Shown here: in pieces, positions 1 through 64,000 of the stretch
How the letters are laid out: each line of letters begins with the position of its first letter
How positions within the stretch are numbered: position 1 is the first letter of the stretch
Source: Jiangella asiatica
Lineage (GTDB): Bacteria > Actinomycetota > Actinomycetes > Jiangellales > Jiangellaceae
DNA: 64,000 bases
Assembly (NCBI RefSeq): GCF_004349065.1
Contig: NZ_SMKZ01000034.1
Location: 1 to 64,000 of the forward strand
Reading direction: 5' to 3'
Notes under the pieces: generated by a model
Told to the model about the DNA's origin: nothing
Databases searched by the model: none
Seen by the model: the letters and a program-made list of their open reading frames with translations, nothing else
Position numbers and translations under genes: made by a program

Positions 1-218
1 ACCACCGCGGCTGGGCAGTCCGCATCGGCGGCGACCGTCATCCCGAGTTCGTCCCACCACCCTGGATCGACCCCGGCCAACAGCCCCGCCGCAACACCTA
101 CCATCGCCTCATCGACGCACTCGGCAGTCACGGACCGCCCCTGGGCTCCGGCGAAACCGCCTGGCCGCCGCGCCCTGACCCGCCGACCGACCCACCCGAC
201 CATGTCCGCGCGGCCTGA
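1..218 (+). CDS. HNH endonuclease (DUF222 family), C-terminal end
   Basis: Only the last 72 codons are present, read in the frame starting at base 3 and ending with TGA at 216-218. The residues spell a Trp-rich tail (HRGWAVRI, then PEFVPPPWIDP, then QPRRNTYH). This is the usual C-terminus of actinobacterial DUF222/13E12-type HNH endonucleases, just after the HNH nuclease fold. The HNH residues themselves are upstream of the window. These proteins are abundant, often in multiple copies, and of poorly known function. About 260 bases without a recognisable gene separate it from the next gene. Confidence 0.7.
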   Translation, partial: HRGWAVRIGGDRHPEFVPPPWIDPGQQPRRNTYHRLIDALGSHGPPLGSGETAWPPRPDPPTDPPDHVRAA

Positions 219-479
219 CGACGCGTGCCGACCGTGCACGGCATCCACCGACGACACCGTCGCGGGCGGCCTGACGCGTAAACCGAGGTTCACCACGTGC
301 GGGCACCTGGCGATCGCGGCGCGGATCGGCCGGGCACGGGCATCACGTTCGGCGACGGCGCACGCAACGGCGCCCGGCGTCTGCTCAGTGGACCTGGTGA
401 GTGGCTCGGCCGGCTCGGTCCGTTCGTCATGTGTCGTCCTCCTTGGCTCGAACGGCGCGTCTGTGCTGGCACGCAGGGG

Positions 480-2963
480 TCAGGGTCGCGCGGCCGCGGC
501 CGCGGAGATGATCGACGCGCGGTCGCGGACGGTGATGAGTCCGTCGCTGGCCCACGCGTCCGTCATGGCACCGACGCGGCGGACGTAAGAGCCGTGGTCC
601 GGCCCGTCGTCGGCCCGCAGTGACTCCCCGGCGCAGGCGGACCCGACGGCGAAATCCGCGACCCCGGTGTCCGCCCCACCGATGTCGATCGTGCCCTCGC
701 ACGACGGAACCGGAGTCTCCCGAGGCCCCACGGTGCTCAGATCGATGGGCTGGAAGCCGAGATCGAGTGCGGGGGAGTCCGGCTGCAACCGGTAGTCGTG
801 GTTGTCAGGGTCGACGAACAGCGGGTCGGCGGTGACGGAGTTCTGGTCGTAGCGCCCGCCGAGCAGGGTCCGCCAGCTCGCCAAGGTGTCGTCGCCGGGG
901 ATGTTGGTGACGACGTACTCGCCGGTCGGTGAGTAGAACAGGTTGTGGTCCGAGGCCTGCACCCATGGCGACTCCTCCCAGGCGATCCATTCGCTGGCGA
1001 ACTGGTACAGGTTCAGCGGCCCACGTGTCGCGTAGATGATGTTGTGATCCCACTGGTGTTCCCGCACCGGGACGTTCAGCCACTGGCCGGAGATGATGCC
1101 GACGGTGCTGCTGCCGGTGGTCGACGTCACGAGGATGTTGTTGGTGATCCGGTTGCCGAAGCCCTTGGCATAGATGGTCAGGTTGGATCCCGGGCCGTTG
1201 ACATCGTGGACGACGTTGTTGCTGACCAGCGCGTAGCTGGTGTCGTCGTCGAGGTAGATCCCTTCGTACAGCAGCGAGGCGTGCACGCCGGGGACGCCTT
1301 GGACGTCGTGCACGTAGTTGTTGTCGATCACCGTTCCCGTGCCGACGCCCTTGAACGAGATGGCGCCGCCGTCCTCGGTCTGCTGCAGCACGTTGTGGAT
1401 GTGGTTGAAGGAGATGACGTTGTTGCGTGAGGTGAGCAGGTCGAAGTGGTTCTCCCAGGTGATTTCCGGGCCGTCGTAGGTGTCCGGGAGGTGGTCGGGC
1501 ATCTCGCTGCCGATCAGGCCCTTCCCACCGATGCCGTAGCGGGCCTGGTCGTGCACGTGATTGTGGCTGATGAGGTTGTCGCCACTCTGGTTGATGAAGA
1601 TGCCGCTGCCGTGTCCGACGAGGATGCCGTCGTGATGAATGTGGTTGTCGACGATGGTGTGCTCGCGGTTGTCGTAGACCTGGATTCCGCTGCCAGTGAG
1701 TGTCCCCGGACGCGTGCCGGTCATGATGATGCCGTGGTATCCGGCCTCGTGGATCTCGCTACCGCTGACAGTGACGTTGCGCGAGTATTCGTCGATGGAG
1801 ATCCCACTGAACCCGGCGTTGCGCACCTCGAGGTCGCGCAGCTCGATGTTGCGGGTGTTCTCCAGCCGGATGCTGCCGTGCCGGTTGCGCTCGGCCGGGC
1901 GGTTCCAGACCCGCCCGCGCCCGGTCGCGGTCTCGTCCGACGACGCCTCCTCGGTCTCCATGAAGTAGTCGGTGAAGGCGGAGACGTCGAAGGTCAGACC
2001 GTCGACGACGATGTCGCGCAGCCGGTTCTCCGGGTGGGTGCCGCGCAGGTCGAAGATGTCCTGGACGGTGGGGGCGACGATGCTCTGCTGGTCCAACGGA
2101 ACGGTCGTGTCGGCCGGCCAGTAGTAGACGTAGCCCGCGCCGCGGTCCAGGTACCATTCGCCGGGCTGGTCCAGCGCCTCGGCGAAGCCCTGCACGAAGT
2201 AGTGGCTCCCGCGGTTGATGCCCTGCAGCGCTTCCGCGGTCATGGTGATGATCCGGTCTTCCAGGTCGATCGATTCCAGCCGGATCGTGTTGGAGAACCA
2301 GTCGCGGGTGCCGTAGACGTACACCTGCACCGACTGTGGGTCCGCGATGCTGCCCATCAGACCGGCCTCGGCCTGGGTGTAGAGCAGCTTTCTGCGCCGG
2401 TCCGCCTCGGGGATGACGTCGTCGGTGATCCAGCCGGTCTGGAAGAACCCGGTGTCCGGCTCGCGGGCCAAGGTCTGGCGCTCGGAGCTGGCGAAGAGCT
2501 GGTTGAATGTCCACGGCTCGCCGTTCAGGTCCGGCACGGGCGCCCGGAAGACCTCAGTGCCCTCGACCTGTTCCCACCCCGTGATGGGGCGGCCGCCGGC
2601 GACGACGGCGTTCTCTCCCGGTTCGTTGGTGTACACGACCTGGTGACCGTCGCGGCCGGAGTCGTTCTCGTTGAGACGAAGTGATTCGTCGAGGTAGTAC
2701 GTGCCCTCTCGCAGCACGACCGTGACGTCCGCCGTCATCCCGTCGGCGATCAGCTCCCGCACCGCGTCGCGGGCCCGCTCGAGGGTCCGGAACGGCTGAT
2801 CCCGCGTGCCGGGCGCTGCGTCGTCACCGTCCGGGGAGACGTAGACGTGGGGACCGTCCTGCGCTGCCGACACGGCGGGCCGGGCGGCGGCGCCGACGCC
2901 GAAGGCGCCGATGACCACGACCGGTGCGAGTGCGATCCCGAGTGCTGATCTGACGCTCCACAT
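480..2963 (-). CDS. Secreted right-handed parallel beta-helix protein (polysaccharide-active enzyme candidate)
   Basis: An 827-residue protein with a Sec-type signal peptide (hydrophobic stretch about residues 7-30, Ala-rich cleavage region near AVSAAQ). It continues with a short N-terminal segment typical of pectate-lyase-like beta-helices (YVSPDGDDAAPGT, then FRTLERARDAV). The middle is filled with Asn/His/Ile-rich coil repeats such as VDNHIHHDGI and ISHNHVHDQ. Such folds occur in lyases and glycoside hydrolases acting on acidic or branched polysaccharides; the exact reaction cannot be assigned. It is the most downstream gene of the minus-strand group that includes the sulfatase (30 bases upstream) and an ABC importer, so it probably cleaves the polymer outside the cell. 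Confidence 0.85.
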   Translation of the reverse strand: MWSVRSALGIALAPVVVIGAFGVGAAARPAVSAAQDGPHVYVSPDGDDAAPGTRDQPFRTLERARDAVRELIADGMTADVTVVLREGTYYLDESLRLNENDSGRDGHQVVYTNEPGENAVVAGGRPITGWEQVEGTEVFRAPVPDLNGEPWTFNQLFASSERQTLAREPDTGFFQTGWITDDVIPEADRRRKLLYTQAEAGLMGSIADPQSVQVYVYGTRDWFSNTIRLESIDLEDRIITMTAEALQGINRGSHYFVQGFAEALDQPGEWYLDRGAGYVYYWPADTTVPLDQQSIVAPTVQDIFDLRGTHPENRLRDIVVDGLTFDVSAFTDYFMETEEASSDETATGRGRVWNRPAERNRHGSIRLENTRNIELRDLEVRNAGFSGISIDEYSRNVTVSGSEIHEAGYHGIIMTGTRPGTLTGSGIQVYDNREHTIVDNHIHHDGILVGHGSGIFINQSGDNLISHNHVHDQARYGIGGKGLIGSEMPDHLPDTYDGPEITWENHFDLLTSRNNVISFNHIHNVLQQTEDGGAISFKGVGTGTVIDNNYVHDVQGVPGVHASLLYEGIYLDDDTSYALVSNNVVHDVNGPGSNLTIYAKGFGNRITNNILVTSTTGSSTVGIISGQWLNVPVREHQWDHNIIYATRGPLNLYQFASEWIAWEESPWVQASDHNLFYSPTGEYVVTNIPGDDTLASWRTLLGGRYDQNSVTADPLFVDPDNHDYRLQPDSPALDLGFQPIDLSTVGPRETPVPSCEGTIDIGGADTGVADFAVGSACAGESLRADDGPDHGSYVRRVGAMTDAWASDGLITVRDRASIISAAAAARP

Positions 2964-2993
2964 CCCTGGTACTCCTTCGGTCGAAGGTGCGGT

Positions 2994-4526
2994 TCACAGG
3001 TAGTCGCGCAAGCCCTTGTCCGCTAGGTCGCGGATGGCGGCGGGCGGGACGAGACCGTCGTCGAAGCGGCGGGTGTCCTGCCAGTCGCCGTGTGCGGCGG
3101 GGAGGGTGTTCTGGATGCGCTGGGTGGTGACCAGCCAGTCCAGCAGCCGCCGGCGCAGCCGCTCCACGATGTCGCGGTGCTCGGGGCTGTGGTAGAGGTT
3201 CGTCAGCTCCCAAGGGTCGGCGGCCAGGTCGTAGAGCTCACCGACGTCGCCGTCCTCGGGCGGGAAGAAGCCGTCCGGGTAGGTCACCAGCTTCCAGTCG
3301 GGGGTGCGTACGGCCTTGGACCATGGGCACTCGGTGAAGACGGCGTCCCGCTCCGGTCCGCCTTCACCGCGCAGCGCGGGCCCGAGGTCGTGGCCGTCCC
3401 AGCTGGTCAGATCCGGGAGTCCGGCCAAGGCCGAGACGGTCGGGAAGAGGTCCACGGACTCGACCAGGTCGTCGCGGGTCGCGCCCTGCGGCAGGTGACC
3501 CGGCCAGCTCCAGATGTAGGGCACCCTGGTGATCGCGTCGTAACTGATGCCCGGCGCCTTCTCGATCAGGCCGTGCTCGCCAGCGAAGTCACCGTGGTCG
3601 GCGGTGTAGACGACGATGGTGTCCTGTGAGATGCCCCGCTGGTCGAGCAGGTCCAGCAGCTGCCCGATGGCATGGTCGGTCTGGCTGACCAGCGCGAAAT
3701 ATGCGCGCAGGACCCGCCGGCGGCCCGCCTCGTACGTGGCCGGCTCGAAGTACCAGTCGCCGTCCGGTCCCTTGGCCCGCCAGCTGGCGCGCTGGTGAGG
3801 CGGTTTTCCGTCGAAGGGGTCGTCGGCGTTGGGCGGCAGCGTGACGGTGTCCTCGGAGTAGGCACTCCAGAACGGCTCGGACGGCGTCCAGACCTGGTGC
3901 GGCCGCGGAAAGCTCACCCAGGCCAGCCATGGCTGATCGCCGGCCGCGGTGATGAATCGGGCGGCCTCGTCGGCACACCACTGCTCGACGCTGTGCTCCA
4001 GCGGAAGCGTGGAGAGCCGGGCGTCCAGGCCCTGCCCGTCGCTGTTGCCACGGCGCGCGAAGTGCTCGGGCAGGATGCGGTCGTCGCGCCGGCTCGACAA
4101 GCCGAATGCGTCCAGGTACTCGCCGTAGGCATCCGGGGCGAGGAAGCCGATGCAGTCGCGCAACGTGTCGACGTGCGGCTCGATCCAGTCCCGCGGAGTG
4201 TGCGTCTTGCCGATCACCCCGGTGTGGTAGCCGGCGGCCTTGGCGTGTCCGAAGAGCGATGGCAGCGTTCTCGGGCCGGCTGGGCCGGGCCGGCGCGGAT
4301 CGGACAGGCCGTAGTAGCCGTGGTTGTGGCAGTACTGCCCGGACAGGAACGACACCCTGCTGGGGGTGCAGATGGGGTTCTGCGCGAAGGCACGGGTGAA
4401 CCGGATCCCACGTCTGGCGAGGCGGTCCAGTGCCGGCGTGGTGACGTCGGGGTGACCGGCGTGCGACATGCACCGCGCGTTGTGTTGGTCCGACATGATG
4501 AACAGGACATTCGGCGGACGCGACAA
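2994..4526 (-). CDS. Sulfatase (Cys-type, formylglycine-dependent)
   Basis: 510 residues. The N-terminus PNVLFIMSDQH carries the first metal ligands of the alkaline-phosphatase-like fold. The sulfatase signature CTPSR lies at residues 53-57, where Cys53 must be converted to formylglycine by a maturase encoded elsewhere. A second metal-site motif, YTADHGDFAGEHG, lies near residue 320. There is no signal peptide, so the enzyme is predicted to be cytoplasmic. It would remove sulfate esters from imported oligosaccharides rather than from the polymer. It lies between the beta-helix gene and an ABC importer. Substrate position specificity cannot be read from the sequence. Confidence 0.93.
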   Translation of the reverse strand: MSRPPNVLFIMSDQHNARCMSHAGHPDVTTPALDRLARRGIRFTRAFAQNPICTPSRVSFLSGQYCHNHGYYGLSDPRRPGPAGPRTLPSLFGHAKAAGYHTGVIGKTHTPRDWIEPHVDTLRDCIGFLAPDAYGEYLDAFGLSSRRDDRILPEHFARRGNSDGQGLDARLSTLPLEHSVEQWCADEAARFITAAGDQPWLAWVSFPRPHQVWTPSEPFWSAYSEDTVTLPPNADDPFDGKPPHQRASWRAKGPDGDWYFEPATYEAGRRRVLRAYFALVSQTDHAIGQLLDLLDQRGISQDTIVVYTADHGDFAGEHGLIEKAPGISYDAITRVPYIWSWPGHLPQGATRDDLVESVDLFPTVSALAGLPDLTSWDGHDLGPALRGEGGPERDAVFTECPWSKAVRTPDWKLVTYPDGFFPPEDGDVGELYDLAADPWELTNLYHSPEHRDIVERLRRRLLDWLVTTQRIQNTLPAAHGDWQDTRRFDDGLVPPAAIRDLADKGLRDYL

Positions 4527-4620
4527 GCTATGCCTCCCTGGGGGTCGTTGGGTGCCGGCTGGTCTCCTTATCCCTTGTGGGACGCGCCGCCGCCTGGGAC
4601 CTCGCGGTCGGCGTCGGAGC

Positions 4621-5547
4621 CTAGCCCTTCTCGGCGCCGGAGACGTCGCTGGCGGTGAGGTAGCGCTGGGCGAACACGAACGCGACCAGGACGGGCGCGA
4701 CGGCGACCAGTGCGGCGAGCGCCGCCTCCGGCTGATGGATGGGGAGCGCGGAGAACCCGCCCTCGGCGTTGATGGCGTCCGTCGACTGGAGAAGCATCAT
4801 CAGACCGACCTGGAGGTTGAAGGTGCGGTCGTCGGAGAGCATGACGAACGGCAGGAAGAAGTTGGTCCACGCGTGCACGAAACTGAAGAAGAAGATCATC
4901 CCGATGACCGGCTTGGACAGGGGCAGGACGATGCGGAAGAACAGGGTCGCCTCGCTTGCGCCGTCGACGCGCGCCGCCTCGAGCAGACTGTCGGGCAAGC
5001 TGGTCGTGCAGTACACGTAGCAGAGGTAGACCGCGAACGGATAGAAGGCGAGCGGCAGGATCACCGAGGCCGGTGTGCCGAGCAGTCCGAGCGCGTTCAT
5101 CTGCAAGTACAACGGCAGCACCAGGGCCGCCGTCGGGATGATCATGCCGATGAGGGTGAGCACCAGCAGCGCCTTGCGCCCGGCGAAGTCGTACTTGGCG
5201 AGCGCATAGCCGGCAGGGACGCTGAGGAACACGGCGATCACGACACTCGAGCCGGCGTAGTACAGCGAATTCCAGATCCAGCCGACCAGCTCGCCGTCGT
5301 TGAACGTCAGCAGGTTGCTCCAGCCCTGCGCGATGTTGCCGAACGAACCGACCGAGAGGGGATGATCGCTGAAGATGGACGTCTGCGTTTTCGTCGCGGC
5401 CAGCAGCAACCACGTCACCGGCAGGCCGAAGAAGATCGCACAAGCCAGGAGGAAGCCGAGGCGGAGAGACCGTCCGGCCGCCCGTCGCGCGCTTTCGGCC
5501 GCACGGCGCGACGGCGGGTGGTCGTGCCGGGTCGCCGGAACGGCCAT
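4621..5547 (-). CDS. Carbohydrate ABC transporter permease (MalG type)
   Basis: 308 residues with about six membrane segments. The conserved EAA loop that docks the ATPase is present (EAARVDGASEATLFFRIVLP), as is the N-terminal basic stretch usual in this family. The ATG at 5547 overlaps the stop of the upstream permease by one base, so the two are translationally coupled. It forms the second half of the membrane channel of a binding-protein-dependent sugar importer. No ATPase gene is nearby, which suggests use of a shared MsiK-type ATPase. Confidence 0.92.
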   Translation of the reverse strand: MAVPATRHDHPPSRRAAESARRAAGRSLRLGFLLACAIFFGLPVTWLLLAATKTQTSIFSDHPLSVGSFGNIAQGWSNLLTFNDGELVGWIWNSLYYAGSSVVIAVFLSVPAGYALAKYDFAGRKALLVLTLIGMIIPTAALVLPLYLQMNALGLLGTPASVILPLAFYPFAVYLCYVYCTTSLPDSLLEAARVDGASEATLFFRIVLPLSKPVIGMIFFFSFVHAWTNFFLPFVMLSDDRTFNLQVGLMMLLQSTDAINAEGGFSALPIHQPEAALAALVAVAPVLVAFVFAQRYLTASDVSGAEKG

Positions 5548-6527
5548 CAGCTCAGTCCTCTGTCGATCCGGTAGAACTTCGTGCGATAGATGACGAGCAG
5601 GGCGACCACGAGTCCGACCAGCAGCAGCGCCAGCGACAGCGCCGCGGCCTTGCCGAAGTCGCCCTGTTGGGTCGCGTAGTAGTACGCCAGCTGGTTGATC
5701 GACCAGGTCGAGCTGATCTGACCGGGAACGCCGGTGGCCAGCACGGTGGGTTCGACGAACACCTGTGTCCCGGCGGCGAACGTGGCGATCAGGATCAGCG
5801 CTGCGTACCGGCTGACCATCGGCAGCTTGACACGCATGGCGACCTGCCACGACGACGCGCCGTCGATGACCGCCGCCTCGAGCACGTCCCGCGGCAGCGC
5901 GGCGAGCGCCGCGTAGACGATCAGGATCCATCCGCCGGCATGGATCGCGATGCCCATCAACGCGAGGATCAGCGGCGTGTTGGCGGAGACGGCCTCCGTG
6001 GCGTTCTCCACGCCCAGCAGGTCCAGCAGCGGAGAGAACGGGCTGACCTGGGGGCTGACCATGAACAGCCACAACAAGGCCGCCGCTGAACCCGTGATGG
6101 CCCCGGGGATGTAGTACACGAAGCGCATCGCGGCGGCGAATCGTCCCGGTCGGGCGTGAAGAACCAGCGCGATCGCGAAGATCAGCATCAGCATGGACGG
6201 CAGCCAGAGAGCCACGTACGTTGCCACGTTGCGGGCCGAGTCGACCAGCCGATAGTCGGTGAGGACCTCGCCCCAGTTCCCCAACGGCGCGAACTCGGTG
6301 CCCGCGCCGAGGCTGTCGGTGAACAGGGATGTGTAGAGGCCGTAGAGGGCCGGCGCGATGCCGAAGCCGACGAGGAACAGGGCGTACGGCGCCACGAAGA
6401 AATACGGCGCGAGCCGCCGGCGGCGCTTGGACGGCGGCTCGACCGTCGACTCGGCGCCGGATGCCGGTCGCCGTCCCTGTCTGTCTGCCCTGGCGGGACG
6501 GCGACCGGCGGTTTCGGTATCGGTCAC
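5547..6527 (-). CDS. Carbohydrate ABC transporter permease (MalF type)
   Basis: 326 residues. A charged cytoplasmic N-terminus of about 40 residues is followed by six predicted membrane segments and an EAA loop (EAAVIDGASSWQVAMRVKLP). The start is GTG at 6527, overlapping the stop of the binding-protein gene in the arrangement GTGA, which implies coupled translation. It pairs with the MalG-type permease immediately downstream and the lipoprotein upstream to make one importer. Confidence 0.92.
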   Translation of the reverse strand: MTDTETAGRRPARADRQGRRPASGAESTVEPPSKRRRRLAPYFFVAPYALFLVGFGIAPALYGLYTSLFTDSLGAGTEFAPLGNWGEVLTDYRLVDSARNVATYVALWLPSMLMLIFAIALVLHARPGRFAAAMRFVYYIPGAITGSAAALLWLFMVSPQVSPFSPLLDLLGVENATEAVSANTPLILALMGIAIHAGGWILIVYAALAALPRDVLEAAVIDGASSWQVAMRVKLPMVSRYAALILIATFAAGTQVFVEPTVLATGVPGQISSTWSINQLAYYYATQQGDFGKAAALSLALLLVGLVVALLVIYRTKFYRIDRGLS

Positions 6528-7849
6528 CGGGCGACCTCGTAGTCGGTGGCCTCGGCCGCCTGGGTGAGCCGGCTACCCCATTCCTCGACGGCCTCGAGGA
6601 GCGGTTCGGGTGACTCGGCCGCCGCGACCACCGTCTCGTTGAAGATGTTGTTCCACTCGTTGGCGTAGCGCACCCAGCCGAAGGTGTCCCGGATGAGCGG
6701 CGCCTGGTCCTTCATGACCGGGAACGGGTCCTCGGCGTAGAAGGGATCCGCCGCCCTCGCCGCGCCCCAGGCTTCCGCCGCCTCGGCGAACGCCGGATAA
6801 GTGGGCTGCTCGCTCTGATGGTCGACGTTGGTGGTCATCCACGTGGCGAAGTCGACGGCCGCGTCCATGTCCTCGGCGTGCCTGGATACCACGAAGGCTC
6901 CGCCGCCGACCGAGCCGCTGTACGGCACGTCCTCACCGTCCCACGTCGGCATCGGCGCCGCCGCCATCTCGCCGGCCGGGCTCTCGTAGGCGGCCTTGAA
7001 CCTGTGCTCGCCATACCAGGACGCCGCCGGCAGCATCAGGATCCGGTTCTCCTGCCCGATCTGCGCGAACGCCGGATCCGACGGCGACAGGGCGGACACC
7101 GAGCCGTTCGCCAGCAGCGGGTCCAGCAGCTCGGCAGCGCGGACGCAGCCGGGATCGGAGGTGTCGATGCGCACGGTTGTGAGATCGATGACGTCACGCG
7201 TTGGACAGCCGCTGGACTCGAAGTACACGCCGGCGCCCCACTTGCCGTTGAGACCGCCGATGATGTAGCCGGGATGCTCGGCCGCGACGCGCTCACCCAA
7301 TGCGCCGTAGTCGGACCAGGTCTGCGGGACTTCGTAGCCGAACTCCTGCATCAGCGCCTGGTTGTACCAGAGCACTGTCTGGCCGATGTCGTTGCGCAGG
7401 CAGTAGAGAGTGTCGCCGAACGTGCATCCGGAGAGGGAACCCTCGACGAAACCGTCGGTGATCTCGTCATCGACCAGCTCGTCCAGTGGCGCGGCGAAGT
7501 CGAACGGTGGTGCGGCCAGCGAAGCGACGTCCTCGGGCGTGTTGAGGAAGACGACGTCCGGCCACCCGTCATCGGCCTGGTTGGCCAGCGAGATCTGGGT
7601 GAGGACATAACCTGGGTCACTGGGAATGGTGGTCATCCGGATGTCGACGTCGGGGTGCTCCTCCAGGTAGCGCTCGACACCCGGCGTCCTCGTGGAGTCG
7701 ACCCAGACGGTCAGCGACGTCGCCCCGTCATCATCGCCACCCGTGCTGGCCCCCGGAGCGGTGCACCCCGCGATGAAGAGCCCGGCGATGGCGCAGCCGG
7801 TCGAGATCCGAGCGCGCTGTGCGCGTTGCCGCCAGCCTGTGGTTGTCAT
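6524..7849 (-). CDS. Sugar ABC transporter substrate-binding lipoprotein
   Basis: 441 residues in the family-1 extracellular solute-binding fold. The N-terminus has a lipobox (LFIAGC), so the mature protein is lipid-anchored at Cys. The mature part begins with SLTVWVDS and contains the WPDVVFLNTPEDV segment typical of sugar binders. The ATG at 7849 was chosen because AGGAGTGC lies just upstream and the signal peptide then starts correctly; an upstream in-frame extension lacks these. It is the first gene of the minus-strand operon running to the beta-helix gene, and it is divergent from the GntR regulator. Confidence 0.92.
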   Translation of the reverse strand: MTTTGWRQRAQRARISTGCAIAGLFIAGCTAPGASTGGDDDGATSLTVWVDSTRTPGVERYLEEHPDVDIRMTTIPSDPGYVLTQISLANQADDGWPDVVFLNTPEDVASLAAPPFDFAAPLDELVDDEITDGFVEGSLSGCTFGDTLYCLRNDIGQTVLWYNQALMQEFGYEVPQTWSDYGALGERVAAEHPGYIIGGLNGKWGAGVYFESSGCPTRDVIDLTTVRIDTSDPGCVRAAELLDPLLANGSVSALSPSDPAFAQIGQENRILMLPAASWYGEHRFKAAYESPAGEMAAAPMPTWDGEDVPYSGSVGGGAFVVSRHAEDMDAAVDFATWMTTNVDHQSEQPTYPAFAEAAEAWGAARAADPFYAEDPFPVMKDQAPLIRDTFGWVRYANEWNNIFNETVVAAAESPEPLLEAVEEWGSRLTQAAEATDYEVAR

Positions 7850-7882
7850 CGAGCACTCCTCGGTGAGCTGTTCGACTGAGCA

Positions 7883-8007
7883 GATAAGTCCTATATGTGG
7901 TTGGCTGTCAGAGGATCTAGTGACCTGTCGGCGCGTCGGGGTCGGAGCTTGCTGGCCGCCCAAACCCCGTAAGCTCGGTGCTGGCCACCGTATAGGTCCG
8001 ATTTATC
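7883..8007. promoter_or_regulatory. Pair of inverted similar boxes (GATAArT...CCTATA)
   Basis: On the plus strand 7883-7897 reads GATAAGTCCTATATG. The reverse complement of 7989-8007 reads GATAAATCGGACCTATACG. The two share GATAArT and CCTATA with different spacing and face each other across about 90 bases in the divergent intergenic region. They may be promoter or operator elements for the importer operon. The spacing mismatch makes this tentative. Confidence 0.3.
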
Positions 8008-8085
8008 AGCCGTCAAGACAGCGCAGGTGCCTGACACGGGGAAGGCAACGGCCTGATGTGGAGAAGTAAATCCTAGTTGAACATG

Positions 8086-8103
8086 TCTATCTCCTGAGAT
8101 AGA
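8086..8103. promoter_or_regulatory. Perfect palindromic operator candidate upstream of gntR
   Basis: TCTATCTC-CT-GAGATAGA is a perfect inverted repeat with 8-base arms and a 2-base spacer. It lies 65 bases before the GntR start codon, in an AT-richer stretch of an otherwise GC-rich intergenic region shared with the divergent importer operon. Size and position fit a dimeric FadR-type regulator site that could control both directions. Confidence 0.55.
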
Positions 8104-8168
8104 TCGTATGTATCCTCGGCGTTGACGGAAGGTCGCCGACGCGATGGCGGCCAGAAGGGATGCCGGAC

Positions 8169-8960
8169 ATGACCGCGACCCCAGAACGTGCGGGCGGCTC
8201 ATCGGAGCCGGAGCGCCAGAGCGCGTACCGCCCCGGCTACGAGATCGCCGCCGAGCACATCCTGAGCTACATCGCCGGGCGACAGCTGCGTCCAGGCGAT
8301 CGCATGCCCACGGAGCGGGAGCTCTCGGAGCGTCTGAACGTCAGCCGCACGGTTACCAGGGAAGCGTTGAAGGTGCTGGCCGCGCTGGGGCGCGTCACCG
8401 TCCGCAAGGGTGCTGGCATCTACGTCGCCGAACCCAGCGGTCTGGCGGCGCAGCAGTCGTGGAACCTGTTCCTGCCCGCCGATCCGGATCAGGTCGGTCT
8501 GCTGTTCGCGTTTCGCCGCGCTATCGAGGGCGAGACCAGCCGACTCGCGGCGAGCCGGGCCACCCCACAGCAGGTGCTCGCGGTCCGCGACGCCGCCAAC
8601 CGCACGGACGAGGCCGCCGCCGTCGACGACTTCGCAACCTTCCGCGACGCTGACGACGACTTTCACCAGGCGGTGGCGGCGGCCTCGAACAACCCGTTCT
8701 TCGAGTCAACCGTCGTAGCCATCACGCAGCTGCGTCGCCAGGTGGTCACCATCGGCATGCGGGGGGACAAGCCCGGATCGCTTCTCGTCGCGGCCAAGGA
8801 ACACGCAGCAGTAGCCGAGCTGATCGCAGCGGGCGAGGCCGACGGCGCGGTCGCGGCAATGGTGGAGCACATCGACACCACACTCGATCACTATCGACGG
8901 TTGCTGCAGCGGTGGATGCGAGGGCTCGCGGCCGACAACGATCGCTCCGCGTCAGCCTGA
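8169..8960 (+). CDS. FadR-subfamily GntR transcriptional regulator
   Basis: 263 residues. An N-terminal winged helix-turn-helix (residues about 20-85: LRPGDRMPTERELSERLNVS, then SRTVTREALKVLAALG) is followed by an all-helical FCD ligand domain that includes DDDFHQAVAAASNN. FCD-type regulators usually bind carboxylate or sugar-acid metabolites and leave DNA on binding. The ATG at 8169 has AAGGGA about 10 bases upstream; an ATG at 8160 adds three residues and has no better site. The gene is divergent from the sugar importer operon and precedes the convergent lyase gene, so it is the likely local controller. Confidence 0.92.
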   Translation: MTATPERAGGSSEPERQSAYRPGYEIAAEHILSYIAGRQLRPGDRMPTERELSERLNVSRTVTREALKVLAALGRVTVRKGAGIYVAEPSGLAAQQSWNLFLPADPDQVGLLFAFRRAIEGETSRLAASRATPQQVLAVRDAANRTDEAAAVDDFATFRDADDDFHQAVAAASNNPFFESTVVAITQLRRQVVTIGMRGDKPGSLLVAAKEHAAVAELIAAGEADGAVAAMVEHIDTTLDHYRRLLQRWMRGLAADNDRSASA

Positions 8961-9091
8961 GGCGTCGAACACCGCTCCTCGATCACGGCGGTCGGCAGAC
9001 CCATCTCACCGGGTTCCTTGCTCGCTATCTCGCCGGCGCGGCGATCGCCGGTTGGCCCACGCAGCCGAGCACGACCGACTGGTCTGGCGGG

Positions 9092-11539
9092 TCATCGTCG
9101 GTGATGAAAGGTGACGGTGTGCGTGCGTCCGTCGGCGTCCTCCGTGTCGACGGTGAACGCCACGTGGGGGTGGAGCTCCTTGACGCTGATGGTGGCGTCT
9201 TCGGTCCAGGACCGGTATCCGGCCCGATCAAGTGTTACCGAGAGCGATGCCTGCTCGTGCGTCGGGTCGGCGACCGCGACGGAGAGGCGTGGACCACGCC
9301 CATGACGGATCGTCAGCGAACATGGAGCGTCGACGGTGATGCCATCCACCGACCCCGCCGTCCAGAAGTTCACGGCGGTGACGCCCAGACGCGGTACCCG
9401 AACGGCTTGGACCCTGTCGGTGTTGACCAGGATCTGCACCCTCCCCGGGTCAGCGGCCAGCTCGGCTGTGCGCGTGGGCGTCGCGCCGGGCACGAGTAGG
9501 TACGCGTACGACTCATCGACCGGCGCGGTCCCGTGGTCGAACCACATCGTCGCGTAGTGTCTGGTGATCGGATCTTCGGGCCCCCTGATGTTGATGTCGC
9601 GCCAGGCTCCGGTCCGCTCCTCCCGCACGACATTCAACGAACCCCCGGCGGGGAACACATAGCCGCCGACGCCCTCCAGGTGGGCCCACGCGGGATTATG
9701 GAACTGTGCGTTCCAACCCGGTGTCACCGGCTGCGCCGTGCCTTCCACGAGTAGCGTGTTCCCGCCAGACGCGTGGAGGTTGCGGTTCTCGACCACCGTC
9801 TCGACCTGAGTGTCTGCAGATATTCCGGCGCCGAGCGCCACAACGTACTCGTCGAGACAGAACCACGATTTCTTCGCGCGCAGGGAGGAGAGGAGCGGCT
9901 CGAGCTCCATGCCCACCGCCGCGAACTCCCCGTCTGTCGCACCGCCCACCCAGGTCGCGCGTGCTGGGAGCGGGCGTTCGCCGTCTCCCGCACCGTCCGG
10001 GAGGCGGGTCGTGTCCACCGTGATGCCGGGCAGCCGATACGGATCGACCGTGGGCCAGAACTCGTCGGCGAACTGGGAATTGTCGGAGGTGTACAGGTAT
10101 GTCATCCCGTCACCGGTGTGGAAGCCCCTCCAGTTCTCACTGTTGGTGAGTTCTTCGTAATAGGAGATCCGCTTGCTGCACATGGCGATGGCGTACGCCC
10201 ACCCCGGCCGTCGATGCACCGCACGGTCCATGTTCGCGAAGATGGTGTGATTCACCGGTTCGGGTTCGGCATGAACGGTCGAGTCGGCCAGTAGTTCCTT
10301 GAACAGCGCCACCCGGGTCACCGGCGCAGCGGTCAGGATGTTCTCGTAGGTGTCCCGCTCCAACCAGCCCTTGCAGGTCGCGCGCCACCGGGCGGCGGTT
10401 GGTTGATCTGCGGCCTGGGCAAGGCGAAGCACCTGCTCGATGGTGGCGCGAGCGCGATGGTGGTCCCGCTCGTTCCATCGGGAAACGAAACGTCCGCGAA
10501 TGAGATCCATCATCTGGTTGTCGTAGATGACCGGGCTGAACGAACGCTCGACGGTGCCGAACACGAATTCTGCCTCCGGCCCCGTGATCTCCCAGGGCGA
10601 CGCGGCTACGAGGGCGAGCATCCGCGCGAAGCCGCCCAGCAGCGCGATGCCGTAGCCGCCCGTGTATGCCACGGACTCGTGCTGAATGAACGAGCCATCA
10701 CGGTAGAAACCGTCGCCCTCGACGGAATACCGGAACACGTCCGCGATGGCGGCCCTGGAGTCCTGGATCCGCTCGTTGCTTCGCCCGAGCACGCCACGCA
10801 CCGCAATGTTGAGGGACAGGTCGACCCGGTTCGCGCCGGTGGACAATCGACGACGAACCGGGTCGTCGGGTGGGTAGATGAAGCGAGGGTCAGGAACGAA
10901 ATGGTCGATCGCGGCGAGGTACCGGGCCAACGCGTCGGCGGGAAGGTCGTCGTACACCAGGGTGCAGATGCCAGTGAGAGTTCTCGGAACGGCGATCTCC
11001 CAGTTGTACCAGCTGCTCCAATAGCTGCCGAACTCTTCCTGGCCCTCGTTGTACACCCGCTGGTTGGCGATTTCGAGACCGGCGAGGACATCTGCGAGGA
11101 CGCCGTCATCATTCACGAATCTCGACCCCGGGGTGCGGTACGCGATCGCCATCGAATGGAGCCGGTCGAACGTACGCGCCACCCTGTTCGCCGCCTCGGC
11201 GGTCTCCTCCTCCACGAGAGGAGCGTCCACGAAGACCCGGTCCCGGTTCTCCGACCTGTCGACGAGGTCGAGCAGCGACGCGACCACGTCGTCGCCGTTG
11301 GAAACCACGGCGAGGATATCCGGATCGGCCGGGTCGAAATCCCCACCCGTCAGGATGTCACGCCAGGTGGCGCGCATCTGGTCGAAGTTGTCGCCGGTGC
11401 CGTCCGGGGCCGCCCAGGCGGTGTTGGACGGCAGCGCGAAGGGGTCGCTCGAACCCAACGCCGCGAGACCGGCTGCGCCGCCCAGTCCGTAGAGCAGGTG
11501 CCGGCGGGAAATGCCATGATCCGTTCCATACGCAGACAT
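9092..11539 (-). CDS. Polysaccharide lyase family 8 (hyaluronate/chondroitin/xanthan lyase type)
   Basis: 815 residues with a Tat signal (SRRHLLYGLGGAAGLAALG). The alpha/alpha-toroid has the family motifs TGANRVD and DGSFIQH. Asn237, His287 and Tyr296 have the spacing of the PL8 catalytic Asn/His/Tyr (50 and 9 residues). Further family segments are NWEIAVPR near residue 179 and ENWRGFHTGDGMTYLY in the central part, followed by beta-sandwich domains. The enzyme cleaves uronic-acid linkages by beta-elimination outside the cell. It lies just upstream of a second ABC importer, which could take up the products. The motifs do not separate hyaluronan, chondroitin and xanthan specificity. Confidence 0.93.
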   Translation of the reverse strand: MSAYGTDHGISRRHLLYGLGGAAGLAALGSSDPFALPSNTAWAAPDGTGDNFDQMRATWRDILTGGDFDPADPDILAVVSNGDDVVASLLDLVDRSENRDRVFVDAPLVEEETAEAANRVARTFDRLHSMAIAYRTPGSRFVNDDGVLADVLAGLEIANQRVYNEGQEEFGSYWSSWYNWEIAVPRTLTGICTLVYDDLPADALARYLAAIDHFVPDPRFIYPPDDPVRRRLSTGANRVDLSLNIAVRGVLGRSNERIQDSRAAIADVFRYSVEGDGFYRDGSFIQHESVAYTGGYGIALLGGFARMLALVAASPWEITGPEAEFVFGTVERSFSPVIYDNQMMDLIRGRFVSRWNERDHHRARATIEQVLRLAQAADQPTAARWRATCKGWLERDTYENILTAAPVTRVALFKELLADSTVHAEPEPVNHTIFANMDRAVHRRPGWAYAIAMCSKRISYYEELTNSENWRGFHTGDGMTYLYTSDNSQFADEFWPTVDPYRLPGITVDTTRLPDGAGDGERPLPARATWVGGATDGEFAAVGMELEPLLSSLRAKKSWFCLDEYVVALGAGISADTQVETVVENRNLHASGGNTLLVEGTAQPVTPGWNAQFHNPAWAHLEGVGGYVFPAGGSLNVVREERTGAWRDINIRGPEDPITRHYATMWFDHGTAPVDESYAYLLVPGATPTRTAELAADPGRVQILVNTDRVQAVRVPRLGVTAVNFWTAGSVDGITVDAPCSLTIRHGRGPRLSVAVADPTHEQASLSVTLDRAGYRSWTEDATISVKELHPHVAFTVDTEDADGRTHTVTFHHRR

Positions 11540-11617
11540 CGCGTTCCTTTCGTCTCCGGGTCGATGCCCAGCATCGCCAGCCGGGTGAATCAGACGTGGT
11601 GAGGGAACCGAAGTGTG

Positions 11618-13123
11618 CTACCCAGCCACGCCGAGGTCCTCGAGTTGCTGGGTCCCGGCGTCGATGTACTGCTGGTAGCCGAACTGGGTCTTCAACTCAT
11701 CCACGAACGCGTCCCATTCGTCGAGCGACCTCGAGCCGTTGATGAACTGGGCGACCTGCTGGGCGGCGTACGTCGCCGCGTCGGTGTCGTTGTAGCCCTC
11801 CGGCGGCGTGACGAGACTCCTGTGGACCTCCATCGTCGGCTGGTTCCAGGCGAAGTCGATCGCGGCTGAGGCGTAGTCGAACTTCGTTTTCAGATACGAG
11901 GCCTCGTCCCTGCCGCTGAACTGATACAGCCAGAACGGCTCGCTCTCGGCCACGCCCTGCTCGGTCATCGTGACCTGGTCGCCGGCCAGTTCGAAGTGGC
12001 TGCCCTCGATGCCGTAGGACACCAGCCGGTTGCCGTCCTCGGTGGAGATGTAGTTCATCAGCTCGAAGATCTTGTTCAGCTTCTCCTCGTCTTCGGCCAG
12101 CGACGCCGGAACGGCATAACCACCCGAGGTGTAGAGGTCGAGCGGCATCGCACCGGACCCGCCGGGGCCGGCCATGGGGGCGATCTGCACCCATTCGGCG
12201 TCCGGCTGCAACTCCTCGAACTGATCGATGAACTCCGGCTTCTGCATGCGGGGCCACTCGATGTTGATGATCCCCGCCATTCCCTGCATCGCACGCTCGT
12301 GATCCAGCGGAAGCGTGTTGGTCGCGTAGTCGGGATCGACGACGCCGGCTCCGACGAGGCTGTTGATGTACTCGAGTGCGTCCTTGGTGGCCGGGTCGTC
12401 GAAACCGTTGACGATCTCGCCGTTCTTCTCGTAGAACACCCCCGGCCCGCCGGAGCCGAACGCCCCCCAGATCGGGTACCACGCCTGGTTGTTGGCGGCA
12501 CTCCCGAGCGTGGCACCGGTCAGGCCGTAGGTATCGCTCTGGCCGTTCCCGTCGGGATCCTGCTCGGTGAACGCCTTCGCCACCGTCATCAGGTCATCGA
12601 CGCTCTCGGGGATCTCGAGGTTCAGGTTGTCGAGCCAGTCCTTGCGGATCCAGTACGTGTTGGGGTTGTAACCGGATCCGCGCTTCGGCAGCGCGTACAC
12701 CTTGTCGTTGATCGTGGTCTGCAGGTACGAGTCCTCGCCGACGAACTCGTCGAACGTGCCGAGGTCCTCGTCGATGTAGTCGGTGAGGTCCAGCAGGAGA
12801 CCTTGGTTCGCCATCTGATGCAGGTGGATCCGGTCGACGAAGAACAGGTCCGGGGCGTCGCCACTGGCCAACGTCGTGGCGAGCTGGCCCCAGTACTCGT
12901 CGGGATCGACGCCCAGGGAGAGCTCGACGTCGACGCCGAGTTCCTCGGCGAGCTGCGCCTTGACCGGATCGTTGTCCGGCAGCTCCGTCCCGTAGCTGAA
13001 CTCGGCGACGGTCAGCTGCACCGTACCGCCCTCGCCCTCTTCGGGTTCGTCGCCGCCGCCGCACGCGGCGAGCAGCACACTCCCGACTGTCAGCGCCGAA
13101 AGGATACGGATGAACTTCCTCAT
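11618..13123 (-). CDS. Extracellular sugar-binding lipoprotein (LplA/YtcQ type)
   Basis: 501 residues. The N-terminus is a lipoprotein signal with lipobox LLAAC, followed by an acidic linker and a family-1 solute-binding fold. The segment DPDGNGQSDTYGLTG is characteristic of LplA/YtcQ-type oligosaccharide binders found with LplB/YtcP permeases. The ATG at 13123 is preceded by a strong AAGGAGGAACTGCA. It heads toward two permeases upstream and the lyase downstream, so it probably binds lyase-released oligosaccharides. Confidence 0.92.
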   Translation of the reverse strand: MRKFIRILSALTVGSVLLAACGGGDEPEEGEGGTVQLTVAEFSYGTELPDNDPVKAQLAEELGVDVELSLGVDPDEYWGQLATTLASGDAPDLFFVDRIHLHQMANQGLLLDLTDYIDEDLGTFDEFVGEDSYLQTTINDKVYALPKRGSGYNPNTYWIRKDWLDNLNLEIPESVDDLMTVAKAFTEQDPDGNGQSDTYGLTGATLGSAANNQAWYPIWGAFGSGGPGVFYEKNGEIVNGFDDPATKDALEYINSLVGAGVVDPDYATNTLPLDHERAMQGMAGIINIEWPRMQKPEFIDQFEELQPDAEWVQIAPMAGPGGSGAMPLDLYTSGGYAVPASLAEDEEKLNKIFELMNYISTEDGNRLVSYGIEGSHFELAGDQVTMTEQGVAESEPFWLYQFSGRDEASYLKTKFDYASAAIDFAWNQPTMEVHRSLVTPPEGYNDTDAATYAAQQVAQFINGSRSLDEWDAFVDELKTQFGYQQYIDAGTQQLEDLGVAG

Positions 13124-13164
13124 TGCAGTTCCTCCTTGTGCACCGCGGGGGGCGCGATGAACGC

Positions 13165-14025
13165 TCAGCTCTTGACGGAGCCCAACAGCACCCCTTTTTG
13201 GAAGTGCTTCTGAATGAACGGATAGATGACGATCATGGGAACTGCGGCGATGACGACCGCGGCCATCTGCATCGTGACCGTCGGCAACGCGGCGGCATCG
13301 ACGTTCTCGATCGACTGGGAGCGCAGGAAGATGTTGCGCACGACGATCTGCAACGGATAGAGATCCTGGTCGCGGATGTAGAGGATGGCGTGGAAGATCT
13401 CGTTCCAATGCCCCACGGCATAGAACAGCCCGAGGGTCAGCATCACCGGCCTCGCGAGCGGCAGCACGATCCGGACCAGGATGCGGAACTCGCCGGCACC
13501 ATCGATCCGAGCAGACTCGATCAATTCCTGGGGCAGGTGGTCGAAGAACGTCTTCATGATCAGGACGTTGAACACTCCGACCGCGCTGGGGATGATCATT
13601 GCCCAGATGGTGTCGACCAGCCCGGTCGCCTTCACGATCAGATACGTCGGGATCAACCCCGCGCTGAACATCATCGTGAACAGCAGCATGAACAGAACGG
13701 CCGACCTTCCCGGCAGCTCCCGCCGGGACAGGGGATAGGCCATCAGCGTGGTCAGCACCATGTTGATGGCGGTCCCGACAACGGTGATGAACACCGTCAC
13801 GCCAAGTGCGCGGGGTATCGCCGGCTCGGCGAGCAGCGCCCGGTAGGCATCGAGCGTGAACTCGCTCGGGAGCACCACGTACCCGCCATTGCGCAGGACC
13901 TCGCTGTACGGCGTCAGCGACGCCGACAGGACGAACAGCAGCGGGAACACGGAGACGACCGCCACCAGCAGCAGAAGTGCGTAGACGACGCCATTGACGA
14001 TGCGGTCCTCGCGGCCGGTCACCAT
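13165..14025 (-). CDS. Carbohydrate ABC permease (YtcP/LplC type)
   Basis: 286 residues with six membrane segments and the EAA loop variant ESARIDGAGEFRILVRIVLP. Segments such as LFTMMFSAGLIPTYL and GHWNEIFHAILY are typical of YtcP-like permeases for complex oligosaccharides. The ATG at 14025 overlaps the end of the partner permease by 7 bases; an in-frame ATG at 14040 is possible. It forms one importer with the LplB-type permease and the binding lipoprotein. Confidence 0.92.
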   Translation of the reverse strand: MVTGREDRIVNGVVYALLLLVAVVSVFPLLFVLSASLTPYSEVLRNGGYVVLPSEFTLDAYRALLAEPAIPRALGVTVFITVVGTAINMVLTTLMAYPLSRRELPGRSAVLFMLLFTMMFSAGLIPTYLIVKATGLVDTIWAMIIPSAVGVFNVLIMKTFFDHLPQELIESARIDGAGEFRILVRIVLPLARPVMLTLGLFYAVGHWNEIFHAILYIRDQDLYPLQIVVRNIFLRSQSIENVDAAALPTVTMQMAAVVIAAVPMIVIYPFIQKHFQKGVLLGSVKS

Positions 14026-15002
14026 AGCTGTCCGTCCCATCGCTTCGCGAGCCGGTTGGCCAGGATGATCAGTACCAGCCCGGTGACCGCTTTGAACAAG
14101 CCGACGGCGGCGGCCAGGGAGAAGTTGAGTTGCTCGAGACCGACCCGATACACCCAGGTGTCGATGATGTCGGCGACGGAATACACCTGGACGTTGTAGA
14201 AGACGTAGACCTGCTCGAACCCGGCATCGAGGATGTTCCCGAGTCGCAACACGAACAGCAGGATGATGACGTTGCGGATACCCGGCAGGGTGATGTGCCA
14301 GATCTGCCTCAACCGGCCGGCGCCGTCGACCCGAGCGGCTTCGTAGCGCTCCGGGTCGATGCCCACCATCGCCGCCAGATAGATGATCGCGCCCCAACCC
14401 AGGTCCTTCCACGTGTCGGCGCCGACGAGGATCGTCCGGAACCAATCGGTGGACGTCAAGAAGCCGATGGGCTCGGCACCGAGGCCTTCCAGCCCTCGGT
14501 TGATCAGGCCGGTGCTCTGCGAGACGAAGGCGACGGTGATGCCGAACACGATCACCCACGAGAGGAAGTGGGGCATGTAGCTGATCGTCTGCACCCAGCG
14601 CCGCAACCAGGTCACGCGGCACTCATTGAAGAGCAGCGCGAGGACCAAGCACGGAACCGTGCCCCAGAACAGCTTGTAGGCCGAGATCAGGAAGGTGTTG
14701 ACCATCAACTGGCCGAAGTAGGGCGAGCTGAAGAACTGGTCGAAGTACTTGAACCAGGGGTCGGCCCACGGGCTGGCGACGATACCGAGGCCCAGGTTGT
14801 AGTCCTTGAACGCGATGATCACGCCGTACATCGGCGCGTACTTGTAGACGGCGAAGTAGATCAGCCCGGGCAGGAGCATCAGGTACAGCGACCGAAACCG
14901 CCACGCCCGCGCCCACCTGGCCCTGCGCGGCGCCGGGGGAGCCGCCGCGACCGCTTGGGCCGGCGTCTGCGCCGGTGCCGGCGGGGCGCCCACGCCGGTC
15001 AC
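14019..15002 (-). CDS. Carbohydrate ABC permease (LplB type)
   Basis: 327 residues. A Pro/Ala-rich N-terminus of about 35 residues leads into six membrane segments. The motif YAPMYGVIIAFKDYNLGLGI and the EAA loop YEAARVDGAGRLRQIWHITLP are characteristic of LplB permeases. The chosen start is GTG at 15002, which overlaps the stop of the DUF624 gene in a GTGA arrangement. It is the inner-membrane partner of the YtcP-type permease. Confidence 0.92.
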   Translation of the reverse strand: MTGVGAPPAPAQTPAQAVAAAPPAPRRARWARAWRFRSLYLMLLPGLIYFAVYKYAPMYGVIIAFKDYNLGLGIVASPWADPWFKYFDQFFSSPYFGQLMVNTFLISAYKLFWGTVPCLVLALLFNECRVTWLRRWVQTISYMPHFLSWVIVFGITVAFVSQSTGLINRGLEGLGAEPIGFLTSTDWFRTILVGADTWKDLGWGAIIYLAAMVGIDPERYEAARVDGAGRLRQIWHITLPGIRNVIILLFVLRLGNILDAGFEQVYVFYNVQVYSVADIIDTWVYRVGLEQLNFSLAAAVGLFKAVTGLVLIILANRLAKRWDGQLW

Positions 15003-15628
15003 ACCGTCACCGCCCGCCGGCCAGAGATCCCGACGCCGTCGATAGCCCGGCTGCACCAGCCGTAGACCGCGCTGGCCGTGAGCCCACCCAGCAGCAGGGG
15101 CGCCGGCGGAAAGACGTAGCTGACGAGGCACGCTCCCGCGAGCAGGCCAACGCACGCCAGCGTGGTCACCGGACGCCCCAACGCGATGAGGACGGCCGCG
15201 CGCAGCAACCGGGCCAACGCCATCCGGTACCCGACCATGATCGGGAATGCGAAGATCAGGCCCGCTACGAGCACGATGCCGGCGAGCAACGCCGCGGCCT
15301 GCGTCGCGGCGCCGAGCGGTGGCGGCAGCAGTTCCGCGATCCGCATGCTGCCGACGCCGCCTGTGATCGCCGCCAAGGCGATCGCCTCCAGCGCCAGTGC
15401 CTGGCGCAGGTTCTCGCGGAACAGCCGCCAGAAGGTCCTCACCAGCGCCGGCTCGCGTTCCAGTGACCACTCCCTGACGACGCCGAACATCGCCGCGGTG
15501 GCCGGGAACAGTGTCACCACGGGCAACGACGCCACGACCCACAGCACACCCAGCGACACCACGCCGCTGAACCGCACCAGCTGGGTGTAGACCCTGCCGT
15601 CCACCCACGGTCGACGTTCTGCTGCCAT
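14999..15628 (-). CDS. DUF624 (YesL-like) membrane protein
   Basis: 209 residues with about five hydrophobic segments and family residues such as LFPATAAMFGVVREW near the N-terminus. DUF624/YesL proteins occur almost only beside LplB/YtcP-type oligosaccharide importers and polysaccharide-degradation genes, with unknown molecular role. Translation is coupled to the downstream permease by a 4-base overlap, and GGAGGGAGCG precedes the ATG at 15628. The context supports a helper role in uptake or its regulation. Confidence 0.85.
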   Translation of the reverse strand: MAAERRPWVDGRVYTQLVRFSGVVSLGVLWVVASLPVVTLFPATAAMFGVVREWSLEREPALVRTFWRLFRENLRQALALEAIALAAITGGVGSMRIAELLPPPLGAATQAAALLAGIVLVAGLIFAFPIMVGYRMALARLLRAAVLIALGRPVTTLACVGLLAGACLVSYVFPPAPLLLGGLTASAVYGWCSRAIDGVGISGRRAVTV

Positions 15629-15663
15629 GACAACGCTCCCTCCGGGACGAGACGCAATGGTGA

Positions 15664-16827
15664 TCAGGAGACGCGGACGAACTTCACCGCATCGGCCCAG
15701 GCGATACCGTCGCCGCGGGTGAGCGTGACGAGGCCGTTGTCGCCGGCGGCGAACGGCCATGGGCCGCCGAGCCGCCGCCAGCCGGTCGGGCCGGTGCGGG
15801 TGTTCACGAGCGCCGTGGCCGTCCCGTCCCCGTGATCGACGTCGTAGCGGGCGTTCGTGTCACCGTCGGGATGCGCGATCGTGTACGCGTACACGTCATA
15901 GGTGCCGGCCGCGGGCAGCCAGCCCCGCCAGGTCGCCGTGGCACCGGGATCCTCGCTGTAGCGCGACGTGTTCTCCAGGGTGTGACCCGGCAAGGAACCG
16001 GTGTGCCACGTGCCGGTCTCGCCGTAGCGGGTGGCCGAAGGACCGTCGTTGTCGGTGTAGGAGTCCTTGGCGTAGTAGCGGAAGTACTCCCACTGCACCT
16101 GAGCGGGTAGCGCGGTGTCGTCGACGCCAGGGCTGCCCTGGAAGCCGATGGCGAGAACCGACAACCACACATTGGCGTAGTCGTGCTGCGTGTACCGCAG
16201 CGGCGGGTAGCTCGCCGTGTACATGAGCACGCTGTCCACGTAGTACTTCACCTGGTCCTCGGTCCACTCGAAGCCGTACGTGTGGAACTCGGCCGCGGTG
16301 TCGAACCCGAGGTCGTACACGCCGCTGGTGATGACCGGCGCATGGGCGCGCCCGCCGGCCTCCTCCGGCCCGTCGGGGTCCTGCCCCGGCAGCCACAGCC
16401 AGATGTTGTGCCGGGTTCTGTGCGTCTGATGGGTGTCGATCTCGAACCCGTCGATCTCCGTGCGGCTGTAGTCCGGGAACGTCGTCGTGCCGTCGCTGGC
16501 GCCGGTCCAGAACGCCGGGTGCCAGCCGGAGCCTGCGTTGGCCTTCATGCGAGTCTCGTAGTAGCCGTAGCGGAACGGCACGGTGCTGACCAGGCCGCCG
16601 CCTGTGTAGTCCATGCCCCGGTGCCGTTCCTTCCTCAGATGGACAGTCATCAGGCCGTCGCCGATCGTGACGTTCTCGGGGCGTTGTGAGCTCCAGCCCT
16701 TCACATCCGTGCGGTGGTGCCATTTGCTGGTGTCGACGGCGGTGCCGTCGAACTCGTCGGCCCACACGAGCTCATAGAGGGGGGACGGCGGTCCGGCCAG
16801 TGCCTGCGGCGTAGAGACGGTGCTCAT
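15664..16827 (-). CDS. Glycoside hydrolase family 16-type enzyme with C-terminal golvesin-like domain
   Basis: 387 residues. The N-terminal jelly roll (ELVWADEFDGTAVDTSKW) has the beta-bulge type catalytic motif EIDGFE, with Glu124, Asp126 and Glu129 as nucleophile, helper and acid/base. From about residue 265 a second domain resembles golvesin/xanthan-lyase-associated modules (YDVYAYTIAHPDG, then ADAVKFVRVS at the end). The reading frame is open further upstream, but the ATG at 16827 gives the natural family N-terminus. No signal peptide is visible, which is odd for GH16. It could act in the cytoplasm or be exported by another route. The polymer cleaved is unknown. Confidence 0.85.
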   Translation of the reverse strand: MSTVSTPQALAGPPSPLYELVWADEFDGTAVDTSKWHHRTDVKGWSSQRPENVTIGDGLMTVHLRKERHRGMDYTGGGLVSTVPFRYGYYETRMKANAGSGWHPAFWTGASDGTTTFPDYSRTEIDGFEIDTHQTHRTRHNIWLWLPGQDPDGPEEAGGRAHAPVITSGVYDLGFDTAAEFHTYGFEWTEDQVKYYVDSVLMYTASYPPLRYTQHDYANVWLSVLAIGFQGSPGVDDTALPAQVQWEYFRYYAKDSYTDNDGPSATRYGETGTWHTGSLPGHTLENTSRYSEDPGATATWRGWLPAAGTYDVYAYTIAHPDGDTNARYDVDHGDGTATALVNTRTGPTGWRRLGGPWPFAAGDNGLVTLTRGDGIAWADAVKFVRVS

Positions 16828-16844
16828 CGGTGTCCTTCCGGGTG

Positions 16845-17768
16845 TCAGGGGGTATAGCCGATGCCGGGCACACCTGCGGGACAGAAGTCGCCGCCCGCTG
16901 GCTGGCCTCCGCGGATGCCACCGGTGACGTTGCTCATGGTCGGCCAGGTCGCCACGCCGTTGACCACGGTGGCGGGGTGGGTGGCGTGGTTGTGGTCGGG
17001 CCACACCGAGTTCTCGAGCAACCGCCCGGACCGCGGCTGGACGTAGAACTCGGAGAAGATGAAGATCGGCTGCGTGCCCATCCACCACATGTAGCCGCCG
17101 CCTGGTTCGAGCTCGGGGAGGGCGGTGATGTTGGTGCGCTTGACGATCACCCGGCCGATGGGACCCCTGTCGACCGGGCAGAACAGCCCCTGGAAGGTGC
17201 TGGACGCGGTGAGCTGGTCGATGCGCAGTTCCTTGACGCCGCCCCAGGGCTGCATCACGTCGCCATGGAGGCTGTTCTGGCGGCCTTTGATGTTCATGAT
17301 GCGGCACTTCTGGACCTGCACGATGGCGTTGTCGGCGTCGATCGCGATCCCGTCCCCGAGGCTGTCGCCCGAGGCGGTGTCGATGAGGACGCCTTCGATG
17401 TGGACCACGCCTTGGTTGCCGATGACGTAGATGCCTCGCGGGCTGGGGCCGGTGGGGCCTGCGTACACGGGCAGCCGGATGTGCCCGCCGATGATCACCA
17501 CGTTGTTGCCGCCCTCGATGATGACCCCGGCGGTGCGGATTGTCGGGGCGAGCTTGATGATGTAGTCCCGGTTGACGTCGAGGGGCCTTGGCGGTTGCTC
17601 TGAACTGGTTTCCAGCGTGATGGTCTCCGGGTTGTCGAGCGGCGGCGGTGGCCAGTTGAGCGCGGCTTGCGTGGTCACCGTGGCCGCCGACAACGGTGGG
17701 GACGCCAGTCCGCCCACCGCCGCCGCTCCCAGGACACCGAGGGCTTGTCTGCGATTGATGCCTGTCAT
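16845..17768 (-). CDS. Tat-exported beta-helix protein, tandem copy A
   Basis: 307 residues. It has a Tat-like signal (NRRQALGVLGAAAVGGLAS), then a beta-helix with short coils (IIEGGNNVVIIGGHI, then GVVHIEGVLIDTASG) and a conserved HGDVMQPWGGVKELRIDQLT region. It is a clear paralogue of the next upstream gene along its whole length, including an identical SVWPDHNHA near the C-terminus. GGAGGTTCTCGAC precedes the ATG at 17768. The fold suggests a lyase or hydrolase for a plant or animal acidic polysaccharide, but no catalytic set can be named. Confidence 0.8.
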   Translation of the reverse strand: MTGINRRQALGVLGAAAVGGLASPPLSAATVTTQAALNWPPPPLDNPETITLETSSEQPPRPLDVNRDYIIKLAPTIRTAGVIIEGGNNVVIIGGHIRLPVYAGPTGPSPRGIYVIGNQGVVHIEGVLIDTASGDSLGDGIAIDADNAIVQVQKCRIMNIKGRQNSLHGDVMQPWGGVKELRIDQLTASSTFQGLFCPVDRGPIGRVIVKRTNITALPELEPGGGYMWWMGTQPIFIFSEFYVQPRSGRLLENSVWPDHNHATHPATVVNGVATWPTMSNVTGGIRGGQPAGGDFCPAGVPGIGYTP

Positions 17769-17816
17769 GTCGAGAACCTCCAGTGGTTCGCACGTACGGC
17801 TGGACAACGGGGGTGT

Positions 17817-18779
17817 TCAGCGGGCGTAACCCACGCCGGCCACGCCGGCGGGGCAGAAGTCGCCGCCAGGAGGTGGGCCGAGCCGGACGCTGCCCTTGAC
17901 GTTGGTCATGGCCGGCCAGGTGGCCACGCCGTCGACCACGGAGACGGGGAGTTCGGCGTGGTTGTGGTCGGGCCATACCGAGTTCCCCAGCAGCCGCCCG
18001 GAGCGCGGCTGGATGTAGAAGTCGGACATCGTGTACTTCGGGTCCCTCCCCATCCAGAGCATGTAGCCGCCGCCGGCGCCGGCGAACCACTCGGGACCGG
18101 CGATCAGGTTGGTGCGCTTGATCTTGATGTGGCCGATCGGGGCGAGGTCCTGAGGAACGAAGAACCCCTGGTAGTTGCTGCTGCCGGTGAGCCGGTCGAT
18201 ACGCAGTTGCTTGACGCCACCCCACGGTTGGATCACGTCGCTGTGGGTGTCGGGGCCGGAGCCGACGAGGTCCACGATGCGGCAGTTCTGCACCTGGACG
18301 ATCGAGGCGCGCGACTGGATCGCTATGCCGTCGCCCTGCCCGCTCACCGTGGTGTCGATCAGCCCGCCCTCGATGAGGACGCCCTCGATGTGCACGACGC
18401 CGACGTTCCGGGTGACGAGGATGGCGCTCGCCGACGTGTCACGTCCGGAGACCGGTGGCAGCCGGATGTGCCCGCCCACGAGCACCACGTTCCGTCCGCC
18501 GTGGATGACGAGCTTGCCGGTGCGCACTGTCGGCGGGAGTTTGATGACGAAGTCGCGGGTGACGTCGAGCTCTCCCGGCTGGGAGTCCGCCGTGGTGCCC
18601 ACCTCGATGACCTCCGGATCGACCAGCGGCGGTGGCTTCCAGGTGAGCTCGGTCCGAGCTCCGCCCGAGACCGACGCCACCCCCGATGCGGACACCAGGC
18701 CCGTCATGGCGGTCGCGCCCGCGAGCGTTCCCGCTGCACGCAGGACGCCCAGGGCTTGTCTGCGAGTGATTCCGGTCAT
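17817..18779 (-). CDS. Tat-exported beta-helix protein, tandem copy B
   Basis: 320 residues with signal TRRQALGVLRAAGTLAGATA and the same architecture as copy A. Shared blocks include DVTRDFVIKL, GGHIRLP, DVIQPWGGVKQLRIDRLT, FYIQPRSGRLL and SVWPDHNHA. AGGAGGCC lies before the ATG at 18779. The two genes are 48 bases apart and most likely arose by tandem duplication. The conserved His/Asp/Trp-rich blocks are the best guess for the functional face. The substrate is unknown. Confidence 0.8.
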   Translation of the reverse strand: MTGITRRQALGVLRAAGTLAGATAMTGLVSASGVASVSGGARTELTWKPPPLVDPEVIEVGTTADSQPGELDVTRDFVIKLPPTVRTGKLVIHGGRNVVLVGGHIRLPPVSGRDTSASAILVTRNVGVVHIEGVLIEGGLIDTTVSGQGDGIAIQSRASIVQVQNCRIVDLVGSGPDTHSDVIQPWGGVKQLRIDRLTGSSNYQGFFVPQDLAPIGHIKIKRTNLIAGPEWFAGAGGGYMLWMGRDPKYTMSDFYIQPRSGRLLGNSVWPDHNHAELPVSVVDGVATWPAMTNVKGSVRLGPPPGGDFCPAGVAGVGYAR

Positions 18780-18791
18780 CGTGCGGCCTCC

Positions 18792-20483
18792 TCAGGCGGG
18801 TGGGCGAGCCGTTGCGGTGATGGGGCCGAACAGGCCGGCCAGCTTCATGTCCTCGTACGCAGCGCCCTCGATCATGTGCATCCGAGGGCTCTCGTGGGTG
18901 CCGTCGCCGGTGGGGGTACACGCGAAGGAAGCACCGGCCGGATGGGCGCCGCCGCTGGCGAACCCGATCTCCAGCGACACCTCGAACTCATCGCCGCGCG
19001 GAGTGACCCTGCCGACGTGGCCGCCCCGAGCGCGGTTCGCGGCGTCGAAGTTGAGCCTGTCTCCGTACCGCGGCTCGAAGCTCAGGAAGCAGGTACTCGA
19101 TACGCCGTCCCAGTCGCGAGTGAGCACGCCGGAGAGGTCGTTGAACTCCGGAAACCGGGAACGGTGGAAGTCGTCGTCCCCGGCCATCCCGTATCGGCCG
19201 GCATGGAAGACCGCGTCGAACAGATCGTCCCGGTTGGCGAGGACGTCGTTGTTGAACAGGGCGCGGGCGCCGTTCGGGTAGCTGTCGAACGCGACCGGCG
19301 CCTGGCCGGCCAACGTGCGGTACGCGTCCGTCGAGTTCCTGACCCGCGGCGGGATTGTGGTCTTGACGTACGGCACGCCGGGGAAGAACTCCTTGACGGT
19401 GGTGACGTGCGACGTCAGCGTCGGCCAGTCCAGCAGGCCGTTGTTGCCGTGCTGGTCGAGGATGTGGCTGAACGGCAGGTGCCCGTACTGCCGGCGCAGC
19501 TCGAGCAGCGGCCGCACCCGGTGGGTGAGCCCGGGCCCGATCATGGTGTGGGCCGGTGCCGAGCCCGACATGCCGACGTGGCCGGTGGCGACACGCCCGC
19601 CGCCGATGCTGTCCAGCCCGCGTTCCACCGCGGCCAGCGGCGAACGTGGCTCGGTGTTGGCCCACGACAGGTCGTGGTCGAAGTACGAGCGGCTGTCTCC
19701 GACGATCAGCACCACCGGGTCGGCGGACTCGCTCTCGGCCACCATGAACATCGGGGCGTACACAACGCCTGGGCTGCTGCCGGCGGTGACGATCTCGCCG
19801 CCGGACAACAACGGTTCCAGCGCCGCCGGGTCGCCGATCCGCCACCGGTCCCCGATCAGCGGACTGCGGCGCGCGCTCGCCGGGAAGCGTAGCCCGGCTC
19901 CGATGCGGACCATCGAGCAGTGGAAGAGCTGACTGTTGGCCGGGATCTCGACCGGGATCGGGTCGCTCCACATGCCCCAGTCGTAGGGAGTGTCGTAGCG
20001 GTGGGAGGAGCCGGACCCGCCGCGTTGGGTCCACTGCTTGCCGCGGAACCTGGCGCGGTGCCGGACTCCCTCGACCTCGAGGGCGTACGCGACGTCGAAG
20101 TGGTCCGGCGCCAGCCGTTCGGTCTCTCCGCTGCCGGCACTCGTGCAGAAGAACCCGGGCACCAGTACCCGTGGGTTGCGGATCGGATAGGGCGGCGAGC
20201 CCGCGGACACCCGCCACAGCCCGGCGGCGCCGGCCGAGGCGAGGGTGGACAGCCGATCGGGCACCCGCAGCCTCGTGGACGCGAACTGGTACCGGGTGCC
20301 GCGCGGCGCTCCGGTCAGCGGTTCGGCGCGCGCCGGCTCGGCCGTCGACAGCAACGGCACGGCGAACGCCCCTGCGACGCTGAGCCCGGTGATCCGGAGC
20401 AGGTCCCGCCGGTTGATGCCCGGCGGGTGACGGTGGCGGGGATCGAAGGCGCGCGGGCTCGGCGATGATCTCGGTGGGGTCAT
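18792..20483 (-). CDS. Tat-exported SGNH-like hydrolase, putative carbohydrate esterase
   Basis: 563 residues. The N-terminus carries a Tat signal (NRRDLLRITGLSVAGAFAV). I read SGNH-hydrolase blocks in order: GDS at residues 262-264 within VVLIVGDSRSYFDHD, a Gly block near GMSGS at about 304-308, an Asn block HGNN at 345-348, and a terminal DDFH at 437-440 that could supply the catalytic Asp and His. An N-terminal region of about 200 residues has no recognised domain. If the block reading is right, the protein removes ester substituents from the polysaccharide outside the cell. It is the first gene of the minus-strand enzyme group. Confidence 0.6.
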   Translation of the reverse strand: MTPPRSSPSPRAFDPRHRHPPGINRRDLLRITGLSVAGAFAVPLLSTAEPARAEPLTGAPRGTRYQFASTRLRVPDRLSTLASAGAAGLWRVSAGSPPYPIRNPRVLVPGFFCTSAGSGETERLAPDHFDVAYALEVEGVRHRARFRGKQWTQRGGSGSSHRYDTPYDWGMWSDPIPVEIPANSQLFHCSMVRIGAGLRFPASARRSPLIGDRWRIGDPAALEPLLSGGEIVTAGSSPGVVYAPMFMVAESESADPVVLIVGDSRSYFDHDLSWANTEPRSPLAAVERGLDSIGGGRVATGHVGMSGSAPAHTMIGPGLTHRVRPLLELRRQYGHLPFSHILDQHGNNGLLDWPTLTSHVTTVKEFFPGVPYVKTTIPPRVRNSTDAYRTLAGQAPVAFDSYPNGARALFNNDVLANRDDLFDAVFHAGRYGMAGDDDFHRSRFPEFNDLSGVLTRDWDGVSSTCFLSFEPRYGDRLNFDAANRARGGHVGRVTPRGDEFEVSLEIGFASGGAHPAGASFACTPTGDGTHESPRMHMIEGAAYEDMKLAGLFGPITATARPPA

Positions 20484-20739
20484 CGTGGCTCCTCGGTCGT
20501 GTTGCGCGGCATACCGTGTGGAGGTCTGGTCACCGTGTCGGCCATTCGTCAGCCGCCGACCCGTTCGAACAGCGATGGCTCGGATAGCGCTTTCCGTGCG
20601 GCGACTACGTCCCGGACGCGGCCGAGAAGGTCTTGGCGGTGGCGCCCCGCTCCTGCCTGCTGAGGAACGTGGCCGCCCACCGGCATGCGGTGCTCGCGGA
20701 GTTCTCCGGCCGCGCTCACCTGATCGCGGTGTTCAATTC

Positions 20740-20861
20740 TGTTCGATCTGCGACAACCTATTGCGTGATTGCTGGACGGTCAAGGCCACGTTTCGCCTAT
20801 CTGACCGGGCAGCGTGCGCGATGGCGAGAGTCTCGTGGTTGAGAAGTTGCAATATCGAACA
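20740..20861. promoter_or_regulatory. Two inverted TGTTCGAT boxes upstream of the DeoR/LacI regulator
   Basis: The plus strand 20740-20759 reads TGTTCGATCTGCGACAACCT. The reverse complement of 20842-20861 reads TGTTCGATATTGCAACTTCT. The two copies agree at 15 of 20 positions and face each other about 80 bases apart, shortly before the regulator's start. This fits operator sites for autoregulation, possibly by looping. The stretch 20484-20739 shows no gene and no other clear element. Confidence 0.5.
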
Positions 20862-20908
20862 GCTATCGTCACACTATGGGCGTTGACCGTCGGCGAAGGA
20901 GGACTCGG

Positions 20909-22012
20909 GTGCTGGCGCTCCAGCGGCAAGCGCACATCCTCAATCTGGTGCGGAGCCGGGGCATGGTCCGCACCGCTGAGCTGGTTGCCGAGCTGGGCGT
21001 ATCGTCCATGACGATCCGCCGTGACCTGGAGGCGTTGGCCGAGCAGGGGGTGATCGACAAGTTTCACGGCGGCGGTGCCCTGCGCACCTCGGCCACAGGG
21101 CTGCCGGCGGATACCGCATCCGCCGCACCGGACGGGCGTGCGCCGCACCCCCACGTGGCGATCGTCGTTCCAGCCGACGACTATTACTTCTCCAGCATCG
21201 TGGCGGGCATCCGGGAGGCGCTCGACGACGCGGCGGTCCGGCGATCGCTGGCCCGTTCGGCGCGGGCCCCGAACGACGAGCGGAAGCTCGTCGACGAAAT
21301 GGTCGGTGCCGACCCGACCGGGCTACTGCTGTCTCCGAGCATCGAGCTGGACCGACCCGACCCGGACTACGCTGACTGGCTGCTCGGGCTGCCGGTGCCG
21401 GTGGTCCTGGTGGAACGGGAGGTCACCGACGCCGGCCGAGCGCTGTCGTGCGTGCGCTCCGATCACGAGTGGGGTTGTGAACAGGCGGTACGGCATCTCA
21501 CGGAGCTGGGTCACCGCGGCGTCGCATTGGTCACCCACGGCCGGTCGCAGAGCGGAACCCGGGTCATCAACGGTTGGCGGGCGGCCGTTGAACGGCTCGG
21601 GGTGGCCGGCAGGCGTTCCCCCATGTACATCGCTGCCGACGCCACAGCAGGCTGGGCGACCGATGAGGGCATCGAGGCGATTCTGGACCAGCTGGCCGAA
21701 TCCGGAGTCACCGGCCTGATCTGCCACTCCGACCAGATCGCGTTGCCGCTGGCCCGGCGGGCCCGTTTGCGCGGTTGGTCGGTTCCCGACGACCTCTCCA
21801 TCGTGGCCTACGACGACGAGTCCGCCGAGATGGCCGACCCGCCGCTGACGGCGGTGTCGCCACCGAAGGCGTGGATCGGTCGAACCGCGGTGCGCACGCT
21901 GCTGGAACTCATCGCCGACGGCGACGACGCCCCGGTCCGACGCGTCGTCGCACAACCGCGCCTGGTGCTCCGCGGCTCCACGGCCGCCCCTCGCACCGCG
22001 AGCTCCGGGTGA
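20909..22012 (+). CDS. Transcriptional regulator: DeoR-type HTH fused to LacI-type sensor domain
   Basis: 367 residues. The N-terminal helix-turn-helix is of DeoR type (VRTAELVAELGVSSMTIRRDLEAL), not the usual LacI helix-turn-helix. From about residue 80 a periplasmic-binding-like sugar sensor follows (HPHVAIVVPADDYYFSSIV; GHRGVALVTHG; PDDLSIVAYDDES). The GTG at 20909 is preferred because AAGGAGGA lies 5 bases upstream; an ATG at 20876 adds 11 residues but has no ribosome site. It lies at the edge of the polysaccharide locus, divergent from its enzyme genes, and is a good candidate for sensing an oligosaccharide or sugar inducer. Confidence 0.88.
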   Translation: MLALQRQAHILNLVRSRGMVRTAELVAELGVSSMTIRRDLEALAEQGVIDKFHGGGALRTSATGLPADTASAAPDGRAPHPHVAIVVPADDYYFSSIVAGIREALDDAAVRRSLARSARAPNDERKLVDEMVGADPTGLLLSPSIELDRPDPDYADWLLGLPVPVVLVEREVTDAGRALSCVRSDHEWGCEQAVRHLTELGHRGVALVTHGRSQSGTRVINGWRAAVERLGVAGRRSPMYIAADATAGWATDEGIEAILDQLAESGVTGLICHSDQIALPLARRARLRGWSVPDDLSIVAYDDESAEMADPPLTAVSPPKAWIGRTAVRTLLELIADGDDAPVRRVVAQPRLVLRGSTAAPRTASSG

Positions 22013-22097
22013 TGTAGTGGCGACGTGGCATGTCCCGACTCTGGTGGCGCCGCCGCGCAGTTGCCTGTACCGAGCCCGTAACAGCTACCGGGGCAGG

Positions 22098-22688
22098 TCA
22101 GGCCGGCTCGCGCCACATGCACCACAGCGGGGGGCCGTCGGGGAGCCGGATCACCTTGGTGGTCTCGAAGCCGTGCCGCTCGTACAGGGAACGGTTGCGC
22201 TCCGAGGTGGCCTCCAGATAGGCGGGTACGCCGTCGCGGTCACACCCGCTCAGGACCGAACGCAGCAGCGCCGTGCCCAGGCCCTGGGACTGCCAGGCGT
22301 CCCGGGTGCCGAGGATGAAGAGGTACTGGTGCTCCCTGTGGGTCGGGTGGTGCTCGTCGAGCAGGCCCATCGCGGTGAACATGCGGTCGGCGTACTGCTC
22401 GGACGCCGTGGCGAGGTCGCCCACCATCCGTTCGTCGTCGATCTCGGCGGTCGGCGGGACCCAGACGGAGGCCGCCACGCCTCCGAGCGCGGTCTCCACC
22501 CCGCCGTGGGGGATCGCCGCCTCGAGAATGACGCGGAACGCCGTCGGCAGGATCCGTGCCCGCGCCGCCACGTCCGGGTAGCACCACGAGAGAACCGGAT
22601 CGGACTGGAAAGCCTCGGCCAGGGTGGCCGCGAGAGTGTCGGTGTCGGCCGGGGCGGCGCCGCGCACCGTGATGGTTTGGATGCTCAT
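22098..22688 (-). CDS. GNAT-family N-acetyltransferase
   Basis: 196 residues with the acetyl-CoA loop DAWQSQGLGTALL and the C-terminal segment SLYERHGFE common to GNAT enzymes acting on small molecules or proteins. GAGGAG is 9 bases before the ATG at 22688; the ATG three codons further upstream directly abuts the ribosome site and is less likely. The acceptor substrate is unknown. It stands alone between the sugar regulator and a LuxR gene. Confidence 0.85.
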   Translation of the reverse strand: MSIQTITVRGAAPADTDTLAATLAEAFQSDPVLSWCYPDVAARARILPTAFRVILEAAIPHGGVETALGGVAASVWVPPTAEIDDERMVGDLATASEQYADRMFTAMGLLDEHHPTHREHQYLFILGTRDAWQSQGLGTALLRSVLSGCDRDGVPAYLEATSERNRSLYERHGFETTKVIRLPDGPPLWCMWREPA

Positions 22689-22835
22689 CGTTGTCATCTC
22701 CTCGTCGGTGCTCCCGAATGGGAGCTCGACTCCAGGCTGCGCCGTCAGGCGGGGCGGCCGCGTCGCAGGATGACACCAATCTCCGGGTCCGGAACAGATG
22801 GCGGATTCCCGCCAGCTGACTCCGTCCGCCGCGGC

Positions 22836-24401
22836 TCACACGTTGTCGATCAGTCCGTCGCGCAGCGCCAGGGCGACCGCGGCCGACCGCGACCCGACCT
22901 CGAGCTTGCCGAGGATGTTCGTCATGTGGCGGTTCACCGTGTGCTCGCTGACCACCAGCGCCCGGGCGACGTCGCGGTTGGTCAGGCCACGGGCGATCAG
23001 GCCGAGCACTTCACGCTCGCGGGACGTCAGCGGTGACCGAGCCCCGGACGGTTCGGACCCGGCAGGCTCGGACGCGCGGCCGTGCAAGCCGCCCAACAGC
23101 GCGTCGGCCCGCGCCTGGTGATGGTCCGCGTCCGCCGGCCGCCCGTCCCTGTCGAGCACCCGGGCCAGTGCGATGAGGGCGCGGGCCTCGTCCCACGGTG
23201 CGCCGACCCGGTGGAAGAGCCGGGCCGCGTCCTCGAACGCGACCCGCGCCTCGCCGAGGTCCGCGGCCGCCTCCGCCACGAAGCCGGCCGCCCATGCGAC
23301 CGAGGCCCGGCTGGGAACCGTGCCGAGGCGCTCGGCGACCGCGGTCAGCTCGGCCAGCGCGGCCCGCGCGGTCACCAGATCCCCCTCCGCCGCGGCCGCC
23401 CGGGCCAGAAGCTCCAGCCCGGCGGCCCGCGGGGTCGCCGGCCCGGAGGCGCCGTCGCGGAGGTACTCCTCGGCTCGGTCCCGAGCGGCCCGGACTTCCC
23501 CGGCGTCCAGGTGGAGCTCGCCCATGCCCAGGATCGAGAGCGGGTGTGCCGGCGCCTCCTCGAAGAGCCGCAGCGCTTCCTCGGCCCGCGCCTGACGACG
23601 TCGCAGCTCGCCCAACCGGGCACCGGCGTCCGAAACCGCCGGGGGCCTCAGCTCGACGAGCGCTCGCATCGCCTCGGTCAGCTCGGCCTCGGCCGCATCC
23701 CAGGCACCCTGCCAAACCAGCACGCTGGCGTAGCGCGCACGACAGGTGTGCTGGAGCGCGCCGAGCCTCCGCGTGGCCCACTCCTCGATGCTCCGGCACC
23801 ACTGGACCGCTCGCTCGTAGTCACGGACCTGCTCACAGCCGTAGATGAGGTAGCAGCAGCACCAGCCGGCCGCCCACGTTTGGTCCAGCTCGTCCGCGAG
23901 CGCGGCCGAGGCGGCCTCCTCGAGCCTCCGGCTGCCCTCGTCGACATACCCGGCGAAGACCTGCGCCAGCCCGATCGTGGAGGTCGCCAGCGACTCGAGG
24001 TCGAAGTGGCCGAGACGGCGTGCCAGGGCCAGCGCCTCCGAGCCGTGCGCGATCGCGGTATCGGTGTCGCCGACGTACATCAGTTTCTCGGCCTCGTGGA
24101 TCAGTAGCAGGCCGTACTCGAGGGTCTCCTCCCGCCCCTCCAGCAGCCGACGGGCCCGGGCCAGCCACCCGCTGGCGACCGCCGTCTGGCCCCGGAAGTC
24201 GACGGAGTCGGTGCCGAGCCAGCACGCCATCCGCGCCGCGCCGAGGTCGTCACCGGCAGCGCGGTAGGCCCGGTAGGCGAGTTCACGGGCCTCGAAGAGG
24301 GCCTCGACGTCGTTGCGCCACCAGGCTTCCCAGCTCAGGGCCTCGAATGCCTCCGGGGAGGCCGATAGGGCACTGGAGGACGAGGCCACTACCGTCTCCA
24401 T
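22836..24401 (-). CDS. LuxR-family regulator with TPR-like helical repeats
   Basis: 521 residues from the ATG at 24401; an in-frame start at 24461 would add 20. Most of the protein is Ala/Leu/Glu/Arg-rich helical hairpins resembling tetratricopeptide repeats. The last 65 residues are a LuxR helix-turn-helix (LTSREREVLGLIARGLTNRDVARAL, ending RSAAVALALRDGL), with the recognition helix near SEHTVNRHM. There is no ATPase domain, so it is shorter than the LAL class. Ligand and targets are unknown. The nearest neighbour is the acetyltransferase gene. Confidence 0.87.
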   Translation of the reverse strand: METVVASSSSALSASPEAFEALSWEAWWRNDVEALFEARELAYRAYRAAGDDLGAARMACWLGTDSVDFRGQTAVASGWLARARRLLEGREETLEYGLLLIHEAEKLMYVGDTDTAIAHGSEALALARRLGHFDLESLATSTIGLAQVFAGYVDEGSRRLEEAASAALADELDQTWAAGWCCCYLIYGCEQVRDYERAVQWCRSIEEWATRRLGALQHTCRARYASVLVWQGAWDAAEAELTEAMRALVELRPPAVSDAGARLGELRRRQARAEEALRLFEEAPAHPLSILGMGELHLDAGEVRAARDRAEEYLRDGASGPATPRAAGLELLARAAAAEGDLVTARAALAELTAVAERLGTVPSRASVAWAAGFVAEAAADLGEARVAFEDAARLFHRVGAPWDEARALIALARVLDRDGRPADADHHQARADALLGGLHGRASEPAGSEPSGARSPLTSREREVLGLIARGLTNRDVARALVVSEHTVNRHMTNILGKLEVGSRSAAVALALRDGLIDNV

Positions 24402-24538
24402 GAGGCCATTGTGCACCCGATGGAGAAGGCTGGTCGGCGTCGTGGACCACGATCCTGCCACTGCCGAGGGTGATCAGGCAGTGGTGCCGCACCGCATGGC
24501 CTTCCCGTCGGTCGTAAAAGCGACCGGGACGCCCTCCA

Positions 24539-24588
24539 TGATCATCAACGGTGGGCGACACCATGACGTCGCCAACCGTTGATGATCA
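24539..24588. repeat. 50-base near-perfect palindrome
   Basis: The outer arms TGATCATCAACGGT and ACCGTTGATGATCA are perfect 14-base inverted repeats. The inner arms GGCGAC and GTCGCC continue the stem with one mismatch, leaving a loop of about 8 bases. It sits in the intergenic stretch upstream of the LuxR gene, 20 bases past a smaller hairpin (CGGTCG / CGACCG at 24510-24527). No U-tract follows, so it is more like a dispersed palindromic repeat or a protein-binding site than a simple terminator. Confidence 0.75.
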
Positions 24589-25169
24589 CCGGACACGACT
24601 CCACTGGCGACGCGCACCTCACGGGCCTCAGGGCCACACGTCGCGCCTACGGGTCTGCGTCACTGTCCTCGGGCGGGGTGAGGTGCCGTCCAGGCGAGTG
24701 CCGACGAAGCCGCCAGCATGACGACCCATGCTCGACCCCGCCACCACGCCGCCATCCGCACGCCCAACCACGCCCACATCGTCACCACCGATGGCGGCTA
24801 ACACCCACGCAGCAGAAGAGCCTCATGGGGCTGTGCGCTTCAGGCGTCCTGTAGATGAAGTTTGAGTGGACCCATCCGTCGCCAGATCCGGCCGATCGCG
24901 GACGTGAACAGTCGGCTGCGCTCGGCCATCGAGGGCTGCGACCAGGGGTGGCGCCCCGCGGCAGCCTCTCCAGCGCGGCGATCAGGTATCTCCGAGCTGG
25001 GATGGGCTCGGCCTCGCCGCCGTTCGTGGGCTGGGCCCGCTGTTCTCGCGGGCGCCGCTGGTACCTCCTCGGCGCAGGCCGTCCCGGCCCACGCCGACGG
25101 AGGCCTCGATGCCGACCAGGTCGGGTACCAGCCGCGTCGGGGCGGCCAGCGCCGCTCGGTGGGCGGTGG
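24589..25169. other. Intergenic stretch without a recognisable gene
   Basis: Open frames here have no family motif, no ribosome site and the amino-acid composition of non-coding GC-rich DNA. It may be the remains of decayed genes next to the epimerase gene. I see no RNA gene or clear repeat. Confidence 0.5.
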
Positions 25170-26246
25170 TCAGGGCCGGTTTCGCTGGCCCACTGACCCC
25201 CGGCGGACGAAGTCGCGCAGGGCACGCGAGACGCTGCGGCGCCGCAACGCGGGGGTTGGGGCCGCGGCGGTCTCACGCATTCCATCGATGATCTCGCGCA
25301 ACACCGTCACGGCGTCGACGCTGGGCGACCAGCCGAGCTCACGAGTAGCCCGCGAACAGTCGAGCAGCGGCAGCGCGAACCCCATGTCCAGCCACCCGGT
25401 GTCCACCTGCTGAAGCCGGGCGTGCCAGGCCGCGGACATCACCGTGCGCACGACGAGCGACGGCACATGGATAGGGCGCGCCCCGAGCACCTCGGCGATC
25501 CGGTCGGTCGTGATCGGCGGCTCGGCTGACAGGTTGAACGCCCCGCCGACCATCCGGTCCAGCTCGCGGACGACCGCGTCGGCCACGTCGTCGGCGTGAA
25601 CCACCGGGAAACGGAGGCCTCGGTCGAGCGGGACGACCGGGATGTGGTCGAGCACCTTCGCGGGGACGATCGCAGGTACGCCGTACCGCAGCAGCGCGCT
25701 CCCCGCCGTCTTCTGCCCGACGATGCCGGGCCGCATCCGGCTGATCAAGGTGCTGTGGCCCGTCGCCTCGTGGCGGTCGAGGAGCCGCTCGGCCGCGGCC
25801 TTGTGGACGCTGTAGCGCGAGCTGCGCACCCCGCCGGTCGGCCAGGACTCGTCGACGCGCACGTCGTCGGACTTGGGGGAGTAGGCGCCGACCGAGGACA
25901 TGTGCACGAGGTGCGGTACGGCGGATGCGGTGACTGCCTCGAGGACCCGCCGGGTGCCCCCGACACCGAGCTCCTCGAGGTACTTCAGGTCATGGGAGGG
26001 TTGGAAGCCCCACGCAAGGTGGACGACGGCGTCGGCCCCGCGGAATGCCTCGATGAGTGTGTGCACGGCCTCGTCGAGGCTGAGGTCGACCGCGCGCCAC
26101 TCGACCGCCTCGCCGCCCGGCACGACCTCGGGGTCGTCCGGCAGCCGACGGGCCAGACCGACGATCTGGTGCCCGCCGGCGCGCATGAGCCGACGCAGCA
26201 GCGCCGTGCCGATGTTGCCGGTCGCGCCGGTGATGACGATCCTCAT
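25170..26246 (-). CDS. NAD(P)-dependent epimerase/dehydratase (extended SDR)
   Basis: 358 residues. The N-terminal nucleotide-binding motif is TGATGNIG (residues 6-13). The active-site YxxxK appears as YSVHK, preceded by the Ser of HMSSVGAYS. A segment FPVVHADDVADAV near residue 225 is typical of extended SDR enzymes of the NAD-dependent epimerase group. The start is ATG at 26246. Substrate cannot be predicted. The last 25 residues are Arg-rich and may be a chance extension. Confidence 0.85.
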   Translation of the reverse strand: MRIVITGATGNIGTALLRRLMRAGGHQIVGLARRLPDDPEVVPGGEAVEWRAVDLSLDEAVHTLIEAFRGADAVVHLAWGFQPSHDLKYLEELGVGGTRRVLEAVTASAVPHLVHMSSVGAYSPKSDDVRVDESWPTGGVRSSRYSVHKAAAERLLDRHEATGHSTLISRMRPGIVGQKTAGSALLRYGVPAIVPAKVLDHIPVVPLDRGLRFPVVHADDVADAVVRELDRMVGGAFNLSAEPPITTDRIAEVLGARPIHVPSLVVRTVMSAAWHARLQQVDTGWLDMGFALPLLDCSRATRELGWSPSVDAVTVLREIIDGMRETAAAPTPALRRRSVSRALRDFVRRGSVGQRNRP

Positions 26247-26862
26247 GGCGAGCCTCCGTGCCGTGCCGCCGACGCACGCCAGCGGTCCCTTCCGGCGAGC
26301 CTGGCAGCACGCGGCACGCGTGGCCGGCCCGACCATGTCGCCGGACGAGGCGCTGCAGACGACGCACTCCAACAGCAGCGACCCGGCGGTGGGTCACCGA
26401 GTGTGGTCAGGGTGTCGCCTGCCGGTCCCGTTCTTCCCGTCCCGTCGCCAGGCCGATAGCGACCTTGCCGATCCCACGGACGACACTCGTGGCGCCGATG
26501 GCGCCGGAGGGCTCTGTCGTGTGTCATCGTGCGGTTCCTTCACTTCGCCGTTCGCGCGGTCGAGTTGTTGCGATGACGGCTCCGGATGGGTCGGCTGTTC
26601 AGGTTCTGCCAGCTCGCTGGCGTAGTCAGCGGTGTGCATGACGAACCAGTGGAGATGGGGCCTTTCCGTACCCAACTGTTTCGGGCACACACGCTGTGTC
26701 TTCCCCGAGATGCCGGTGACCCGGCCTGTTCACGGGAGGCGTCGTCGAGGAATTCTCTGACGGGGGTAGATGTATCGATCGGTATCAGCCGACCGGATCG
26801 GCTCGGGCCGGGGATGAAGACCGCCGCCCCGGGTACGGCCAGGTGTCGTCGAGGAAGGGGTG
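26247..26862. other. Intergenic stretch, nothing recognised
   Basis: About 615 bases upstream of the HVA1 gene with no open frame showing family motifs on either strand. The promoter of the HVA1/DUF3140 pair must lie in the right part, but I could not pick a convincing consensus. Confidence 0.5.
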
Positions 26863-27078
26863 ATGGAGATGGCGGCGATCGAGAAGGGTGACGAGGTCAC
26901 GTGGAACAGCCACGGTGGCACGGCCGAGGGCACCGTGGAGCGCGAGATCACCGAAGACACCGAGGCCGGCGGCCGTACCGTCCGAGCTGGCAAGGACGAC
27001 CCGCAGTACCTGGTCCGCAGCGAGAAGACCGGTGGTACGGCCGTCCACAGACCGACGGCGCTGACGAAGAAGGAGTGA
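26863..27078 (+). CDS. HVA1 (DUF2945) family small protein
   Basis: 71 residues matching the hypervirulence-associated HVA1/DUF2945 fold: KGDEVTWNSHGGTAEGTVER, then KDDPQYLVRSEKTGG and HRPTALTKK. The family is small, SH3-like, widespread in soil and radiation-tolerant bacteria, and of unknown biochemical role. GAGGAAGGGG precedes; ATG 26863 or 26869 could be the start. The DUF3140 gene follows after 4 bases, a pairing seen often. Confidence 0.88.
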   Translation: MEMAAIEKGDEVTWNSHGGTAEGTVEREITEDTEAGGRTVRAGKDDPQYLVRSEKTGGTAVHRPTALTKKE

Positions 27079-27082
27079 CGTC

Positions 27083-27418
27083 GTGGCCAGTGACGAGATC
27101 GACCAGATCTGGGACGACTGGAGGGACGCGGTCAACATGACCGCGAAGGAGCTGTCCGACTGGCTCCAGACCCCGGAGTCCACAGCGGTCGGCGACAAGA
27201 GCGGCGACGGCGAGTCCACCGGGCACGAGTCAGGGCGCCGGATCGTCGAGATCCTGCGCACCCGTAAGGACGACCTCGACGAGGACGACGCGGCGCACAT
27301 GCGGAGAGTAGTCGGCTACGTGCACCGCCACTTGGCGCAGAAGCCGTCTGGTGACGTGACTCGGACCCCGTGGCGTCATTCTCTGATGAACTGGGGCCAC
27401 GACCCGCTCAAGAGGTGA
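27083..27418 (+). CDS. DUF3140 family protein
   Basis: 111 residues, starting with GTG. Family features are the N-terminal FxxxVNMT-like segment (WRDAVNMTAKELSDWL), the GHESGRRIVEIL motif and the C-terminal HMRRVVGYVHRHLAQ with a Trp-rich end (TPWRHSLMNWGHDPLK). The function of DUF3140 is unknown. Close linkage with HVA1 suggests a common stress-related unit. Confidence 0.87.
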   Translation: MASDEIDQIWDDWRDAVNMTAKELSDWLQTPESTAVGDKSGDGESTGHESGRRIVEILRTRKDDLDEDDAAHMRRVVGYVHRHLAQKPSGDVTRTPWRHSLMNWGHDPLKR

Positions 27419-27547
27419 GCGTGCGTGTCAGCCCTTGCGAACGCGCGTGTGCCGGGTCGGGAACGATCGAAAACCTTCCCGGCGTCCCGGTCCCGGGAGC
27501 CCAAGGGTGCAGGTCTGACTGAACCGGGGTTGGAAACAGCAGAGACT

Positions 27548-27572
27548 GTTTAGAAAGCTGTGACTCGGGCAC
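27548..27572 (+). promoter_or_regulatory. Possible SigB/SigF-type promoter
   Basis: GTTT, 15 bases, then GGGCAC resembles the general-stress consensus GTTT-N14-16-GGGTAT of actinobacterial SigB-like factors, with two mismatches in the -10 part. It ends 10 bases before the ATG of the SnoaL-like gene, which would make the message nearly leaderless. Tentative. Confidence 0.25.
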
Positions 27573-27582
27573 CGGTTCGTGC

Positions 27583-27957
27583 ATGAGCACAGATGGCCGC
27601 GCCCAGACGTTCGCGGACGCCTTGCGACAGTTCGAGGAGAGCGGCGACGGGGGCCAGCTCGTCGGTTGCTTCGCCGAGTCGCCCGAGCTGGTCCGATCCG
27701 AAAGCAACAGGTCCACCCCACAGGACGTGGCCGAGTTCTGGAACAGCTACCGCGACCAGTTCTCACAGGTGCGCACCGAGTTCACGACGATCCAGGAAGG
27801 CGGCGACCTCGCAGTCCTCGAGTGGCACACCCGTGCTCGGCTGGACGCCGGCCGGTCGATCGACTACGACGGTGTCTCGGTGCTGACCTTCGACGACCAG
27901 GCCAAGGTTCGCCGGTTCGCCACCTACTTCGATACCGCTGCGTTCCTTCCTGCTTAG
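27583..27957 (+). CDS. SnoaL/NTF2-like fold protein
   Basis: 124 residues with the cone-like NTF2 pattern: an N-terminal helix (FADALRQFEESGDGGQLVGCF), a mid segment DVAEFWNSYRDQFSQVRTEF, and beta strands LAVLEWHTRARL and YDGVSVLTFDDQAKVRRFATYFD. Such proteins are isomerase-like or scaffold proteins often tied to stress or to polyketide enzymes. No catalytic residues can be fixed. Confidence 0.75.
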   Translation: MSTDGRAQTFADALRQFEESGDGGQLVGCFAESPELVRSESNRSTPQDVAEFWNSYRDQFSQVRTEFTTIQEGGDLAVLEWHTRARLDAGRSIDYDGVSVLTFDDQAKVRRFATYFDTAAFLPA

Positions 27958-28113
27958 CAGTGACTGGGGGTTTGTCAGTCAAACGGTTGTGGTGAAGTCG
28001 GCCGGGTCCGCTCCGGCTTCGTGTCCGCGTGCTGTCGTCTCCGATGTCAGCCGCCGCCGATGCCAGCGTGCTGGCGCCGACCGAGGCTCGCCGGGCGCCA
28101 TGTTGCGCAGACT

Positions 28114-28602
28114 CTAGGCGTTCAGCACGAAGATGAACTCCTCGATGCCGTCGTCGGGCGCAGGCGCCTTTGCCTCCTGCACGCGATCGCGCCGAAAGCC
28201 ACACTTGTCCAGGACGCGGATCGAGCCCACGTTGTGTACCGCGACATGGGCGTACAGCGGCCGAATCGACACCTCGTCCACAAACAGGGCGAGCGCCTGT
28301 GTCGCGACGCCGCGGCCCCAATACTCGCGTCCGACCCAGTAGCCGAGTAGTTGTTGCCCGTTCTCCTGCCAGCTGCCGATGTTGCCCGCCACCATGCCAT
28401 CCGCAACGATGGTGCGCACAATTTTTGTGTCGTCGGCGCGGACCTTCGCCCAGTGCGCCGCGAACTGATCCTTGTCGCGAGCCGGGAACGCCGCCATCTC
28501 GATAGCCTGCGGATCCGCCTGGTGGTCAAAGAACACGTCGAGATCCCGGTCTTCGACACTCCTGAGACGCACTGCGGGTGTCACGTCGTGGACCTCGGTC
28601 AT
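28114..28602 (-). CDS. GNAT-family N-acetyltransferase (RimJ-like)
   Basis: 162 residues. It opens with the RimJ/RimL-like RSVEDRDLDVFFDHQADP and has the acetyl-CoA site GYWVGREYWGRGVATQAL, ending GSIRVLDKCGFRRD. The start is ATG at 28602. The neighbours are unrelated, so the substrate is unknown. Confidence 0.85.
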   Translation of the reverse strand: MTEVHDVTPAVRLRSVEDRDLDVFFDHQADPQAIEMAAFPARDKDQFAAHWAKVRADDTKIVRTIVADGMVAGNIGSWQENGQQLLGYWVGREYWGRGVATQALALFVDEVSIRPLYAHVAVHNVGSIRVLDKCGFRRDRVQEAKAPAPDDGIEEFIFVLNA

Positions 28603-29043
28603 GTCCGGTCGCTCCTCGTCTCGGTCCTGGTGTCGACCACCGTGAGTGAGCGGGCGCCCGAGACCGACTACCGCCAGGCACCCACCACCTCGACGGGCTT
28701 AACTATTTCATCGACCACCGACAATATGGTTCCCGCTAACGTCCTGATCTGCCGCTGGTCGTGCGACCAGCCTATGGCTGCTGCCAGCCCCAGGTCGGCG
28801 TCAGACCGTCAGGCTGCCAAAGCGCGTCAACGATCTGAGTCCGTCACGGATCCGTCCACGACGCACATGCCCTGCACGTCTTGCACTTGCCCGACTAACC
28901 GTGCGAATAGCCGTGACGTTGACATCCCGGCGTTGAGCAAGCGGATTATTCGCTCCCGGTTCCGGTGAGGTGGCGTCGCGGGTGTCTCGGCGATGGCAAC
29001 GTGCGGGCGACAGTGTCGCCTTTACGTTTACGTCTCGGGGTGG
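28603..29043. other. Intergenic stretch before recombinase remnants
   Basis: No gene recognised. Several stop codons in all frames and no RNA-gene signature. It probably holds the former promoter region of the recombinase. Confidence 0.4.
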
Positions 29044-29440
29044 GTGTTGCGCGAGGTTCCGGGGTCGGCGCGGCTGGTGCTGGTCGATGGCGTGGTGCAT
29101 TTGGACGAGGAGACGGCGGTCTTCGAGGCGATGCTGTCCGGGTGGGAGCGGCAGCAGCACGCGCGTCTGCTGGGCGAGTCGACGATCACAGCGCGGACGG
29201 CGCTGGTGCGCCGGTTCACCGAGTTCTGCGAGGCGCGGCCGTGGGCATGGAAGCCGGGCGACGTGGAGGACTTCACCGTGTCGCTGATGTCCGGCGCTCA
29301 GCGGCTGGCGCCCTCGACGATCCGCGGCTATCAAATGACGCTGCGGATGTTCTGCGACTATCTCACCGACGCCCGCTACGGCTGGCTGCGCGAGTGCGCG
29401 ACCCGGACCGACCTGCCGATGCCGGCGGTGCGGACGCGAG
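29044..29440 (+). pseudogene. Tyrosine recombinase, N-terminal half only
   Basis: The frame from the GTG at 29044 encodes LREVPGSARLVLVDGVVHLD and then a SAM-like core-binding domain (ITARTALVRRFTEFCEARPW, then STIRGYQMTLRMFCDYLTDARYGW). This is the start of an actinobacterial tyrosine-type recombinase. After about residue 130 the family sequence stops and the catalytic domain with its Arg/His/Tyr residues is absent. The DNA runs directly into the companion gene, consistent with an internal deletion. Confidence 0.75.
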
Positions 29441-30653
29441 GACAACTGCTACGGCGCCAGCTGCGGCCCATGCACTCTGCGCGACCGCGCCACTGTCCTG
29501 CTCACTACCCCGGCCACCGGGCGTATCCAGGAACAGCTGACGCCGGTGTTCGACGCGACGCTGACCTCCGATCGCCCGCAGACCGCGCTCTACTGGCTCA
29601 GCCGCCCACCCGGACACGGACCATGGGTACTCGCTGCGATGGCGTCCGGTGAGCTGGAGATCAGCCGCACCACGTTCGAGCAGCTGCCGGCAGACAAGGC
29701 CACAACTACCTGCGGAACCTGCTAGCCGCGGTCGGCGTGCTGCCGGCGTATCACGCCCGGATCGAGCGGATGCTCCCGTGGCTGCACCAGCACCTTGCCG
29801 AGCTGCCGGCCGAGCACGCCGACCTCGTCGGCCGGTTCGCCCGCTGGCAGGTGATCCGCAAACTGCGCCTCGCCGCCGAACGGGCCGAGCTCACCAACAC
29901 CCAGGTCGTGAACGCCCGCAACCGGATCCTCGCCGCGATCCGGTTCCTGACCTGGACCGCCGAACAGGCAATCCCGATCAACGAGGCGACGCAGGCCGAC
30001 CTCGACCGCTACCTCGCCGGCCAGGCCCGCACTACCGGCGCCACCCTGCACGGCTTCATCGCCTGGCTGCGCGGCAGCGGCATCAACACCAGCCTGGCGA
30101 CCACGCCGCGACCGCAGGCCCTGCCGGAGGTCACCATGTCCGAGCAGGAACGATGGGCCCACGTCGACCTGCTCCTGCACGACGACACGATCCGCCTCTA
30201 CACCCGCATCGGCGGGCTGTTCATGCTGCTGTTCGCCCAGCCGCTGGCCACCATCTGCCGCATGCGCACCGACCAGATCACCGTCACCGACGGCGGTGAG
30301 GTGCTGGCCCGGTTCAACGCCACGCCCCTGCAGATGCCCGCACCGCTCGACGCGCTCATCCGCGACCACCTGACCCGGCGACGCCAGGTCTCCTACGTCA
30401 GCCGGAACGGTCGATGGCTGTTCCCCGGCGGTATCCCCGGCAACCCGGACCCACAGAGAACATCCGTAGCCAGCTCGTCGCGCGCGGCATCAAAACCCAC
30501 GACTCACGCAAGGCCGCGCTGTTCCAGCTCGCCGCCGAGGTGCCCACCCCGATCCTGGCCGACCTGCTCGGCATCCACACCACCCCCGCCGTCGCCTGGG
30601 CCACCCTCGCAGCCCGCGACTGGAGCGGCTACCTCGCCGAACGAGCTCGCTGA
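29441..30653 (+). pseudogene. Recombinase-companion gene, broken by frameshifts
   Basis: Coding similarity continues through three frames. A Cys-rich start (CYGASCGPCTLRDR, about 29444-29485) and LLTTPATGRIQEQL in one frame; from about 29705 LRNLLAAVGVLPAYHARIERML and a long helical region in a second frame; from about 30465 RSQLVARGIKTHDSRKAALF to the stop at 30653 in a third. This is the zinc-ribbon-containing partner often paired with the tyrosine recombinase upstream in actinobacterial mobile elements. The frame breaks mean it is inactive. Confidence 0.65.
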
Positions 30654-30659
30654 CGGCTC

Positions 30660-31097
30660 TCACGTCAAGTGGTCGACGGCGTCGGCGAGCTCCTCAACGC
30701 GACGCCGGCCGTCGAGCTCGAGACTTGCTCCCGCACGCAGCAACGGCTCGACCTCGGCGGCATATCGACGGATCTCGGCCTGCTGCTCCGATGTCCGTCC
30801 GTATGGGTTGTTCGAGCGTCGTGCGACACGATCGATCAGGACCTCGACGGGCGCGCTGAGCAGCACCACATGATCGAACCGGTCATAGAAGCGGCCCTGG
30901 TTCTCGACCGCGCCGGACACGACGACGTCGCGGTGCGTCGCCAGGAGCTCCTCCATCCGGAGCTCGTCCCAGCCGCCATCGGCGCGCACCCAGCCGCCGT
31001 AGTCGGTGTCGACCGTGCGACGTCCACGCCGCTCCAACTCCTTCAGCAGGGTCGACTTTCCCGCTCCGGACATGCCGGTGACCAGGATGCGAGGCAC
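30660..31097 (-). CDS. P-loop NTPase/kinase-like protein
   Basis: 145 residues, GTG start at 31097. The N-terminus VTGMSGAGKSTLLKEL is a Walker A motif in the manner of small nucleotide- or shikimate-kinase-like proteins. A lid-like RVARRSNNPYGRT and a C-terminal acidic helix follow. Walker B is not obvious. It probably phosphorylates a small molecule. Standing alone and convergent with the recombinase remnants, its role is unknown. Confidence 0.8.
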   Translation of the reverse strand: MPRILVTGMSGAGKSTLLKELERRGRRTVDTDYGGWVRADGGWDELRMEELLATHRDVVVSGAVENQGRFYDRFDHVVLLSAPVEVLIDRVARRSNNPYGRTSEQQAEIRRYAAEVEPLLRAGASLELDGRRRVEELADAVDHLT

Positions 31098-31246
31098 CCC
31101 AGAAGCCTAAAACGCCGACAACTGACCCAGACCGCTCCATCGCCGACCGGGGCCACGACCCGCTCGAATCGTCATGGGCTGTTGTGGGCCCCGCTGCTCG
31201 TGCCAGGTATCGGCGGGCCACCAGCTGACGCTGACACAATGCCGGC

Positions 31247-31777
31247 ATGTCGCTAGTGCGCATTCTGGACACCTTGGAGACCGATCGCCTCATCCTTCGG
31301 CGTAGCAGCGTGGGCGACGCCGCCATCTATCGCCAGATGTGGACCGAGCGGGATCCGCGGGTGCCGCCGCATCGGCAGATAGATCCCGAGGGCCGACCGA
31401 CCGTGGAAGACATCGCCGCGCAGATACGTGCGGCGTGTGAGGAGTCGAGGCTAGGGATTCTGACGGTGGAGCGGAAGGACACGGCCGACGTCATCGGGTA
31501 TTGCGGGCTGACCCCGTATGGGAACGGATCGCCCGACGAGCCTGAGTTGGCCTACGAGTTGCTGCGTGCGGCTCACGGCTGCGGCTACGCCACCGAGGCG
31601 GGTCGGGCTGTGGTTACCTGGGCGAACGAGGTGGGCTACCGGCGACTGTGGGCAGGGGTCTGGAACTGGAATGTCGCGTCGCGACGAGTCCTGGAGAGGC
31701 TCGGGTTTCGCGAAACGGGCCGGGTGGAGCCCATCTCTGCCCACGGCCACAGCCTGCTAACGGTACGAGAGTTCTGA
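31247..31777 (+). CDS. GNAT-family N-acetyltransferase (RimJ/RimL type)
   Basis: 176 residues. The opening LETDRLILRRSSVGDAAIYR and the acetyl-CoA region LAYELLRAAHGCGYATEAGR, followed by NVASRRVLERLGFRETG, are diagnostic of the family acetylating N-terminal or small-molecule amines. ATG at 31247. No operon partner. Confidence 0.88.
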   Translation: MSLVRILDTLETDRLILRRSSVGDAAIYRQMWTERDPRVPPHRQIDPEGRPTVEDIAAQIRAACEESRLGILTVERKDTADVIGYCGLTPYGNGSPDEPELAYELLRAAHGCGYATEAGRAVVTWANEVGYRRLWAGVWNWNVASRRVLERLGFRETGRVEPISAHGHSLLTVREF

Positions 31778-32108
31778 ACGTGCCTGGTAGATACGCACTC
31801 GGGAAAGGACTGAGCCCGTTCGGCACCCGGCCGTCCTCGATGCACACGGCATAGGCCGCCAGCCGAAAGCCCATTCCCGCACGTTATCCCCCACGTCCAA
31901 GATCCCGCTGCTCGCCCACGACCGTGCGCTGGTCACCGCATCTCGCGTCCAAGACAGCGCCAGCCGTCGAACGCGCCGACTGGCCCAGGATCGGCAAGGA
32001 CCAATTCGCCCTTATCGAATACTCCCGCTCCGCCAATAGAGGGCCTGCCGGCCCCGGGCCTGGCCGGCTGTCGGCGCGCGGCCTTGTCGCGCCTGCGTCG
32101 CACCCGCC

Positions 32109-32190
32109 GAGTTCGCTCTCACGTTCCCGGTGCTCACCCACTATGGCGTGCGCCTGTGGGTGCCGGAGGTCGGGGAAGCAGTGGATCAGG
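32109..32190 (+). pseudogene. Serine-recombinase remnant
   Basis: A short frame reads EFALTFPVLTHYGVRLWVPE and continues VGEAVD. This resembles the catalytic-domain segment (YGVQLWxPEVGG..D) of actinobacterial large serine recombinases. Flanking family sequence is missing in all frames, so only a fragment of about 27 codons is left. The stretch 31778-32108 before it shows nothing else. Confidence 0.4.
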
Positions 32191-32244
32191 CCGCGTTCGC
32201 GGATGCGACGGAAGATCGCGTCGAACCGGTTCTCGCCAGTCCGG

Positions 32245-33045
32245 TCAACTCGAACGCGGCGGGTGGGCGCGGCAGAACATCCGCACGGCCTCATTCACCT
32301 GCTCGGGCCGCTCGAGGTTGCTGAGGTGGCCGGCGCCCTCGATCACGACGAGCTCGGCGCCGGGAATCGCCTCCTCGAACTGGTGCGCGACGCTCAGCGG
32401 CGAGCGCACGTCCAGCTCCCCCCAGATCAGCAGGGTCGGGACGGCGATGCGAGGCAGCAGGTCGCGCTGGTCGGCCTCAGCCATGATGGTTAGCTGGTGC
32501 CCGAGGGTCGCGGGGCGGACGTCGGCGGCGATGGCGGTGAGCAGCGGGACGAACCTCGTAGGCGGGTCGCTGGCGAAGAGGCCGGGAAGTGTGGGATCGA
32601 AGTCCTCAGGCGGCGCGGCGAGCATCTGGCGGGTGCCGGCGACCCGCTTTCGCACCTCGTCTGCGGGCAGGGAGCCCTTCCAGCCGGCGTAGGTGTCGAT
32701 CATGATCAGGGTCGCAACCAGCTCGGGATGACCGCGGTAGAGCTCAAGCACCACGGTGCCGCCCCAGGAGAGGCCGGCGATGTGCGCGGGCCCGAGATCA
32801 AGCGTCTCGATCAGCGTTGCGAGGGAGTCGGCAAAATCCGTGAGGCCGAAGCCCTCAGGCAGATCGGAGGACCGGCCAGCCCCCGGCTCGTCCCAGACGA
32901 CAACCGTCAACTCGTCGGCCAGGCCAGCAACCTGCGGTTGCCAAATGCGGCCGTCCTCGGCCGCACCGTGGACAAAGACCACGGGCGGCCCCTCCCCGGC
33001 CCGCTCGTAGGCGATCTCGAGCCCTCTCGCCTCGATGACCTCCAC
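32245..33045 (-). CDS. Alpha/beta hydrolase
   Basis: 266 residues in the classical alpha/beta-hydrolase order. Oxyanion-hole HG in VVFVHGAAEDG, nucleophile elbow GLSWGG (Ser93), acid in LIWGELDVRSP, and His in GAGHLSNLE. A lid region lies between residues 125 and 195. It is an esterase or lactonase of unknown substrate. The start is the ATG at 33045. It is not in an operon. Confidence 0.9.
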   Translation of the reverse strand: MEVIEARGLEIAYERAGEGPPVVFVHGAAEDGRIWQPQVAGLADELTVVVWDEPGAGRSSDLPEGFGLTDFADSLATLIETLDLGPAHIAGLSWGGTVVLELYRGHPELVATLIMIDTYAGWKGSLPADEVRKRVAGTRQMLAAPPEDFDPTLPGLFASDPPTRFVPLLTAIAADVRPATLGHQLTIMAEADQRDLLPRIAVPTLLIWGELDVRSPLSVAHQFEEAIPGAELVVIEGAGHLSNLERPEQVNEAVRMFCRAHPPRSS

Positions 33046-33704
33046 CGTCGCAGCCTACTCGGGTCGCGCTCGGAGTCCCTTCTTGCACCCGCCGAGGTCA
33101 TGCCCGGCCCGGCTACACCACGTGCTGTTCGGCAACGCGCGCTCGTCGGCAGATCCGGACGCCGCCGGTAGTCGCCGAAGTGACGCGACTTCCGTAGGTC
33201 ACTGTCGTTGGGTCGGGGCGCGCGACGGTCGAGGTCACCGGCTCATTCGTCGGGCGTCGCCTCGATCGCGTCGAGGGGTCGGTTACGGCGTAGCGGTGAT
33301 GCGGGGTTGTGTGGGTTCGGACGTGTCGAGGCCGGCGTGTCGGGCGTGACGGTAGCGAGCAGGTCACGCACCAGCGCGACGCGACCGGCCCGGACCTCCA
33401 GCACCTCGGCGTACGACGGTGTGGCCGTCGTGCCGGTCCGCGGCAGGCCCCTGGCATCCTCGCGCAGAACCTGCCGGTGCGGCGGGCGGTCGAGGTGACG
33501 GCCCCGGCCGGCATGCCGGCGGACGAGGCCGTTCTGCCGGCCCATCGGGACGGAGCCGGGGGTGACGACGTCCGCTCGACATGAGTCCCGCGATCGGCGT
33601 CCGCGTCAGAAAGGTCATCCGTCCGGGACGGGTCGGGGTGTTCTCGGGGATCGATGCGGGGGAACCCCGATGCCCTGGCGGATGCTGGTTGACAGCATGA
33701 GGGA
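33046..33704. other. Intergenic stretch, possibly a decayed gene
   Basis: No convincing gene. A minus-strand open frame (33243-33545) contains a segment SYAEVLEVRAGRVALVRDLL that loosely resembles the last strands of NTF2-like proteins, but the rest lacks support. Plain GC-rich DNA otherwise. Confidence 0.35.
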
Positions 33705-34889
33705 ATGATCTCGACGCAGTTGTCACGAAGGGCGTTCGCCGGAGCTGCTCTGTCGGGGGTGGCCGCGCTGGCCGCGGCCGCGGCGCTGCCCCCGCGCCTG
33801 GCCGGCGCCTCGCCCGCGCCGCTTCCGTCGCTGGACCCGGATGCTTTGCAGGCGGCGATCGACGACCTGGAGCACCCGCCGTCGACCGCGGCTCAGCTGC
33901 GCGTCGGCGGCACGGCCGGCTCCTGGTACGGCACCTCGGGGGTGGCCGACCTCGAGACGCGGCGGCCGCCGACGAAGCACGACAAGTTCCGGATCGGCAG
34001 CATCACCAAGGTTTTCGTCGCCACCGTCGTGCTGCAGCTGGTCGCCGAGAGGCGGGTCGACCTGGACGCGCCGGCGCGGCGGTTCCTGCCAGAGCTGCTG
34101 CCGGCCCGGTTCGCTCGGGTCTCAGTGGCGCACCTGCTGAACCACACCAGCGGCCTGCCTGACCACGTCGGCATCCCCGAGCCGGACACCCCGGAAGAGG
34201 TGTTCGAGCACCGGTTCGATCGGTGGACTCCGCAGGAGTGGGTCGCGACGGCGACCCACGGGCCGCTCAAGTTCGCCCCGGGCACCAGGCAGGAGTACCG
34301 CGGCATCAACTATGTGCTGGCCGCATTGATCATCGACAAGGTGACCGGCCGTCCGTACGGGGAGGCTGTCGAGGCTCGCATCCTGCGCCCACTCGGCCTG
34401 GCGCATACTCTCGTGCCCGGCGACGACCCGTACATCCATGGCCGATACGTGCACGGGTACCTGGGGATGGCCGATGGCAGTCTGCGGGACATCACCGCGT
34501 ACGACCAGTCGTCCTGTCGGGGCGAGGGCGACATGATCTCCACCACGAGCGATCTGGACCGGATGCTCACCACGCTGTTCTCCGGCGACCTGCTGCCGCC
34601 GGACCTGCTGGAGATGATGTTCACGTTGCCGCCGGAGGAGGTGCGGATGTTGGACGGCTCACCGGCCCGCTACAGCACCGGCCTGCAACAGGCAGCCGTC
34701 AACGGCATCACCCTCTGGGGCAAGACCGGCGAGAAGTACGGCTACAAGAACGCCGCGTTCTCAACCCGCGACCAGCGGCGCCGCTTCGTGCTCGCGTACA
34801 ACCCGACGACCGCCCGCACCGGCGAGGAGAGCCAGATGGTCGCCCGAGTCGCCGACCTCCTCACCCGCGGCGCGAGCACGGAGGGCTAG
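33705..34889 (+). CDS. Secreted serine hydrolase (class C beta-lactamase/DD-peptidase fold)
   Basis: 394 residues. The N-terminal signal ([20 protein letters not shown]) has a twin-arginine pair, so Tat export is likely. The catalytic SxxK is SITK at residues 99-102. A Tyr-containing second motif is seen in YRGINY, and a KTG box in [10 protein letters not shown]. The pattern [11 protein letters not shown] is common in this family. Members act as DD-peptidases, esterases or beta-lactamases, and the motifs do not separate these. The gene is monocistronic. Confidence 0.9.
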
Positions 34890-34908
34890 GGCGCATCGCC
34901 TGAACATC

Positions 34909-35415
34909 TTGCCTACGAGCCCTGGCACATCGGCGCCATGCCGAGCCCGTGCCAGGGGTCGTCCAACTGGCGTGTACGACGCGGCCCGAGCACCAGGTGT
35001 GCTGATCGACCCTCGACATCTGGCCACGAACGTTGCTGTCCCGTCCCTGACGGCCGGAAAATCGAGCCTTCATCTTCTTCCCGATCGCGTACTGCTCCGC
35101 GACGGTAAGCACTACACCGACATCGACTATCGCCACCTTCGTACTCACGGATACCAGCAGCGCTTCATCGAGAACCCCGGCCGGATCCCGAGGGATGCGC
35201 GCCAAATCGATCAAACCTCGCAGTACGTCAACGTCAAGGGCGGCCCTGACCGGCGCTTCTCGAACAATCCGGTCCTGCCGATCATGCTCTACGGCAACAT
35301 CGACCTCAGCAGCCAACACGGCTTGGATTGGCGCCTGCAGATCTCCCGAGCGGACGCGGCGACCGTGATCGCCGACGCGCTTGTTGACGCACCTGCCGTC
35401 GAGGAGGCCAACTGA
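34909..35415 (+). pseudogene. N-terminally truncated hypothetical protein
   Basis: From about 35015 the frame encodes an ordinary-looking protein end (NVAVPSLTAGKSSLHLLPDR, then HYTDIDYRHLRTHGYQQRFI, then QYVNVKGGPDRRFSNN). The preceding 35 codons look non-coding and there is no ribosome site. I recognise the segment as the C-terminal half of a conserved actinobacterial hypothetical protein with its start missing. No function is known. It is bracketed by 12-base direct repeats. Confidence 0.55.
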
Positions 35416-35532
35416 AGCGCTATCGATCGTCGGCCGGTCGCGAGCGCTGGCACCGGCGCTCGGTGTCACGTCGGAGCTGCCGTGCTGGCCAGCCGGGGAC
35501 GAGCCAGCCGAGAGAGACTGGCCTACGAGCCC
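34911..35532. repeat. 12-base direct repeats bracketing the truncated gene
   Basis: GCCTACGAGCCC occurs at 34911-34922 and again at 35521-35532, same orientation. The truncated gene lies wholly between them. They could be a target-site duplication or the footprint of a recombination event, but chance in GC-rich DNA is possible. Confidence 0.4.
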
Positions 35533-35612
35533 ACGTAGTTTGTGTTCGCGCCGGGGTGTGGTGTCCGCGCGGGGCTTGAATCGATCATCCTTGAAGGGAG
35601 CGGGCGGCGGCC

Positions 35613-36002
35613 ATGAAGCGATGCCAGGTCTGTGGCGTGCAGTTCGACGCCGATGACCCCGAAGCGTGGTCCTGCAACGTGGCCCACCTGGGTCGACACA
35701 TCCCCACCGACCGGCCGGGCACCGTGTACGTTCTCCACTTCGACCAACCGACCTACGTGACCGATGGTGATCGCCGGCATGTACAGCCGACCACCCACTA
35801 TGTCGGCTGGACCGGCGGACGAGTCGAGCGGCGGGTGCGGCACCACGGCGTGCCCGCCGACAGCATGGTCGACACGATGCCGGGCACGGCGGAGGATGAG
35901 AAGCAGCTGAAGGCGATTGGCCAGTGCCGGCGCTGTGGGACGCTGCTGGCGCCCGAGTGCCTGGGTGCGGCGCCACAGCGGCGCCGATGGACCGAACGTT
36001 GA
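35613..36002 (+). CDS. GIY-YIG-like protein with two Cys pairs
   Basis: 129 residues. An N-terminal CQVCG zinc-like pair is followed by TVYVLHFDQPTY and HYVGWTGGRVERRVRHHG. This matches the start of GIY-YIG nuclease folds, where the first strand carries the G/VY-YV element and the following region has a basic helix. A second Cys pair (CRRCG) lies near the end. The usual catalytic Glu is not evident, so nuclease activity is doubtful. GGGAGCGG precedes the ATG. Confidence 0.55.
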   Translation: MKRCQVCGVQFDADDPEAWSCNVAHLGRHIPTDRPGTVYVLHFDQPTYVTDGDRRHVQPTTHYVGWTGGRVERRVRHHGVPADSMVDTMPGTAEDEKQLKAIGQCRRCGTLLAPECLGAAPQRRRWTER

Positions 36003-36247
36003 CTGCGCGACCGGCAACCCTCGCCCGCGATACGTTCCTGTCGCTCGTGGCGACCGCCCAAGGCCGGGCACCCGGCGTCGGCTCTGCACCACGACCTCGC
36101 GCCTCACATGTGGGGTACTCAACGGCCAGCGAACCGCGGTCAGGCTGCTTGTGCGGCTGGCGTACTCGGACGGGGAGCGGCTCGTCCGAGCCGAGGCGGA
36201 CCGAGCTGGAACTGCGGTGAGGCACCGCTGACGCCTACAGTGGGCAT

Positions 36248-36484
36248 ATGACCAGCCAGGCTCAGGAACTTCTTCGCGCCGCGCTCGCGCTGCCGGTCAA
36301 CGACCGTGCTGACGTCGCGGCCGAGCTGCTTGCCAGCCTCGACGAGCCAGCCGATGCCGATCGGCAGGCTGTCGAAGAGGCATGGGCACACGAGATCGAG
36401 CGCCGTGCACGTCGTGTCCTGGCCGGCGAGTCTGCCGGCGAGCCGTGGGGGGACGTCCGCGCACGACTCACGCCGAACGCCTGA
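36248..36484 (+). CDS. Addiction-module antitoxin-like protein (CHP02574 type)
   Basis: 78 residues: AQELLRAALALPVNDRADVA, then ELLASLDE, EEAWAHEIERRARRVLAGES and a C-terminal WGDVRARL. This is the standard pattern of short putative addiction-module components encoded just before RelE/ParE toxins. The downstream toxin gene begins 8 bases after its stop but is frameshifted, so this antitoxin may now be orphaned. Confidence 0.8.
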   Translation: MTSQAQELLRAALALPVNDRADVAAELLASLDEPADADRQAVEEAWAHEIERRARRVLAGESAGEPWGDVRARLTPNA

Positions 36485-36492
36485 CTCCACCG

Positions 36493-36812
36493 TTGGAGCA
36501 TCAGGTACGGATCGAGCCGGAAGCCTCTGCCGAGCTCGAGGACGCCATCCGCTGGTACGACAAACAGCACGCTGGCCTCGGTGCAGACTTTCTCGGCGCG
36601 GTGGATGCGACCATCGCCCATGTCGACAGGTGGCCGGACAGCGCTCCGGCCATGCTTCACGTTGCCGCTGAAATCGCGGTCAGCCGAGCGCCAGTTCAGC
36701 GATTCCCGTACGGCGTCGTCTACCTGGTTCTCGATGACACGACCGGATCCTCGCCTTCGCCTACGAGCGACGCAAGCCGAACTACTGGCATAGCCGAACG
36801 GGCGGACGATAG
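36493..36812 (+). pseudogene. RelE/ParE-like toxin, frameshifted
   Basis: A TTG start at 36493 opens a frame encoding VRIEPEASAELEDAIRWYDK, then FLGAVDATIAHVDRWPD and FPYGVVYLVLDD, the normal RelE/ParE body. Near 36740 the frame breaks. The expected C-terminal strand (RILAFAYERRKPNYW) is found in a different frame and ends at TAG 36810-36812. The catalytic-end Arg and aromatic residues are thus lost from the translated product, which would instead read through unrelated codons. Confidence 0.75.
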
Positions 36813-36861
36813 CGGCTTCCGCATGTAGCACGTACCTGCAAGTGCGTCGGAAGGAGCTGGG

Positions 36862-37180
36862 GCGACGAGCCGCTACCGCAAGTGGCGCGACACCGACCAC
36901 CTCGAACGCGCTGTGGAGACCGCTGGTGGTCCGGAGATCTTCGGCGACGAGGTTCGGCAGCTACGCGACCAGGCGCGCGGCTGGCGGCTCGCGGAGCAAC
37001 GCAAGCGTCGAGGGCTGGCGTAGGCCCAGGTCGCCGAGCAGATGGGCACCTCGGTGTCCAGGGTGTCGCAGATCGAGAAGGGCGACGTCTCAACCCGAGA
37101 CGTTATCGACCGCTAGGTCTCCGCCTCGGCGGAACCCTTAACCTCGTCGCCGACGAGCAGCTGAAGGATCGGCTGATAGA
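36862..37180 (+). pseudogene. XRE-family regulator remnant
   Basis: A frame beginning with TSRYRKWRDTDH and continuing to LRDQARGWRLAEQRKRRGL, AQVAEQMGTSVSRVSQIEKG and DVSTRDVIDR is a typical XRE/HigA-like DNA-binding protein. It is broken in three ways. The start codon position reads GCG behind a good AAGGAG site; an amber TAG at 37021 sits where a Gln is expected; and after a second TAG the family end (LGGTLNLVADEQLK) is in another frame. Non-functional. Confidence 0.7.
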
Positions 37181-37398
37181 CCGCCGCCGCCAGCCTCCGC
37201 CTCCATCGAGCTTCCGACGAGATGCGCTGATGTTTCGTTCGGAGCGGCAGGGAGTACATCGGGCACCTGATCTGGGTGGAAGTCTTGGCGCACCTTGCGT
37301 CCTTCGGAGCCGGAACGACGCAGGTCGCGGGGCCCCTTCGCGCCCTGAGCCCAAACCACGACTCGAGCGCGTGTCCGCCCACTGGGCCTCGGCCCTGC

Positions 37399-37758
37399 TC
37401 AGTCGGGACCGTCGATCGTCGATGCGGCTTCCGAGAACAACTGTGCCAGCGACGATCGCCAGGAAGGGAGATCTCGCGAGAGCGTGAGCCAGGTCAGCTC
37501 GCAATTGATCTCGTCGTACTGATGGATGATGAAGTTGCGGTTCACTACCGCCAGCGCCCACTCCACGCCGTCGGGCGCCAACACGCCGAGTCGGGACAGC
37601 CGGTTGGCGGCCTCGCCAAGTTTCATCATCAGCGAGTCACCGGCCTCCTGAAGGAGGTCATCGGCGAAGTAGGCGTCCTACCCGCGGTGGATGATCTCGT
37701 CGACGCGTTCGAGCCAGCCCTCGATGTGGAGAAGCTCCTTGGCTGCCTTGCGGTCCAT
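37399..37758 (-). pseudogene. hepT: HepT-type RNase toxin with in-frame amber codon
   Basis: From the ATG at 37758 the frame reads [20 protein letters not shown], then EIIHRG, a TAG stop (codon 27), then DAYFADDLLQEAGDSLMMKLG and onward to the stop at 37399. Apart from the stop it is a full 119-codon HepT. The catalytic RNFIIHQY (RX4HXY) is intact. An internal ATG at 37629 could start a truncated product. It overlaps the MNT antitoxin gene by ATGA, the normal toxin-antitoxin arrangement. Confidence 0.75.
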
Positions 37759-38243
37759 CAGAGGAGGACCGCCTCGCGGCGAATGTCGTCATCGAGTTTC
37801 GGCTTCAAGCTGCCGTAAGACACGAGGTAAGACACGAGGTCGATCTCGCGGCCGAGAACCTGCTCGAGGAGCTGCTTGAAGCGGACGAACCCGAACGACG
37901 ACGTGCCCCCAGGTGCCTCGACCAGTAGGTCGATGTCGGAGTCTGTGCGCGCTTCGTGGCGCGCGACGGAGCCGAACACCGCGAGTCGTGAGTAGCCGTG
38001 TTCGGTTGCTATCGCCTTGAGGATCGGCGCAGCAGCATCCAGCAGCACCTCGGGGTGCACGTCGTCGAGCTCGGGCGCGAACGTGAGTTGCTGGCTGACG
38101 GCCGGCTGCGTGATGCGGAGTGCACCGGCGATCTGTCGCTGGCTCATCCCGGTCGCCACCATCGCGCGCAGGGCGAGCACGCGCCGAAGCCGCGCGAGCT
38201 CCTCTTCGCGCCTGGCGTCGCGATACTCGGCCAGCAGTGCCAT
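37758..38243 (-). CDS. mntA: MNT-type nucleotidyltransferase antitoxin with N-terminal HTH
   Basis: 161 residues. An N-terminal helix-turn-helix ([20 protein letters not shown]) is followed by a minimal nucleotidyltransferase domain with the GSxxR...DxD signature ([19 protein letters not shown]). MNT partners silence HepT by adenylylating its Tyr. The added HTH would allow autoregulation. An in-frame 12-base tandem duplication (37816-37839) repeats SYLV codons near the C-terminus. The cognate toxin gene downstream contains an amber codon. Confidence 0.85.
37816..37839. repeat. In-frame 12-base tandem duplication
   Basis: TAAGACACGAGG occurs twice head to tail. On the coding (minus) strand it duplicates four codons, giving SYLVSYGS. 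It leaves the MNT frame intact and is probably a recent replication slippage. Confidence 0.85.
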
Positions 38244-38439
38244 AAGGCAGGCTTATCAGGCTTCGTCACGCACCCTCGTTCAGCAGCTGCCGCTTCGCGG
38301 CGATATGACGCACTCCGGGCGCACGCGCGGATCGCGGAAGATGGGGACGGTCTCGCGCCTACGATCTCGCATCTCGTACCGAGCCGGTCATGACGGGCTG
38401 AGCTTGCGCCGGGGTAGGTCGCGGTGGCCACCATGAGGG

Positions 38440-39303
38440 ATGGCCACAATGGCGCTGCACCGCGGTCGGATGCTGTGGGTGCTCGTGGTCGTTCTGCTGA
38501 TCGGCGGAGTGGTGGTCGGGATGTTGTGGTGGCTGCAGCGGGAGCTGATCTACTTCCCTGACGCGTCGTCCGTGCCGACGGCCGGTGAGGTGATCGAAGG
38601 AGCGCGCGATGTCACGCTGTACACCGACGATGGGCTCGAGCTGGGTGCGTGGTTCGCACCGGCGGCGCCCGCGTCCGCAGCGTCCGGGCCGGCGGCGACT
38701 GACTATCGGATGGCGGTTCTGGTCGTGCCGGGCAACGGCGGGAACCGAGTTGGCCGGGCCGGTCTGGCGGAGGAGCTGCGGCGGCGCGGGCTCGCCGTAC
38801 TTCTGATGGATTATCGCGGGTACGGCGGCAACCCGGGCAGCCCGAGCGAGGAGGGCCTGGCGCGCGACGCGACGGCCGCCGTGGAGGCGCTGGAGGACCT
38901 GGGCTACCCGGCCGAGCGCACGATCTACTTCGGGGAGTCGCTGGGCAGCGGCGTCGTGGCGGCGCTGCAGGCGCTGCGGCCGCCCGCCGGGGTGGTGCTG
39001 CGGTCGCCGTTCCCCGAGCTCGCGGATGTCGGGTCCCGACACTACCCATGGCTGCCGGTGCGGCTGTTGCTGCGCGACCGGTTCCGCGTGGTGGAGCACC
39101 TCGCAGGCAGCGAGGTGCCGGTAACCGTGGTGTACGGCGACCGGGACTCGGTCGTGCCCCCAGACCTCAGCGCACGGGTGGCTGACGAGGCGCCAGCGCT
39201 ATCCGAGCGGGTGGTGATCGCGGGAGCGGACCACAACGACGCCGTGATGTTCGGGCCTCGAGTGGCGGCGGCGGTGGCACGTTTGGCCGACAAGGTCGGC
39301 TGA
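38440..39303 (+). CDS. Membrane-anchored alpha/beta hydrolase
   Basis: 287 residues. One N-terminal membrane helix (residues 11-33) precedes an alpha/beta-hydrolase domain with the oxyanion segment VVPGNGGNR, a MDYRGYGGNPG strand-helix, the nucleophile elbow GESLGSG (Ser167), an acid in VYGDRDSVVP and a His in GADHNDAV. It resembles the YqkD/FrsA-like esterases of unknown substrate. A second ATG at 38449 with better-spaced GAGGG could be the start. Confidence 0.88.
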   Translation: MATMALHRGRMLWVLVVVLLIGGVVVGMLWWLQRELIYFPDASSVPTAGEVIEGARDVTLYTDDGLELGAWFAPAAPASAASGPAATDYRMAVLVVPGNGGNRVGRAGLAEELRRRGLAVLLMDYRGYGGNPGSPSEEGLARDATAAVEALEDLGYPAERTIYFGESLGSGVVAALQALRPPAGVVLRSPFPELADVGSRHYPWLPVRLLLRDRFRVVEHLAGSEVPVTVVYGDRDSVVPPDLSARVADEAPALSERVVIAGADHNDAVMFGPRVAAAVARLADKVG

Positions 39304-39390
39304 GCTTCGCTAGCAGTCGGCGCGGCTCCACCATCCCCGGCCGCTCGGCGACCGAGGCCAGGAAGTGTGCCCGCGGCGGAGTGACGCGCG

Positions 39391-39831
39391 TCAGCCGATC
39401 TGCTCGAACAGGGACACGATGATCCCCTCGGGCCCGCGGACGTAGGCCATACGGACACTGCCCTCGTACTCGCCGACACCACCCACCAGCCCGTACCCGT
39501 CCGCAGCCACCGCATCGACGGCCGCCTCGAGGTCGCCGACCTCGAAGGACACGTTGCGCAGACCCAGCTCGTTGGCCATCGCCGCGGGCGATCCAGGCAC
39601 GTGGTCGGGCGTGACGAAGCTCGAGAGCTCCAGCCGGGTTCCACCGGCGGGCAGCCGCAGCATCGCGATCTCACAGTGCGCGCCAGGGATGCCGCAGACG
39701 GTCTCCACGAACTCGCCCTCCACCGATCCGGTGCCCTCGACCTCGAAACCCAGCCCGACGAAGAACGCCGTCACCGAGTCCAAGTCCGCGACGGTGATGC
39801 CGATGTGGTCGAAACGTTGTACGTGTGCCAT
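39391..39831 (-). CDS. VOC-family (glyoxalase/bleomycin-resistance fold) protein
   Basis: 146 residues with two beta-alpha-beta-beta-beta units: FDHIGITVADLDSVTAFFV at the start and LRNVSFEVGDLEAAVDAV in the middle. The segment GIIVSLFEQIG at the end carries the usual last-strand Glu metal ligand. The reaction is unknown. The ATG at 39831 has GGAGG 9 bases upstream. Confidence 0.85.
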   Translation of the reverse strand: MAHVQRFDHIGITVADLDSVTAFFVGLGFEVEGTGSVEGEFVETVCGIPGAHCEIAMLRLPAGGTRLELSSFVTPDHVPGSPAAMANELGLRNVSFEVGDLEAAVDAVAADGYGLVGGVGEYEGSVRMAYVRGPEGIIVSLFEQIG

Positions 39832-40078
39832 GTGATCCATCCTCCGCTGGTGATCTGGTCGCTTCGATGCTGGGACGGAGCCGGGTCCGGGATCTCGACA
39901 TGTTCCAGCCGCAACCTTGTGATCACCCCGATCTTGAGAAGTCGTCTGGGACGGCATATTGCTCTCGCGGCGGTAAGACACATTGCGAAGGGCCGCACTG
40001 TAAGCGGTAGCCCCGACGCCACGCGATGCGGAGGCGGCGAGCCTCAACGGCGCGGCGATCTCGGCTATCGTCCGGCTC

Positions 40079-41340
40079 ATGGTTGACGCCCTGCCGCTCC
40101 GGATCTTCCTAGCCTCCCCGGGCGGCCTTGAGGATGAACGCGCTGCAGCGCGCGCATGTGCTAGCGAGCACGGGGTCCGCCGCGATGGCGTCAGCAACGT
40201 GACCTACGAAGTGATCGAGTGGGATCGCGTGCGTGGCACCGCGCGACGGGCGCAGGAGGCGATCAATGAGTTGATCGCCGAAAGTCACTTCATGATCGTG
40301 CTGTTCAAGAGTGCCTGGGGCAGCGAGCCGGGCAGCCCATGGGGATACACCTCCGGCACCGAGGCTCTTCACGGGCCTGCTTGAGCTGGGGCAAGCTGAG
40401 CAGCCGATGCGGGACATTCGGGTCGCGTTCATCGAGGATCCGAACCCGAACGAACGGATCGTCGAACTGCGCCAGCAGATCGTGGAGCGACATTCGGTGA
40501 TGTTTGAGTCAATCGTTGACGTGGGAGATCTGAAGCAGAAGCTGGCCGTACGCCTCGAGTCGTGGGAGACGCTTGCAGGCACCAAGATCCCCAGACACGT
40601 TGATCTGCTGTCGTCTTCCGGGAAGATGTGCTGCGGGCCGCGAACCAACGACTACGGGGCGAGAAGCTCGTCGACCTCGGGCAGCCCGACGCTGGGCGCG
40701 CGGCGCTGGAGGAGGCTGCGGCTCTGGGCGGCCCGATCGAGCTCTTGGCATACGCGAGGCTCCTCCGCCGGGACGGCGACCTGAACGGCGCGTACGTCTC
40801 CACGCAAAGGCGATTAGGTACTTCGTCGAAGGGGGCAGTCTCTACTCAACGCTCGCCGCGGACGCCTTCTCCGCTCAAGCCAGGGTGCTTAGCGCCCAGG
40901 GTCGCCACAACGACGCCATCGGACGGCTTGAACACGCGCTCACCCTGCTGCTCGCAGACGACGGTTACGCCCGGACGGTCCGCTGCCGGATACTCGACGA
41001 CATCGGGCTCGCACGCAGAAGGTCAACGATCTGTCGGGTGCTCGACGGAGCTTCGAGGCGGCTTTGCAGGTGAGGCGTGAGTCTGGGCGAGGCACCGAGG
41101 TATACAGTCCTTGATTAACCTCGCGAGACTCGAAGTGGCCGACGGTGAGCTGGACACCGCCGCCGGTTACGCGGATGAGGTGATCGCGACCCTTCGCGGG
41201 ACACCTCCGTCTGGCCTGCACGCGAACGCGTTTCGAGACGACGATCGACCTAGCTCTATGAGGCGCAGGACAACCAGCCGAGCACGACTGACGACGCCGA
41301 TGCCGTCGTTGCCGATTCCGAGCCGAGACCACACTCCACC
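40079..41340 (+). pseudogene. DUF4062-like/TPR protein, multiply frameshifted
   Basis: It starts intact at 40079 with LPLRIFLASPGGLEDERAAA and an IEWDRVRGTARRAQEAIN segment typical of DUF4062 (TIR-like) N-termini. It breaks near 40370, continues in another frame (FTGLLELGQAEQPMRDIRVA), breaks near 40625 (LRAANQRLRGEKLVDLGQPD), near 40800 (FSAQARVLSAQGRHNDAIGR), and again about 41030 and 41240, where TPR-like INLARLEVADGELDTAAGYA appears. At least five breaks make it dead. The last recognisable codons abut the prophage attachment site. Confidence 0.6.
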
Positions 41341-41363
41341 CCGGAGCGTGGGGTTGTGGTGAG

Positions 41364-41391
41364 TGTCCGAGGGGGGACTTGAACCCCCACA
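41364..41391 (-). other. attL candidate: 3' fragment of a tRNA-Leu-like gene
   Basis: On the minus strand these bases read GTGGGGGTTCAAGTCCCCCC followed by CTCGGACA: a complete T-arm and acceptor 3' strand with discriminator A, as at the end of actinobacterial tRNA-Leu. The 5' two-thirds of a tRNA is absent on either side. That is what integration into a tRNA 3' end leaves at the prophage end away from the tRNA body, so the intact tRNA should be at the right end. Confidence 0.75.
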
Positions 41392-41447
41392 CTGTCTGAG
41401 GCCAAACGGCTTCTCACCAGCCAGTATGGCACAGGGGGAGGCCCGGA

Positions 41448-41509
41448 GGTAACGCGGAGGTATCCGCGTTCTGCCAGCACTTTTCCAATCGGTCGTTACC
41501 AAGGTAACG
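41448..41509. promoter_or_regulatory. GGTAACG repeats and palindromes beside attL
   Basis: CGTTACC-AA-GGTAACG (41494-41509) is a perfect palindrome. GGTAACG recurs at 41448-41454, and CGCGGA-GGTA-TCCGCG (41453-41468) is another perfect inverted repeat. The cluster lies 60-120 bases from the attachment core and directly before the first prophage gene. It could be integrase arm-type sites or a repressor operator. Confidence 0.45.
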
Positions 41510-41534
41510 GCCAGGCAGAGCCAGGGAGCCTCCG

Positions 41535-41966
41535 ATGTCCAACCAGACACCCACCATTCCGCCCGTCCCGCAGCCGCCGGCCACGAAGCGCCGCCGCTGG
41601 CCGTGGATCGCTGCCATCGTCCTGGCGCTGTTCGCTGGCGTCGGCATCGGCTCTGCGTCCGGCGAGACCGGGACGACCGCGATGCCGGAGCCGCAGGTCG
41701 TCACTGAGACGGTGACCGAGACGGTCACCGAGGAAGTGGCCGTCACGCCGGACGCCTGCCTGAACGCGCTCGATGCCGCCGAGGCCGTGATCTCTCACGC
41801 GCAGACCGCGATCGGGCGGATGGGTGAGGGCTTCGAGGCTGCAGCCTCCTTCGACATCAGTGGCCTCGACGAGTTGACTGCCTGGCTGGATGAGCAGACG
41901 CCGGTGGTGCGCGACGCGCGTGCCGAGTACGACACTCGGGCAGCTGAGTGCAGGAGCGCCGAGTGA
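41535..41966 (+). CDS. Single-pass membrane protein of the prophage surface cluster
   Basis: 143 residues. A Pro-rich basic cytoplasmic start is followed by a membrane helix (WPWIAAIVLALFAGVGIGSA), a Thr/Val/Glu linker (VTETVTETVTEEV) and an alpha-helical outer domain with two Cys (about residues 76 and 139). Similar proteins are common in actinophages and their hosts, with no known function. The stop overlaps the next start (TGATG), so it leads an operon. Confidence 0.8.
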   Translation: MSNQTPTIPPVPQPPATKRRRWPWIAAIVLALFAGVGIGSASGETGTTAMPEPQVVTETVTETVTEEVAVTPDACLNALDAAEAVISHAQTAIGRMGEGFEAAASFDISGLDELTAWLDEQTPVVRDARAEYDTRAAECRSAE

Positions 41967-42520
41967 TGGCCGCCCACCGTGCACCTCGCAGCCGGCCGCG
42001 CCACGCGCGCCGCAGCGCTCGCCGGCCCCGCGGACTACGCTTCCTGATCCCGCTGCTGGCTCTTGCCGTGGCGTTCGTCGGTGGCGTGGCGACGGCCACG
42101 GCCGGCGGCGGCTACCTGCGCGAGGCCGACGTAGATAACCCGATCGCGAGCCGTGGCTGCGTCATCCGCTTCGACACGCTCTCGAGGTCGGGCGCCTCGG
42201 TCGTTCCGCGCATCCATGCGAACGAGACTCACGCCTGCGTCGGCGTGACGTCCCTGTCGGTGGACTGGTCGTCGGGCTCCAGCCGCGGCGACCTGATCCT
42301 CAACAACACTGGCGGACCCGGCGCGGTCGTGTCGGTGACGGTCGAGGAGGACGAGTCGCTCGCGGCTCGGGACATCCAGTGCGGACCGTCTGGCGGCGGC
42401 ACAACGACCCGCATCCGTTGCTATCGCGACGGCGTGAAGATCCCGGCGTACTCGCTGGAGATGTATGGCAAGAACGTGAACCTGTGGGTGGGGTGGGACA
42501 TGTGGATGGGGGAACTGTGA
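41966..42520 (+). CDS. Membrane-anchored protein with a phage tail-tip-like domain
   Basis: 184 residues. An Arg-rich N-terminus and a hydrophobic segment (residues 25-47) act as signal anchor or signal peptide. The remaining roughly 130 residues are homologous to the tail-tip protein at 49168-49791. Matching blocks are RGCVIRF/RACVVRF, IHANETH (83-89 versus 45-51), WSSG/DSSG, DESLAARDI/DESLVARGI, GPSGG and a terminal NLWVGW/NVWLAW. Three Cys pairs could stabilise an exported domain. The start is ATG 41966 (GTG 41948 possible). No function is recorded to my knowledge; display of a tail-like domain is inference. Confidence 0.8.
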   Translation: MAAHRAPRSRPRHARRSARRPRGLRFLIPLLALAVAFVGGVATATAGGGYLREADVDNPIASRGCVIRFDTLSRSGASVVPRIHANETHACVGVTSLSVDWSSGSSRGDLILNNTGGPGAVVSVTVEEDESLAARDIQCGPSGGGTTTRIRCYRDGVKIPAYSLEMYGKNVNLWVGWDMWMGEL

Positions 42521-42627
42521 GCGACCGGCAGCTCAGCTGGGCGGTCGCCCTGATCATCCTCGTGCTGCTCGTGGTGGCGGTCATCGTTGCCGGCGACGAG
42601 CCGGTCCGTCTGGAGGACATGCGATGA
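42517..42627 (+). CDS. 36-residue membrane protein
   Basis: GTG start overlapping the previous stop (GTGA). The short protein is one membrane helix (WAVALIILVLLVVAVIVAG) with charged ends. It overlaps the next gene's ATG as well, so it is embedded in the coupled series. It could be a holin-like or membrane-partner peptide; no family is recognised. Confidence 0.65.
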   Translation: MSDRQLSWAVALIILVLLVVAVIVAGDEPVRLEDMR

Positions 42628-42737
42628 CCGAGCCGCTACCGCCCGATGTCGTCGAGGATGATGACCCCGACTGGGACTCTGACGACCTTCCCTCCACCGC
42701 CGACCCCGGCGTGGTGACCGACCCGAAGGAGGAGTGA
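42624..42737 (+). CDS. 37-residue acidic protein
   Basis: ATG overlapping the upstream stop (ATGA). The product is very acidic and Pro-rich (EPLPPDVVEDDDPDWDSDDL) with no hydrophobic stretch. AAGGAGGAG at its 3' end forms the ribosome site of the next gene. No family recognised; the coupled position supports that it is translated. Confidence 0.55.
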   Translation: MTEPLPPDVVEDDDPDWDSDDLPSTADPGVVTDPKEE

Positions 42738-42739
42738 TC

Positions 42740-42922
42740 ATGGCACCGCCTGACTACGTCGAACGCGTGGACGCGGTCCACGCTGAGCTGTGGTCGCTGC
42801 TGGCGCCGCAGACCGCATACGAGCGGAAGATCGTAGCGTGGATGCGCGTCGGGCTGGACCTGTCGACGCTGGAGCCGCTGCGGAACATGGTGGCGCGGGC
42901 CCGCTCGCGAGAGGATGGCTGA
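42740..42922 (+). CDS. Small helical prophage protein
   Basis: 60 residues from the ATG at 42740 behind AAGGAGGAG. Predicted mostly helical (YVERVDAVHAELWSLLAPQT, then KIVAWMRVGLDLSTLEPLRN). It overlaps the following gene by 8 bases. Unknown function. Confidence 0.65.
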   Translation: MAPPDYVERVDAVHAELWSLLAPQTAYERKIVAWMRVGLDLSTLEPLRNMVARARSREDG

Positions 42923-43187
42923 CATGCCTACCCCTTCCCGCCTGCTCCCGTGCCCGCTGTGCGGTGCCGAGGTCGAGCGGTTCACGATGACCGCAGCGTA
43001 TGCGGTGGCGACTCCGCGTGGCGTCGAGATCGTGACGCCTGTGACCGAGGTGTCCGGGCCCTACCCGGACCGGATGATGGAGCGGGTCACAGACCATGAC
43101 CGATGGACGCTGCTCCCCTGCGGCCACCAGTTCGAGCGGCGGGAGCACCCGGGCTGGGTGGCGACATTCGCGAGCGAGGGAGAGTGA
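42915..43187 (+). CDS. Small zinc-ribbon-like prophage protein
   Basis: 90 residues with a CPLCG knuckle near the N-terminus and a second Cys/His group (LLPCGHQF) near the end, the layout of a small zinc ribbon. The middle is beta-rich. Such proteins are frequent among actinophage early genes, function unknown. It overlaps the preceding gene. Confidence 0.65.
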   Translation: MADMPTPSRLLPCPLCGAEVERFTMTAAYAVATPRGVEIVTPVTEVSGPYPDRMMERVTDHDRWTLLPCGHQFERREHPGWVATFASEGE

Positions 43188-43191
43188 CGAG

Positions 43192-43365
43192 GTGGGCGAC
43201 TACCGCGACCGCATCAAGCACAGAGGCGAGAGCGAGCCAGACCGCTCGCAGTTCGAGCCAGGCGACCTGTGGGAGCGTCCCGACGGGTCGCTCTGGATGC
43301 CAGATCACCGCGGCTGGTCGCGGGTCTACACCTGGGAGCAGGCCATTGAAGGCCTAGACACGTAA
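43192..43365 (+). CDS. Small hypothetical prophage protein
   Basis: 57 residues from GTG 43192, four bases after the previous stop and behind GACGAG. Charged, with a Trp/Asp-rich segment (FEPGDLWERPDGSLWMPDHR). No family recognised. A hairpin follows its stop. Confidence 0.55.
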   Translation: MGDYRDRIKHRGESEPDRSQFEPGDLWERPDGSLWMPDHRGWSRVYTWEQAIEGLDT

Positions 43366-43369
43366 GCGG

Positions 43370-43400
43370 GGCCGCCCGGAGCGGGAACTCCGGACGACCC
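43370..43400 (+). terminator. Hairpin after the small-gene operon
   Basis: CCGGAG and CTCCGG form the core of an inverted repeat that extends with mismatches to GGGCCG/CGACCC, with a 6-base loop. No U-run follows. It may end or attenuate the upstream operon before the two genes downstream. Confidence 0.4.
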
Positions 43401-43436
43401 CTTGACCCACTACCTGATGAGAGCAGGTGTGGACCC

Positions 43437-43559
43437 ATGCCCGACCCTACCGATCCTCCTGGATTCGAGCGCATCGTCCGCCGCATCAGGATCGCGGTGT
43501 GGCTGCTCGTCGCGTTCGTCGCCCTGCCGCTCGCGCTCTGGCTGGTCGGCCGCTACTGA
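43437..43559 (+). CDS. 40-residue membrane protein
   Basis: ATG at 43437 after AGCAGGTGTGG. The basic N-terminus (GFERIVRRIRIAV) leads into one membrane helix (WLLVAFVALPLALWLVG). Small single-pass phage proteins of this kind include immunity and holin-like peptides; no family is recognised. It is separated by 83 bases from the LPXTG gene. Confidence 0.55.
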   Translation: MPDPTDPPGFERIVRRIRIAVWLLVAFVALPLALWLVGRY

Positions 43560-43642
43560 GAGTCGTGGCGTGGGGTGCAAGACAGATCAACCGTGAGCCG
43601 CTACGCTGCGGCCCGTACATACCGTACATTTCGGAGGGGCAC

Positions 43643-44341
43643 ATGAAAAAGACATTCGCCGTGCTGGTGGCAGCGTTCGCGCTGCTGCTGGGCGGCTCCG
43701 CGCCGGCGCTGGCGACTGGTGGTGACACCCCGACGCCGGGCTACAACCACGACCCGCACGACGCGCAGGAGTGCGCGGTCACGCTGATGGCGTGGCTGGA
43801 GCACGAGACCGCGGCGGACTGGCAACTGTTCTTCACCGTCGATGGTGGGGAAGAGTACGGCTCGCCGCTGCCCGCGCTGATCGAGCTGACGCCGGAGTTC
43901 TTCGGCGGCGCAGATTCGGGCGCGCACGAGGTGACCTACTGGACGGAGTCCGTGCACGGCAAGAGCACCGACAAGGTGTCGTTCGCCGTCCAGTGTGGCG
44001 AGCCGGAGCCTGAACCCACAGAGGAGCCGACCACAGAGCCGCCGACTGACGAGCCGACGGATGAGCCCACGGACGAACCGACCGAAGAGCCGACCACGGA
44101 ACCGACCGAAGAGCCGACCACGGAACCGACCACGGAACCGACGGCCGACCCCACGCAGGAGCCGACCACGGAGCCCACGACCGAGCCGACGGATGAGCCG
44201 GGCGACGACGACGGCAATGCCGGCGGCAATGAGGGCGACGACGAGCTGCCCGACACCGGCGCTGGCACGACGGCGCTCGCGCTGGCCGGCGTGGCACTGC
44301 TCGCCGGCGGCTACGCGCTATACCGACGCGCCGCACTGTAG
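43643..44341 (+). CDS. Prophage-encoded LPXTG-anchored surface protein
   Basis: 232 residues with a Sec signal peptide (KKTFAVLVAAFALLLGGSAP, cleavage near ALA-TGG). A folded part of about 100 residues with two Cys (within QECAVTLMAW and FAVQCGE) follows. Next comes a stalk of TEPT/DEPT-type tetrapeptide repeats, then a C-terminal sorting signal LPDTG followed by a membrane helix and a basic tail (YRRAAL). A host sortase should attach it to the cell wall. GGAGGGGC precedes the ATG. It is the last gene of the rightward cluster, just before a strong terminator. The role is unknown; superinfection exclusion or adhesion are possibilities. Confidence 0.85.
   Translation: MKKTFAVLVAAFALLLGGSAPALATGGDTPTPGYNHDPHDAQECAVTLMAWLEHETAADWQLFFTVDGGEEYGSPLPALIELTPEFFGGADSGAHEVTYWTESVHGKSTDKVSFAVQCGEPEPEPTEEPTTEPPTDEPTDEPTDEPTEEPTTEPTEEPTTEPTTEPTADPTQEPTTEPTTEPTDEPGDDDGNAGGNEGDDELPDTGAGTTALALAGVALLAGGYALYRRAAL
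44008..44200 (+). repeat. Repeats encoding the Thr/Glu/Pro stalk
   Basis: About 15 copies of a 12-base unit (variants of GAGCCGACCACG) encode tetrapeptides TEPT, DEPT and TEEP. The copies differ by only a few bases, so length variation between strains by slippage is likely. Confidence 0.85.
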
Positions 44342-44349
44342 GCACGCAA

Positions 44350-44386
44350 AAACGGCCCGGCCTCCACAAGGGAGGCCGGGCCGTTT
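44350..44386. terminator. Strong bidirectional terminator
   Basis: AAACGGCCCGGCCTCC and GGAGGCCGGGCCGTTT form a perfect 16-base stem with a 5-base loop, with A-rich DNA on the left and TTTCGTT on the right. It lies between the LPXTG gene and the end of the leftward structural operon, so it can stop both. Confidence 0.92.
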
Positions 44387-44406
44387 CGTTCTGTCCGAGG
44401 GTCGTG

Positions 44407-44640
44407 CTACACGGTGGTGCTGGTAACTGCCCGCTCTCCGTCGCGGTCCCGCAGCCACACGGAGACGCGGCGGCCGGCTGCGGGGAACCGGGCCCACACG
44501 ACGCGCTTGCCGGCGATGGTGTCGCGCAGCGCTGGCTTCCAGCTGTCCGGCGTCGGCCGCGACCCGGACGCGATGGCCAGGTAGATGGTCTGCAGGTCTT
44601 CGGAGCGGTGCTCGTACGGCACGACGACCTTGGTGGCCAT
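44407..44640 (-). CDS. Small phage protein at the end of the structural operon
   Basis: 77 residues from the ATG at 44640, which overlaps the stop of the preceding gene by one base. Segments include VVPYEHRSEDLQTIYLAIAS and KRVVWARFPAAGRRVSVWLR, consistent with a small beta-rich domain. No family is known to me. The position suggests a fibre accessory or late protein. Confidence 0.65.
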   Translation of the reverse strand: MATKVVVPYEHRSEDLQTIYLAIASGSRPTPDSWKPALRDTIAGKRVVWARFPAAGRRVSVWLRDRDGERAVTSTTV

Positions 44641-44981
44641 CACCCGGACACCTCCAGCGCCTGCGGCGCGATGCGCACGGGCTGCTCGTCGGTGTCGGTG
44701 AGCCGCAGCCACACCTGATAGTCGCCGCCCGTGAGGGTGACCGGGTTGGCATTGAACGGCCCGACGAGCCGGGCCACGAAATAGTCGCCGGTCACGCCGG
44801 ACGCGACGGCATCGGGCCAGAGCGGGTCGGTGTCGTCGGGAATGACGAGTGCCGTGTCCCAGTCCTCGGCCAGCGGCCTGTCGCCGGCAGGCATGAACGC
44901 GACCTCGGCGCCCACGCTGGGCGCATCACCGGTCACGCCGAGGAACAGGTACTCGGTGGACTCCACCTGCAGAGTGGCCAT
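44640..44981 (-). CDS. Phage protein, putative tail-fibre accessory
   Basis: 113 residues starting VESTEYLFLGVTGDAPSVGA. It resembles short Ig-like or beta-sandwich phage proteins that follow fibre genes (GDYFVARLVGPFNANPVTLT, then GDYQVWLRLTD). Coupled with the next gene by a one-base overlap. Function unknown. Confidence 0.65.
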   Translation of the reverse strand: MATLQVESTEYLFLGVTGDAPSVGAEVAFMPAGDRPLAEDWDTALVIPDDTDPLWPDAVASGVTGDYFVARLVGPFNANPVTLTGGDYQVWLRLTDTDEQPVRIAPQALEVSG

Positions 44982-44983
44982 GG

Positions 44984-46147
44984 TCAGAACTCCCCTCCAG
45001 TAACCGTGCGTGCGAGCTCGGGCCCATCGACCTTGCGGCGCACCGCTGGCCCGTCGGGCGTCGGGTCCGTGACCCGTTCGGGCCCGGCGATGTCCTCGGT
45101 GCGCGCGTTCGCTCCGGTCACCGCTCGGCGCAGGGCTGCTCCGGTGACGTCGCGGGCGAGCGCGGGACCGTCGGGTGTCGGCTCGGCATCTCGTTCCGGT
45201 CCGGTGACGGCGCCGACGTGGACGCCGCCGGTGTCCTCGTCGACTACGACCGGTGGCCCGAACTCGAGGTCGACCGCCAGGGGCTCGGCGGTGGTTCTGT
45301 ACGCCGCAGCCGCAGCCGGCGCACCGAATGCGACGACCACGGCGAGCGGGTCCGCTTCTGTCTGGCTGCCACCGCTGACCGCGGGCGGTCCGTAGTCGAC
45401 GTCGACCCCGAGCGGGGCGGCCTGGGCGGCGTAGGCCGCAGCGGCGCCGGGTGGCGCGAACTCGACGGCGACGGTCAGCGGCTCGGCTGTCGTCGAGCGC
45501 GCGGCCCGCGCGGTGGGTGCACCGAAGTCGACGTCTACGGGGAGCGGGTCGCCAGTGGTCTGGTCTCCGCCGCCACCGAGGTCGCCAACCTCGAAGTCGT
45601 CGAAGATCACGCGGCGATCAGAGCTGACGCTGTTGCGGAATCCGTTCAGGCCGCCGAACGAGCCAGCCGTGATGTCGGAGTCGGTGACCGAGTCGATCAG
45701 AACGTCGTTGATGTAGACGCGGATCTCGTCGCCCTCGACCTCTATGCGAGACGTCTCGGGGAACACGAACGGTACTGACACGCCCGGGTCGGCAAGATAC
45801 GTCAGCTCGCCACCGACGTACTTGCGGATCTCCCACGTAGCATCGACAGTGCCTGCTTGGGTGATTCGCTTGAAGCAGTAGAACGTCTGCCGGTCGGCGC
45901 TCATGCGGACGCACAGGCCGATGTCGGCGTAGGACGCGCCGCCGAAGTCGGGGATGACCAGCTGGACGTACATGTCGGCGGAGCCAGTGTCCGCCTCGGC
46001 GCGAGCGGTGATCTCCGCCGCGGTGGTACCGGCGATGACGCCGCGGTTCGACGCGGTCTGCCACTGGGTGTCGGGGTCGGTCCACGTTAGGTCCGGGCCG
46101 AGCCCGACGCCGTCGGCCTTATTGAACGACTCAGTGAACGCTGCCAC
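44984..46147 (-). CDS. Fibre-like protein: lectin-type jelly roll plus repeats
   Basis: 387 residues. The first roughly 195 residues look like a concanavalin-type jelly roll (AAFTESFNKADGVGLGPDL, later IEVEGDEIRVYINDVLIDSV and FDDFEVGDLGG), often carbohydrate-binding. Then come five imperfect 25-residue repeats of the form DPLPVDVDFGAPTA or AEPLAVDLEFGPPV, and a C-terminal stretch with two PTPDGPA copies. The design suggests a receptor-binding head on a repeated shaft. No match to a named fibre family. Confidence 0.75.
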   Translation of the reverse strand: MAAFTESFNKADGVGLGPDLTWTDPDTQWQTASNRGVIAGTTAAEITARAEADTGSADMYVQLVIPDFGGASYADIGLCVRMSADRQTFYCFKRITQAGTVDATWEIRKYVGGELTYLADPGVSVPFVFPETSRIEVEGDEIRVYINDVLIDSVTDSDITAGSFGGLNGFRNSVSSDRRVIFDDFEVGDLGGGGDQTTGDPLPVDVDFGAPTARAARSTTAEPLTVAVEFAPPGAAAAYAAQAAPLGVDVDYGPPAVSGGSQTEADPLAVVVAFGAPAAAAAYRTTAEPLAVDLEFGPPVVVDEDTGGVHVGAVTGPERDAEPTPDGPALARDVTGAALRRAVTGANARTEDIAGPERVTDPTPDGPAVRRKVDGPELARTVTGGEF

Positions 46148-46364
46148 GGCTCGCCTCGTCCAGCGCCTCGAAGAGATCCCGCGTCAGGATGACGTGGTTG
46201 ATGCTGCCGTTGCCCTGGTCGTCCCACAGGGGTTGCGGGTCAACCGGGAGGCCTTCTTCGATCAGGTCATCCAACTCGCGTCCGTACGAACCGGCAAGGT
46301 CGATGGCTTCGTCTGTCGACAGAGTCTGCCCGTACTTTTCGACGGCCTTCTCGAATGCGCTCAT
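46131..46364 (-). CDS. Small acidic phage protein
   Basis: 77 residues from the ATG at 46364. Helical and acidic (FEKAVEKYGQTLSTDEAIDL, then YGRELDDLIEEGLPVD) and ending LFEALDEASRGSVH. It overlaps the fibre gene by 17 bases. Unknown function, possibly a chaperone for the neighbouring fibres. Confidence 0.6.
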   Translation of the reverse strand: MSAFEKAVEKYGQTLSTDEAIDLAGSYGRELDDLIEEGLPVDPQPLWDDQGNGSINHVILTRDLFEALDEASRGSVH

Positions 46365-46377
46365 CGAGTCCAACCCC

Positions 46378-47409
46378 CTATACCGGATCGCCGGCATTTA
46401 CGGTGGTGCCGTCGTTCATCTGGGCCCCGGTCTCCCAGACGTTGCCCGACTTCACACACCCGTTAGTGCCGTTCGTAAACGCCGTGATGGCGCCGTAGAG
46501 CGGCCCGCTGTAGGGCTGCCGGAACATGAAGTGGTTGCGCAGGTAGCGCACGTTCTGGCCCTGCGGGAAGTCCTTCGAGGAGACCGATCCCCCGTAGGCG
46601 ATGTACCCATCGGACGTGACGAACAGGTTGTCCTCGAACAGGTGGTCGTCAGCGAGCGCGTTGTCGCCGTAGAGGCTGATAGCGGCCGACGACTGGGTGC
46701 CGCGGCATTCGATACGGCACCGCTTCACCGAACAGTGTGCGCCGCCGTTGTTGCCGATGCCGGACCGGTGTGAATCCGAGCCGGCGTAGAACGTGGCCTC
46801 GACGATGGAGTCCTGGATGTGGTTGTTGTTGTAGAACCGAGGCCCCGAGCCGACGCCATGCACGTAGCAGTCCTTGATCGTGATGGCGCCGGAGTTCACG
46901 CCGGGGAAGTTCATCGCGATAGTGCGAATCCCGTTCACCAGCGGTGGCGCGTCGATCTCGACCCGCTCGATGAGGATGTCGCCGACGTTGCCTCCGAACT
47001 CGGTCCTGATCCAGTACGCGCCCTCGGTCGTCGGGCCAAAGTCCATGCGGATATCCCGGACGATCACTCCGCTGTGCTGAATTCGGATGAGTCCGCTGCA
47101 CCGTACGTTCTCGATGACTTGGCCGTCATGGTCCGTGGTGATCGAGCCGACCTGCGGGTACTCCGCGGGATCATCAGCAGGGCCGACTTGGTCGAGCGTC
47201 GGCCACGGCTCCGGCGATTCGTCGCCGCCAGACTCGACCGCAGGCCCCGGCTCGACGATGACCAGGAACGGTGCCCCGGCGGACTGGAACGTCTCGCCGG
47301 GGCCGATCAGGAAGGGACTGCCGCCTGCACCGGCGCCGACGTCACCTCGAGCGTGTCCGGGTCGATGAAGCCAGGCTTCGCCGCGGTCAACGCGACGCCG
47401 CCCAGCCAC
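46378..47409 (-). CDS. Beta-helix tail spike/fibre protein
   Basis: Up to 343 residues. From about residue 90 a right-handed beta-helix is clear (VIENVRCSGLIRIQHSGVIV, ILIERVEIDAPP, ITIKDCYVHGVGSGPRFY, CSVKRCRIECRG). Such proteins are tail spikes that recognise or degrade surface glycans. The reading frame is continuous to a GTG at 47409, but the first roughly 30 codons look non-coding and overlap the upstream fibre gene by 103 bases. No ATG, GTG or TTG lies near the point where family-like sequence begins (FLIGPGETFQSAG). A CTG overlapping the upstream stop or a -1 frameshift are alternatives. Confidence 0.75.
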   Translation of the reverse strand: MAGRRRVDRGEAWLHRPGHARGDVGAGAGGSPFLIGPGETFQSAGAPFLVIVEPGPAVESGGDESPEPWPTLDQVGPADDPAEYPQVGSITTDHDGQVIENVRCSGLIRIQHSGVIVRDIRMDFGPTTEGAYWIRTEFGGNVGDILIERVEIDAPPLVNGIRTIAMNFPGVNSGAITIKDCYVHGVGSGPRFYNNNHIQDSIVEATFYAGSDSHRSGIGNNGGAHCSVKRCRIECRGTQSSAAISLYGDNALADDHLFEDNLFVTSDGYIAYGGSVSSKDFPQGQNVRYLRNHFMFRQPYSGPLYGAITAFTNGTNGCVKSGNVWETGAQMNDGTTVNAGDPV

Positions 47410-47669
47410 ACGCTGCCGGCCGCCCAGAACCCGAGGAACCCGGCGTTGGTCGCCACGGCCGGGCCACCGAACGTGACCGGCGCGGCCAGGTCGTCCACGC
47501 CGCCAGCCGCGGCGCCGGAGTAGTCCGGCACCTCGCGGGTGTACGCGCCCGTCAGCGGCAACTCGTTCGCGCCCGTCGCGCCCGGGTCAGCGGAGTGCAG
47601 CGACAGCTGCGCCACCGCGGCGCCGACAGCGTCCGCGGCGATGTTGAGGGTGGCTTCGGTTGCGGCCAT
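47307..47669 (-). CDS. Phage tail fibre protein (small)
   Basis: 120 residues (ADAVGAAVAQLSLHSADPGA, then VTFGGPAVATNAGFLGFWA, then DPDTLEVTSAPVQAAVPS). This matches a short fibre-associated family common downstream of endolysin and tail genes in actinophages. The ATG is at 47669. Its end overlaps the beta-helix spike frame, so the two products may be linked. Confidence 0.7.
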   Translation of the reverse strand: MAATEATLNIAADAVGAAVAQLSLHSADPGATGANELPLTGAYTREVPDYSGAAAGGVDDLAAPVTFGGPAVATNAGFLGFWAAGSVWLGGVALTAAKPGFIDPDTLEVTSAPVQAAVPS

Positions 47670-47678
47670 GGCCTTCTC

Positions 47679-47996
47679 CTACTCGTACGTCTTCGGCTCG
47701 ACGAGGCGCTCGACGGTGACCTCATTGGCGACGACGGCACCAGTGGGGGCGGCCGCCGCCTCGCCGGCGCGGAAGTTGCCGGCACCGTCCACGCGCGCCA
47801 GGACACTCGGGTCTGCGGGACGGGTGGCTGCGCTGACGCCGAGGCCGACGCCGAGCGCGATGACCGCGCCGAGCCACTGGACAGTCGTCAGGTCGTCGAA
47901 GCCGCCCTCGGCCGGCACCACGCCGACGAAGTACGAGGCCAGGATGACGGCGACGAACAGGGCGATGTACAGCCACTTGGGCAGGACGATGGTCAT
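47679..47996 (-). CDS. Holin candidate (two membrane helices)
   Basis: 105 residues from the ATG at 47996. Two hydrophobic stretches (WLYIALFVAVILASYFVGVV and VQWLGAVIALGVGLGVSA) separated by a short polar loop, and a long charged C-terminus, fit a class II holin. It lies next to a second small membrane protein and the endolysin, the usual lysis-cassette order. It would form the membrane lesion that times lysis. Confidence 0.7.
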   Translation of the reverse strand: MTIVLPKWLYIALFVAVILASYFVGVVPAEGGFDDLTTVQWLGAVIALGVGLGVSAATRPADPSVLARVDGAGNFRAGEAAAAPTGAVVANEVTVERLVEPKTYE

Positions 47997-48010
47997 GATG
48001 ATCTCCGATC

Positions 48011-48211
48011 TCAGGGGATTCCGCCGGCGAACGCGTTGCCGACGGCGCTGCCTACCGCCGCCGCCACGCCGGCCGCGATCCATATGGCCCGCTCCAGGCG
48101 GCGGATGCGGGACTCGTGGTCGAGCACCTTCGGCGCCAGGTGCTCCCGCAGCATCGTGTGGATCTCGACCAGTCGGTCGTGGTCCGACGTGGGGATGTCC
48201 TCCCCGTTCAC
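48011..48211 (-). CDS. XhlA/DUF2746-like membrane protein of the lysis cassette
   Basis: 66 residues, GTG start overlapping the endolysin stop (GTGA). A coiled-coil part (HTMLREHLAPKVLDHESRIR) precedes a C-terminal membrane helix (AIWIAAGVAAAVGSAVGNAF). This topology matches hemolysin XhlA-like or DUF2746 holin partners. Likely works with the holin encoded next to it. Confidence 0.7.
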   Translation of the reverse strand: MNGEDIPTSDHDRLVEIHTMLREHLAPKVLDHESRIRRLERAIWIAAGVAAAVGSAVGNAFAGGIP

Positions 48212-49152
48212 GCCACACCCTCGCGAAGGGCTTCCTTCACCGCCTGCTTCACCGTCGCCTTATCGACGTCGCCGCACTCAGGAAGGCGAGCGAGGATCAG
48301 GTCGGCGGTGATGTCGGCGGTGAGTTCGGCGATACGCTGCTCGTCCAGCTGGTCGCCCCCGGACATCGCCTTGATCCAGTTGTACATGCGCTGGATCGCG
48401 ATGCCGAGCGTGAGCCGCCGGCCGTCCTCGATGGTCTCGCCGCCAACGGTCGCGGACAGCCGCGTGGCCCGCTGCAGCTCCGTCAGGTACGACGGCTGAC
48501 CATCCTTCCGGTTGAGCGGCGACTCCCATGTCGCACGGTGGGGCTGCTCGATCGAGTCCGGGTGGCTCCAGACCGCGTCGGCGATCTCCTTCGCAGTGGG
48601 CATGTCGTCGTCCTCTCCGAGGGGTGCGCCGGCCGCGAGCCACGGCCGGAAGATCTCGTTGAACTGCTCGACCCGGTCGGGGCCGGGGCAGGACTTGGCG
48701 ACCGGGGTCCACGGCCCGGGTGCGCCGAACAGCACGTGATAGCCGAGACCACTGGCGTTCCAGGCGGGGCAGACGCGGGCCGGGAAGTCGTGCACGTCCA
48801 TGCCCCACCGGTACAGCCGCTTGAGCGAGACGATCATCTCCGGCGTCCACTCGCCGTACTCGAGGCCCTCGGTCTCGACGGACAGCAGCCCGTACCGCTT
48901 TCCGCCAGACACCCACGAGTTGCCTTTGTAGTTGGCGTCGGCCTCGCGGGTGCTGTCGCGGTACTGCTCGACGGTGCCGTCGAAGCGGACGTACAGGTGC
49001 GACTCGATGCCGCCGGACGGGCCGTTGAAGTACGGGAACAGCGAGTCGCCCAGGCCGGCGCGGACGTGAAACACCATGCCCACGGGGATGATGCGGGGGT
49101 CGTTGCCGCCGGGTGGAATCTCCTTGCGGATGGCGTCGGGATACCAGGCCAT
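48208..49152 (-). CDS. Endolysin: N-acetylmuramoyl-L-alanine amidase
   Basis: 314 residues. The amidase-2/PGRP fold covers residues about 1-165, with zinc ligands readable as His29 (VGMVFHV), His139 (GLGYHVLFG) and Cys155 (KSCPGP). The region ESHLYVRFDGTVEQYRD is typical of actinophage amidases. The C-terminal 130 residues are helical with no clear cell-wall-binding repeat and may mediate binding or multimerisation. It cuts the bond between muramic acid and the peptide stem at lysis. Confidence 0.9.
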   Translation of the reverse strand: MAWYPDAIRKEIPPGGNDPRIIPVGMVFHVRAGLGDSLFPYFNGPSGGIESHLYVRFDGTVEQYRDSTREADANYKGNSWVSGGKRYGLLSVETEGLEYGEWTPEMIVSLKRLYRWGMDVHDFPARVCPAWNASGLGYHVLFGAPGPWTPVAKSCPGPDRVEQFNEIFRPWLAAGAPLGEDDDMPTAKEIADAVWSHPDSIEQPHRATWESPLNRKDGQPSYLTELQRATRLSATVGGETIEDGRRLTLGIAIQRMYNWIKAMSGGDQLDEQRIAELTADITADLILARLPECGDVDKATVKQAVKEALREGVA

Positions 49153-49167
49153 GCGGGACCTCCCCGG

Positions 49168-49791
49168 TCAGATTTGGGCGTACGCCTCGTTGAACTGGGC
49201 GATGTTCTGCCCGTCGTGGCTGGTGTTGAGTTGGGCGATCGACTGTCCGTCCAGGTGCTGGTTGAACCGGGCCACGCTGCCCGGCGTGCGGCGCTGGAGG
49301 TCGGCGACTTTCTCCTCCAGCTCGGCAATGCGGTCGGTAGGCGACGGGCGGCCGGTGCTGCGCACCCGTGGCGTCAGCCACGCCAGCCACACGTTGCAGG
49401 TCTCCCCGGCGATGGCGTCCCAGTCGGCCTGCAGGTTCAGGTAGAGCCGGCCGACACCGTCCTGGCGGGCGATGAACCGGGTGCCGGGTGCGCCGCCGGA
49501 CGGCCCGAGGTCGATGCCCCGCGCTACCAGGGACTCGTCGGGTGTGCAGGTGATGGAGCCGATGGGGGCGCCCCCGTCGTTGATGACCTCGAGCCGGCCG
49601 GACGAGTCAATGTGCACGCCCAGCGCGCCGACGGCGACGTGGGTCTCATTGGCGTGGATGTACGGGCCACCGGACTGGAACGACCCGTCAGGGTTGACCA
49701 CGCCGGGCTCGAAGCGGACGACGCAGGCCCGGATGTCCCATTCGATGTCGGGATGGGTGGCGTCCTTGAACGGCCCGATTTCGTTGGCCAT
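49168..49791 (-). CDS. Tail-tip/fibre protein with an IHANETH domain and DGQ repeats
   Basis: 207 residues from the ATG at 49791, overlapping the previous stop by one base. An N-terminal beta-rich domain (IHANETH at 45-51, DESLVARGIDLGPSGG at 85-100) is homologous to the membrane-anchored protein at 41966-42520. A coiled-coil (DRIAELEEKVADLQRRT) and a C-terminal tail with repeated FNQHLDGQSIAQLN / SHDGQNIAQFN follow. The same repeats end the large tail protein upstream. Most likely a trimeric tail-tip fibre that contacts the host. Confidence 0.75.
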   Translation of the reverse strand: MANEIGPFKDATHPDIEWDIRACVVRFEPGVVNPDGSFQSGGPYIHANETHVAVGALGVHIDSSGRLEVINDGGAPIGSITCTPDESLVARGIDLGPSGGAPGTRFIARQDGVGRLYLNLQADWDAIAGETCNVWLAWLTPRVRSTGRPSPTDRIAELEEKVADLQRRTPGSVARFNQHLDGQSIAQLNTSHDGQNIAQFNEAYAQI

Positions 49792-50351
49792 CAGAGCAGC
49801 GCAACTCGGCGGATGAACTTGCGCCCGGCGTCGCTGCCTTCGGGCATGCCGAGATCTCCGCCGGACGTCTGCCGTGTCCAGAACGACACCACGTCGCCGG
49901 CAGACAACGAGAGTTCGGTGTCGCACAACGCAGTGGTCGCAGACCCGCTGACGGCGGCCACGGTGATCGTCCGCTCAATATTCCCGTTGATGCGGATCTG
50001 CGCTTGCCGGCCGCCTATGGAGTTGTTGAGGAAGGCGACATCCAGCTCGACTCGATACCAGCCGTCCTGGCTCACGGTGTAGCCGGCGCTGGAGTGCGTG
50101 ATCCCGGAGACCGTGCTACCAGGGTCGCCCGTCCCACCTGTCCACCCGGCACCCGAGATGTCCGTGAACGTGTTGTCTGGGATGGTCTGAGACGTTGTCT
50201 TGTAGTGCACGCGCCACGGCTGGGTGATGGTTCCCTCGGGCCGCGTGATCGAGTCACCCATCCGCTTTAGCCACGTGTCGAGCCCGGAGCCGGGCGGCCC
50301 GAAGAGCTCGGTGTCGTCGGGCGTCCAGATGCCTTGGTCGTTGACGGCCAC
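49791..50351 (-). CDS. C1q/TNF-like jelly-roll phage protein
   Basis: 186 residues, GTG start. An N-terminal segment of about 60 residues is followed by a compact beta-sandwich: GYTVSQDGWYRVELDVAFLN, then QIRINGNIERTI, LCDTELSLSAGDVVSFWTRQ. This pattern is that of C1q-like trimeric receptor-binding domains found on phage tail tips. It lies between the large tail protein and the tail-tip fibre, all in overlapping genes. Confidence 0.7.
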   Translation of the reverse strand: MAVNDQGIWTPDDTELFGPPGSGLDTWLKRMGDSITRPEGTITQPWRVHYKTTSQTIPDNTFTDISGAGWTGGTGDPGSTVSGITHSSAGYTVSQDGWYRVELDVAFLNNSIGGRQAQIRINGNIERTITVAAVSGSATTALCDTELSLSAGDVVSFWTRQTSGGDLGMPEGSDAGRKFIRRVALL

Positions 50352-50352
50352 G

Positions 50353-52614
50353 TCAGCTCACTCTCAGGGGGTCGGCGTTGAAATCGGCGATGGTCTGGCC
50401 GTCCCAGAGCGCATTAAGGTCGGCGATGGTCTGGCCGTCCCACGCCTGGTTGAACTCGGCGATGGTCGGCAGTAGGGGTCGGACGTCGATGTACTGGTCG
50501 ATGTTGCCCGCGGTGCCGCCGTGCTCGATGGCGACAACGACACCCCGCAGCGGCTCGAGCCCGGTGACGTCAGGGTCGGAGATCTCAACGATGTCGCCGA
50601 GTTGGCGCCGCGGTTCCCACAGGACCGGGACTCTCTGCAGGATCGCCCGCGGCGCGGACAGCTCGGCGGCGAGGAAACTCGCCAGGTCGAGAGCTGATGA
50701 GTTGTCCTGGACGTAGGGCGACTCGTCCAGGGTCAGCTCTTCTGCACGCACACCCTCGTTGTCGACCTCGGCGTACTCCGACGCCTGGCTGGCCTGGATG
50801 ATCCGCTGCCGCGCCCGGATGAACAGGTCTGGCGCGTCGCTACCGTTGCCAGCGACGAGCCACACACGGCCGGAGTGGTTGTTGGTGACAATGACTCGCG
50901 CGACCCGCGGCCCGCTGGGGTCGACCTCAACCTGCACCGACGTCGACACGTCCGAACCTGAGCCGTCAGCGGCCGTGTTGGCGCGGAACCGCGTGCCGGT
51001 AGAGCCGGTGCCGGCCGTCGCCGTCGTGTCGATCCCGATGGCGATGCCGTTCAGATTCACCGACAGGCGCTTGGTGGCGTTGGCCCCCACGGAGATCACC
51101 GTGCCGGTCTCCTGGGCGCTCCACACGGTGTGTGCGTAGTCGTCGGACAGGTATGACGTGACCGGCAGTACGGGTACCTGGACGCTGGAGCGGACCTGCT
51201 CGACGGCCTCGCGCCACGACACGTCCATCAGCGACGTTCGCGACGTGATCTCGTGGACCGGCTCGCCGATGCCGCGCAGCGACTGGCGGTTCCGAAAGGT
51301 TGGAGTCCCCTGCTCGTCCAGCCAGACGGCGCCCAACTCGGCCTCGGCGACCTCTCGAAGGGCGTCCCACCCGTTGTCGCGGAACAGCCCGGGCGTGGCG
51401 TCGATCCGTCCGATGGTCGGGTCGAGACTGGCTGACGGGACGAAGCCGATCATGGCATGCGCGCCGGATGGGTTGGACCGGACCGCCACGCCGGCCAGTG
51501 CCATCCCCTCTTCGCTGGTCACCTGAACGTAAGAAACGCCGTTGCTGTGAGCTCCTACGAGACTCGTCGACTGAGAGCCGCCCTCATAGAACAGGATTAC
51601 GTTGTTGGTGGCGCCGTCGTGCTCGACATCGATTGAGAATCGACCACCGGGCCAGCCAGTGAATGTGTGGGTCGGAGTTCCCAACGTGTTGATGGCGACC
51701 TCGATCTCACCGGGCCTGATCCGAACCCTGGTCCAGGCGAGTCCGGCCGATTGCAGAAGGATCTCCGTCTGCCCCGATTCGCCGTTTGCCCATCCATGGA
51801 TGCGGACCCAGTCGGTCTCTACCAGTCGCGCCGGGCGCACCCGGAAGACAAAGTCTCCGGTCAGAGCGAGGAACCGCTCACCGGTGTCCCATGCCTGGCT
51901 GACGAAGGTCGGATTGTCCTCGGTGACCCCGTTGCGCGCCTGGATGAGCTCCCCGTAGAAGGCGGTCGCGGACACCGACGTCCCGGCCGGGAGCTGTTCG
52001 GGCCACACCGTTCCCTGGAGCGGGCATGAGACCGCGGTGGAGGGCTCGGCCGCCGGCATCGTGTAGTACCCCAACTGCCGCAACACAGAGTCCATCACGT
52101 AGCTCCCAGACACCCCCGGGAACAGCAGCACCGAAGCGCCAGAGTCGGGGACGTAACGCATCTGCGACGCCAGCGGCGCGACGATGACATCTCGCCGCAG
52201 TAGGGCGGCGTCGTCGTCGCAGTCCACCGACATGACGTCGGTCAGCGCCGAGCCGCCAGCGTCCATGACCCGGCCCGTGAACACCGGCACCAGGGACGGG
52301 CGGCCATCGGTGCCGATGAAGCCGGCCCGGATGGAGCAGCCCGACTCGACCACTCGCGAAGCTGTCTTGGAGAACGGGTTCCGGGCGACCTGCGTCTCAA
52401 TGTCGGCGGCCGGGATCTCCGCCTGAGCGTCCGCCACCGACTGCCCGGAGATGCCCCGCACCTGAGCCGGCAGGTAGGTCGCGATCTCCCGGCGCACACT
52501 CCACGAGTCAGGCTCAACGTCCGTCCGCGCGCCGGCAACGTCGCCGACATCAACAACAGCGACAGGCTCAGAGACGGTCAGGTCGGTCGGCCAGTTCGCC
52601 GGCGTCGGCTGCAT
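50353..52614 (-). CDS. Large minor tail protein (tail hub/tip)
   Basis: 753 residues, ATG 52614 overlapping the distal tail gene's stop. The N-terminal part (ATYLPAQVRGISGQSVADAQ, then GCSIRAGFIGTDGRPSLVPV) and a C-terminal region with LWEPRRQLGDIVEISDPDVT resemble siphovirus tail-hub proteins. In the middle a jelly-roll-like module (WVRIHGWANGESGQTEILLQ) is inserted. The end has FNQAWDGQTIADLNALWDGQ and a further copy, matching the repeats of the fibre at 49168. It should form the tail tip complex. Confidence 0.75.
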   Translation of the reverse strand: MQPTPANWPTDLTVSEPVAVVDVGDVAGARTDVEPDSWSVRREIATYLPAQVRGISGQSVADAQAEIPAADIETQVARNPFSKTASRVVESGCSIRAGFIGTDGRPSLVPVFTGRVMDAGGSALTDVMSVDCDDDAALLRRDVIVAPLASQMRYVPDSGASVLLFPGVSGSYVMDSVLRQLGYYTMPAAEPSTAVSCPLQGTVWPEQLPAGTSVSATAFYGELIQARNGVTEDNPTFVSQAWDTGERFLALTGDFVFRVRPARLVETDWVRIHGWANGESGQTEILLQSAGLAWTRVRIRPGEIEVAINTLGTPTHTFTGWPGGRFSIDVEHDGATNNVILFYEGGSQSTSLVGAHSNGVSYVQVTSEEGMALAGVAVRSNPSGAHAMIGFVPSASLDPTIGRIDATPGLFRDNGWDALREVAEAELGAVWLDEQGTPTFRNRQSLRGIGEPVHEITSRTSLMDVSWREAVEQVRSSVQVPVLPVTSYLSDDYAHTVWSAQETGTVISVGANATKRLSVNLNGIAIGIDTTATAGTGSTGTRFRANTAADGSGSDVSTSVQVEVDPSGPRVARVIVTNNHSGRVWLVAGNGSDAPDLFIRARQRIIQASQASEYAEVDNEGVRAEELTLDESPYVQDNSSALDLASFLAAELSAPRAILQRVPVLWEPRRQLGDIVEISDPDVTGLEPLRGVVVAIEHGGTAGNIDQYIDVRPLLPTIAEFNQAWDGQTIADLNALWDGQTIADFNADPLRVS

Positions 52615-53405
52615 CAGCCGACCTCGAGCAACTCTGCGGTGTAATCCGATCGGACGGTTCCGTCGTCCCACACCGCCTGATGCGTGCGCTGCATGCCACT
52701 CACCGACACCCGCGGGATTCCTTCCCCGGGCAGCCAGTCAATGACCGTGGCCGTCTCGGTGAGCTGCACCCGGTTGAAGTTCCCCGCCACATCCGGGTCG
52801 AGGACCACGCGCACGCCCCCGGCGCCAGCAGGTGCGGCACCGGTCGCCGACAGGCGCCCAGTGCCCGTGCTGCCCGCAGTCGTCGACAGCGTGACGCCGT
52901 CGGCGTCCACCCAGCGCAGACCTACGTGCGACGACGCCGACGCGAAGGTCGACGCCGTGTACGTGCGCCCCTCCAGCACCGGCACCACCGGGGCGACCGC
53001 CTCGCCAAGCGGAACGTCGATCAACGGCAGGGCACCCCCCAGCACCGAGTACGTCAGCGTCCCCCCACCGACAGCCTCGTACGGCTCGTCACCCCACAGG
53101 CCGGGCGCGGCCACGCTGGGCCGAAGCATGTTCGTTGCCGCGGCGTACGGGTCGTACCAGTAGGTCGGCACGGACGGGTTCGCCAGCGAACCGGACTCCA
53201 ACTCCACCAGCGCGGCCACCTCTGCCGGTGTCGCCCACGCGAGCGACAGCGTCCACCGTCGGGCCGACCTGGGTGCGCGCTGGATCGAACGCATGCCGGC
53301 CAGATTCAGCCGTGGCGTCGAGGGCCGCTCCACCGGCGCCTCAACCGGCGCCGGACAGCGAATCTCCTGCAGCGCGCCGAGACGGCCGATCCACGTGGAG
53401 GACAT
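52614..53405 (-). CDS. Distal-tail-like minor tail protein
   Basis: 263 residues directly downstream of the tape measure with stop/start overlap. It opens WIGRLGALQEIRCPAPVEAP and contains RRWTLSLAWATPAEVAALVE, plus a carbohydrate-binding-like beta-sandwich (YTASTFASASSHVGLRWVDA, then GAGGVRVVLDPDVAGNFNRV). Position and composition are those of a distal tail protein joining the tube to the tip. Confidence 0.7.
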   Translation of the reverse strand: MSSTWIGRLGALQEIRCPAPVEAPVERPSTPRLNLAGMRSIQRAPRSARRWTLSLAWATPAEVAALVELESGSLANPSVPTYWYDPYAAATNMLRPSVAAPGLWGDEPYEAVGGGTLTYSVLGGALPLIDVPLGEAVAPVVPVLEGRTYTASTFASASSHVGLRWVDADGVTLSTTAGSTGTGRLSATGAAPAGAGGVRVVLDPDVAGNFNRVQLTETATVIDWLPGEGIPRVSVSGMQRTHQAVWDDGTVRSDYTAELLEVG

Positions 53406-56400
53406 CAGGCCCTCCTCGCGTTGACTCGCGCGCCCTTGTCGACGACCCGGGCGAGTACCGACTCTGATCCGATCTGCAGCTGCAGCGTCGCCCCGTCAAG
53501 CGTCGGCATCGCGGCAGCCACGGCTGCCGCGATGGCATCAGCGTCAACAACGGAGCGAGCATCGGACTGGCTGTGCAGCGGGAGTGTGGTGAACCACTTC
53601 GGCATCTCGGGTGCGCGGCCTTCACCCATCCAAAGCGAGCCGCCGCCCTTAGCCTTCTTGCCGCCGAGAAACTGGATCAGCCATGCCTCGATCGCGCTGC
53701 CGGCGTTCGGGCCGGTGTACATTGCCGCGAGCTGGTCGTTGTACTTCCGCAGCAGGTCCGACATCCCCTCGAAGGAGAAGTCCTCGTAGAACTTCCCGCC
53801 AGACCTGATGCGATCCAAGAGCTCCTTCGCGGCCGTCTGCAGCGGCGTGAGGCTCAGCGGCTCCTTGCCACTCGGCCGGTCCGGTGGCTTGATGCCAATG
53901 GGCGCCGGGACGACACTGCGAGCGACCCGGTCGTACGCCTGTGCTGCTCGGGTGATCGCCGAGTCGAGCTCGATCAGGGAGTCCTCGACTTCGACGCCAC
54001 CCTCCTCGACCATGTCGGTCGCTGAATCGATGGCACGCCACAGGCCATCACCCAGTCGGTACTCCGCCACACCCAGCGCCGTCAGGGCGCCCATCGACTC
54101 CAACCCGGACCGCTGGTTGAGCGATGAGAGAATGGACCGCGTGCGGCCGGCCGGGATGATCTCTCCGTCGCCCTCGGGGACGAACAGCTCCGGGCCCTCT
54201 TCGCCGACGGTGTACAGCTGTCCCATCTGGACCGGGCCGCCGCGCGCCTTCGGCAGCGGCCCCCCAACCACCTTCGGGTAGATGTTCACCGTGCGGGCAC
54301 GGGTCAGGCTGTTCAGCTCGCCCTCGGCCCTACTGGTGTTCGCCTGGGCGCGGAGGTGCGCGATCACGTTCCGGCGCCCGAACGCATCCACGACGCCGAG
54401 TGCGCGGTTTGCGTTCGCCTGCGCGGTGGCCGCGCCGTCCTCGTCGATCTGCGCCGTGTAGGTGTCCTCGTAGTCCTCGGCGACACCAGTCAGTGCGGCG
54501 ACGCGGTCCCGGATGGTGTCGGCCTGGTCGGCGGTGATCGCTCCCTGCGCGACCCACTGGTCGAGTTTGCTGGCGAAGGCGTCGAAGGACAGGTCGCCAC
54601 TCAGCGCTGCTGACTCAAGATTTGCGACGGCGCCTGCAAGATCCAGCCCGGCCTGCTGCGCCTCGGCGCTGGTGGGCCCGAACTCTGCGACCGCCTCGTT
54701 GTAGGCGGTCTGCGCGTCGGTGACGCCGACGACGGCGTCGTTGAGCGCGAACACCGGGTCGGTAGCGATCTTGATTTGGTCGAGCCACGCCGACAGCGCC
54801 TCGGTCTGCGCGTCGATCTCGGCCGTGCCGCCGGCGAACTCCTCACCCATCCCGGCCACGGCGCCGCCGGCCGCCGTCGCCTCATGTGCGGCTAGCGCCT
54901 GGTCCTCAGCGGTGCCGCGCAGCGCCTCCTGGTAGGCAGGCAGCTTCTCCCGCAGCCGGTCGACCTCGTCGCCCTGGTACCCCAGCCGGTCAGCCAGCTC
55001 ATCGAACGCCGCCGTAGCGCCCTCGATGTCGCCACCGGAGGCGAGTTTCGCCAGCTCGGCGTCGATCAGTTGCAGACCTGAGGAGAACTCCTCGCTGGCG
55101 CCGCCCAGCTCGTAGAGGTTCGCGATCTGGTCACCGCCGGCGAGGTTGCTGACACCGTTCTTGATGCGGCCCCACAGGCTGGTGTCAGCGATCGGCTCGG
55201 CGGCCTCCCGCAGCCGCACCTGCGAGTCGATCAGCTCGTTGAGTGCGGCGCTGCTCTCGCCACGGCTCAGCGCCAGCACGCCCTCGTACGCAGCCTGCGA
55301 GGAGATCTCGGTCTGGTTGAGCGCCTTGTTGAGCTCCCACACCGCGAAGCCGACGGCGCCGATGGCGCCCACCGCGCCGGCGAACCGGAGCGTCCGGCCC
55401 GCTCGCCCGGACGTGAGGCCGAGGTCGTTGATCGCCTCGCGGGTGTTGGCGACGCCGACGGCCAGCTTGCCGAGCCCGGCCACGCCGAGAGCGACCAGGC
55501 CGCCACCGCCGACGATGGCGAGCGTCGCCGACTGCACACCAGGAGGCAGGTCATTGAAGGCGTTCACCGCGTCCGTGGCGCCCTGCACGAGGTCACGTAG
55601 CGGACCGTCAGCGCCGGAGCCCGCGCCGATGAGCGCGGTCTCCAGGGCGCCCCCGAATTCCTCGAGGTCGCCCTTGAGGTTGTCCATGCGGGTGGCCGCG
55701 GTCTCGGCGGCGTAGCCCTGGTCGTCGACGGCGGCGATCCAGTTCCGGATGCCGGGCTCGCCCTGCTCGTACAGGATCGACGCCGCGCGGACGGCGTCGC
55801 TGCCGAAGATGGTCGCCATGGCGGCGTTGCGCTGCTCGGGCGTCAGGTCCCGCAGGGCGGCCTGCAGGTTGCCGGCGAACTCGGCGAGGCCGATGAATTG
55901 GCCCTGCCCGTCATACGCCGAGATGCCCAGCCGCTCCATCTCGTCAGCAGCCTCGACCGAGGTCGGCGTGAGCCGCTGCAGCATCGTCTTGAACGACGTG
56001 CCGGCGTCCGAACCGAGCAGGCCGGCCGAGGCGAACGCTGCGAGACCGCCCGTGGTCTCCTCGATCGACAGCCCGGTCTGGTCGGCGACGAGGCCGGCCT
56101 GATTGAGCGCCATCCCGAGCTCGTGCACGCCGCCCTGCGCCTTGCCGGCGCCGGCCGCGAGGAGGTCGGCGACGTGGACAACGTCGTCCCCAGCGAGGCC
56201 GAACTGGGTCATGGCCGATGCAGCGATCTCCGCCGCCTGTGCGACCTCGATGCCGCCGGCGGCGGCCAGGTCCAGCGCGCCGTCGAGACCGCCGGCCAGG
56301 ATGTCCTCCGCCGAGACACCGGCCTTGGCCAACTCTTCGATCGCACCGGCCGCCTCGGTAGCGGAGAAAGCTGTCTCCGCGCCGGCGTCAAGCGCAGCCT

Positions 56401-56689
56401 GCCGCAGCTGGTCCAGGCTGCCCCGGGCGTCGTCACCGGTGGCGGCGACGTGCGACATCGCCTCGTCGAAGTTTGCGAACGCCCGGACCGCGAGGCCGGC
56501 ACCAGCGACAGCCGCGAGGCCGACCGCGCCGATACCGGTGGTGAGGGTGTTGATTGACTGCTCGCGCTTGCCGACCCAGTCCAGGCCCTTGCCGCCCATG
56601 TCGGCGAGGGCTTTGCTGGCGGTACGTGCCCCGGCGATGACGCCGCCGATGTTCATGCCGAGGTTGATGACGACGGAGCGATTCGCCAC
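53405..56689 (-). CDS. Tail tape measure protein
   Basis: 1094 residues, GTG start at 56689. The N-terminal region has the TIGR01760-like tape-measure pattern (AFANFDEAMSHVAATGDDAR, then FSATEAAGAIEELAKAGVSA, LQRLTPTSVEAADEMERLGI, MATIFGSDAVRAASIL). A hydrophobic stretch occurs near 400-430 (GGGLVALGVAGLGKLAVGVA), followed by long helical segments. It sets tail length; by the usual 1.5 angstrom per residue rule the tail would be about 165 nm. It follows the chaperone pair, as in all siphoviruses. Confidence 0.93.
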   Translation of the reverse strand: MANRSVVINLGMNIGGVIAGARTASKALADMGGKGLDWVGKREQSINTLTTGIGAVGLAAVAGAGLAVRAFANFDEAMSHVAATGDDARGSLDQLRQAALDAGAETAFSATEAAGAIEELAKAGVSAEDILAGGLDGALDLAAAGGIEVAQAAEIAASAMTQFGLAGDDVVHVADLLAAGAGKAQGGVHELGMALNQAGLVADQTGLSIEETTGGLAAFASAGLLGSDAGTSFKTMLQRLTPTSVEAADEMERLGISAYDGQGQFIGLAEFAGNLQAALRDLTPEQRNAAMATIFGSDAVRAASILYEQGEPGIRNWIAAVDDQGYAAETAATRMDNLKGDLEEFGGALETALIGAGSGADGPLRDLVQGATDAVNAFNDLPPGVQSATLAIVGGGGLVALGVAGLGKLAVGVANTREAINDLGLTSGRAGRTLRFAGAVGAIGAVGFAVWELNKALNQTEISSQAAYEGVLALSRGESSAALNELIDSQVRLREAAEPIADTSLWGRIKNGVSNLAGGDQIANLYELGGASEEFSSGLQLIDAELAKLASGGDIEGATAAFDELADRLGYQGDEVDRLREKLPAYQEALRGTAEDQALAAHEATAAGGAVAGMGEEFAGGTAEIDAQTEALSAWLDQIKIATDPVFALNDAVVGVTDAQTAYNEAVAEFGPTSAEAQQAGLDLAGAVANLESAALSGDLSFDAFASKLDQWVAQGAITADQADTIRDRVAALTGVAEDYEDTYTAQIDEDGAATAQANANRALGVVDAFGRRNVIAHLRAQANTSRAEGELNSLTRARTVNIYPKVVGGPLPKARGGPVQMGQLYTVGEEGPELFVPEGDGEIIPAGRTRSILSSLNQRSGLESMGALTALGVAEYRLGDGLWRAIDSATDMVEEGGVEVEDSLIELDSAITRAAQAYDRVARSVVPAPIGIKPPDRPSGKEPLSLTPLQTAAKELLDRIRSGGKFYEDFSFEGMSDLLRKYNDQLAAMYTGPNAGSAIEAWLIQFLGGKKAKGGGSLWMGEGRAPEMPKWFTTLPLHSQSDARSVVDADAIAAAVAAAMPTLDGATLQLQIGSESVLARVVDKGARVNARRA

Positions 56690-56701
56690 AGGGCACCCCC
56701 G

Positions 56702-57648
56702 TCAGCTCGTATTCAGTTCGGCGCTCCAGAGCAGCGCGCCGGTGTGCCTCGACTGCTTCTTCTTCTTGCCTAGGCCCTCTTGCGCCTGGAGCACGGCCGT
56801 GGTGGCGTGGCAGCGGGTCGGCAGCCCGGAGCGCCAGCGCATCTCGTTGGCTGGGTCCGTGCAGACCTCGATCGGGCGGCCGCACAGCGGGCACAACGTG
56901 GCCCGGTACTGCGACAGCGCGCGCATCCAGTCCTGCTCCGCGTCGTCCCACTCGACCTCGCGGGTCGTCACAGACCTGAGCAGCCGGCCGTCGCCGGCGT
57001 ACTCGTACTCGGTGATTTCCTCCGGCTCCCAGCCAGAGAACCGCTTGTAGGAGACGCCGAGTCGTTCCGCCGCCTCTAGGTCTCGTCGGAGGTCTGCGTC
57101 GTCCGCGACGCGGCGCGCGAGAAAGGGACGCTCACCTTCCCGCGGTTGAGCAGGAAGGCCATGTTGGCGATGCTCTCGAACTGCTGGTCGGTCATCTCGT
57201 CGGCCAGCGACTCCCAGTCCTGCGCCGGGTCGAACTCGACGACCTCGCCGGCGTGGTCGGTGACCTGCACGATGGTCCCCGGCTCCTTGCCGTCATCGTC
57301 CAGAGTCGCCAACATGAGTGCGTCGAAGAACGTCTCACGGTTGACTCCGACGGCGGCGTCTTCGGCGTCGTCCTTGCGCGGCGGATGCTGCGCGACGATC
57401 TTCTTGTACCGGTTACGCGGCAACGCGCTGAGCAGGAAGTGAACCGTCTGCTGCTCCATCAGCTCCTCGAGCTGGCGGATCTCCTCCGCAAGCCGGCTCG
57501 CGGTCGCGTTGCCAACCATCCGGTCGCCGGTGGTCTTGCCCCGCTCCTTGCGCAGCTGCTCGTCGAGCCGTTCCCACTCGGCGCGCATCGACATGTCGAG
57601 GCATAGCGGAACGGTCGCCGTCGGACGCTTGATGGTGAGCTTGCTCAT
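56702..57648 (-). CDS. Tail assembly chaperone, -1 frameshift product (gpGT-like)
   Basis: The 0 frame of the shorter chaperone runs to a CCCTTTC heptamer (minus strand, 57127-57121). After a -1 slip the frame continues open to TGA at 56702-56704 and adds 139 residues, giving about 315 in total. The extension reads ADDADLRRDLEAAERLGVSY and has a CPLCG knuckle. It has no good start of its own (a GTG at 56971 is unlikely). This layout between the major tail protein and the tape measure is the conserved G/GT arrangement. Confidence 0.82.
57076..57648 (-). CDS. Tail assembly chaperone (gpG-like)
   Basis: 190 residues in the unshifted frame (TIKRPTATVPLCLDMSMRAE, NRYKKIVAQHPPRKDDAEDA, FDPAQDWESLADEMTDQQFE), ending at TAG shortly after the slippery site. 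It binds the tape measure protein during tail assembly and is not expected in the virion. The ATG at 57648 overlaps the stop of the next gene upstream. Confidence 0.85.
   Translation of the reverse strand: MSKLTIKRPTATVPLCLDMSMRAEWERLDEQLRKERGKTTGDRMVGNATASRLAEEIRQLEELMEQQTVHFLLSALPRNRYKKIVAQHPPRKDDAEDAAVGVNRETFFDALMLATLDDDGKEPGTIVQVTDHAGEVVEFDPAQDWESLADEMTDQQFESIANMAFLLNRGKVSVPFSRAASRTTQTSDET
57121..57127 (-). promoter_or_regulatory. Slippery heptamer CCCTTTC for -1 frameshifting
   Basis: In the zero frame it is read C CCT TTC and in the -1 frame CCC TTT, a canonical X XXY YYZ site. It lies 18 codons before the zero-frame stop, exactly where the open extension frame takes over. GC-rich DNA immediately downstream could form a stimulatory structure. 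Confidence 0.82.
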
Positions 57649-57896
57649 CGGCCCGGCTCCTCGTCCTGCACGGGGATGTAGACCGTGTTGATGACGGTGC
57701 CGGACTCGCCCGCAACCGCCTCGCCCTCGTACCGAGGCTGCCCCGCGTTGTCGCGGTCGATGACCTCGGCGTAAATGCCGTCGTAGCCGAACTTGAGGCT
57801 GCGCAGCTCGTTGACGTCGAAGCCCGCCGACGCGATGAGGCGCAGGTAGTCCTCGCGGCTGATGCTTTCGGGCACGCCTTCAATGACCTTGCTCAT
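57645..57896 (-). CDS. Small phage protein after the major tail gene
   Basis: 83 residues from the ATG at 57896: IEGVPESISREDYLRLIASA, then FGYDGIYAEVIDRD. Overlaps the chaperone start by 4 bases. Small proteins of this position are common in actinophages, function unknown. Sits just after a strong hairpin. Confidence 0.65.
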   Translation of the reverse strand: MSKVIEGVPESISREDYLRLIASAGFDVNELRSLKFGYDGIYAEVIDRDNAGQPRYEGEAVAGESGTVINTVYIPVQDEEPGR

Positions 57897-57931
57897 GGTT
57901 GTGCTCCCGGTCTCCCCGGTCGTGGTGATGA

Positions 57932-57969
57932 CCCCGCGCAGCCCGACCGGGTAAGAGGGCTGCGCGGGG
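57932..57969. terminator. Perfect 13-base hairpin after the major tail gene
   Basis: CCCCGCGCAGCCC and GGGCTGCGCGGGG pair perfectly around a 12-base loop, with no U-run. It lies 11 bases downstream of the major tail protein stop. Such a hairpin may act as a partial terminator or a stabilising 3' end so that the abundant tail protein is made in excess. Confidence 0.6.
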
Positions 57970-57979
57970 CGTGAGTGGG

Positions 57980-58492
57980 CTACGGCGCCGCGACGACGGT
58001 GCCCTCGACAGTGGGGCCGGTGATGAACTGCTTCTGCGCCGTCTTGAGGACCGAGTTCGCCTCGGGGGTCAGCTCGTTGTACTGGCCGCACTTGATCGGC
58101 GTGACGACCACCTTCTGGTCAGCCGCGTACGCGGTGTCGAACTTGATGCCGCGGCGGGTCACCAGGAAGTGCGTCGAGCCCGGGACGAGGGTGTCCTTGG
58201 CCGCGTTGTCTGTGGCCTCGTTCGGCGCGTTGGTGTTGTCGATGTAGATCGTGTCCAGCGAGCGGGTGAACCGGCCCGGCTGCTCGAAGATCTGCGTCGA
58301 GCACAGGCGCTCGTCGGCGATGACCTGCTCGTCCAGGCTCGGCGTGTAACCGTCGCTGGTCAGGTAGCAGGAGATGTCCACGACCGTCGGGTCCGTCAAC
58401 TCCGTGACGGTCGGTGCGGTCGGGTCGGCGATGGTGTCGACGACGATGACCGACACATTGCCGTCGGCCGGGGTGGCGGGGATGTCAGCCAT
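57980..58492 (-). CDS. Major tail protein
   Basis: 170 residues from the ATG at 58492. The beta-rich sequence (VSVIVVDTIADPTAPTVTEL, DGYTPSLDEQVIADERLCST, IYIDNTNAPNEATDN, THFLVTRRGIKFDTAY) matches tail tube proteins of actinophages. Position between the completion proteins and the chaperones fits. It overlaps the upstream small gene by 8 bases. Confidence 0.82.
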   Translation of the reverse strand: MADIPATPADGNVSVIVVDTIADPTAPTVTELTDPTVVDISCYLTSDGYTPSLDEQVIADERLCSTQIFEQPGRFTRSLDTIYIDNTNAPNEATDNAAKDTLVPGSTHFLVTRRGIKFDTAYAADQKVVVTPIKCGQYNELTPEANSVLKTAQKQFITGPTVEGTVVAAP

Positions 58493-58694
58493 CAGTTGGC
58501 TCCTTCGGGATCTCGACCGCGACGGCGGCCTGCTTGCGAGGGATGAAGTGCTTCGCCCGTCGCGGGCGATCAACCGGCGGGTACCGGTCGTCCTTGATGC
58601 GGGTCAGCAGCCCGCGCTTGAGTCGCGGGTCCGTCTCCGGCACGTCGAACTCATGCTTGGTCGTCGGCGACTTCACGCGGACGTATCTGGGCAT
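58485..58694 (-). CDS. Small phage protein before the major tail gene
   Basis: 69 residues from the ATG at 58694 behind GGGGGAG. Basic (YVRVKSPTTKHEFDVPETDP, then RPRRAKHFIPRKQAAV). Small basic proteins of this kind occur between the tail terminator and tube genes; function unknown. Confidence 0.65.
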   Translation of the reverse strand: MPRYVRVKSPTTKHEFDVPETDPRLKRGLLTRIKDDRYPPVDRPRRAKHFIPRKQAAVAVEIPKEPTDG

Positions 58695-58737
58695 GCGAAA
58701 CTCCCCCGTTCGGGGTTGGGGCCAGGGCGGGAAAGGA

Positions 58738-59184
58738 TCAGGCAGGTACTGACGCAAGGCGCCAGACGTCTACGCCGTACATCGGGTGCAGGTTCGTGCC
58801 CGGCAGTGTCACGTCGGAGTCCTGGCGGATGGGCTCGGAGTAGAGCGTCGCGAGTTTCCAGCACGAGCGACCGGCCACAATGGGCCGCACGTCCAGCAGG
58901 GTGCCGCTGACCTTGTCGGCCACGAACCGGACGGCATCGGCAGAGGCTCCCGCGTAGGTCGTGTACAGCCGGGTCTCGAACTGCGTGTGCTCGTTGCTCA
59001 GCGCCGGGGCCGTCCGGTCACCCGGTGTCGTCCAAAGCACGACATACGGGAACGTCGGCTCCTTCGGCACCTGTCCGTCGTAGAGCGCGATACTGCCCGG
59101 CGGTAGGTCTTCGCCGTCGGTGATATCGACGAAGCCGACCGCGGCCAGAAGCAGCTTAACTGCGGCGACATGCCCGGCGAGCAC
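58738..59184 (-). CDS. Tail terminator-like protein
   Basis: 148 residues, GTG start at 59184. It has the helix-sheet layout of tail terminators (AAVKLLLAAVGFVDITDGED, FPYVVLWTTPGDRTA, FETRLYTTYAGASADAVRFV, DVRPIVAGRSCWKLA). It would cap the tail tube and join it to the head. One base separates it from the gp10-like gene. Confidence 0.7.
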   Translation of the reverse strand: MLAGHVAAVKLLLAAVGFVDITDGEDLPPGSIALYDGQVPKEPTFPYVVLWTTPGDRTAPALSNEHTQFETRLYTTYAGASADAVRFVADKVSGTLLDVRPIVAGRSCWKLATLYSEPIRQDSDVTLPGTNLHPMYGVDVWRLASVPA

Positions 59185-59185
59185 G

Positions 59186-59575
59186 TCAGCCGTCCAGCAG
59201 CTTGTCGGCCATCAACCCGAGCGCCTTCTCGAACTTCGGCGCTTCGGCGCGCAGGCCGGACTCGACATCCAGCACCGGGCCGTTGTTGCTGGAGCCGAAG
59301 TACAGCAGGTTCCCGAGCGCGCCCTGCGTCTTGTCCTTGTCGGGACCGATCTCCGCTTCGATCTTCCCGACGCCGTACTCGATGTCGTACGTGATCGAGT
59401 TCGGAAACGCCGGGAACGTCGGGTGGCCGCTGGCCTCGTCGCGCATCTGGTTCTTGGTGTTGAGCGCGCCCTTCTCGACGACGGCGCGGCCCTCCTTCAC
59501 TGCGCGGCCGGGCATCTTGCCGACATCGGCGGCGACGCGCAGCACCTCGGAGGCGTCGACGGTGATGCGGTTCAC
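59186..59575 (-). CDS. HK97 gp10-like head-tail/tail completion protein
   Basis: 129 residues, GTG start. The pattern VLRVAADVGKMPGRAVKEGR, ALNTKNQMRDEASGHPTFPA, SITYDIEYGVGKIEAEIGPD, LGNLLYFGSSNNGPV is typical of the HK97-gp10 family. It connects neck and tail. Overlap of 4 bases with the next gene. Confidence 0.8.
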   Translation of the reverse strand: MNRITVDASEVLRVAADVGKMPGRAVKEGRAVVEKGALNTKNQMRDEASGHPTFPAFPNSITYDIEYGVGKIEAEIGPDKDKTQGALGNLLYFGSSNNGPVLDVESGLRAEAPKFEKALGLMADKLLDG

Positions 59576-59994
59576 CCGGCCACCTCCGCGATGTAGAACC
59601 TGCGCATGGTCTGGTGGGTCTTCCGCGACGGCGCGGCCACGCGCCAGATCCGGCCGGCGAGGGCCGGGTCCATTTCCGAGACGACCTGATCCACGACGTC
59701 ATCGACCCGCACCACGACCACGGCCATCGGCAGCTGGAGGATGTCGCGCACGACGGTGAACGAGTGCTCGCCAGCTTCCGGCCGCTGCTCGTACGGGTCG
59801 TTGGTCTGGATGCGGCATCGGCCGTCGACTGGCGGCTGGGCTCCTGGGAGCGGGTAGATCAGGTCGTACGTCGTCGTCACCACGCCGTCAGGCCCGGTCG
59901 TCCGGCCGGTGGGGCGGCGGATGCGGCACGAGTCGATCATCAGGGCCTCAGCGCGGCGTCGGCCGCGCATCAGCACCCGCTCGGCGCGGCCCAT
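59572..59994 (-). CDS. Head-tail adaptor (DUF6093-like)
   Basis: 140 residues from the ATG at 59994, overlapping the connector stop. CRIRRPTGRTTGPDGVVTTT, then CRIQTNDPYEQRPEAGEHSF and DPALAGRIWRVAAPSRKTHQ follow the pattern of actinophage head-closure/stopper proteins. It likely seals the portal after packaging. Confidence 0.72.
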   Translation of the reverse strand: MGRAERVLMRGRRRAEALMIDSCRIRRPTGRTTGPDGVVTTTYDLIYPLPGAQPPVDGRCRIQTNDPYEQRPEAGEHSFTVVRDILQLPMAVVVVRVDDVVDQVVSEMDPALAGRIWRVAAPSRKTHQTMRRFYIAEVAG

Positions 59995-60575
59995 CAGCCG
60001 ATCCTCACCAGCCCCGCACGTCCCCCGTACGTGCGGCGCAGGAGAGCCTGGCTCAACTTCGGCAGCAGGTTCGTCGCCCCGTCGCCGGAGGTCTGGACCA
60101 TCTGCTCGCGGTAGTCGTCGATCGAGAACCCGGCTGTGACGCCGTCCGGGCTGGCGTTGATGGCCGCCGCCAGGGTCAGCGTCAGCGACTTCGCCAGCTC
60201 CAACGCCGGATCGCCTGGAGGGTAGCCGTGCGTGTAGACGAGGCTGACCTGCGACGGCTCGTACGCGCAGGGTGCCCAGCCACAGGTACGCCACAGCCGG
60301 CTACCGAACCGCCGCCAGTCCGTCACGTCCTGGCCGTCGATCTGCACCAGCGTGACGTCGGTGACCGGACGCTGCGGGAGCGCCAGCCACGAGTCAGTCG
60401 TGCCCATGATGTCCAGGTGGTCGTCGACCACCTGCACGAGATCCTGCCCGGCTGCCGCTTGCACCTCGGAGGTGGCCATTGCCAGCAGCAGGTTCGCCTC
60501 CGCGTCAGGCAGCTGGGTCGCGTCGAGACCGAGGAGAGTTCGCAGGTCGTCGGGGGTTGCGAGCATGTCGGCCAT
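59994..60575 (-). CDS. Head-tail connector protein
   Basis: 193 residues. ATPDDLRTLLGLDATQLPDA and EANLLLAMATSEVQAAAGQD form the helical N-terminal part of gp6-like connectors, followed by a beta insert (VVDDHLDIMGTTDSWLALPQ) and a helical end (KSLTLTLAAAINASPDGVTA). It binds the portal ring. 9 bases from the fibre gene upstream. Confidence 0.78.
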   Translation of the reverse strand: MADMLATPDDLRTLLGLDATQLPDAEANLLLAMATSEVQAAAGQDLVQVVDDHLDIMGTTDSWLALPQRPVTDVTLVQIDGQDVTDWRRFGSRLWRTCGWAPCAYEPSQVSLVYTHGYPPGDPALELAKSLTLTLAAAINASPDGVTAGFSIDDYREQMVQTSGDGATNLLPKLSQALLRRTYGGRAGLVRIG

Positions 60576-60584
60576 GACGACCCC

Positions 60585-61772
60585 CTAAGCGCCGCTCGTG
60601 CCGATGATCTGCCAGTTGGTGCCGTCGAAGACGACGGTGCGGAGCCCGAGGGGGCTTTCGATACCGACGTTCGGCGTGCCGTCGATGTTGGCCCCGGCGC
60701 CGTCGATGGTGACGCCGAGCGTGCCGGCGACCTGCTTGATCGTAAACACTTTGCCGGCTGGGGGGGCGGCAGGGAGCGTGACTGCTGTGTCGTTGACATT
60801 GCCGGTGGTGTCGATCAGCTGAACCGTGGGCGAGTCGGCTGCCAGGGTGACGGTTGCGCCGGTTTGGGTGGCGACGGTGAGATGTCCGCCACCGACGCCG
60901 GCCACGGCGGAGTCGACGTAGGCCTTGGTGGCCGCATCCTTGGGATCGGATGGACTGCCGACGTTGACGATCTTCTGCTCGGACATGTGCACGGGCACAT
61001 ACACGGTGGCGCCGGTTGGCGTGTTGCTGGTGCGGGCAATCTCAATGACGTTCCCCGCGCCGACGCCCGCATCGTCGAGCGTCCGCAGCGTGAACGAGGT
61101 GTCGGCCGCTATGAAGTTCCACCGCTTGCTGTCCGTCGGCGCGTCCGACTTGGACAGCTCCAGCTGCGGGTTGCCGCTGGACAGGCCCACCGTCGGCGTG
61201 GCGTCGGAGGACACGTCGTTGAACTGCACGCCGGCTTGGAACTCGTGCTTGCCGGTCCAGACGGGGGTGATGCCCTGGTTGAGTGCCGGTGCGCCGTCGG
61301 ACCGCATGTACGTCGCTGCGGTGCCGTTGGTCGCCGTCAGGCCGACATCCGCGGACGGGTCGGCGGACGCGGCAGCGAACGCGCCAACGTCGTGCCAGTT
61401 GCCGATGTCGGTCGCCGGGTCGCCGGACAGCATGAACACGTGAGGCGGCGTGAAGTCCGTCCGGATGCACATCGCTGGGGCTTGCACGGCGAGCGCGAGC
61501 ATGGCCGCCTCGGTGGCGGCCTGCCCGACGTCGTGCTGCAGCGGGGGAAGCTCGGACACGCTGATCTTGCCGCTGCCGTCGAGGGTGGGCACGCCGCCGG
61601 GGGCGTCCGTCGTGATGCCCATGGTCGTCGTGCCGGCGTCCCACGTGAGCGGGGGGTCGGCGCTCATGTCGGCCGCCTGGACGGCGCCGGGGTCGGTCAC
61701 CGGCAGCGGGTGGTCAACACCCGCCTGCCAGACGCGGCCGTTCTCGTCGCGCCAGTAGATCGCTCCACCCAT
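60585..61772 (-). CDS. Head fibre/decoration-like protein
   Basis: 395 residues. The first 27 (GGAIYWRDENGRVWQAGVDH, then PLPVTD) form a small module that also exists as a separate 45-residue gene just upstream. The central part has a fibre-like DPKDAATKAYVDSAVAGVGG hinge, and the C-terminal 110 residues look like a trimeric beta-rich tip (GKVFTIKQVAGTLGVTIDGA). The location inside the head gene block, not with the tail fibres, suggests a capsid-attached fibre. Confidence 0.72.
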   Translation of the reverse strand: MGGAIYWRDENGRVWQAGVDHPLPVTDPGAVQAADMSADPPLTWDAGTTTMGITTDAPGGVPTLDGSGKISVSELPPLQHDVGQAATEAAMLALAVQAPAMCIRTDFTPPHVFMLSGDPATDIGNWHDVGAFAAASADPSADVGLTATNGTAATYMRSDGAPALNQGITPVWTGKHEFQAGVQFNDVSSDATPTVGLSSGNPQLELSKSDAPTDSKRWNFIAADTSFTLRTLDDAGVGAGNVIEIARTSNTPTGATVYVPVHMSEQKIVNVGSPSDPKDAATKAYVDSAVAGVGGGHLTVATQTGATVTLAADSPTVQLIDTTGNVNDTAVTLPAAPPAGKVFTIKQVAGTLGVTIDGAGANIDGTPNVGIESPLGLRTVVFDGTNWQIIGTSGA

Positions 61773-61775
61773 GGC

Positions 61776-61913
61776 CTACTCCTCCGGCGGCGCGTCAGCC
61801 GCCGCTTGCTGTGCCTGCTGAGTGGTACCGCCAGATGCCACAGGCAAGGGGTGGTCCGCGCCGGCCTGCACGACGTTCCCGTCTGCGTCCCGGAAGTAGA
61901 TCGCTCCGCCCAC
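61776..61913 (-). CDS. 45-residue protein duplicating the head-fibre N-terminus
   Basis: GTG at 61913 behind GAGGAGGGG. The first 27 residues (GGAIYFRDADGNVVQAGADH, then PLPVAS) match the fibre's N-terminus at 21 positions. The last 18 are Gln/Ala-rich. GGAGGAG at its end provides the fibre's ribosome site, so the pair is translationally linked. It may be a free capsid-docking module. Confidence 0.75.
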   Translation of the reverse strand: MGGAIYFRDADGNVVQAGADHPLPVASGGTTQQAQQAAADAPPEE

Positions 61914-61925
61914 GCGGACCCCTCC

Positions 61926-62147
61926 TCAGTTCTCGTCGGCTGGCTTGGCGGCAGCCTTCTTCGCTGCGGCCTTCCTGGCCGGCTTGACCTCTTCGATGTC
62001 GCCCTGACGCAGAAGCGTGGCGACCTGCGCCGCGGGAACGTCGCCCGGGAGTTCCGCACCTCGACGGATGTCGATGTACGCCCGGGCTCCGTTCTCGCGG
62101 ACCTGAGTTTCGACCGTGACATACCCGGCCGTGACGCGATATGCCAT
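61926..62147 (-). CDS. Small head-associated phage protein
   Basis: 73 residues from the ATG at 62147: YRVTAGYVTVETQVRENGAR, then RGAELPGDVPAAQVATLLRQ and a Lys/Ala-rich C-terminus (KPARKAAAKKAAAKPADEN). Such Lys-rich tailed proteins frequently follow the capsid gene and may be decoration or stabilising proteins. Confidence 0.65.
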   Translation of the reverse strand: MAYRVTAGYVTVETQVRENGARAYIDIRRGAELPGDVPAAQVATLLRQGDIEEVKPARKAAAKKAAAKPADEN

Positions 62148-62161
62148 GTCACGCCCTCCGA

Positions 62162-63118
62162 TCAGGGTGCCGGCGGGGCCGTGGTGGTGCCCGTGATCTT
62201 TCCGTGGGCGGTCTCGGCGCCGAACTCCAGGCCGACCTCGCCGTACAGCTGCGAGCGCTCCTTCGCGCCGGTCCGCGCCAGCGGCTCGGCGAAGAAGTGC
62301 CCCTTGCCGGGGATCTCCAGGTACACCGGGCGGCACTGTTCGAGCGACACCACGGCCACGGTGTCTGCCGGCATGTGCCGGTCCAGCATGACGTTGACCG
62401 TCCCGAAGTCGGTCTCGATCGTCTGCACCCGGACGCCGCCGACAGTGCGGGACGCTTCCTGGTAGCCCTTGTCGGTGATGAACGCCTGCGTCAGTTGGCG
62501 CTTGTTCCAGCTGTTGACGATGACCGTCGCCGTGTCCTGCTCCATGATGCCGCCGTTGTCGTAGACCTCCTGCATGAGGTCGAGCAGCATCACGTCGGTA
62601 AGGTCCACGCCGCCGGCCGCAACCGTGTTCGTAGTGATCGCCTCCAGGATGCCTCGCGTCTTGCGACCGGTGGCGTTGGTCGCCGGCTTCGCGTAGGTGC
62701 CCTGCAGGAACGAGAACTCGATGTCGCGCACCTGCTGCTTGAGCAGCTGCTCAACCTGCCAGTCCAGCTCGGAACGGACCGGGTTCTGCAGGTCGTTGTT
62801 GCTTCCGGCCTTCTGCCCGACGGCCGCCAGCTTGGAGTAGCTGACGCCGACACTGTCCTGGTGGATCTGGACGACGTTGGTCACGTTCGCCCGCGCGCGC
62901 TCGGTGTCGCTGGGGTCCGCGCCCTCAGGGATGTCCGGCTGCGAAGCATCGCGAAGGTCGAAGGTCTCCCACTCGAACTCCGTGGAGGTGGTCTGGCCGC
63001 CGCCGGTCAGGCCGCCGATAGCGGAGAAGAACGGCGTGTCCGACGGGGTGAGCTGGTGCAGGATGCCGGTGAAGTTGGGCAGATTGTAAGTCGTGCCCAG
63101 TCCGGTCACGGGAGCCAT
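62162..63118 (-). CDS. Major capsid protein (SU10-like/DUF5309)
   Basis: 318 residues. The sequence VTGLGTTYNLPNFTGILHQL, TPSDTPFFSAIGG, TSTEFEWETFDLRD, VSYSKLAAVGQKAG, then VEQLLKQQVRDIEFSFLQGT and MLDRHMPADTVAVVSLEQC matches the SU10-like major capsid family with an HK97 fold. It follows the scaffold by 41 bases. The start is ATG 63118. Confidence 0.92.
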   Translation of the reverse strand: MAPVTGLGTTYNLPNFTGILHQLTPSDTPFFSAIGGLTGGGQTTSTEFEWETFDLRDASQPDIPEGADPSDTERARANVTNVVQIHQDSVGVSYSKLAAVGQKAGSNNDLQNPVRSELDWQVEQLLKQQVRDIEFSFLQGTYAKPATNATGRKTRGILEAITTNTVAAGGVDLTDVMLLDLMQEVYDNGGIMEQDTATVIVNSWNKRQLTQAFITDKGYQEASRTVGGVRVQTIETDFGTVNVMLDRHMPADTVAVVSLEQCRPVYLEIPGKGHFFAEPLARTGAKERSQLYGEVGLEFGAETAHGKITGTTTAPPAP

Positions 63119-63139
63119 AACGGTTCCTCCTTGTGATCA

Positions 63140-63154
63140 GGGCACGACGTGCCC
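63140..63154. promoter_or_regulatory. Small hairpin between scaffold and capsid genes
   Basis: GGGCAC-GAC-GTGCCC is a perfect palindrome with a 3-base loop in the 41-base gap between scaffold and capsid genes. It may be an mRNA processing or stabilising element that favours capsid expression over scaffold. No direct support. Confidence 0.35.
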
Positions 63155-63159
63155 GTTGC

Positions 63160-63804
63160 TTACTGGTTGGTCACCTGGTTGGTGAGCTTCTGGTTCTGGA
63201 GCGAGATGACTTTGCGGAAGTCGCCAGCCTTCTGCGCCTCCGCGATCTGCGCGTCGATGTCGATGCCGCCACCGCGCGGGCCCTGTGTCGGGTCCGGCTT
63301 GGGCGTGCCAGGGGCTCGGCTCGCCGCCAGGCGCTCCGACAGCCGCTTCGCGCGGGCGTCGATCTGGTCGGCCGGCACGCCCTCGAGCAGCTCGAGGTCT
63401 TCGGCGCCGAGGCTGTGGTCGATGGCCGCCTTGTACAGTGCGGCTTGCCGCGCAGTAGTGGCTGCCGTCTCGCGGGCCTCGTCGCGCTCCTTCTCAAGGC
63501 GCTGCTGCTCAGTGAGCTGTGCGTCCTCGAACTCCTTCAGCTTGGTCAGCCTCGCGCTGATCTGCTCGAAGTGGCTCTCCTTGCCGCCGGTGTTCAGCTC
63601 GACGCCGAGTGACTGCGCGAGCATGGACTCCAGCTGCTGCCGCTTCTCCCGCTCTCGATCGCGCTCGGCGATGATCTCGGGCTTCGCGGACGGCTGCTCT
63701 GGCGACTTCGCCGGATCACCCGGCGGAGTTGCGGGCGCGGCGGGTGCCGCAGGTTCGGCGGGGACGACCTCCGGGCCGTGCTCGCCGACGATCTCGGTGG
63801 ACAT
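63160..63804 (-). CDS. Capsid scaffolding protein
   Basis: 214 residues from ATG 63804 behind GGAGGAAC. An acidic Pro/Ala N-terminus is followed by a long coiled coil (IIAERDREREKRQQLESMLA, TKLKEFEDAQLTEQQRLEKE) and a short C-terminal helix (AEAQKAGDFRKVISLQNQKL). This is the normal scaffold design; the C-terminus contacts the capsid protein. It is the gene just before the major capsid gene. Confidence 0.85.
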   Translation of the reverse strand: MSTEIVGEHGPEVVPAEPAAPAAPATPPGDPAKSPEQPSAKPEIIAERDREREKRQQLESMLAQSLGVELNTGGKESHFEQISARLTKLKEFEDAQLTEQQRLEKERDEARETAATTARQAALYKAAIDHSLGAEDLELLEGVPADQIDARAKRLSERLAASRAPGTPKPDPTQGPRGGGIDIDAQIAEAQKAGDFRKVISLQNQKLTNQVTNQ

Positions 63805-63860
63805 GCGGTGTTCCTCCATCGCAGAGGGGTTGACCCGGGTCCGCATCGCGCGGTCGGGAG

Positions 63861-64000
63861 TCAGCGGATGTAGCCGTAGAGGCGCAGCTGCCGGATAGCG
63901 TCGGCTCGGTTCTCCGCCTGCTGGTAGATCTGCTCGGGCACCGGCGAGACGCCGCGGCGCCCGCTGGCGGTCGTGTAGACCCCGCCGTGGCGCATCGAGG
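63861..64000 (-). CDS. Phage head protein, C-terminal part (truncated by window edge)
   Basis: The last 45 residues are visible (SMRHGGVYTTASGRRGVSPV, then YQQAENRADAIRQLRLYGYI) and end at TGA 63863-63861. The gene continues to the right. By position it is a minor head protein or portal-associated protein, but the fragment has no decisive motif. Confidence 0.6.
   Translation of the reverse strand, partial: SMRHGGVYTTASGRRGVSPVPEQIYQQAENRADAIRQLRLYGYIR

Follow-up and report, generated by a model that had tools for sequence, protein, structure and literature searches.

A probable cell-envelope domain in an exported moron and a tail-tip protein of a Jiangella asiatica prophage, with independent origins for the two copies

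Why should one prophage encode the same domain twice, once in an exported protein beside its attachment site and once in its tail tip? This question is raised by a prophage of Jiangella asiatica that lies partly in the window analysed here, i.e. the 64,000 nucleotides at positions 1 to 64,000 of contig NZ_SMKZ01000034.1. A preliminary description had read the exported protein (P0002) as a duplicate of the tail-tip protein (P0003), possibly displayed by the lysogen to mask a receptor or block related phages. We find that the domain is indeed common to both proteins and that their independent origin is well supported.

The boundary of the prophage is marked by a 29-bp attachment core (GTGGGGGTTCAAGTCCCCCCTCGGACACT, 41361-41389, minus strand), which is the 3′ part of a tRNA-Leu(gag). 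The same 29 nucleotides form the 3′ end of an intact tRNA-Leu(gag) on contig C60, where the tRNA is followed by a tyrosine integrase (C60:57227, phrog_1, E=6e-59) and then by early phage genes; the corresponding region of genome G000 is C60:57062-58387. The identity of the core, together with the integrase and early genes, indicates that the prophage is split over two contigs, with the integrase and early genes on C60 and the late genes on C62, the contig of the window. P0002 is located inside the prophage, approximately 0.6 kb from the att site. The earlier placement of this gene near attL is therefore borne out by the core and its match to the tRNA-Leu(gag) beside the integrase. Two further observations concern the outer side of this boundary. 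The IMG/VR contig starts approximately 1 kb outside the core, and the region 40079-41080, just outside att, contains a DUF4062-like start in overlapping short frames and a weak match to the PDC-S60 defence system; this is possibly a broken gene.

P0002 (41966-42520, plus strand) encodes 184 amino acids, with the domain at approximately residues 62-178 and four cysteines in the translation. It had been described as exported and held by a signal anchor. Read by eye, its N-terminus has an arginine-rich start, then a run of hydrophobic residues and a site resembling AxA; this agrees with export and could represent either a cleavable signal peptide or an anchor, a signal anchor being plausible from the sequence. 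In the translation, the hydrophobic segment is not followed by a lipobox cysteine, and the protein matches no Pfam family at E 1 and no PADLOC defence model.

The neighbours of P0002 are small proteins of the membrane and wall. Directly upstream is a single-TM moron of 143 amino acids (41535-41966, plus strand) from the phrog_34894 family, which has relatives in Arthrobacter phages; its stop codon overlaps the P0002 start (TGATG, 41964-41968). Downstream, the GTG start of TM36, a hydrophobic protein of 36 amino acids (42517-42627, plus strand) with no match among the INPHARED phages, overlaps the P0002 stop (42517-42520). The stop of TM36 is in turn overlapped (42624-42627) by an acidic ORF of 37 amino acids (42624-42737, plus strand), as read from the sequence and its frame translations. 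These same-strand overlaps of 3-4 nucleotides suggest that the four genes form a single translationally coupled unit. A promoter and terminator scan, of a kind ill-suited to actinobacteria, returned nothing, and an Rfam search was also empty. The same moron cluster includes an LPXTG wall-anchored protein of 235 amino acids with PT repeats (43634-44341, plus strand). A match of this protein to PD-T4-6 was ignored, as it is weak and restricted to the PT repeats. P0002 thus lies inside the prophage, on the strand opposite the late operon and in a cluster whose content varies in a sister phage, as is typical of a moron, and it is most likely a lysogenic-conversion envelope protein.

The second copy resides in the late structural operon, as had been proposed; this is confirmed by the gene order, which runs from the tape measure through a 263-aa protein, a Tal-like protein of 772 amino acids (50353-52671), a tail protein of 186 amino acids (49791-50351) and P0003 (49168-49791) to an amidase-type endolysin (48208-49152), all on the minus strand. 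The 186-aa protein has a weak SO2946-like C-terminal domain. P0003, which adjoins the endolysin, has 207 amino acids and consists of the domain (approximately residues 20-141), a coiled coil and three IAxFN repeats. The C-terminus of the Tal-like protein also carries three such repeats, and the 12-residue spacing of the IAxFN-like motifs is the same in the two proteins (residues 737, 749 and 761 of Tal; 173, 185 and 197 of P0003). From these common repeats, P0003 probably docks on Tal, where it would give the tip one more contact with the host surface next to the tail protein of 186 amino acids. It is most likely an accessory tip protein built on a bacterial envelope domain.

The relationship between the two copies is clear at the level of sequence. 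P0002 and P0003 are 39% identical, with 52% positives, over 124 amino acids (BLASTP, E=4e-19), and the motifs RxCVxRF, IHANETH, DESLxAR, GPSGG and NxWxxW are colinear in both. Furthermore, when 17 relatives from outside phages were made into a profile, it matched P0002 with 91 bits and P0003 with 88 bits; of 1000 shuffled controls, none was reported. The motifs listed in the preliminary description, and the shared domain that it deduced from them, are therefore correct. A search of the whole genome with P0003 recovered, besides the query, P0002 (E=4e-14), 32 residues of repeat at the C-terminus of the Tal-like protein and a single stretch at chance level, so that no further credible copy of the domain was found. 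No family in Pfam, NCBIfam or PHROG covers the domain, and P0002, P0003 and their phage relatives have no homologue among the INPHARED phages.

AlphaFold2 models give some indication of the fold. The P0003 model has a mean pLDDT of 80, with approximately 90 in the domain, which consists mostly of strands; that of P0002 reaches a moderate mean pLDDT of 71. The strands of the two models line up, an agreement that is not independent since both were built from one small alignment of the same nine sequences. Against viral structures, the best matches of the P0003 model are minor tail proteins (E of about 1e-6, TM up to 0.49), and a Foldseek search of the PDB returned nothing lower than E=0.1. In a second comparison with the PDB, the tips of tailspikes and fibres, together with H-type lectins, were found at Z 3.8-5.5, tied with unrelated beta-sandwiches and below the level of kinship. 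Two candidates were dismissed: WSSV VP37, the PDB chain with the highest score (Z 6.1), is a common beta-sandwich, and the matches to ‘Pizza’ beta-propellers from a PDB sequence search span only a repeat motif of approximately 26-34 residues. The best reading is a mostly beta (beta-sandwich) cell-envelope domain of approximately 110-120 residues, found mainly in secreted bacterial proteins. Judging from its position, its neighbours and the weak hint from the fold, the domain is probably glycan-binding.

Did the phage duplicate its own tail gene, with fast divergence afterwards? The presence of both proteins in one prophage, at 39% identity, is what invites this explanation. In a maximum-likelihood tree of the domain, where the deep branches are without resolution, P0002 joins the moron of the sister phage, L026 (96/87), and then the chromosomal secreted actinobacterial proteins L057 and L059 (91/90), and a clade of P0002 and P0003 is rejected (AU test, p=0.001, delta lnL 30). 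Each copy is also nearer to other family members than to its partner. P0002 is nearer to L026, L057, L059 and L021 than to P0003, while P0003 is nearer to L020, L025 and L021 than to P0002; the nearest proteins to P0003 are a lipoprotein-like secreted protein of the Sporichthyaceae (47%) and L025 (43%). The four cysteines of P0002 are common to L026, L057 and L059. The C65/C91 pair also occurs together in additional actinobacterial copies that are exported, a pattern to be expected of extracellular disulphides, and P0003 is without the C91 partner. The tree and the AU test thus speak against the duplication put forward originally, and we regard it as highly improbable.

The domain is not confined to phages. 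Among Actinomycetes it was found in 5 of 394 genomes, including that of the window itself, and in none of the 11 other genomes of the window's genus. The family f33 hosts it in 7 of 150 genomes, three of which have three copies, and the family of Exiguobacterium in 7 of 38 (8 of 349 for the whole class); it also occurs twice on a Jeotgalibacillus plasmid. No phage structural genes were seen in the flanks that were read around the chromosomal copies. The closest chromosomal relatives of P0002 adjoin secreted Phage_lysozyme2, Amidase_2, GH19 or M23 proteins and NB-ARC regulators, while the relatives in Exiguobacterium and on the Jeotgalibacillus plasmid adjoin other secreted or surface proteins. 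Secreted proteins with no phage connection, in Actinomycetes and in Bacilli, therefore use it as well, some with three domains each, which counts against the preliminary reading of it as a tail-tip domain. As a separate observation, the chromosomal copies L070 and L071, from two genera, are each located beside NB-ARC/HTH regulators and secreted wall hydrolases, a neighbourhood that may be a conserved locus.

A comparison with related phages shows how the two copies are associated. The sister phage (IMGVR_UViG_3300019889_000022; G395, the source of L026) is colinear with the prophage from the terminase to the tape measure. Its matched genes are 45-77% identical, the best-conserved late proteins being at 58-77% and the tape measure at 58%. 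Its counterpart of P0002, a moron with 57% identity, adjoins the integrase directly and is followed by a short ORF and a small hydrophobic protein like TM36 (..AGDDPMNVEDMR in one against ..AGDEPVRLEDMR in the other). After its Tal there is a 185-aa tail protein, in the same place as the 186-aa protein here, and then the endolysin; no homologue of P0003 was found in the 47-kb contig, which is possibly incomplete. Conversely, L025, from a 19-kb phage fragment that is also possibly incomplete, has a P0003-like gene in a tail operon and no secreted copy. Clade-specific profiles found no further phage with a copy of either type. Since the sister phage is without the tail copy and the L025 fragment without the secreted copy, the pairing of moron and tail-tip protein has been seen once, and the recurrence in other prophages that was looked for did not appear.

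What, then, might P0002 do? Receptor masking is one answer, in which P0002 on the lysogen would occupy a glycan needed by a P0003-type tip and so block the adsorption of related phages. The same domain family is found in the exported moron and the tail tip of one phage, the moron lies beside att among genes for membrane and wall proteins, and the superinfection-exclusion gene ltp of TP-J34 likewise adjoins int (PMC3952083). However, P0002 is not derived from P0003 according to the tree and AU test, the sister phage retains the moron without a P0003 homologue, the chromosomal proteins nearest to P0002 have no phage link, and copies that are only 39% identical need not share a ligand. With duplication unsupported, masking loses its main argument and is left with the co-occurrence of the two proteins; we consider it unlikely. 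A related version, in which a host domain was recruited twice and the secreted relative of the tip domain acts as a self-decoy, competing for the same wall glycan and excluding superinfecting phages, strikes us as quite unlikely. A role apart from phage exclusion is tentatively possible by analogy with the relatives: a wall-associated P0002 might raise the fitness of the lysogen by changing how the cells adhere, how their wall turns over or how well they withstand lytic enzymes. The wall hydrolases and NB-ARC regulators beside its close chromosomal relatives, and the secreted or surface proteins near those of Exiguobacterium and the Jeotgalibacillus plasmid, are consistent with this, but a neighbourhood is indirect evidence.

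The reading that we prefer, and to which we give an even chance, is that an envelope domain was recruited twice, independently, as a lysogenic-conversion protein (P0002) and as an extra tail-tip protein (P0003). The phage would have taken up a domain of bacterial secreted proteins on two separate occasions. At the tail tip, the domain of P0003 would be joined via the coiled coil to the IAxFN repeats and docked on Tal. P0002 would be exported from the cluster of membrane and wall proteins beside att, opposite the late operon, and would probably settle in the lysogen wall by binding an envelope glycan. We infer that P0002 is expressed in the lysogen; its ligand, its phenotype and any effect on later phages are likewise inferred.

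Some known systems resemble parts of this arrangement. Ltp of Streptococcus thermophilus TP-J34 is a superinfection-exclusion lipoprotein directed against the tape measure protein; its gene lies beside int (PMC3952083). Like P0002, it is a small exported moron beside the integrase of a temperate phage in a Gram-positive host (PMC3952083). In contrast, P0002 has neither a lipobox nor a Pfam match, its domain resembles a tail-tip protein, and exclusion is only putative. The tips of AP22 gp53, the R1 pyocin fibre and the phiAB6 tailspike, as well as H-type lectins, are alike in having a beta-sandwich at a receptor-contact position (predicted here; Z of approximately 4-5.5), but no sequence similarity was found and the Z scores are too low for one fold family. 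The secreted chromosomal proteins L057, L059, L016 and L022 and the plasmid-borne L040 have the same domain, are exported and in some cases have the same cysteines; unlike P0002, they are not in phages, and some have three tandem domains. The gene directly upstream of P0002 belongs to the family of the phrog_34894 moron cassettes of Arthrobacter phages, although no P0002 homologue was found in INPHARED phages. In the openly accessible literature we found no precedent for a tail-tip domain displayed by a lysogen.

In summary, a domain family that is absent from Pfam and NCBIfam is found in secreted proteins encoded on bacterial chromosomes and in the morons and tail tips of phages, which suggests that a single envelope-associated module serves host and virus alike. 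It offers a test case for the recruitment of host wall-binding domains by tail tips, and for whether such a domain, displayed by a lysogen, may alter adsorption.

Follow-up and report, generated by a model that had tools for sequence, protein, structure and literature searches.

A gene cluster at the attR end of a Jiangella asiatica prophage: possible lysogenic-conversion cargo encoding an exported tail-fibre-type domain

Results

Nine plus-strand ORFs are located between attR and the late genes of a prophage

The window analysed here comprises the first 64,000 nt of contig NZ_SMKZ01000034.1 of Jiangella asiatica. According to its ORF list, positions 41535-44341 hold nine ORFs on the plus strand, the number given in a preliminary description of this DNA. 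They are situated between the att site of a tailed, siphovirus-like prophage and its convergent late genes, i.e. at a prophage end and outside the structural and replication modules, the position of moron cargo:

41362..41390, no strand: att core, attR, 29 bp that recur as the 3' end of the host tRNA-Leu(GAG)
41446..41509, no strand: GGTAACG repeats including the palindrome CGTTACCAAGGTAACG; the tRNA has similar motifs next to it at the integrase end (L034 171-206)
41535..41966, plus strand: P0002, 143 aa, N-terminal-proximal membrane helix and ectodomain of ~100 aa; phrog_34894, E 1.3e-18
41966..42520, plus strand: P0003, 184 aa, signal peptide or signal anchor followed by an all-beta tail-fibre-type domain of ~120 aa
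42517..42627, plus strand: P0004, 36 aa, single membrane helix
42624..42737, plus strand: P0005, 37 aa, acidic, without family
42740..42922, plus strand: P0006, 60 aa, without family
42924..43187, plus strand: P0007, 87 aa, CPLCG and CGH motifs, zinc ribbon below threshold only
43192..43365, plus strand: P0008, 57 aa, without family
43437..43559, plus strand: P0009, 40 aa, single membrane helix
43643..44341, plus strand: P0001, 232 aa, signal peptide, Ig/Fn3-like domain (residues 25-120), PT-rich stalk and LPDTG anchor
44350..44386, no strand: hairpin with a 16-bp stem, located where cluster and late genes converge; fold -40.5 kcal/mol, z -4.8

The prophage is real, and its ends are established by the att core, by the position of the integrase, which adjoins tRNA-Leu(GAG) on another contig and thus at the opposite prophage end, and by an unoccupied integration site present in a same-genus genome. 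The phage gene set is spread over the two contigs. Since the att core at 41362-41390 lies far from the integrase, the site beside the cluster is attR and not attL, as it had been labelled previously. The GGTAACG repeats and the palindrome are probable integrase arm-type sites. A function of the palindrome (41494-41509) as repressor operator was rejected because similar motifs are present next to the tRNA at the integrase end, the repressor region having a different repeat. The tail protein encoded beside the cluster at 44984-46147 reached a best E of only 5.1e-5 in the other genomes of a 99-genome set, and hence no sister prophage was available for comparison of the cargo.

The first seven ORFs of the cluster are tightly spaced, with overlaps at TGATG (41964-41968), GTGA (42517-42520) and ATGA (42624-42627) followed by gaps of 2, 1 and 4 nt. 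Coupled starts had been taken to show an operon; P0009 and P0001, however, are translationally uncoupled, being preceded by gaps of 71 and 83 nt. Third-position GC is high across those cluster ORFs that were chosen in the gene-content pass. A membrane or signal segment, scored where hydropathy over 19 residues peaks at 1.6 or more, was detected in five of the nine products, P0001 included, compared to 9 of 69 other prophage ORFs (Fisher one-sided p = 0.008), the latter list being an approximate one of our own making with one entry that contains two stops. This enrichment agrees with a cluster concerned with the cell envelope, but calling it devoted to the envelope was an overstatement, as P0005 to P0008 lack both a membrane segment and a family.

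The hairpin at 44350-44386 had been taken for a strong terminator. It is indeed strong, but no U-tract accompanies it on the plus strand: the terminator scan reported no site here because a T-run is absent after the hairpin on this strand, while TTTTT follows it on the minus strand. For the separation of the cluster from the late genes the convergent layout thus carries more weight than the hairpin.

Searches of Pfam, PHROGs and NCBIfam with the nine proteins provided good names only for P0001 (anchor, PT repeat) and P0002 (phrog_34894). The zinc ribbon suspected in P0007 is unsupported, as the best match, PF09723 (E 0.042), scores 14.3 bits where the cut-off is 34.4, and P0008 gave matches with E 0.2 only. 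Scans of viral contigs with P0001, P0002, P0003 and P0008 retrieved one 100% identical record each, probably the same genome's contig. Among the phage records and genomes that were scanned, P0003, P0007 and the N-terminal part of P0001 had no relatives besides those described in this text.

P0001 is a good candidate substrate of the host sortases

P0001 had been described as an LPXTG protein on a repeat stalk, and both features are borne out: its anchor exceeds the curated cut-offs of PF00746 and TIGR01167, and the stalk is PT-rich. The protein combines the LPXTG motif with a hydrophobic stretch, a positively charged C-terminal tail and an N-terminal signal, the signal peptide being assigned by hydropathy only. 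This makes P0001 a good sortase substrate with predicted linkage to the cell wall. The host genome encodes nine sortases scoring over the cut-off. Of the eight sortases compared to NCBIfam models, four had class F as their best class, two of them scoring over the cut-off, and the other four had class E, three of them over the cut-off. Among 19 other host places matched by the anchor model (E up to 1), 17 carry the motif, LPDTG in 16 cases and LPNTG in one, which suggests that a host sortase recognising LPDTG, as looked for since the preliminary description, is present.

P0001 resembles the LPXTG sortase substrates of the host in its LPDTG signal and its type of stalk, both common to proteins of the genome and the genus. 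It differs from them in being prophage-encoded and in its residues 1-120, which have no relatives among the other 295 of 296 genomes in the class. As to the earlier remark that a sortase-anchored protein in an actinobacterial prophage is unusual, a search with this particular protein and its anchor yielded nothing among 50,697 phage records. The Ig/Fn3-like domain had a best structural match with Z 8.5.

P0003 carries a domain related to phage tail proteins

The most telling feature of the cluster, absent from the earlier reading, is the tail-fibre-type domain encoded by its second gene (residues 55-180 of P0003). A homologue is encoded in the tail operon of the same prophage:

49171..49791, minus strand: tail-operon protein, 207 aa, P0003-type domain followed by C-terminal repeats common to a 772-aa tail protein

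The two proteins are 39% identical in a stretch of 124 aa, with a pairwise E of 1e-18. An independent tail-operon homologue of the domain is provided by the metagenomic phage L058. The domain profile A7 matched the minor tail protein gp16 of Arthrobacter phage Mendel with a probability of 92.5 (P 4.7e-7), compared to 0.2 and 0.1 for the controls, whereas P0003 itself did not match phrog_24580. By profile, P0003 thus shares its domain with Mendel gp16, one of the minor tail or tail fibre proteins of actinophages, but differs from gp16 in its export signal and its location in a separate plus-strand cluster.

In the structural model of P0003, pLDDT per ten-residue block was 62-96 from residue 61 on, with 65 in the last block. 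Among viral structures the model best matched a Bacillus phage PM1 tail endopeptidase, together with Arthrobacter phage minor tail proteins (BFVD best E 1.3e-7). Comparison to the PDB yielded Z 6.3 or below, and no Foldseek PDB match reached 1e-3. Shambre1 gp21, equal in length to a top fold match, was not matched in the domain profile comparison. The fold list also includes toxin structures at Z 3.4-3.6, values that perhaps reflect merely a common arrangement.

In the tree, P0003 groups weakly with some exported proteins (70/90) and not with the tail copy of its own prophage, no branch being starred. The tree therefore does not establish that P0003 was copied from the tail domain of the phage, and its origin by duplication inside the phage is unsupported.

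A further product of the L058 tail region, P0011, bears a signal. Both P0011 and the L058 tail protein match phrog_24580, and tblastn with P0011 hit 20 phage records, most of the matches being annotated as tail proteins. As P0011 matches the P0003-domain profile weakly (probability 55, P 1.2e-4), its likely tie to tail proteins rests on phrog_24580 and the tblastn matches.

Discussion

The cluster may represent lysogenic-conversion cargo

We propose, with a probability of roughly 0.4, that the cluster is lysogenic-conversion cargo at attR which remodels the host surface, probably including superinfection exclusion by the exported tail-fibre-type domain. The reading as lysogenic conversion in the preliminary description is supported in part, namely by the location at a prophage end, the orientation opposed to the late operon, the enrichment in envelope proteins and the host-type LPDTG. 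The gene of P0002 does not count among these, since relatives of P0002 occur in replication-type operons, adjoining an SSB gene, in the temperate Arthrobacter phage Galaxy and also in 194-kb phages, so that lysogenic cargo is not the only setting of this gene.

On expression in the lysogen, P0001 would be exported, and a host sortase would attach it through LPDTG to the wall, so that its Ig-like domain would be presented on a flexible stalk; P0002, P0004 and P0009 would reside in the membrane. P0003 would likewise be exported and would display or release a beta domain homologous to that of the tail operon. Once displayed, this domain would most likely occupy or mask the surface structure bound by such tails, and related phages would adsorb poorly.

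Superinfection exclusion at the level of the envelope is well known, and the cases considered here employ dedicated lipoproteins or receptor modification. PblA and PblB of Streptococcus mitis phage SM1, which are present on the bacterial surface, are phage tail proteins themselves, while here a separate exported gene product, P0003, bears the domain. According to PMC3952083, Ltp of Streptococcus thermophilus phage TP-J34 is a prophage-encoded superinfection-exclusion lipoprotein from the lysogeny module; a title in the reference list of that source states the tape measure protein as its target. Like Ltp in this account, P0003 is prophage-encoded and is proposed to stop incoming phages at the host surface. 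It differs from the Ltp described there in that it bears a tail-fibre-type domain, that it has no lipobox, no cysteine ending its hydrophobic segment, and that its cluster is situated at the att end opposite the lysogeny module and repressor. Among the papers listed by our literature searches, none showed a prophage that exports a tail-fibre domain, and none was listed on prophages in Jiangella.

Alternative explanations

A somewhat unlikely alternative is that the surface cargo benefits the host instead of serving exclusion, with P0001 and P0003 acting as adhesins or polysaccharide binders that aid attachment or growth of the lysogen and the domain being a general exported module borrowed by tail and cargo. 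Other actinobacteria and Exiguobacterium also export the P0003-type domain from chromosomal loci of apparently non-phage nature, in Exiguobacterium beside ORFs that we read as heparinase-like, and exclusion is therefore not its sole possible role. The weak grouping of P0003 with exported proteins and the structural match of the Ig/Fn3-like domain of P0001 point in the same direction. However, P0003 and its tail-operon homologue are found together in one prophage, and the fold and profile matches of P0003 are tail proteins.

Expression of the cluster during lytic growth, for instance in keeping progeny or competing phages off the same cell or debris, appears unlikely. It would fit the replication-type operons in which P0002 relatives occur in Arthrobacter phages, and a promoter scan that found no sigma-70-type promoter-like site. 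On the other hand, the cluster and the late operon converge on a strong hairpin lying between them, and sortase anchoring seems, in our judgement, slow for lytic use. Moreover, with up to 3 mismatches allowed, the entire window contains no site resembling the repressor operator GTCBCATGMATGAGAC, compared to five beside the repressor gene; this is compatible with expression outside induction without demonstrating it.

Quite improbable is a mixture of small ORFs without common purpose at the att end, with P0001 and P0003 as chance passengers. The four of nine products lacking family and membrane segment and the translational uncoupling of P0009 and P0001 would suit such an assemblage, but the tight spacing of the first seven ORFs, the membrane enrichment and the high third-position GC of the chosen ORFs argue against it. 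P0004 and P0009 are short, single-helix proteins, yet it is very improbable that they are holin- or spanin-like lysis proteins, as the minus-strand late operon, convergent with the cluster, has a probable endolysin and an adjacent membrane protein of its own:

47679..48218, minus strand: membrane protein beside the endolysin, holin candidate by hydropathy, without family in the searches
48208..49152, minus strand: probable endolysin of the late operon; phrog_1493, 7e-6; Pfam Amidase_2 below threshold

Implications

The LPDTG of P0001, matched to the anchors of the host, shows how tightly a prophage can suit the wall-sorting machinery of its host. Returning to lysogenic-conversion cargo as the preferred reading, this prophage and L058 may be two cases of a wider arrangement in which some actinophages carry the tail-fibre domain twice, once in the tail and once exported by the lysogen, the cell thereby masking the receptor of its own phage, a generalisation that we regard as doubtful. 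If true, a lysogen exporting a homologue of the tail domain would represent a different way of blocking adsorption that is easy to test, and the combination of signal peptide and tail-fibre domain would be a cheap genomic flag for finding such exclusion systems.

Organization and control of the cluster

The preliminary description of this region held in the main, subject to corrections such as that of the att end. The nine small plus-strand ORFs that it reported are present, and most are coding by third-position GC.

41362-41390, prophage att core
41535-44341 (+), cluster of nine small ORFs
41535-41966 (+), P0002, membrane protein, 143 aa
41966-42520 (+), P0003, exported protein with a tail-fibre-type beta domain, 184 aa
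43643-44341 (+), P0001, LPXTG protein, 232 aa
49171-49791 (-), tail-operon protein, 207 aa

ORFs 1-7 overlap or are spaced by 1-4 nt, while gaps of 71 and 83 nt precede P0009, a 40-aa membrane protein, and P0001. The envelope character ascribed to the cluster is partly supported: a membrane or signal segment, called as a 19-residue hydropathy peak of 1.6, occurs in 5/9 cluster ORFs compared to 9/69 other prophage ORFs (p = 0.008), the latter set being drawn up by hand and including one entry with two stops. Among the readings of this layout, the one with most support is lysogenic-conversion cargo.

The prophage repressor gene at the integrase-side locus has five repeats resembling GTCGCATGCATGAGAC around its start (L034 3087-3300); the operator-like motif gave nine matches there over the two strands, where 0.7 would be expected. 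Within the window this motif was not detected at up to 3 mismatches (2.4 expected by chance), so the cluster is without a visible repressor operator. No sigma-70-like promoter was found for the cluster, which says little, the host being an actinobacterium. Repeated copies of GGTAAC, a motif distinct from the operator repeat, flank the att core on either side and are most plausibly integrase arm sites.

Ends of the prophage

Host contig C60 carries a tRNA-Leu(GAG) whose final 29 bases, around the 3' end, are identical to the att core; a tyrosine integrase gene comes after this tRNA. We infer that the ends of C60 and C62 join.

C60, beyond the integrase: repressor, excisionase-like gene, methyltransferases, WhiB-like gene, replication initiator
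C62: terminase, portal, protease, major capsid, tail, tape measure and probable endolysin genes

In the same-genus genome G002, locus L099 aligns at 3618-3786 with the C60 flank and tRNA (90.7%) and at 3758-3831 with the window host flank 41317-41390 across the same core (97.3%); a further 103-column match lies at 4103-4204. Judged from these alignments, L099 is an unoccupied integration site, which marks 41362-41390 as a true prophage end. It had been labelled attL, and of the two ends it is the one distal to the integrase.

On the host side, the ORFs in 40079-41362 are broken and spread over several frames; a DUF4062 match in the first falls below threshold. The stretch looks like a decayed gene and is weakly conserved across the genus. 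In another same-genus genome, the host flank (G006:C69 30021-31018) and an att-like stretch (45511-45571) lie ~14.5 kb apart, perhaps because of another element at the same tRNA.

The LPXTG protein and host sortases

P0001 scored above the curated thresholds for both PF00746 and TIGR01167, consistent with the LPXTG protein described earlier. At E up to 1, the anchor model found 20 places in the host genome including P0001; 17 of the 19 others carry an LPxTG motif (16 LPDTG, 1 LPNTG). Nine host sortases exceed the Pfam cut-off. Of the eight sortases compared with NCBIfam, four matched class F best (two of them above cut-off) and four class E (three of them above cut-off). The LPDTG protein C31:76312 is encoded 2.8 kb away from one class E sortase, C31:79196.

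The stalk and anchor of P0001 resemble other proteins of the genus. For residues 1-120, no relative turned up in any of 296 genomes of the class apart from P0001's own. Residues 25-120, modelled alone (pLDDT 80.6), are predicted to form an Ig/Fn3-like sandwich (best Z 8.5, many ties) and matched no viral model below 1e-3.

An exported tail-fibre-type domain

P0003 matched 10 of 296 genomes, its own included, where the second match was the tail-operon protein (39% over 124 columns). The latter is homologous to a protein of the metagenomic phage contig L058 (40% over 172 columns), with a MANE start and C-terminal segment in common; neighbouring genes there match Dit and minor tail families. A tblastn search of phage records returned no homologue of P0003 or of these two proteins, and a profile built from the latter two, run on 396 genomes of the phylum, matched none but the own genome. 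At its C terminus, the tail-operon protein also matches the C-terminal stretch of a 772-aa tail protein (50374-50466).

Among viral models, the P0003 model best matched the tail endopeptidase of Bacillus phage PM1 (E 1.3e-7), followed by minor tail proteins of Arthrobacter phages Qui (2.9e-5), Shambre1 (1.6e-4) and Mendel (3.4e-3); Foldseek against PDB gave no match below 1e-3. VIA-align returned VP37 of White Spot Syndrome Virus (Z 6.3), tail fibre gp53 of phage AP22 (Z 6.1) and R-pyocin fibres (Z 5.4-5.7), all below the tool's advised trust value. Profile comparison linked the domain to Mendel gp16 (P 4.7e-7; controls: Mendel lysin, probability 0.2; P0001, probability 0.1) and gave no match to Shambre1 gp21.

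L058 is a possible second case of such an exported phage protein. Its P0011 starts with a signal-like sequence, judged by eye, and matches phrog_24580 (tail fiber protein) at 4e-7, as does the L058 homologue of the tail-operon protein at 7.7e-4. Matches to P0011 occur in 20 phage records, mostly annotated tail proteins and including Mendel gp16; compared directly, it matches the P0003 domain profile weakly. Its gene is surrounded by tail genes and does not belong to a separate cluster. P0011 (10225-10701) and its neighbour P0012 (10708-11058) are 38% alike over 94 aa.

Chromosomal loci also encode exported forms of the domain, four in actinobacteria (one of them also L059) and two in Exiguobacterium, and the tree groups P0003 weakly with some exported proteins; a borrowed adhesin rather than an exclusion factor is thus a possible reading of P0003. 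The Exiguobacterium homologues (L060 5833-6339, L061 5833-6336) are single-domain proteins in similar chromosomal surroundings; L047 1015-2406 encodes an exported protein with three tandem copies by eye, two of which entered the tree. Relatives of P0002 adjoin an SSB gene in two Arthrobacter phages, Jamun and Galaxy, the latter temperate as judged by its annotated integrase and repressor, and we count this against exclusion.

Superinfection exclusion, which the exported tail-fibre-type domain of P0003 would exert, is the likeliest single mechanism and a tentative one, its probability being lower than that of the combined reading. Taken together, lysogenic-conversion cargo with superinfection exclusion by this domain may describe the cluster, with a probability of about 0.4.
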